Below are positions 1-20,341 of a stretch of DNA of 20,341 nucleotides, piece after piece. The first letter of the stretch is position 1. The number at the start of each line of letters is the position of its first letter. The notes under the pieces are model-generated. The model worked only from the letters and a program-made list of their open reading frames with translations, had not been told where the DNA came from and made no database searches. This DNA comes from a virus. The stretch spans positions 1 through 20,341 of the IMG/VR virus record IMGVR_UViG_3300006026_000141; one strand, given 5' to 3'. Both the position numbers and the translations under genes were made by a program.

Positions 1-63
1 GTAGGTTCAGTTATAGTAAACTTAACGTGCCATAACTGGGGAGAAAGGAAACAAGAGTCATGA
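1..63 (+). CDS. possible 3' end of an upstream virion gene (partial)
   Basis: Frame 1 is open from the window edge to a TGA at 61-63 and would overlap the next start as ATGA, the junction style used repeatedly downstream. It begins VGSVIVNLT, which resembles the VGTV/VGSV segment at the ends of two other genes here. The evidence is weak. Frame 3 is also open to a TAA at 33-35 and would leave a normal 24-base spacer carrying the ribosome binding site for the next gene. I cannot choose between the two without upstream sequence, and no function can be given. Confidence 0.3.
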   Translation, partial: VGSVIVNLTCHNWGERKQES

Positions 64-725
64 CCACATCAGGTTCAAGAGACTTTAACATGGATGTCGG
101 TGAGATCATCGAGGAAGCGTATGAACGCTGTGGCCTCGAAGTTCGCACGGGCTACGATGCTCGAACAGCGCGTCGGTCATTGAACCTGATGTTCGCGGAC
201 TGGGCAAACCGTGGCCTAAACCTTTGGACTGTTAAGCAGGGAACAATTACCCTGACGGCGGGTCAAGCACAGGAAACGCTGACGGATGATGTCGTAGATA
301 TTTTGGAAGTTACACTGCGTCGTGACGGTACAGACTACGAGGTCGAGCGGATCAGCCGTGGCGAATACGCTACGTTGCCAAACAAAACCACGCAGGGTCG
401 CCCAAGTCAGTTCTACTTTGATCGTCAGATCGATCCGGTAATTAACTTGTGGTCTGTGCCAGAGAACTCTACCGATCAGTTGATCTACTATTACGTTCGG
501 AGGATCGAGGATGCTGATGCTTTGGTTAATACTACTGATATGCCTTTTCGTTTCTATCCTTGTATGGTGGCTGGACTAGCGTACTACATGGCGATGAAAC
601 GTGCGCCAGATCGTGTTCAGCTTTTGAAGTCTGTGTATGAGGAAGAGTTCCAACGTGCGGCGGACGAAGACGAAGGTCGGACACCGTTGAAGTTGCAGCC
701 TAGCTTGAGTTATTTGAGGGTTTAA
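60..725 (+). CDS. head-tail adaptor, P22 gp4-like
   Basis: A 221-aa protein with the layout of podovirus head-to-tail adaptors (P22 tail accessory factor gp4 type), which ring the portal and connect it to the tail nozzle after DNA packaging. An N-terminal helix (about residues 11-27, GEIIEEAYERCG) leads to a helical segment with RRSLNLMFADWANRG (about 39-53). A beta-rich middle follows, with ITLTAGQ and a GRPSQFYFDRQ...NLWSVPE stretch. The protein ends in long helices from about residue 160. The start at 60 is favoured by the GGAG and AAGGA sequences at 39-49. A methionine at residue 11 is a possible later start, but homologues I recall begin with an MTTSG-like leader. The stop overlaps the next start (TAATG). 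GC content looks higher here than in the genes from 1024 on. The fold assignment rests on recall of the family, not on a search. Confidence 0.75.
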   Translation: MTTSGSRDFNMDVGEIIEEAYERCGLEVRTGYDARTARRSLNLMFADWANRGLNLWTVKQGTITLTAGQAQETLTDDVVDILEVTLRRDGTDYEVERISRGEYATLPNKTTQGRPSQFYFDRQIDPVINLWSVPENSTDQLIYYYVRRIEDADALVNTTDMPFRFYPCMVAGLAYYMAMKRAPDRVQLLKSVYEEEFQRAADEDEGRTPLKLQPSLSYLRV

Positions 726-1027
726 TGGCATACGCTAGCGGAAAAAATGCTTGGGGTATTTCGGATCGGTCAGGTCGCCGTTACCGTTTGCGCACGATGA
801 AGCGCGAATGGACTGGTGCGCTTGTTGGTCCTGACGAGTTTGAGCCAAAGCATCCGCAGTTGTACCCGCCTAAATCTTACCCAGACCCACAGGCGTTGCG
901 GAACCCAAGACCAGACAGAAAAGAACCAGTTGAAGCGTATGTTGGTATTCCGCTGGTGGAGAACCCAAACTTGACTAGTCCTCGTGGAGTAGGTCAAGTT
1001 GGAACAGTTACGGTGAGTACGACATGA
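725..1027 (+). CDS. small conserved virion protein with VGTVTV tail
   Basis: A 100-aa basic, proline-rich protein. Its core reads GISDRSGRRYRLR, then EWTGALVGPDEFEPKHPQL (about residues 11-46), a pattern I recognise from small structural proteins of marine phages, with no known biochemical role. A Pro/Arg-rich linker follows (about 47-70). The last 14 residues, GVGQVGTVTVSTT, look like an appended element. They match the end of the gene at 12194-12490 and the repeat unit of the gene at 4192-5082. The start overlaps the previous stop as TAATG and the stop overlaps the next start as ATGA, so translation is probably coupled on both sides. Location next to the adaptor genes suggests a role at the head-tail junction or on the capsid surface, which is inference. 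Confidence 0.7.
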   Translation: MAYASGKNAWGISDRSGRRYRLRTMKREWTGALVGPDEFEPKHPQLYPPKSYPDPQALRNPRPDRKEPVEAYVGIPLVENPNLTSPRGVGQVGTVTVSTT

Positions 1028-1674
1028 GTTTTACATATGCAGAACTAAAGCAAGCTATTCAAGATTACACGGAAAACGATGAAACGTCGTTTGTTAATAA
1101 TCTTCCTATATTTATTCGCTCGGCAGAAGAGCGGATATTAAAAGGAGTTCAGCTTAGTTTCTTTCGTAAAAATGCAACTGCATCCGTCACAGCAGGTAAC
1201 AAATATTTAACCTGTCCTGGGGATTTCTTGGCTCCATTTTCTTTGGGGTTTTACGGAACAAACAACGATACTTTCTTTGTGGATTTTAAAGAAGTAAGTT
1301 TTCTTCAAACATATACGGTAGATCCGTCTACTACGGGTGCCCCTAGATATTATGCTCAGTTTGACGTAGAAAACTTTCTTTTAGCTCCTACGCCTAATGC
1401 AGAGTACACGGCGGAGCTGCATTATTTTTATCGTCCTGCAAGTTTAACAGCGGGGGCAGATTCGGGGTCAACTTGGTTGAGCGAAAATGCAGAGTTAGCG
1501 TTGCTCTATGGTGCTTTAACTGAAGCGTATATTTACATGAAAGGTGAACAGGATGTTCTCCAGATGTACGGCGCACGTTTTACAGAAGCAATTAATGGGG
1601 TGAAAATGCTTGGTGAAGCAAAAGAAACTTCAGATGAGTATCGAGATGGTATGGTTAGAAGGACTAAACAGTAA
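1024..1674 (+). CDS. second head-tail adaptor-like protein (SU10-type adaptor)
   Basis: A 216-aa protein with the same order of elements as the adaptor at 60-725. It has an N-terminal helix (YAELKQAIQDYTEN), a helical segment (LPIFIRSAEERILKG), a beta segment with SVTAGNKYLTCP, and then GAPRYYAQFD...FLLAPTP, with a HYFYRP strand near residue 139. C-terminal helices rich in Ala/Leu/Tyr follow (about 150-200). This is the profile of the phage adaptor family exemplified by phage SU10. Its likely role is as part of the ring joining the portal to the tail; whether it forms a second ring or a mixed one cannot be seen. It starts inside an ATGA overlap and ends in a TAATG overlap. Base composition is more AT-rich than in the two preceding genes (two lines counted by eye gave about 37-43% GC against 53-60%). 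Confidence 0.65.
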   Translation: MSFTYAELKQAIQDYTENDETSFVNNLPIFIRSAEERILKGVQLSFFRKNATASVTAGNKYLTCPGDFLAPFSLGFYGTNNDTFFVDFKEVSFLQTYTVDPSTTGAPRYYAQFDVENFLLAPTPNAEYTAELHYFYRPASLTAGADSGSTWLSENAELALLYGALTEAYIYMKGEQDVLQMYGARFTEAINGVKMLGEAKETSDEYRDGMVRRTKQ

Positions 1675-1970
1675 TGTTCAGCTTAGATTTAAACGTTCCT
1701 AAAGATGTGCCTTTGGTGGAAGTTAAGACTACGAATAATCGTGGGTTTACTCCAGAAGAGTTGTCTGAAGAGTGTGTTAAGAAAATAGTTTCTGTGTCGG
1801 ATAGTGCCCATCCAGGTATTAGAGACCAAGCTCGTGCTTTTTCTAAACACATTGAAACATTGATTTCATATTATATGCGGCAGGCTATTCGCAGTGACCG
1901 CACTACTGTGTATAATGCACTTAATGATGCGGGACATCCCGAACTAGCCGAACTCATAAGGAGATTATAA
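1674..1970 (+). CDS. small conserved helical phage protein of unknown function
   Basis: A 98-aa protein, almost entirely helical by composition after an N-terminal extended segment (residues 1-22). The stretch GIRDQARAFSKHIETLISYY and the ending SDRTTVYNAL...AGHPELAELIRRL are patterns I recognise from a small protein found in the structural module of many marine phages. Its role is not established to my knowledge. There is no signal peptide, membrane segment or metal motif. An AAGGA sequence lies upstream within the previous gene, and the start overlaps the previous stop (TAATG). Next to two adaptor genes it may be a structural or assembly factor, which is inference. Confidence 0.7.
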   Translation: MFSLDLNVPKDVPLVEVKTTNNRGFTPEELSEECVKKIVSVSDSAHPGIRDQARAFSKHIETLISYYMRQAIRSDRTTVYNALNDAGHPELAELIRRL

Positions 1971-1971
1971 A

Positions 1972-2406
1972 ATGGCTTTCACTGGAAACTTTATGTGTAC
2001 CTCTTTTAAACAAGAATTAATGACGGCTACACACGACTTTACTACTTCAACAGGCAACACTTTTAAGATTGCGTTGTACGACAACAATGCTTCGTTTACC
2101 GCAGCAACTACTGCATATACTGCAACAAACGAAGTAACTGGTACAGGCTACACCGCCACAGGTGAAACTCTCACTAATGTAACACCGACGACTAGCGGCA
2201 CTACTGCCTTAACAGACTTTGATGATGTGACATGGTCAACTTCTACGATTACAGCACGAGGAGCTTTGATATATAATGATACTGCTGCGGGAGATCCTTC
2301 TGTAGTAGTATTAGATTTCACAAGCGACAAGTCTTCTAGTGCGGGAGATTTTAAAGTAGTGTTCCCTACAGCAGATGCCTCTACCGCTATTATTCGGATA
2401 GCTTAA
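1972..2406 (+). CDS. beta-rich virion structural protein
   Basis: A 144-aa protein very rich in Thr, Ala and Ser with alternating strand-like segments. It begins with [13 protein letters not shown] and continues with [27 protein letters not shown] and [12 protein letters not shown], then VVLDF and [19 protein letters not shown] recognise this pattern from a widespread marine-phage protein family, usually listed as hypothetical or structural. It may be a capsid decoration or fibre-associated protein; nothing in the sequence decides this. The start has one of the strongest ribosome binding sites here (AAGGAG, about 7 bases before the ATG). The stop overlaps the next start (TAATG). Confidence 0.7.
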
Positions 2407-2744
2407 TGCCTGTATTTGCGAACAGAGTTAAGGTTGCCACCAGTACTATAGGTACTGGAACAATCACATTGGGAACAGCAGAGGACGGTTACCAGTCTTT
2501 TGCTGATGCTGGTGTGGCTGACGGGGACACTGTTCGTTATACGGTGGAAGATGGAAATAACTGGGAGATAGGAACAGGAGTCTATACCTCTTCTGGCACT
2601 ACTCTCACTAGAAGTGTTGATGAGAGTTCCAACAGTGATGCTGCTATAACGTTAAGTGGAAGTGCTATAGTATTTATCACAGCGGCGGCGGATGACATTA
2701 CAACAAAGGCAGTGGCGGTAGCCTATGCAAACTTATTAGGATGA
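2406..2744 (+). CDS. small beta-rich virion protein
   Basis: A 112-aa protein with strand-forming sequence: [19 protein letters not shown], then [40 protein letters not shown] and [11 protein letters not shown]. This pattern recurs in small proteins, and in domains fused to fibres, in phages of marine and alphaproteobacterial hosts. It probably forms part of the tail tip or a fibre. No clear Shine-Dalgarno sequence precedes the start, which overlaps the previous stop as TAATG, so it probably depends on translational coupling. The exact role is unknown. Confidence 0.65.
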
Positions 2745-2748
2745 GTCT

Positions 2749-3102
2749 ATGGCGAACCCAAATCTCTTGCAACTTACGAGCATTACAGGCGATAATGTAC
2801 ACTTTACGTTAGGTACATCCGCAACATCATGTGTCCTTGCCTCATCAAACACGATAGTTAAAGTTGTGGCGTTGTATGTTGCTAATAAATCAGGCAGCAC
2901 CACAAGTTTTACAGTGTATCATGAAGATAGTTCTGACAACGCAACATATATAGCGTATCAAATCGATCTTCCTCCAGACAGTTCTATCCAACTTGTTTCT
3001 AAAGAAACGCCACTTTATGTGAAAGAGTCAGAGGAAATACAAGCTCTAGCAAGTGCCGCATCTAATCTTGATTTATTCATGTCGTATGAGGTTATGAGCT
3101 AA
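2749..3102 (+). CDS. beta-sandwich-like virion protein, paralogue A of a tandem pair
   Basis: A 117-aa protein of strand segments: VKVVALYVANKSGSTTSFTV, then AYQIDLPPDSSIQLV, TPLYVKESEEIQALA and LDLFMSYEV. The same order appears in the next gene (VTTIVVSN, then TVAPEQAVSLI, VYFMQEAGVEMTAVA, LTLHVVYEDV), so the two look like diverged tandem duplicates. The proteins resemble small jelly-roll or Ig-like surface proteins of phages, which is inference from strand pattern only. A ribosome binding site (AGGATGAG) overlaps the stop of the previous gene. The stop overlaps the next start (TAATG). Confidence 0.65.
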   Translation: MANPNLLQLTSITGDNVHFTLGTSATSCVLASSNTIVKVVALYVANKSGSTTSFTVYHEDSSDNATYIAYQIDLPPDSSIQLVSKETPLYVKESEEIQALASAASNLDLFMSYEVMS

Positions 3103-3404
3103 TGTCTACTAGTGTGGATTTTTCTTTGTCTACCGCAACTACTACGGTTTTTGCAGACACAGAAACGTCTAACAAAAAGGTAACGACTATTGTTGTGTCA
3201 AATGAAACGGATGATGACACTATAGATTACACTGTTTCTTGGTCCGTGGGACCGCAAGTCTTGTTTCAAGGAACCGTTGCCCCAGAACAAGCCGTCTCTT
3301 TGATAGATGGGGTGTATTTCATGCAAGAAGCAGGCGTTGAAATGACGGCTGTTGCTACCGCTACAGGATTAACTTTGCATGTCGTTTATGAGGATGTTGT
3401 GTAA
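3102..3404 (+). CDS. beta-sandwich-like virion protein, paralogue B of a tandem pair
   Basis: A 100-aa protein with the strand order described for its upstream neighbour but a shorter N-terminus. It starts in a TAATG overlap and ends in another, with GAGG sequences ahead of both its own and the next start. It is acidic, rich in Thr and Val, and has no cysteines, signal peptide or membrane segment. Together with its paralogue it may supply two subunits of one surface ring or decoration. No catalytic motif is visible and the function is unknown. Confidence 0.62.
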   Translation: MSTSVDFSLSTATTTVFADTETSNKKVTTIVVSNETDDDTIDYTVSWSVGPQVLFQGTVAPEQAVSLIDGVYFMQEAGVEMTAVATATGLTLHVVYEDVV

Positions 3405-4177
3405 TGTATAAAGAAACATCTTACTTTCGAGGTATTCTGGGCGCGGCAAACAGTACATTAGTAGAACCTGCTGCCGACATGGCAGGAGAGATTAATCGTG
3501 GTAGTCTTTTAACTTTAAACTCTCAGACTATGAGAGTAAAAAAAGGGACTGATCCAGAGCCTCTAAAATCTACTACTTTTTACCAAACAAACTGGTCTCA
3601 TCCAGCAGACACTGCTCAAAGTACTTGGGTAGGTTCTGGTACGGTTACAGTTACTAGTGGTGTTGCGGGAACGGGACGTTGGGTTTGGTTAATAAGAAAC
3701 GTAACAAACTTTTATTCTGACTTTCAAATGAATGATTTTAGTTTCAACTCTAGTATAACAGATCCGGCAAATACATCAGCAGGATTGAATGCGGTGTTTG
3801 AAATGCATGCTCACGACGCAAATTTTGATGACGTTGATACTGATACACAGGCTGAGATAGAAAGCGCGTACAACACTAAAATAAACAACTCGGATAATTT
3901 TCCTTTTCAACAGATAGCCTCAGTTACTACCAACTCTCAGTGGAATACTGATGCAGACGGAACTCCAAGTAGTGGTACGGGTTTAACTGACGGAACAGGT
4001 GTTTTTTACGTTTACTATGAAGCAAGCGGAACTTTTACTGGCGGCAACAATAGCTTTTTGCGCACTGAAGAAATGACGTACACTTCTAGCCCGACCCTTA
4101 GTTTTAGCTATGTTGTGGTTTCTACTACTCCAAGTTCTGTAGGTGGAGTAACACTATACTGGGTAACTGAACAATAA
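3404..4177 (+). CDS. virion-associated protein of unknown function
   Basis: A 257-aa protein that I do not recognise. The N-terminus (SYFRGILGAANSTLVEPAAD) is followed by a short basic strand (QTMRVKKG). A Ser/Thr/Asn-rich body with many aromatic residues then follows (TWVGSGTVTVTSG, WVWLIRNVTNFYSDFQMNDF), with an acidic helical stretch near residues 145-165. The composition is that of a beta-rich fibre or tail-surface protein. Its position between small structural proteins and the repeat protein supports a virion role. A GAGG precedes the start, which overlaps the previous stop. There is no transmembrane segment. Confidence 0.6.
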   Translation: MYKETSYFRGILGAANSTLVEPAADMAGEINRGSLLTLNSQTMRVKKGTDPEPLKSTTFYQTNWSHPADTAQSTWVGSGTVTVTSGVAGTGRWVWLIRNVTNFYSDFQMNDFSFNSSITDPANTSAGLNAVFEMHAHDANFDDVDTDTQAEIESAYNTKINNSDNFPFQQIASVTTNSQWNTDADGTPSSGTGLTDGTGVFYVYYEASGTFTGGNNSFLRTEEMTYTSSPTLSFSYVVVSTTPSSVGGVTLYWVTEQ

Positions 4178-4178
4178 C

Positions 4179-4183
4179 GGAGG
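4179..4183 (+). promoter_or_regulatory. ribosome binding site deciding a GTG start
   Basis: GGAGG lies 8 bases before GTG at 4192, directly after the previous stop at 4175-4177. It supports the non-ATG start chosen for the repeat protein, which has no ATG close to this position. Confidence 0.7.
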
Positions 4184-4191
4184 ACTAATTT

Positions 4192-5082
4192 GTGTTAGGT
4201 TTATTTCCGTTAGCTTCGGCTCCTTTAGCGGACTTAGGGGCACAAGAAGACGAACCTAACGTTACAGTAAATGTCGTAGGTTCTCAAGCAACAGGGGCTG
4301 TAGGCTCAGTTTCCCTTGAGTTCGATTTTTCCGTTGACGTTACGGGTTTATCTGGCACCAGTGCTGTAGGCACCGTAGAAGCACAAGCAGGCAGTAACAT
4401 AGACGTTACGGGTTTATCTGGCACCAGTGCTGTAGGTTCCGTAGAGTCTATAGGAGTGACGTATGTTGTCGTTTCTGGTTGGGGGTATTCTGGCTGGAAC
4501 ACGGGTGTTTGGGGGCAAGGAGATGTTTTCGAACTATCCACAGGTGTCGGCAATGTATCTGTAGAGTTTGACTTTGCTGTTGACGTTACTGGAGTGTCAG
4601 GCACAGGTAACGTTGGCGCAGTAGAAGCACAAACCGGAGCAATCCTTGACGTTACTGGAGTATCGGGCACAGGTAACGTTGGCGAAGTTACGATCTTTGG
4701 TAATGCCAACATACCTGCAACGGGCCTTGAAGCGGTTGGTAACGTTGGAACTGTTTCAGTTTCTACTCAAATGTTTGTGGATGTTACTGGAGTATCGGGC
4801 ACAGGTAACGTTGGTACAGTAGACATACAGACAGAAGCCTTTGTATTTGTCACAGGTATCAAAGCCAACATCTTTGCGGGACAAGTGTTTATTTGGGATC
4901 AAATAATCATTCCTCCGGATGAAGTGTACACAGGTATTACTCCAAGCCCTGGTAATACGTTTACAGGTATTACTCCATCTGCAACACAAACATATACGAA
5001 TATTGCTCCAAACCCTGGAACAAGCTATACTGAGATCGAAGCTGATCCAGAAACTCTTTGGACAGAGATAAAAGTGGCGTAA
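4192..5082 (+). CDS. tandem-repeat virion protein (22-aa and 11-aa repeats)
   Basis: A 296-aa protein built almost wholly from repeats, starting at GTG. After a short leader (LFPLASAPLADLGAQED), about eight units of 22 residues follow the pattern VTGxSGTGxVGTVxxQ. Between the third and fourth units (about residues 85-120) lies an insert rich in Gly and Trp, GWGYSGWNTGVWGQGDV. The last 55 residues switch to an 11-residue repeat of the form YTGITPSPGNT, ending in WTEIKVA. Such modules are common in marine-phage virion proteins and probably form regular beta structure on the virion surface. The Y/WTxI repeats resemble C-termini of tail fibre proteins that I have seen. It sits just before a fibre gene. 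No enzyme motif is present, and receptor binding or decoration is inference. Confidence 0.65.
   Translation: MLGLFPLASAPLADLGAQEDEPNVTVNVVGSQATGAVGSVSLEFDFSVDVTGLSGTSAVGTVEAQAGSNIDVTGLSGTSAVGSVESIGVTYVVVSGWGYSGWNTGVWGQGDVFELSTGVGNVSVEFDFAVDVTGVSGTGNVGAVEAQTGAILDVTGVSGTGNVGEVTIFGNANIPATGLEAVGNVGTVSVSTQMFVDVTGVSGTGNVGTVDIQTEAFVFVTGIKANIFAGQVFIWDQIIIPPDEVYTGITPSPGNTFTGITPSATQTYTNIAPNPGTSYTEIEADPETLWTEIKVA
4270..4875 (+). repeat. 66-base tandem repeat, about eight units
   Basis: Units start at 4270, 4336, 4402, then 4582, 4648, a diverged unit near 4714, 4780 and a last diverged one near 4846. Unit spacing is exactly 66 bases (22 codons), apart from the 180-base step across the Trp/Gly insert. 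Positions 4336-4370 and 4402-4436 are identical over 35 bases; 4651-4682 and 4783-4814 are identical over 32 bases. The repeats keep the reading frame. Identity above what protein conservation requires suggests recent duplication or gene conversion. Confidence 0.85.
4921..5079 (+). repeat. 33-base (11-aa) C-terminal repeat
   Basis: About four and a half units of 11 codons, with the pattern aromatic-T-x-I-x-P-x-P-G-x-T. The 15 bases from 4930 recur from 4963. Later units drift to YTEIEADPETL and finish WTEIKVA. Confidence 0.75.
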
Positions 5083-5091
5083 GGAACAGTT

Positions 5092-5985
5092 ATGGCAAGT
5101 ACATATACAACAAACGGTGGTATCGAGAAAATAGGTACAGGCGAACAGTCTGGTACATGGGGCGATACAACGAACACAAACTTCGACATTATCGACCGTT
5201 TGACAAACGGTGTAGGTTCTGTTGCGCTTAGTGACGCTGATTCAAATCTAGAAACATCTGATGGGACGCTTTCAGATGGTATGTTCAAAGTGATAGTGTT
5301 TAGCGGCTCACTAACGGATACACGAACAATTACTGTTTTGCCAAACAATGCGCAGAAACTGTATTTTATGAAGAACGACACAGGCCAGAGTTTAACAATT
5401 ACTCAAGGTTCTGGAGGGGATGTTACTCTTTTAAATGGCGGAGCGGCAGCTTTGTTTTGTGATGGTGCAGGTTCTACTGCCGAGGTTGTTGATTTAACGT
5501 CTTTGTTTTTTAGTCAACACGGGGTAACTGCTACGGCGGCAGAGCTTAACTATAACGACATTACAACGCTTGGCACCTCTGAAGCTAGTAAAGTTCTGAC
5601 TGCCGACGCTAACGGTGATGTTACTGTTAGTGAAGAGTTTATAGCAAAGAGTTACAATGAGACCTATTCAGCCGTGTCATCTTCTAGTGGTACTCTGACG
5701 CTTGACTGCGAAACGGCTAATGTTTTCCAAACTACGCTAACAGAAAATGTAACGACTCTTACTTTAAGTAATCCTCCAGCCAGTGGCACAGCATATGCCT
5801 TGACCCTAAAGATTATTCAAGACAGCACCGCACGAACTTTTGCGTGGCCTGCCTCCGTAAACTGGGCAGGTGGTACAGCCGCGACGATATCCACGGCGTC
5901 AGGTGCGGTTGATATATACATCCTATACACAACGGATGGCGGCACAAACTGGTACGGATTTACTGGGGGTAAGGAGTTTAGTTAA
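5092..5985 (+). CDS. tail fibre-type protein
   Basis: A 297-aa protein. The N-terminus GIEKIGTGEQSGTWGDTTN followed by NFDIIDR (residues 9-35) is a signature I recognise from short tail fibre proteins of marine phages. A beta-rich region follows (VIVFSGSLTDTRTITVLPNN, YFMKNDTGQSLTITQGSGG). Residues about 144-178 carry GVTATAAELNYNDITTLGTS and KVLTADANGDV, a segment repeated in many phage fibre proteins. The C-terminal domain (about 195-297) is a beta module with LTLSNPPASG and ending WYGFTGGKEFS. TAAGGA at the previous stop serves as the ribosome binding site. It lies directly upstream of the giant repeat protein and may be the fibre base or an adaptor for it, which is inference. Confidence 0.7.
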   Translation: MASTYTTNGGIEKIGTGEQSGTWGDTTNTNFDIIDRLTNGVGSVALSDADSNLETSDGTLSDGMFKVIVFSGSLTDTRTITVLPNNAQKLYFMKNDTGQSLTITQGSGGDVTLLNGGAAALFCDGAGSTAEVVDLTSLFFSQHGVTATAAELNYNDITTLGTSEASKVLTADANGDVTVSEEFIAKSYNETYSAVSSSSGTLTLDCETANVFQTTLTENVTTLTLSNPPASGTAYALTLKIIQDSTARTFAWPASVNWAGGTAATISTASGAVDIYILYTTDGGTNWYGFTGGKEFS

Positions 5986-8900
5986 TGTCTCTTTCTAAAA
6001 AACTTTTGATGGGATCAGGTGGAACTGGTGCTAACTACGACTTGTCGCAGTTAACTGCGGACTTTGGTACTGGCATCACTAATATGATGAGTCAGAAAGA
6101 TTTTTACGACAATATTCCTGGTTTTGATATTTCGTCAGATACTATTAATACTAGAGGGATGGACTTTAATTCAGACGGAACAAAAGTCTTTTTTATCGTA
6201 CACAACCCTACAGGGTCAGATGATGATTTGTACATATGTAGCTTCGACCTGTCTACAGCTTATGACTTAACGTCACGTAGCAGTTTTGCTTCTCAGTTAA
6301 TAGATGGGTCCGTTGCTAGTTGGGGGTCTGGTTTGCAGTTTAAACCAGATGGCACAAAGTTTTTTGCCTCAGGCCCAGCGGATACAATTTATGAATATAA
6401 TCTTTCAACGGCATTTGATGTAACGACTCTAACTGCTACAAGCAACTCTCACACCTTTGGGGACATCCAAGGATGGTCCTTTAATGACGACGGTACGAAG
6501 TTTTACCACTGGTCTCCTAATGTAACTAACAGTGGGATAGAGCAGTATACTTTAAGCACTGCCTGGGATATTACTTCAACAATTACGCAGGGCACTGACA
6601 TTGGCTTTGGTGTTCAGCCTGTTGGATCATCCGTGTATGCATTAGGGTTTAGTACTGACGGAACCGTTTTATACGTTACTGGTTCTGGTAGGATGACAGC
6701 ATGGAATCTTACTACTGCGTTTGACCCTTCTACCGCTGGGACTAAAGAACAAAATCTTTCGCTGAATATTGGAACCAACTGGGCCGCAGGACGTTTGCCC
6801 ATAGCTTCTGATTCTTCTTCCGTACGAATGTTTATACACAGGACAATAAGTACTGGTCGAAGTGGGATTTGGACTTACAGAGACACTACTCAAGGTCCAG
6901 ATAAGACGAATATAAATAACTTTCAGATAGAAGCAAAATCTAAACTGAAAGTGCCGTATGAAGGTCTTCCCACCGTCGATACTTCAGCTATCTCAACTGG
7001 TGCGAACATCATAACTATGATGTTTAACGATGATGGGACTAAACTAGTTGTAGTCTATGACAATGGAAGCTCAAACGGAGGCGGTAAATTTGTTTCATAT
7101 AACTTGGACACGGCCTATGATTTAAGCTCTATAAGTAATCCGGCGCAAGCCTCTAGTTTTACTACTAGTATTACAGGTTCTGTTGGTACTCGTGCCGCTG
7201 ACTTTGTGGAAAATGGCTCAAAAATACTTGAGTACAATTATGTTACCTTTACTCAAGATACTCCTACTTCATACTTTAGAACAACTAACTTAGCTACGGC
7301 GTACGACATAACCACAGGAAGAAGCACAGGTCCTAGCCTAGATACGGATAAATCACTGGCGTCGGCTATTGGTAGTCGTATTAAAGGATTTGACTTTAAT
7401 TCCGATGGGACAGAAATCACACTACTCAGCAGTAGTATTGATTATGAAAGGGCTTATACTGATTCGGTTGGTCCAACTATTGGAGCGTTACTTGGAGACA
7501 ATGTAGAAGGACTACTTACAACCCATTCTTTAACTACAGCGTATGACATAAGTACCTTAGACGTATCAGGTATAAATTATGCTTACTATGATTACGCAAG
7601 CATAGATCCAGATGCAGATACAGGGGGCGGGTTTGAGTTTGAATCAGATGGTAACGCGTTTCATACGATTATCTCTGAAAATACTACTCAAATTACGCAG
7701 CACATAAGATACCCTGTGCATACATCTTTTGGTATCGACTATAAGCCCACACCAGAAGAGGTTAATTATACCCGCACTGAAAATACTGTTAACTATAGCA
7801 CTGTGTATAGCTATAGATCTATGGCTTTTAATAGTGATGGAACTAAGGCGTATGCCTTAGATGAAATTGAACACATGATCCTCCAGGACAATTTAAGCAC
7901 CGCGTATGATTTTGCTGAGACTGGTGGCCTAATGGCGGGGGCGGGGAACGAAAACTCTAATATTCCTATTACTAATAGAACGCCAGGGCGGATGGCAACC
8001 AGCAAAAACGTGGGTAATTTTACATTTAATGGTGATGGAACCAAACTTAATTGGCACGACACTGCTAATAACAGCGGGTACGCAGGGTTATACGAACACA
8101 CTTTAAGCACCGCGTATGATCTAAGTTCAATGACTAAGACCCCTAATACGACTGTGACAGACGTAGCTTTTTACGTTACGCCAGTAGCAAACACAGGTGT
8201 AACATGGGGAGACAGTGGAAATAAGTTTTATCAGATTGTAGGTATTAACGGCTACACAACTGAAACTACAGATAACACAATATATCAGTGGGACGCGACT
8301 ACTGCATATGATATAGACACGCTTCCGACTACACCAACAAAGTCACATACGTTTGGTACGTTCACCTCTGGTACAAGTACAACAGCGCAAAAAATATACT
8401 TTAAACCTGATGGAACAAAACTTTTTATTTTAGCACAATCTGACAGTAGCAACACCGAGTATGTGTTTGCGTATGATTTAAGCACGGCATGGGATGTTAG
8501 TTCTATTACATCGACGACAACTCCTGATGAAATTAGGACTCTAACAACCACTGAAGATGACTATAATTTTGGTGGGTTGTTCTTTAACAGCACAGGAACA
8601 CAGTTAGTTGTAGCACAACAGTTTTCTCTACATTCGTTTACTCTTGGTACAGCCTGGGATATTGAGGGTACTTTTACCAAAGATCACAACAAGATACCTA
8701 TCTTTCATTTTGCAAATATGAACACTGCGGAAACTCGTGGGTTTGTTGCAAAGCCAGACGGAACAAAGGTGTTTTTTGGAGATCAACTTTATATCGCTTC
8801 CGTAGATTTAGACACGGCCTATGACTTTACTACTATGAATACCCAAAATATAGGCGGCGGCTTTGGGCCGTATACCCTTGTTGAAGAATTTGGTTCGTCT

Positions 8901-9851
8901 TCTTGGCGGGTTGCTGGGGCAATAGTTAAAGACTTCAGGTTTAACTCTGACGGTACAAAAATGTACACGTTAGAGTATCGGAATACTTCTTTAATTGTAT
9001 CCTATCCTCCAGAGAGTACTATTAATTCGTCAGCAAATTGGTACGTGGCAGAATACGCGTTAAGTACTGCTTATGATGTGACAACAGCGTCGTACACAAC
9101 CGCAGCACCGCTAGAGACTTCAACTGGATATGTGGGTGCTGGGACACCTGAATACCCTTATTCTTTTGATATAGGACCTAATGGTGAGTTTGTTTTAGCG
9201 GGACGACGCGGGTTGTTTATTGGGACTATGACAACGGCAGGAGACATATCTACTTTAGGTGACTTAACTTTTGCTACTGTCCAAGGGAGTTCAGATGTTT
9301 GGTCTGATCGAAAATGGTATTGGGGGGACAACGGTACCACTACTATTGATAGAACTGCGGCAGCGGTTCGATTTAGTCCAACAGGAGACGCTCTTTACTT
9401 GCGGTTTAGAAGGACGCAAGATGAGGCGTATATGCTTAAAGTTGAATTAGCCACCGCATATGATTGTAATAGTGCAACATTTGTCCCGTATGATGGAACA
9501 TATGCAACGATAGACAGTGTGTCTGGTGACGAACCTGGATATCTAAACAATCTTAGGTTTCAAGATAACGGAACTAAAATGTTTATGATGGACTCACTAG
9601 TAATTCCCACTTCTGTAAGAAGTGATAGTCAGTTAGGTGGTCATCTTAGAATCCGAAGATTTGATTTAAGCACTGCATATGACGTTAGTACTCTTACTGA
9701 GCTAGACAACGCGGATTTAACTGGAGATTTAAACGCAACAAATATGACATTCCCTGTAAGTAACGCGATGGCTTGGAAGCCTAATGGTTCTCAGGTATTT
9801 TTGTCTACTGGTTTTAATATAATTGCGGGTTACACGTTTGGTGGAAGCTGA
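5985..9851 (+). CDS. giant propeller-repeat tail fibre / receptor-binding candidate
   Basis: A 1288-aa protein made of about 20 repeats of roughly 50-80 residues. Each repeat pairs a strand motif FNSDGTKxF with YxLSTAYDxST. Seventeen repeats are clear. Two (near residues 270-300 and 550-590) are degenerate. The final one is cut after GYTFGGS, while the N-terminus (residues 15-24, ANYDLSQLTA) supplies the missing LSTAYD half. Such DGTK repeats are typical of beta-propeller folds and are seen in marine-phage fibres. No catalytic site, signal peptide or membrane segment is visible. A strong AAGGAG precedes the start, inside the TAATG junction. Position between a fibre gene and a tail assembly chaperone supports a receptor-binding role, by inference. 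The number of separate propellers cannot be read from sequence alone. Confidence 0.75.
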   Translation: MSLSKKLLMGSGGTGANYDLSQLTADFGTGITNMMSQKDFYDNIPGFDISSDTINTRGMDFNSDGTKVFFIVHNPTGSDDDLYICSFDLSTAYDLTSRSSFASQLIDGSVASWGSGLQFKPDGTKFFASGPADTIYEYNLSTAFDVTTLTATSNSHTFGDIQGWSFNDDGTKFYHWSPNVTNSGIEQYTLSTAWDITSTITQGTDIGFGVQPVGSSVYALGFSTDGTVLYVTGSGRMTAWNLTTAFDPSTAGTKEQNLSLNIGTNWAAGRLPIASDSSSVRMFIHRTISTGRSGIWTYRDTTQGPDKTNINNFQIEAKSKLKVPYEGLPTVDTSAISTGANIITMMFNDDGTKLVVVYDNGSSNGGGKFVSYNLDTAYDLSSISNPAQASSFTTSITGSVGTRAADFVENGSKILEYNYVTFTQDTPTSYFRTTNLATAYDITTGRSTGPSLDTDKSLASAIGSRIKGFDFNSDGTEITLLSSSIDYERAYTDSVGPTIGALLGDNVEGLLTTHSLTTAYDISTLDVSGINYAYYDYASIDPDADTGGGFEFESDGNAFHTIISENTTQITQHIRYPVHTSFGIDYKPTPEEVNYTRTENTVNYSTVYSYRSMAFNSDGTKAYALDEIEHMILQDNLSTAYDFAETGGLMAGAGNENSNIPITNRTPGRMATSKNVGNFTFNGDGTKLNWHDTANNSGYAGLYEHTLSTAYDLSSMTKTPNTTVTDVAFYVTPVANTGVTWGDSGNKFYQIVGINGYTTETTDNTIYQWDATTAYDIDTLPTTPTKSHTFGTFTSGTSTTAQKIYFKPDGTKLFILAQSDSSNTEYVFAYDLSTAWDVSSITSTTTPDEIRTLTTTEDDYNFGGLFFNSTGTQLVVAQQFSLHSFTLGTAWDIEGTFTKDHNKIPIFHFANMNTAETRGFVAKPDGTKVFFGDQLYIASVDLDTAYDFTTMNTQNIGGGFGPYTLVEEFGSSSWRVAGAIVKDFRFNSDGTKMYTLEYRNTSLIVSYPPESTINSSANWYVAEYALSTAYDVTTASYTTAAPLETSTGYVGAGTPEYPYSFDIGPNGEFVLAGRRGLFIGTMTTAGDISTLGDLTFATVQGSSDVWSDRKWYWGDNGTTTIDRTAAAVRFSPTGDALYLRFRRTQDEAYMLKVELATAYDCNSATFVPYDGTYATIDSVSGDEPGYLNNLRFQDNGTKMFMMDSLVIPTSVRSDSQLGGHLRIRRFDLSTAYDVSTLTELDNADLTGDLNATNMTFPVSNAMAWKPNGSQVFLSTGFNIIAGYTFGGS
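6027..9848 (+). repeat. propeller-blade repeats within the 1288-aa protein
   Basis: LSTAYD-type motifs lie near 6251, 6405, 6551, 6707, 7103, 7290, 7530, 7893, 8103, 8295, 8478, 8643, 8808, 9060, 9228, 9446 and 9665. Steps are mostly 150-250 bases. The two steps of 395 and 362 bases each hold one degenerate repeat. At DNA level the copies are diverged, though short identities persist, for example the same 18 bases at 7893-7910 and 8103-8120. Confidence 0.8.
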
Positions 9852-10315
9852 TGTATGTTTTGGTTGATGACGACAACAATTTGATAAAGTTTCCTTTTAG
9901 CCCTTCAGAGCTAAAACACTTGCACCCAAATGTTAGTTTTCCTGTGGACATGCCTGACAGGCTGTTGGCAGAATACAATGTCAAGAAGACAAAAACATCT
10001 CCTCGTCCTGCTATTAACGAGGAAACAGAAACATTTAAACGGACGATACAACGTGTGGGGGATGATTGGCATGTAGTCTATAAAGCTACTTTACGTCCTA
10101 AAGATGAAATTATTTCTAACGTAAAAGAAAGAATACAACAGCACTTAGATCGTACCGCTGATTTAGTTCTTTCTTTTCTTGAAATAAACCAACCTGTGCC
10201 TGAGTGGCTGGGGGAGTACAGAAAAGCACTTAGAGCAATCCCTGAACAGGATGAATACCCTTATAAAATAACTTGGCCTGACCAACCTGAAGGAGTGCGT
10301 AATGCCTTTATCTAA
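9851..10315 (+). CDS. tail assembly chaperone-like protein
   Basis: A 154-aa protein. The N-terminal half begins MYVLVDDDNNLIKFPFS, as in fibre-associated chaperones that open with a short beta segment. The C-terminal part (about residues 105-150) has VPEWLGEYRKALRAIPEQ and ITWPDQPEG, which match the phage tail assembly chaperone pattern (Phage_tail_APC type: YRxALRxIPxQ, then a WPxxP end). Such proteins help fold or attach fibre proteins and usually lie directly downstream of the fibre they serve, here the 1288-aa protein. The start overlaps that gene as TGATG. The end overlaps the next gene by 14 bases. The family call is from recalled consensus. Confidence 0.65.
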   Translation: MYVLVDDDNNLIKFPFSPSELKHLHPNVSFPVDMPDRLLAEYNVKKTKTSPRPAINEETETFKRTIQRVGDDWHVVYKATLRPKDEIISNVKERIQQHLDRTADLVLSFLEINQPVPEWLGEYRKALRAIPEQDEYPYKITWPDQPEGVRNAFI

Positions 10316-12197
10316 GTTCGCTTTTCGTCCAGGGATTAATAACGATGTCACCGCCTACAGCAATGAAGGCGGTTGGATTGATGGGGATAAAGTTCGCTTT
10401 AGACTTGGTTTTCCAGAAAAAATGGGTGGTTGGGTTCGACAAACTCCCACATCTTTTTTAGGAGCGTGTCGATCTCTTCATACATGGGCTTCGCTTAATG
10501 GTGACAAAAACATTGGAGTTGGAACATCATCTAAGTTCTATGTAAATCAAAGTAACGCTTTCTATGACATCACACCTATTAGGGCAACAAGTTCCGCAGG
10601 CAGTGTCACCTTTTCAGCTACGGACGGAAGCTCAGAAATTACTGTAAGTCATACGTCTCATGGGGCAGTTTTAGGGGATTTTGTTACGTTTAGTGGTGCA
10701 GCTACTTTAGGCGGTACAATTACCGCAAACGTCTTGAACCAAGAATACTATATAACTGAGCTAGTTGACGAAAATAGTTACAAGATTCAGGCACGGGCTG
10801 CGGATACCTCAATTTCCTCTATAACCGTAGATGGCGTATTAACGCCAAGTTTAGTAACTGCCAATTCTTCTGACACCGGAGACGGTGGAGCCTCTGTTGT
10901 TGGGGAGTATCAGATCAATGTAGGTTTGGATACTGAAGTTGTTGGTACAGGTTGGGGTGCAGGGACCTGGTCTGCGGATGGCTGGGGCGATGCGTCTAGC
11001 GAAGCTGTGGTTTCTTCTGGTTTAAGATTGTGGTCTCAGGACAACTTTGGTGAGGACCTGTTGTTTAACGCGCGTGATGGAAACATATACTATTGGAATA
11101 CATCTCTAGGCACTTCCTCTAGAGCAGTTGCTTTAAGCACCGTCTCAGGAGCGTCAAAGACTCCTACAGTTTCTCGTCAAATTTTAGTTTCAGATAGGGA
11201 TCGTCATATTATCTCTTTTGGTTGTGATCCAGAAGCAACGCCTGGTGTTCAGGATCCGTTGGTTATCCGGTTCTCGTCCCAAGAATCTTTGACGGATTGG
11301 CAGACGCTGCCCACTAACTCCGCTGGAGAGCTACGATTGGGTTCAGGTTCTGAGATCATTGCTGCCGTTGAAACCCGTCAGCAGGTTCTAGTGTTTACGG
11401 ACACCACGCTTTATACCATGCAGTATTTAGGGGATCCTACTTTCTTTGGGATTAACGCTGTCTCTGAAAACATAACTATAGCTAGTTTTAATGCTGCTAT
11501 TGCAGTGGACGACACTGTGTTTTGGATGGGAGAGGGCGATTTTTATGCATTTACAGGTGCTGTCCAGAGACTTCCTTGTACGGTACGTGACCATGTGTTT
11601 AATGACTTTAACAAAAATCAGTACCGTAAAGTTAGTACAGGTGTAAACGCTCAACACTCTGAGATCTGGTGGTTCTACCCATCAGCGTCTAGTGCTACCA
11701 ACGATAAGTATGTGGTGTATAACTATGCAGAAAACGTTTGGTATTATGGCGCATTACCCAGAACAGCTTGGGTTGATCAGGGCGTATACGAGTTTCCGAT
11801 TGCTGCTTCGACGGACAATTATTTGTACTTCCAAGAAAACGGGCTGGATGATGGTAGCTCTAACCCTGCTTCTGCGATAACGTCGTACATTACTTCGGCC
11901 CCTGTAGACATTGGGGATGGGGAAAACTTTGTGCTAGTCAAACGACTTATGCCTGACGTTATCTTTAGAGACTCTACTGAACCGTCTCCTGTCTTAGACA
12001 TTACGACGAGAGTTCGTAATAAATCTGCGGGACCCTTTAACAAAGAGACATCTAGTTCTGTGTCAGATGACACGGAGTTGGTTAATCTAAGGCTACGAGG
12101 GCGGCAAATGTCTGTGGATGTTCGCTCGGATTTGGCGGGTACAACATGGCGATTAGGCACTCTAAGGTATGACATTAGACCGGATGGCAGACGATGA
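10302..12197 (+). CDS. tail nozzle / P22 gp10-like stabilization protein candidate
   Basis: A 631-aa protein. The N-terminus has KFAFRPGIN, AYSNEGGWIDGDKVRFR and PEKMGGWVRQ (residues 5-48), a signature I associate with a large podovirus tail protein annotated as packaged-DNA stabilization or tail nozzle (P22 gp10 / T7 gp12 role). Residues about 100-200 hold a beta-rich insert (SSEITVSHTSHGAVLGDFVT). From about 240 the sequence has propeller-like features (NARDGNIYYW, RDRHIISFGCD, DDTVFWMGEGDFYAF, DKYVVYNYAENVWYYG). A C-terminal beta domain carries the LRGRQMSVDVRSDLAGTTWRLG stretch in two parts. AAGGAG upstream supports the start despite the 14-base overlap. It would close the tail below the adaptors. 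The function is inferred from family and context. Confidence 0.65.
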   Translation: MPLSKFAFRPGINNDVTAYSNEGGWIDGDKVRFRLGFPEKMGGWVRQTPTSFLGACRSLHTWASLNGDKNIGVGTSSKFYVNQSNAFYDITPIRATSSAGSVTFSATDGSSEITVSHTSHGAVLGDFVTFSGAATLGGTITANVLNQEYYITELVDENSYKIQARAADTSISSITVDGVLTPSLVTANSSDTGDGGASVVGEYQINVGLDTEVVGTGWGAGTWSADGWGDASSEAVVSSGLRLWSQDNFGEDLLFNARDGNIYYWNTSLGTSSRAVALSTVSGASKTPTVSRQILVSDRDRHIISFGCDPEATPGVQDPLVIRFSSQESLTDWQTLPTNSAGELRLGSGSEIIAAVETRQQVLVFTDTTLYTMQYLGDPTFFGINAVSENITIASFNAAIAVDDTVFWMGEGDFYAFTGAVQRLPCTVRDHVFNDFNKNQYRKVSTGVNAQHSEIWWFYPSASSATNDKYVVYNYAENVWYYGALPRTAWVDQGVYEFPIAASTDNYLYFQENGLDDGSSNPASAITSYITSAPVDIGDGENFVLVKRLMPDVIFRDSTEPSPVLDITTRVRNKSAGPFNKETSSSVSDDTELVNLRLRGRQMSVDVRSDLAGTTWRLGTLRYDIRPDGRR

Positions 12198-12490
12198 GCA
12201 GGAATCTTGTAAGACCGTTTTTTCCTATCGCTCCTACTTCGTATACTCAAACGTACATGAACGAGATTGTGCGATCTTTTTCTGTTTACCTGCAACAGGT
12301 GCAACAACCAGGGGAAGGTCGGAATACAACCATTGTTTTGACTAAGCTTCAAACGGATGATTTTAACTTAGAAATAGGAACATTGTTTCAACAAGATGGT
12401 TTTGTTAAGATAGCTCAAGGAAACACTCCGCATGTTAGAGGTTTATCTGGCACATCTGCGGTAGGAACGGTTACGGTGACGACGACATGA
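12194..12490 (+). CDS. small virion protein with VGTVTV tail
   Basis: A 98-aa protein. The first 40 residues include PFFPIAPTSYTQTYMNEIVR and a helical SFSVYLQQVQ, a pattern seen in small proteins following the nozzle gene in marine phages. The middle reads QTDDFNLEIGTLFQQDGFVKI. The last 19 residues, from VRGLSG through GTSAVGTVTVTTT, match the 22-aa repeat of the 4192-5082 protein in both protein and DNA. They also match the end of the 725-1027 gene. It starts in an ATGA overlap and ends in another. The element may be a shared docking or decoration segment. Function is unknown. Confidence 0.65.
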   Translation: MSRNLVRPFFPIAPTSYTQTYMNEIVRSFSVYLQQVQQPGEGRNTTIVLTKLQTDDFNLEIGTLFQQDGFVKIAQGNTPHVRGLSGTSAVGTVTVTTT

Positions 12491-12714
12491 CAGATACTAT
12501 TCTAACAATGATTGACGGTTCTAAGTGGAAACCTTCAGGAAGTTCTGATACAGTGCATTGTATACACTGCGACAACGCAGTTGATACGCCAGAAGAAATT
12601 ACAAGTTATCCCAAGGGAAAGTGCCCTGACTGTGGTAATCCTTGGATTGGCTCCGAAAGGCGCAGTACTAGTATTAATGTAACAGCACCTGAAGCGATCT
12701 CAGGAGAGGTATAA
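12487..12714 (+). CDS. small zinc-ribbon protein
   Basis: A 75-aa protein with two CxxC knuckles, Cys25-IH-Cys28 and Cys46-PD-Cys49, followed by GNPWIG. The 17-residue spacing is typical of a zinc ribbon. Flanking regions are short and polar. Zinc ribbons of this size bind DNA, RNA or protein, or simply stabilise a fold; nothing here decides between these. It lies between a small virion protein and the internal proteins, coupled to both by ATGA and TAATG overlaps, so it is made with the structural genes. It could be a virion component or a late regulator, which is speculation. Confidence 0.7.
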   Translation: MTDTILTMIDGSKWKPSGSSDTVHCIHCDNAVDTPEEITSYPKGKCPDCGNPWIGSERRSTSINVTAPEAISGEV

Positions 12715-13526
12715 TGCAGCAAGAAGCACAAACAGAAAAGAAAACAGGCGATTTATTTTCTTCTATAGGCGCACTTGTCGGGTTAGTTGCAGGAGGCGGC
12801 AATCCTTTAAGCGCGGCTCTTGGTTCTGGTCTAGGTAGTCTTCTATCTGGGGGATCGATGCAGGACGCGTTTCGATCCGGTATCGGAAGTTTTCTAACAG
12901 GTTCTACCTTTGGCAAAGCGGGTGCGGCATTAGATGTACTAGGCAATCTTGGCGGCGGCGGTCAGGGGGCATCGCCTCAACAGCGCGGCACGGATTTTAT
13001 GAATCAGTTGTCTACTCAAAAAGGCCAACAGCAGGCAGTACTAAGTGCGATGGGGAACGTAGGTGGTCCACAGACGCAAGCTGCGATGGGCATAATGCAG
13101 TCGTTAGGTATCACACGACCTGATGGTAAGACGGACCCGATCATGGGCGCATTGCTTCAAGAAATGCTGTACAAGCAACGTCGCCCACGATTTGAGAACT
13201 TAATGAGCAAAGAAGAACTAGCTCAATATCGAACTGGAGAGCGCAACCCTAACTACACTGGGACAATCGTTCCAGGTGTTCCAGGTGCGGGTAACCGTAT
13301 TCAACGTCGTGCGATGGGTGGGTTTATTGAAGGACCTGGCACGGGCAAGAGTGACTCGATTCCGGCGGCGATCTACCAGAACGGTGGACGAGTGCAGGAA
13401 GCACGGCTATCGGACGGAGAGTTTGTCATGACAGCGGATGCTGTTAAGGGTGCAGGGGGCGGCAACCGCAACGCGGGGGCTGCGAAGATGTATCAAATGA
13501 TGAACCAGTTTGAAAGGATGGCATAA
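12714..13526 (+). CDS. internal virion / ejection-type protein
   Basis: A 270-aa protein. Residues about 15-90 are Gly/Ala/Ser/Leu-rich and hydrophobic (SIGALVGLVAGGGNPLSAAL, GLGSLLSGGS), resembling membrane-interacting segments of ejected phage proteins. The middle (about 90-165) is Gln/Met-rich and helical. The C-terminal part (about 200-260) has GGFIEGPGTGKSDSIPA, then ARLSDGEFVMTADAVKGAG and a MYQMMNQFE helix. I know this module from marine-phage internal or tape-measure-like proteins. By position it may be the equivalent of T7 gp14, the outer-membrane pore component, which is inference. A strong CAGGAGAGG ribosome binding site precedes the start. Confidence 0.62.
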   Translation: MQQEAQTEKKTGDLFSSIGALVGLVAGGGNPLSAALGSGLGSLLSGGSMQDAFRSGIGSFLTGSTFGKAGAALDVLGNLGGGGQGASPQQRGTDFMNQLSTQKGQQQAVLSAMGNVGGPQTQAAMGIMQSLGITRPDGKTDPIMGALLQEMLYKQRRPRFENLMSKEELAQYRTGERNPNYTGTIVPGVPGAGNRIQRRAMGGFIEGPGTGKSDSIPAAIYQNGGRVQEARLSDGEFVMTADAVKGAGGGNRNAGAAKMYQMMNQFERMA

Positions 13527-13529
13527 CCC

Positions 13530-14819
13530 ATGGCGGAACAAGTTGTCAAAACCATGGAACTTCTTCCTGACTATCAGGAAGAGTTTCTAAAGAACTTACT
13601 GGCAAACATTTTTCAGACAGACGAAGACGGGAACATCATCGGTGGTTTAGCTACTGAGTCTCCGTTATACGGCAAGCCTGTATATCAAATGGAGGGTGGA
13701 GGCACCACTCTCGATCCTACAATGGCGGCTCTTGATCCTGATGGAAACAAGATTCAGTTTTATGAAACGCCTGAAGGTGAGTTTACTACAGATGCAAGCC
13801 TTGCAGCTACAGACCAGTATGGTGAACCTATCTTTGCCGTAGAGGGCGGGGTTGCTCCACCTGAAGCTATAGGGTTTACGGATGCACAGGTTGATGCCAT
13901 CCGCCGTTTGACTGGGTACAAGGATCCTGTAACAGGGGAAGTTATATACGAAGGCTTAATGGGGGCGTATGAGCCGTACCTTGATGAGTCTTTAGACATG
14001 TTCCGAAAAAGTGCAGACTTAGCGGAGTCTAGCACCGGACGGTATGATCCTTTGGGTGAAATAGTTTACGACACCGTCACCGAAACGGACCCTGTAACAG
14101 GGGAAACAATAGAAAAACAAGTAGCTCGTACTGTAACTGACCCAGAAACAGGGGAAGTTTCATACGTTCGCGAAGGTGGCTACGAAGCTTTTTATAATCC
14201 GTTTGTTGAGGATGTTGTGGACACCACCTTGGCGGACATTAAACGTCAAGGAGAGATAGAACGATCTCGTTTAGGTTCTCAGTTAGTAAGTAGCGGTGCG
14301 TTTGGTGGCTCTCGTCAAGCTATCGCGGAACAAGAGTTGGCTCGTAATGTAGGTGAGCAGGTTGCCAAGACAGGCAGTGAGCTTCGCTCGGCGGCATTTA
14401 CTGGTGCGCTTGATGCCTCCATGAACGCCTTCGAAAACCAGCAGAAGCGTGGAATAGACGCTGCTACAATGTTCAGTCAACTGGGTACAGGAATCGGGGC
14501 ACTTGGAGAGGCCGCGCAGCAACTTGGTTTCCAAGATGTAAACGCGCTGTTTAACACTGGTCGCCTAGAACAAGAGCAGCTTCAGAAAGAATATGATGCA
14601 CAACGTGCGGCACAACTTGAGGAAGCCTATGAACCGTTTGCTCGTTTTGCCTATATGCGTGATATTCTATCAGGTGTTCCTGTGTCAGGCACAGGCATCT
14701 CGGCGGTGGGTATTCCAGAATCAAGCTCATTTAATAACGTGTTGACAGGGGCTAATGTCTACTCAAGTTCACAAGGTGACGGAAACATCTTTGGCAAACT
14801 TGGTGGCTTAAAGACATAG
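13530..14819 (+). CDS. internal virion-type protein with DPxTGE repeats
   Basis: A 429-aa protein. The first half carries repeated short D-x-x-G turns: DEDGNIIGG, DPDGNKIQFY, DQYGEPIF, then DPVTGEVIYEG, DPVTGETIEKQ and DPETGEVSYV. The second half, from about residue 240, is helical and Ala/Gln/Glu-rich, with SSGAFGGSRQAIAEQELARN near residue 255 and FENQQKRGIDAATMFSQLG near 300. The GGSRQ helix region is one I recognise in marine podovirus genes next to the large ejection protein. Its role in the internal core or DNA ejection is inferred from position. An AAAGGA lies about a dozen bases before the start. No membrane segment stands out. Confidence 0.6.
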   Translation: MAEQVVKTMELLPDYQEEFLKNLLANIFQTDEDGNIIGGLATESPLYGKPVYQMEGGGTTLDPTMAALDPDGNKIQFYETPEGEFTTDASLAATDQYGEPIFAVEGGVAPPEAIGFTDAQVDAIRRLTGYKDPVTGEVIYEGLMGAYEPYLDESLDMFRKSADLAESSTGRYDPLGEIVYDTVTETDPVTGETIEKQVARTVTDPETGEVSYVREGGYEAFYNPFVEDVVDTTLADIKRQGEIERSRLGSQLVSSGAFGGSRQAIAEQELARNVGEQVAKTGSELRSAAFTGALDASMNAFENQQKRGIDAATMFSQLGTGIGALGEAAQQLGFQDVNALFNTGRLEQEQLQKEYDAQRAAQLEEAYEPFARFAYMRDILSGVPVSGTGISAVGIPESSSFNNVLTGANVYSSSQGDGNIFGKLGGLKT

Positions 14820-14829
14820 AGGAAAAATA

Positions 14830-15891
14830 ATGCTCGGCGGGATCAATAACATTGACATAATCAACGCATCACAACGTGGCGCACGAGACAAACTAAATCA
14901 GATGGCAGGGATCAAGCGGCCCCCTAGCGGTATCTTGGCGTCCTCTCCTGAACTTATGCAAGCGGTAGCAGGCGCACCTCCGGCGATGCCTATTCGTCCT
15001 ACTGGTCCTGCTACACCTATGCCGATGGTTCAGACTGCTTTGCCACAGGTTCCGATGCAAACAGCCGTGGCTCCCGCACCTCGGCCCATGGCCCCTGCTC
15101 CAGCGGTTCCTACTGTTCCCCAACCTGCTTCACCCACAACACCGATGAAGTTTCAAGAAGCAGGCCCTGTTGATATCCGTAAAACACCAACGGTAAGTGA
15201 TCCTGCCAGTGCGTTTGTAGACACGGTAAATTCTCTTGGGGCGGGGGTGTATGAAGCATTATTGAAACGTTATGGTTCTCCTGAAAAAACGGAACAAGCT
15301 GTCAAAGGTCAGGTAGCGGCGGTTAAAGCGGCAGTTGAGACAGGAAACCCAGAAAACATCGCTAACACTGTGATTGATCAGGCGGGTCTTCCTTTAAACG
15401 ACGAAAGCAAGCAAGACTTTGCACGTACAGTCTTCGGTTTAGATGATGTAAACGACATTGATGAGATCAATCGAAGAATAGCCGATGTTGCGATTGGTGC
15501 TTCCGTCGGCAAAGGGCCTGATAAATTTGCACAAGCCGTGTTGCTAGGTCTACAGAACTACAAGCAGACAGCGTCGGCACGGGCTGCGGCAGTATCTGGT
15601 GCAAAAGCTAGCACCTACACACCTGAACGGTTGTTCCAACAGGCTGTTGAAAAGATCATGGGTAATCCGGAACAGTTTGATGTGTACAATGAAGAAGGTT
15701 CTGCGGTGGATCCCATGAAAGTACGCAGAGAAGCTATGAAGATTGCTCAAGCAACATCAACGGCAATGACCGGAGGTGGTGCAGACAATCGAATGGTGGC
15801 GTATGATGCTTCAGGTAAACCTTTCTATTCTACTGATGGTGTGAACTACGTTGACGCCCAAGGAAATCCTTACGTTCCACCAAAGGAGTAA
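14830..15891 (+). CDS. internal virion-type protein with proline-rich N-terminal region
   Basis: A 353-aa protein. Residues about 45-105 are Pro/Ala/Met-rich and probably unstructured (APPAMPIRPTGPATPMPMV, then APAPRPMAPAPAVPTVPQP). The remainder is helical (AFVDTVNSLGAGVYEALLKR, TEQAVKGQVAAVKAAVETG, IDEINRRIADVAIGASVG). A short C-terminal segment (MVAYDASGKPFYSTDGVNYV, about 323-342) looks like a small beta unit. I do not recognise a named family. Its place between two ejection-type proteins suggests an internal core or assembly partner. The ribosome binding site AGAGGA begins right after the previous stop. Confidence 0.58.
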   Translation: MLGGINNIDIINASQRGARDKLNQMAGIKRPPSGILASSPELMQAVAGAPPAMPIRPTGPATPMPMVQTALPQVPMQTAVAPAPRPMAPAPAVPTVPQPASPTTPMKFQEAGPVDIRKTPTVSDPASAFVDTVNSLGAGVYEALLKRYGSPEKTEQAVKGQVAAVKAAVETGNPENIANTVIDQAGLPLNDESKQDFARTVFGLDDVNDIDEINRRIADVAIGASVGKGPDKFAQAVLLGLQNYKQTASARAAAVSGAKASTYTPERLFQQAVEKIMGNPEQFDVYNEEGSAVDPMKVRREAMKIAQATSTAMTGGGADNRMVAYDASGKPFYSTDGVNYVDAQGNPYVPPKE

Positions 15892-15894
15892 GAT

Positions 15895-18800
15895 ATGGCT
15901 GATCTGCCTCGTGGTCTTTCCGCAACTCCTCCTGAAGGACTAAGCACAACTCCCCCTGGTTTAAGCACGACACCTCCTCCAGGTCTTTCGGCTACACCGC
16001 CCGAAGAAACAGGGCGTAATCGTGATCAGTGGTACGACGATACTATCCTTGGAGAGTTGGGAGAGGGCGTTGTGTCTGGGGGTATTGGCATTGTGGAAGG
16101 TGTCACAGGATTAGGTGCCTCTTTATATGATTACTTTGCTGACACAGACAAAGCAACAGATGTCCAAAAGTTCTTTGACGACACAAGAGATGTGATGGGT
16201 CTTGACCCAGAAGGTTTTGTCGGCAAAGGCGCAGAGATCGTTACGCAGTTTGTTGTTCCTGGTCTTGGCGCAGCAAGCATGGCAGGTAAGCTATACAAAG
16301 GTGGTAAAACTCTATCGCAGCTATCGAAAACCCAGAAGGTTGGGTTAGCTGCATCTGAGTTAACGGCTGCTGGTGCCGCTGATGCGGCTGTAATGAATAA
16401 CGGTATGACCACCATTGGTGACTGGGTTGGATTTAATCCGACAGAAACTACAGACTTGATTGGTCTACGCGGTAGCGAACGTGCTGCCGCAGATTTGGCT
16501 AACCGTTTTAAGTTTGGGGTAGAGTCTGCCACACTTGGTGGTGTGGCCCAAGCAGGTTTGATGAAAGCGGGTAAGACCCTTGGTGACTCTCGCATCGGGA
16601 AGACCAGTGCTGCCGCTATTCGGGATAAGATAGACAATGTCGGTAAAGCAGCAAACGAACTTATGTACAAACGTGCGTTTGCAGAGCCAGGGAAAGAACT
16701 AAGTAAAGGCAAAGCCTTGCTTGCTGATGTCATTGCGTTTGGTCGGTATGGCGGCTACCTTCCTGATCAAATTGCTACCAAGCGTTTGCTCACTGATGGA
16801 CAGGTTCAGATTCAAGTTAAAGAAGCTGATCGTATTCTCAAGCAGTTCGAGACAGGTGTTGATGATTTCTTAAAAAAAGCTCCTGAAGGTACAGGTGTTG
16901 TGGACCGTGTTAGCTTGTTGAACACAGTCGAAGACTATCTTGTTGCACCTGATCGTGGGATGAAAGCACAGCTTCTCAAGCAGCTACCAAAGCAGGTTCG
17001 TAATCCTGCTATTCGTATGCGCAAACACATCGACCGTTTGACCGAGGATGTACTTAACAGTAACTTCTTGAAAGAAAACAACTTTGTTACTAAGAGCGGC
17101 GAAAACCTTGATGATGTTATACGGCAAAACATTAACACGTACTTGCGTCGTCGCTACAAAATCTTTGAAGATGCAAACTATACGCCTACTGCGCAGTCCG
17201 TAAAAGACGCAGATAATTTTTTCCGTGCAAATAAAAAAGCCACAGAAAAAGAACTGACGCAGATGGCACGTAAAGATACTACGGGTCAAATCACCGACGA
17301 GTTTCTTACAACGAATGGGCTTGCCCGACAGACAGGTAAAGATGGCGTTGAGATTGTTGTAACAGGTTCCAAGGTTACAGATGCCGCTGCACAAAAAGCG
17401 CGTGAGGGCTTCCTTAATCGCTACAGTATCAAACGTAATGCTAAGTTTGAGGGCGGACGCATGGCGCGTGACCGCTTGGAAACTGGTATGTTTGTCTCCA
17501 GAGAGAACATCCCAAAAACGCTTCGTGCGTTGTTAGGTGAAGTCAAAGATCCACGCGAAGCGTACCTTGGAACTATCGCAGACCTTGCACAGTTCAGTGC
17601 AGTAGACGATTACTTTGGAACGATAGCTAATTTAGCTAGCACGAATAAGTCTATTGGTAATCTCTTTGTTAAAGGTGATGCTCTTACCCCTGCACAAAAG
17701 GCTGGTCTGCGGGAACGCGGCTATGTTCAACTAGGTGGTGACGGAGGCAAGAGTAGCATCGTTGGCACAGTAGGCAAAGAAGGTGACGAACTAGCGGCAC
17801 TTGCCGGAAGCAAAGGTTGGGGCAGCATTGAAAACTATTTTGTCCCACAGGCTATCTACGATGATCTTACACGTTTAGTTGTTGCCGAAGGAAACTTAGG
17901 TGCGCAGGTAGTACGCGGTATATTCTCTACGTTCTTACGTGGGAAAGCTCTATCGCAGTACAGCAAGACAATCCTTTCACCTATCACACAGGTTCGTAAC
18001 GCTACAACTGCGGCAGCATTTGCTACAGCCAACGGAAACATCCCTGTGTTTGGTCGGGGCGGTAGTATGGCAGATGCAGCTAAAGCTGTGTGGGCAAACA
18101 TCTCCAACAAAGGTCCGCAAGCTGTCTTCGATGACTTAGCCGACGCACAACGGCGCGGGGTCCTTGGAACAAATGCAGAGTTAAGAGAGATTCAAGACTC
18201 GTTGAACCGTGGTATTGGACTCTCGGCCCGTGAATCTGACAACGCACTTGCTAACATCGTAGGTGAAACCGTTGCAAAGGGTGTGAAGAAAGTTACCAAG
18301 CCTGCCGAAGCAGTGTATCAAGGGTCGGACGATTTTTGGAAATACTACAGCTACCACGCAGAGCAGGGTAAACTACGTCACGCATTGCGAGATGCTACAC
18401 CAGAACAACAGATTGCATATCTAACAAAGAACGGGAACGATATGTCCCCTGAGATGGCGTCTCGGTTACGTCGTGGACAGGTAGATCAAACGGTCTTAGA
18501 TGATCTAATCAAGGACCGCGCTGCTCAAATTGTACGGGATACTGTACCAAACTATAACAAAGCGGCGTCAGAGTTGGTGTCCTTTGCTCGTAAACTACCC
18601 GTTGGTAACTTTATTACGTTCCCTGCGGAAATGTTCCGTACTAGCTTCAACATCTTTAAACAGAGCTTGGATGATATCGCGTCTGATATTCCAGCGGTAC
18701 AAGCTCGTGGTCGTCAACGTCTGCTTGGATTCCTTGGCACTACAGTCGTTGTGCCATCGGCGGCACTTAACATGGGTTATGCAATCTCCGGTGTAGACCG

Positions 18801-20022
18801 TGATGAAATGGATGCATACAAACGATCTTTTGCTGCGCCATGGGAAAAAGGTTCTGTTCTTATTCCGATTGGGAAAGAAGACGGCAAGATTCAGTACATC
18901 AATTTCAGTATGTCTAACCCATACGACGTTATCAGCCGCGCAGCTAATCGCTTGTTGAGTGAAACAGATAACGCAATCGCAATGGGCAAAGACCCAGGCC
19001 AAGTAATGACAGACGTTGTTGGTGGAACTCTCAAAGAGTTTCTTGAACCCTTCCTTGCCGAAGGTATGCTGACCGAAGCGATCATTGATACGACATGGCG
19101 CAGTGGACGAACATCTACTGGGGCAGAGATTTGGAATCCAGAAGATAGTGAGGGTGCTAAAGCAGGTAAATTCCTCGCACATATCTTTGATACTATGGTG
19201 CCAAACATTTCGCCCGTTGATTTAAAAGGTGAGCCTGGTCGTTTTGTTCGTGGCACCATAGGAAACTTTGCTCCAGACTTGGTTAGTCCCACAGATAAAC
19301 AAGGTCGTGAACGTGAGGTAGGTAAAGAACTAATGAGAGCCTTTATGGGTGTTACTCCTTTGGAGTTTGATCCAGCAAAAGGTTTGGAGTACGGGGCGTA
19401 CCGTATGGGTCAAGCACAGACCAACGCTAAACGTATCTTTAACGGGCATGTGGATGACTTCAACGTCACACCCAACAGTTTGATGAGCGCATTTACTAGA
19501 GCCAACGACGCTAAACTGCGCGTAGATCGTGAATACTATCAGATGTTTGAGGACCTAAAAACAATGGGCATGAGCAATGCTCAGATCGCACGGATCCTCA
19601 AAAGAAACAACATCGGCGGTGTTGACAGTATTATGCGTGGTAAGTTTGATCCCTTTGATCTTAGTAAAAAGAACTACCAAGACCTTCGAGACACAGGCAA
19701 TCTAAAGAACTTGCCTCGTGGGGAGATCCGTAGGCTTCAAGGAGAACTGCGCGGTACACCGCTAGCACCGGATCAAGGACCACGGACCAAGCCTCCTGCT
19801 CCGACCCCTAGTCGTCAGCCCACGCTACCTCCTGGCTTAACCCCGACGCCTCCCGCAGGGTTAACCACAACACCTCCTGGCTTAACTCCAGAACGCCAGG
19901 GCAGCTTGCCACAGGTTCTACCAACCCAGGCTCGTGCGCCTGGGCCAGTGAATCCAGCTTTGTTGGGGGATAATCCGATTGATGCTGCGCTTAATGCACA
20001 GATTGCGAACCGTCAGGGGTAG
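15895..20022 (+). CDS. large internal core / DNA ejection protein candidate
   Basis: A 1375-aa protein, the last plus-strand gene. Both ends carry proline-rich GLxxTPP repeats (residues 4-36 and about 1300-1335). Gly-rich hydrophobic stretches lie near residues 54-72 (GVVSGGIGIVEGVTGLGASL) and 108-128 (IVTQFVVPGLGAASMAG). The long middle is helical. Residues near 680-710 read KALSQYSKTILSPITQVRNA, and near 901 GNFITFPAEMFRTSFNIFK, both familiar from very large marine-phage internal proteins. A hydrophobic segment at about 940-962 (LLGFLGTTVVVPSAALNMGY) could cross or enter a membrane. Size and position match the T7 gp16 role. I see no lysozyme or transglycosylase motif. Start choice is supported by AAGGAG. 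Its 3' end overlaps a minus-strand gene by 32 bases. Confidence 0.62.
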   Translation: MADLPRGLSATPPEGLSTTPPGLSTTPPPGLSATPPEETGRNRDQWYDDTILGELGEGVVSGGIGIVEGVTGLGASLYDYFADTDKATDVQKFFDDTRDVMGLDPEGFVGKGAEIVTQFVVPGLGAASMAGKLYKGGKTLSQLSKTQKVGLAASELTAAGAADAAVMNNGMTTIGDWVGFNPTETTDLIGLRGSERAAADLANRFKFGVESATLGGVAQAGLMKAGKTLGDSRIGKTSAAAIRDKIDNVGKAANELMYKRAFAEPGKELSKGKALLADVIAFGRYGGYLPDQIATKRLLTDGQVQIQVKEADRILKQFETGVDDFLKKAPEGTGVVDRVSLLNTVEDYLVAPDRGMKAQLLKQLPKQVRNPAIRMRKHIDRLTEDVLNSNFLKENNFVTKSGENLDDVIRQNINTYLRRRYKIFEDANYTPTAQSVKDADNFFRANKKATEKELTQMARKDTTGQITDEFLTTNGLARQTGKDGVEIVVTGSKVTDAAAQKAREGFLNRYSIKRNAKFEGGRMARDRLETGMFVSRENIPKTLRALLGEVKDPREAYLGTIADLAQFSAVDDYFGTIANLASTNKSIGNLFVKGDALTPAQKAGLRERGYVQLGGDGGKSSIVGTVGKEGDELAALAGSKGWGSIENYFVPQAIYDDLTRLVVAEGNLGAQVVRGIFSTFLRGKALSQYSKTILSPITQVRNATTAAAFATANGNIPVFGRGGSMADAAKAVWANISNKGPQAVFDDLADAQRRGVLGTNAELREIQDSLNRGIGLSARESDNALANIVGETVAKGVKKVTKPAEAVYQGSDDFWKYYSYHAEQGKLRHALRDATPEQQIAYLTKNGNDMSPEMASRLRRGQVDQTVLDDLIKDRAAQIVRDTVPNYNKAASELVSFARKLPVGNFITFPAEMFRTSFNIFKQSLDDIASDIPAVQARGRQRLLGFLGTTVVVPSAALNMGYAISGVDRDEMDAYKRSFAAPWEKGSVLIPIGKEDGKIQYINFSMSNPYDVISRAANRLLSETDNAIAMGKDPGQVMTDVVGGTLKEFLEPFLAEGMLTEAIIDTTWRSGRTSTGAEIWNPEDSEGAKAGKFLAHIFDTMVPNISPVDLKGEPGRFVRGTIGNFAPDLVSPTDKQGREREVGKELMRAFMGVTPLEFDPAKGLEYGAYRMGQAQTNAKRIFNGHVDDFNVTPNSLMSAFTRANDAKLRVDREYYQMFEDLKTMGMSNAQIARILKRNNIGGVDSIMRGKFDPFDLSKKNYQDLRDTGNLKNLPRGEIRRLQGELRGTPLAPDQGPRTKPPAPTPSRQPTLPPGLTPTPPAGLTTTPPGLTPERQGSLPQVLPTQARAPGPVNPALLGDNPIDAALNAQIANRQG
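15907..16008 (+). repeat. N-terminal GLxxTPP repeats of the 1375-aa protein
   Basis: Four units of about 7-8 codons (GLSATPPE, GLSTTPP, GLSTTPPP, GLSATPPE). The codons vary between units, so this is an old or selected repeat, not a fresh DNA duplication. Confidence 0.75.
19786..19908 (+). repeat. C-terminal GLTxTPP repeats of the 1375-aa protein
   Basis: Units read PPGLTPTPPA, GLTTTPP and GLTPERQ, following a Pro-rich APTPSRQP stretch. They mirror the N-terminal repeats with Thr in place of Ser. Confidence 0.72.
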
Positions 20023-20233
20023 CACCTGGGTCCACTTCTATCGTTAGTTTGACGCCGTTGCCGCCGAATAACTTAACGAGTTCGTCGCAGTATGCTTCCA
20101 CATCCTCGATGATCTCCATGTCTTCGGTGCTAGTAGCGAGGTTTATAGTCATGCCGATAAGATCCATGAGTGCTTGAACCTGCATAGGATGCATGTCTCT
20201 AAGGCCGACTGATTTGACTTGTTCAGGTTTCAT
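19991..20233 (-). CDS. small acidic phage protein of unknown function
   Basis: An 80-aa protein on the minus strand starting MKPEQVKSVGLRDMHPMQVQ. Two helical segments (ALMDLIGMTINLATSTEDME and IIEDVEAYCDELVKLFG) are followed by a strand, VKLTIEVDP, and a polar tail. I do not recognise the family. The ATG at 20233 is preferred over an in-frame TTG at 20248. GGGGAG lies 7 bases before the ATG, and the ATG overlaps the stop of the upstream minus-strand gene as ATGA. Its 3' end overlaps the convergent 1375-aa gene by 32 bases. Strand switch marks the edge of the late module. Confidence 0.65.
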   Translation of the reverse strand: MKPEQVKSVGLRDMHPMQVQALMDLIGMTINLATSTEDMEIIEDVEAYCDELVKLFGGNGVKLTIEVDPGATPDGSQSVH

Positions 20234-20341
20234 TCGATTTCTCCCCAATTATCTTTGAGTTCATCGTCTACTTTCGAGGGGACTCGCAAGACATCCGACA
20301 ACCCGTTTTCCATTATGTCCTTGATTCGTCGCGCTTGGTCG
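20230..20341 (-). CDS. 3' end of a minus-strand gene (5' partial)
   Basis: On the minus strand one frame is open from the window edge (first full codon at 20340) to a TGA at 20230-20232, giving 36 residues. They begin DQARRIKDIMENGLSDVLRV and end KDNWGEIE. The ATGA overlap with the next gene and the protein-like composition support it as real. It is too short to assign. It could end any larger gene lying to the right. Confidence 0.6.
   Translation of the reverse strand, partial: DQARRIKDIMENGLSDVLRVPSKVDDELKDNWGEIE
20241..20246 (-). promoter_or_regulatory. ribosome binding site deciding the minus-strand start
   Basis: GGGGAG on the minus strand, 7 bases upstream of the ATG at 20233. An alternative TTG start at 20246-20248 would overlap this site, so the ATG is the better choice. 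Confidence 0.6.

Follow-up and report, generated by a model that had tools for sequence, protein, structure and literature searches.

Five-bladed β-propellers are known from a few phage receptor-binding proteins, one per chain. Propellers have been described in the receptor-binding proteins phi11 Gp45, PRD1 P2 and PhiKZ gp131, and in the first of these, from a Staphylococcus phage, a five-bladed propeller forms the platform, the domain's first strand completing its last blade (PMC4901313). The nozzle protein of phage SU10 is a seven-bladed propeller (PMC9509320), and in the TAPE domain of EML1 two propellers stand in tandem, the C-terminal one having a blade assembled from parts distant in sequence (PMC4761370).

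Here we analyzed a 1288-aa protein encoded on a 20.3-kb fragment of a virus record from a marine phage (hereafter the window, i.e., the whole stretch of 20,341 nucleotides), which 3 further virus records of the same collection match at 99.9% over 6–14 kb. The neighbours of its gene form a podovirus-like tail module, with the following features:

60-725: SU10-type adaptor (PF24175)
5092..5985, plus strand: tail fibre gene directly upstream of the propeller gene (PHROG_9017 region)
5985..9851, plus strand: propeller protein gene, an ORF of 1288 aa with ATG start and 20 blades
9851..10315, plus strand: tail-fibre assembly chaperone (Phage_tail_APC) directly downstream (Pfam PF16778; PHROG tail fiber assembly)
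10302-12197: virion structural protein (PHROG 3287), 42% identical to its counterpart in phage DSL-LC04

The chaperone ORF was recognized by PF16778 at 26.9 bits, just above the cut-off of 26.6. A GLSGTSAVGTV-type peptide occurs in three genes of the window, at the ends of 725-1027 and 12194-12490 and within 4192-5082, where it forms a tandem repeat accompanied by a 44-base direct repeat. At the right end of the window, an 85-aa ORF on the minus strand (19991-20248) has the appearance of a genuine gene and may be where the tail module ends.

The repeat unit of the protein is a blade with strands A and B (around xFxxDGTKxY), C (YxYxLS) and D (TAYDxSTxT). A blade model trained on viral proteins other than the window protein gave the latter 329 bits, whereas none of 222 scored shuffles exceeded 9.9 bits, which puts the repeat far beyond chance, and a model made from the window protein itself gave 19 hits. 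In total, 20 blade cores were placed (blades 5, 9, 17, and 20 are degenerate and their positions were set by eye), and strands A, B, and C, often also D, were predicted in each blade. An earlier note on this DNA had claimed about 20 blades, a count borne out by the placed cores. The turns lie at:

Blades 1-10: residues 65, 123, 170, 226, 277, 351, 411, 475, 556, 619
Blades 11-20: residues 685, 745, 810, 871, 926, 990, 1067, 1134, 1196, 1268

The N-terminus carries a lone outer strand D (ANYDLSQLT, residues 16-24, in the register of STAYDLSTLT), while the C-terminus stops after strand C and leaves the last blade without D. The description of the termini as two halves of one blade, also made in the earlier note, thus holds as a statement about sequence, with D at the start and A-B-C at the end.

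Relatives were drawn from phage records, viral contigs and genomes. In the final set, the blade total was a multiple of five in 154 of the 172 nonredundant complete viral proteins (41 with 5 blades, 80 with 10, 28 with 15, 3 with 20, and 2 with 25); a slightly smaller set of such relatives gave 149/167, and a first sample with stricter clustering 52/58 (p ~5e-30 against one in five). Most exceptions were one blade off, as is expected when degenerate blades are missed. In a separate collection of cellular homologues, five blades were present in 45 of 56 complete ORFs and ten in 3. Two-ring relatives (ten blades) align unit by unit with blades 1-10 of the window protein and three-ring relatives (fifteen blades) with its blades 6-20, and in many relatives long spacers lie between the rings. 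Totals in multiples of five indicate that the building unit is a five-bladed propeller, and the 20 blades of the window protein, itself recognized by the blade model and with a total divisible by five, would then very probably form four rings of five. In one further ORF (L305, 1453-8505, 2351 aa), 44 blades were detected in one chain, which probably has 45 and hence nine rings.

Link length was taken as the distance separating the aromatic residue in TAYD and the DG turn of the blade that follows. In the window protein they amounted to 47 residues at the start, 46 after blade 5 (with the anchor set by eye), and 44 after each of blades 10 and 15, compared with 26–37 residues for the internal links (one exception of 48; median 35; Mann-Whitney p 0.004). 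These lengths reveal a five-blade period in the protein itself, with the extra length falling after D, on the way into the following ring; at blades 10 and 15, the C-D hairpins are normal. A general rule by which each ring crossing has a long link became less likely in view of 15- and 20-blade relatives lacking such links (e.g., L068 and similar twenty-blade proteins, without long links at ring boundaries). The parts of the protein were delimited as follows:

5985..6032, plus strand: N-terminal leader MSLSKKLLMGSGGTGA (residues 1-16), set by alignment with L040 and L069, related 10-blade phage proteins whose MATKKKLLQAAAG it resembles
6033..6065, plus strand: first lone D strand NYDLSQLTADF (residues 17-27), set by register, 47 residues before the first DG
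6081..6140, plus strand: possible second D strand NMMSQKDFYDNIPGFDISSD (about residues 33-52), set by position only
6141..6896, plus strand: ring 1, blades 1-5 (about residues 53-304), set by blade HMM and link lengths
6897..7022, plus strand: link between ring 1 and ring 2 without TAYD motif (about residues 305-346; boundaries approximate)
7023..7964, plus strand: ring 2, blades 6-10 (about residues 347-660)
7965..8864, plus strand: ring 3, blades 11-15 (about residues 661-960)
8865..9848, plus strand: ring 4, blades 16-20 (about residues 961-1288), blade 20 without strand D
9816..9848, plus strand: last strand C, NIIAGYTFGGS (residues 1278-1288)

The split termini alone do not decide whether the outer ends of the chain close on each other, since this split is also seen in a single five-blade ring and a string of self-closing five-blade rings would give identical termini. 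The architecture of the relatives and the covariation between their strands bear on this question. In class I (contiguous ten-blade proteins), links measure 33 residues at the start and at the junction vs. 29–30 inside, and the C5-D5 hairpin is normal in length (22 residues) and sequence. In class II, the junction has no D strand (spacing of 39 instead of 51), two D strands lie at the N-terminus (45 and 30 residues ahead of the first DG), and only the chain's final blade remains without a D. The covariation test used a pair table learned from other proteins, with internal strands as positive controls. The position pair (C-5, D+8) is conspicuous in internal blades, and internal D strands were assigned to their own C with z 3.0–4.9, own C ranking first for 7 of 8 strands. 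In two-ring proteins without spacer, the first D strand (D0) covaries with C10 (z 3.7 pooled over 48 sequences; z 3.4, p 0.0007 with permutation inside classes), and the signal, which rests on one position pair and these 48 sequences, peaks at the expected register. When near relatives were thinned to ~27 sequences, it fell in step with the internal controls (z 2.1 vs. 2.9) and so holds under thinning, while one stricter selection of 19 sequences gave no signal. The expected covariation of D5 with C5 in class I and of the second N-terminal strand with C5 in class II was not seen, and the test on fifteen-blade (three-ring) proteins, with nine sequences, had no power. In a 25-blade relative (L022), there is no first D strand and one junction holds an extra D (residues about 750-818), as if the closing strand had moved into the junction.

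The N-terminus of the window protein is class II-like (leader KKLL, first D 47 residues before DG, no TAYD after blade 5), and its end, ...GYTFGGS, compares with ...AYTLGPQS in L040. Judging from these relatives, the same end-to-end closure rather likely holds in the window protein, and residues 17-27 are the proposed closing strand of ring 4, their pairing being suggested by the covariation in relatives. By the C-D pair rule, Asp26 and Thr1284 would face each other, which is at most suggestive, as Asp is the commonest partner for Thr at this pair in internal blades. The second D strand might tentatively be given the role of closing ring 1, as in class II relatives. In the mechanism that we propose, four five-bladed β-propellers, each blade with strands A-B-C-D, would sit on one chain, successive rings being joined by long links running from strand D into the next ring. 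Residues 17-27 would not close ring 1 and would instead supply the missing outer strand to the last blade, in ring 4, so that both chain ends would be fixed in one blade and the four rings would become a closed string.

That the outer ends of a multi-propeller chain meet had been put forward in the earlier note as one of two arrangements. This part is supported in relatives, by the 48 two-ring proteins, where D0 goes with the last strand and not with the end of ring 1, and by class II, which starts with two D strands and lacks one where its rings join; for the window protein itself it may hold, and AlphaFold2 models of that protein, based on alignments of relatives, were poor (mean pLDDT of 61 for residues 1-660 and 51 for residues 300-1288, and below 50 for residues 1-53). 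Foldseek matches of these low-confidence models were β-propellers and inform on the fold class only (TM-scores to solved structures of about 0.2–0.35; best partial viral match a 231-residue fragment, TM 0.75 by its own length), and a sequence search of solved structures with the window protein gave no match.

Alternatively, each five-blade ring could close on itself, the first strand closing ring 1, the D after blade 5 closing ring 2, and so on. Local closure of this kind has been established in phage phi11, for the five-bladed propeller of Gp45 (PMC4901313), and agrees with the isolated rings, whose D0 covaries with their own C5 (z 3.7, 29 single rings), with the spaced rings, whose D0 covaries with their own fifth blade (z 3.8, 73 spaced rings), and with three contiguous relatives (L208, L226, L365) in which C5 is followed by a linker and then by a copy of the first D. 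In the 48 contiguous two-ring proteins, however, D0-C5 covariation is absent (z 0.3), the C-D hairpins at the junction are normal and the long links come after D, as they also do in the window protein, and class II has a junction devoid of D. We regard local closure as doubtful for the window protein, while still granting it appreciable weight; in view of the link lengths and the covariation, we abandoned a first reading of our own, in which the split was only a by-product of such closure. The other arrangement of the earlier note, in which the twenty blades together make up a single, very large closed ring, would account for the split termini and for the contiguous spacing in some relatives, but five-blade proteins exist in isolation and by covariation close on themselves, blade totals go by fives, long spacers interrupt many relatives, and in the window protein long links recur every five blades, all of which makes a single ring extremely improbable. 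The reading that we prefer remains four rings whose last blade is completed by the start of the chain.

As for function, 27 other viral loci likewise have a chaperone homologue after the propeller gene, and three relatives (L053, L066, L077) combine the propellers in one protein with the C-terminal tail-fibre domain of PHROG 9017, which in the window is carried by the gene just upstream (5092-5985). With the chaperone next door and these fusions, the propeller protein is most likely the host-binding tip of a tail fibre; gene order and fusions make its role as a tail adhesin highly plausible, and the exposed faces and loops of the rings would bind the host surface. Depolymerases are common among phage tail proteins and some propellers are glycosidases, so the propellers could instead be an enzyme, e.g., a host-surface depolymerase, rather than a plain adhesin. 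With the window protein, though, Pfam, PHROGs, and NCBIfam gave no enzyme family that reached the cut-off, and its variable, degenerate blades appear to give no pointer to a conserved active site; we consider an enzymatic role unlikely. Neither Pfam, PHROGs, nor NCBIfam held a fitting model for the window repeat, and hits of relatives such as SGL or Lactonase were set aside as coming from motifs common to propellers, in many cases without any individual stretch passing. Taken as a whole, the account of a four-ring tail adhesin in which the start of the chain closes ring 4 has, in our view, slightly better than even prospects of being correct.

The module occurs in whole rings per chain across many marine phages, which suggests that phages alter the reach and the number of binding faces by adding rings. 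We see an even chance that there is a widespread, hitherto undescribed phage tail adhesin family built only of five-bladed propellers, with spacerless chains locked end to end and the window protein as its four-ring member; jointly with such locking, the proposition that ring number in this family runs over one, two, three, four, and five or more is just as evenly balanced. If the chain ends do meet in the last ring, folding cannot finish until the whole chain has been made, which could explain a dedicated chaperone gene downstream. In addition, genomes of SAR11 and related bacteria contain genes for secreted proteins of ~700 aa in which one five-blade ring is followed by an autotransporter β-domain (PF03797, E 1e-23 to 1e-32; Pelagibacter loci L102, L098, L150, L099, L151, and others). 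The passenger of these autotransporters is the same module, so phage and possible host share a surface fold. In an uncultured 484-kb phage (L012, LR756508), TnpB-like transposon-associated proteins, identified by eye, are encoded on either side of the five-blade propeller gene. Most proteins of the family are annotated as hypothetical, and the repeat is poorly covered by library models.

Among known systems, phi11 Gp45 (PF21311, Phage_RBD_prop) shares with the window protein the five-bladed propeller and is a receptor-binding protein, but it has one propeller per chain together with stem and tower domains, whereas the window protein has four in one chain and probably differs also in a closure that runs across rings. 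PF21311 gave no hit for the window protein, and the relative L040 reached 19.5 bits with it, below the cut-off of 23.7. The TAPE domain of EML1 is similar in having more than one propeller per chain and a blade made from distant parts (in the window protein, a proposed one), and differs in being eukaryotic, with WD-type blades (thirteen canonical plus one atypical), two rings, and an unrelated function. The SU10 nozzle is likewise a propeller in the tail of a related podovirus type; its place, however, is matched in the window by the virion structural protein at 10302-12197 and not by the propeller gene, whose product has five-bladed rings and no match to the PHROG of that protein. The same blade repeat is present in the Roseobacter phages CRP-2, CRP-9, and CRP-13, with three five-blade rings, and in the Lentibacter phage ICBM2, with one ring encoded next to a tail assembly chaperone gene; in contrast to the window protein, the rings of these proteins, annotated only as hypothetical and about 23–32% identical to it, are separated by other domains or single. 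In the literature searched, which was an incomplete selection, we found no account of chains in which five-bladed rings number up to five or more, of counting by fives, or of phage proteins with the last ring closed by the start of the chain. Phage receptor-binding proteins with a five-bladed propeller are thus known, while the tandem arrangement of such rings and their proposed closure from end to end are probably new.
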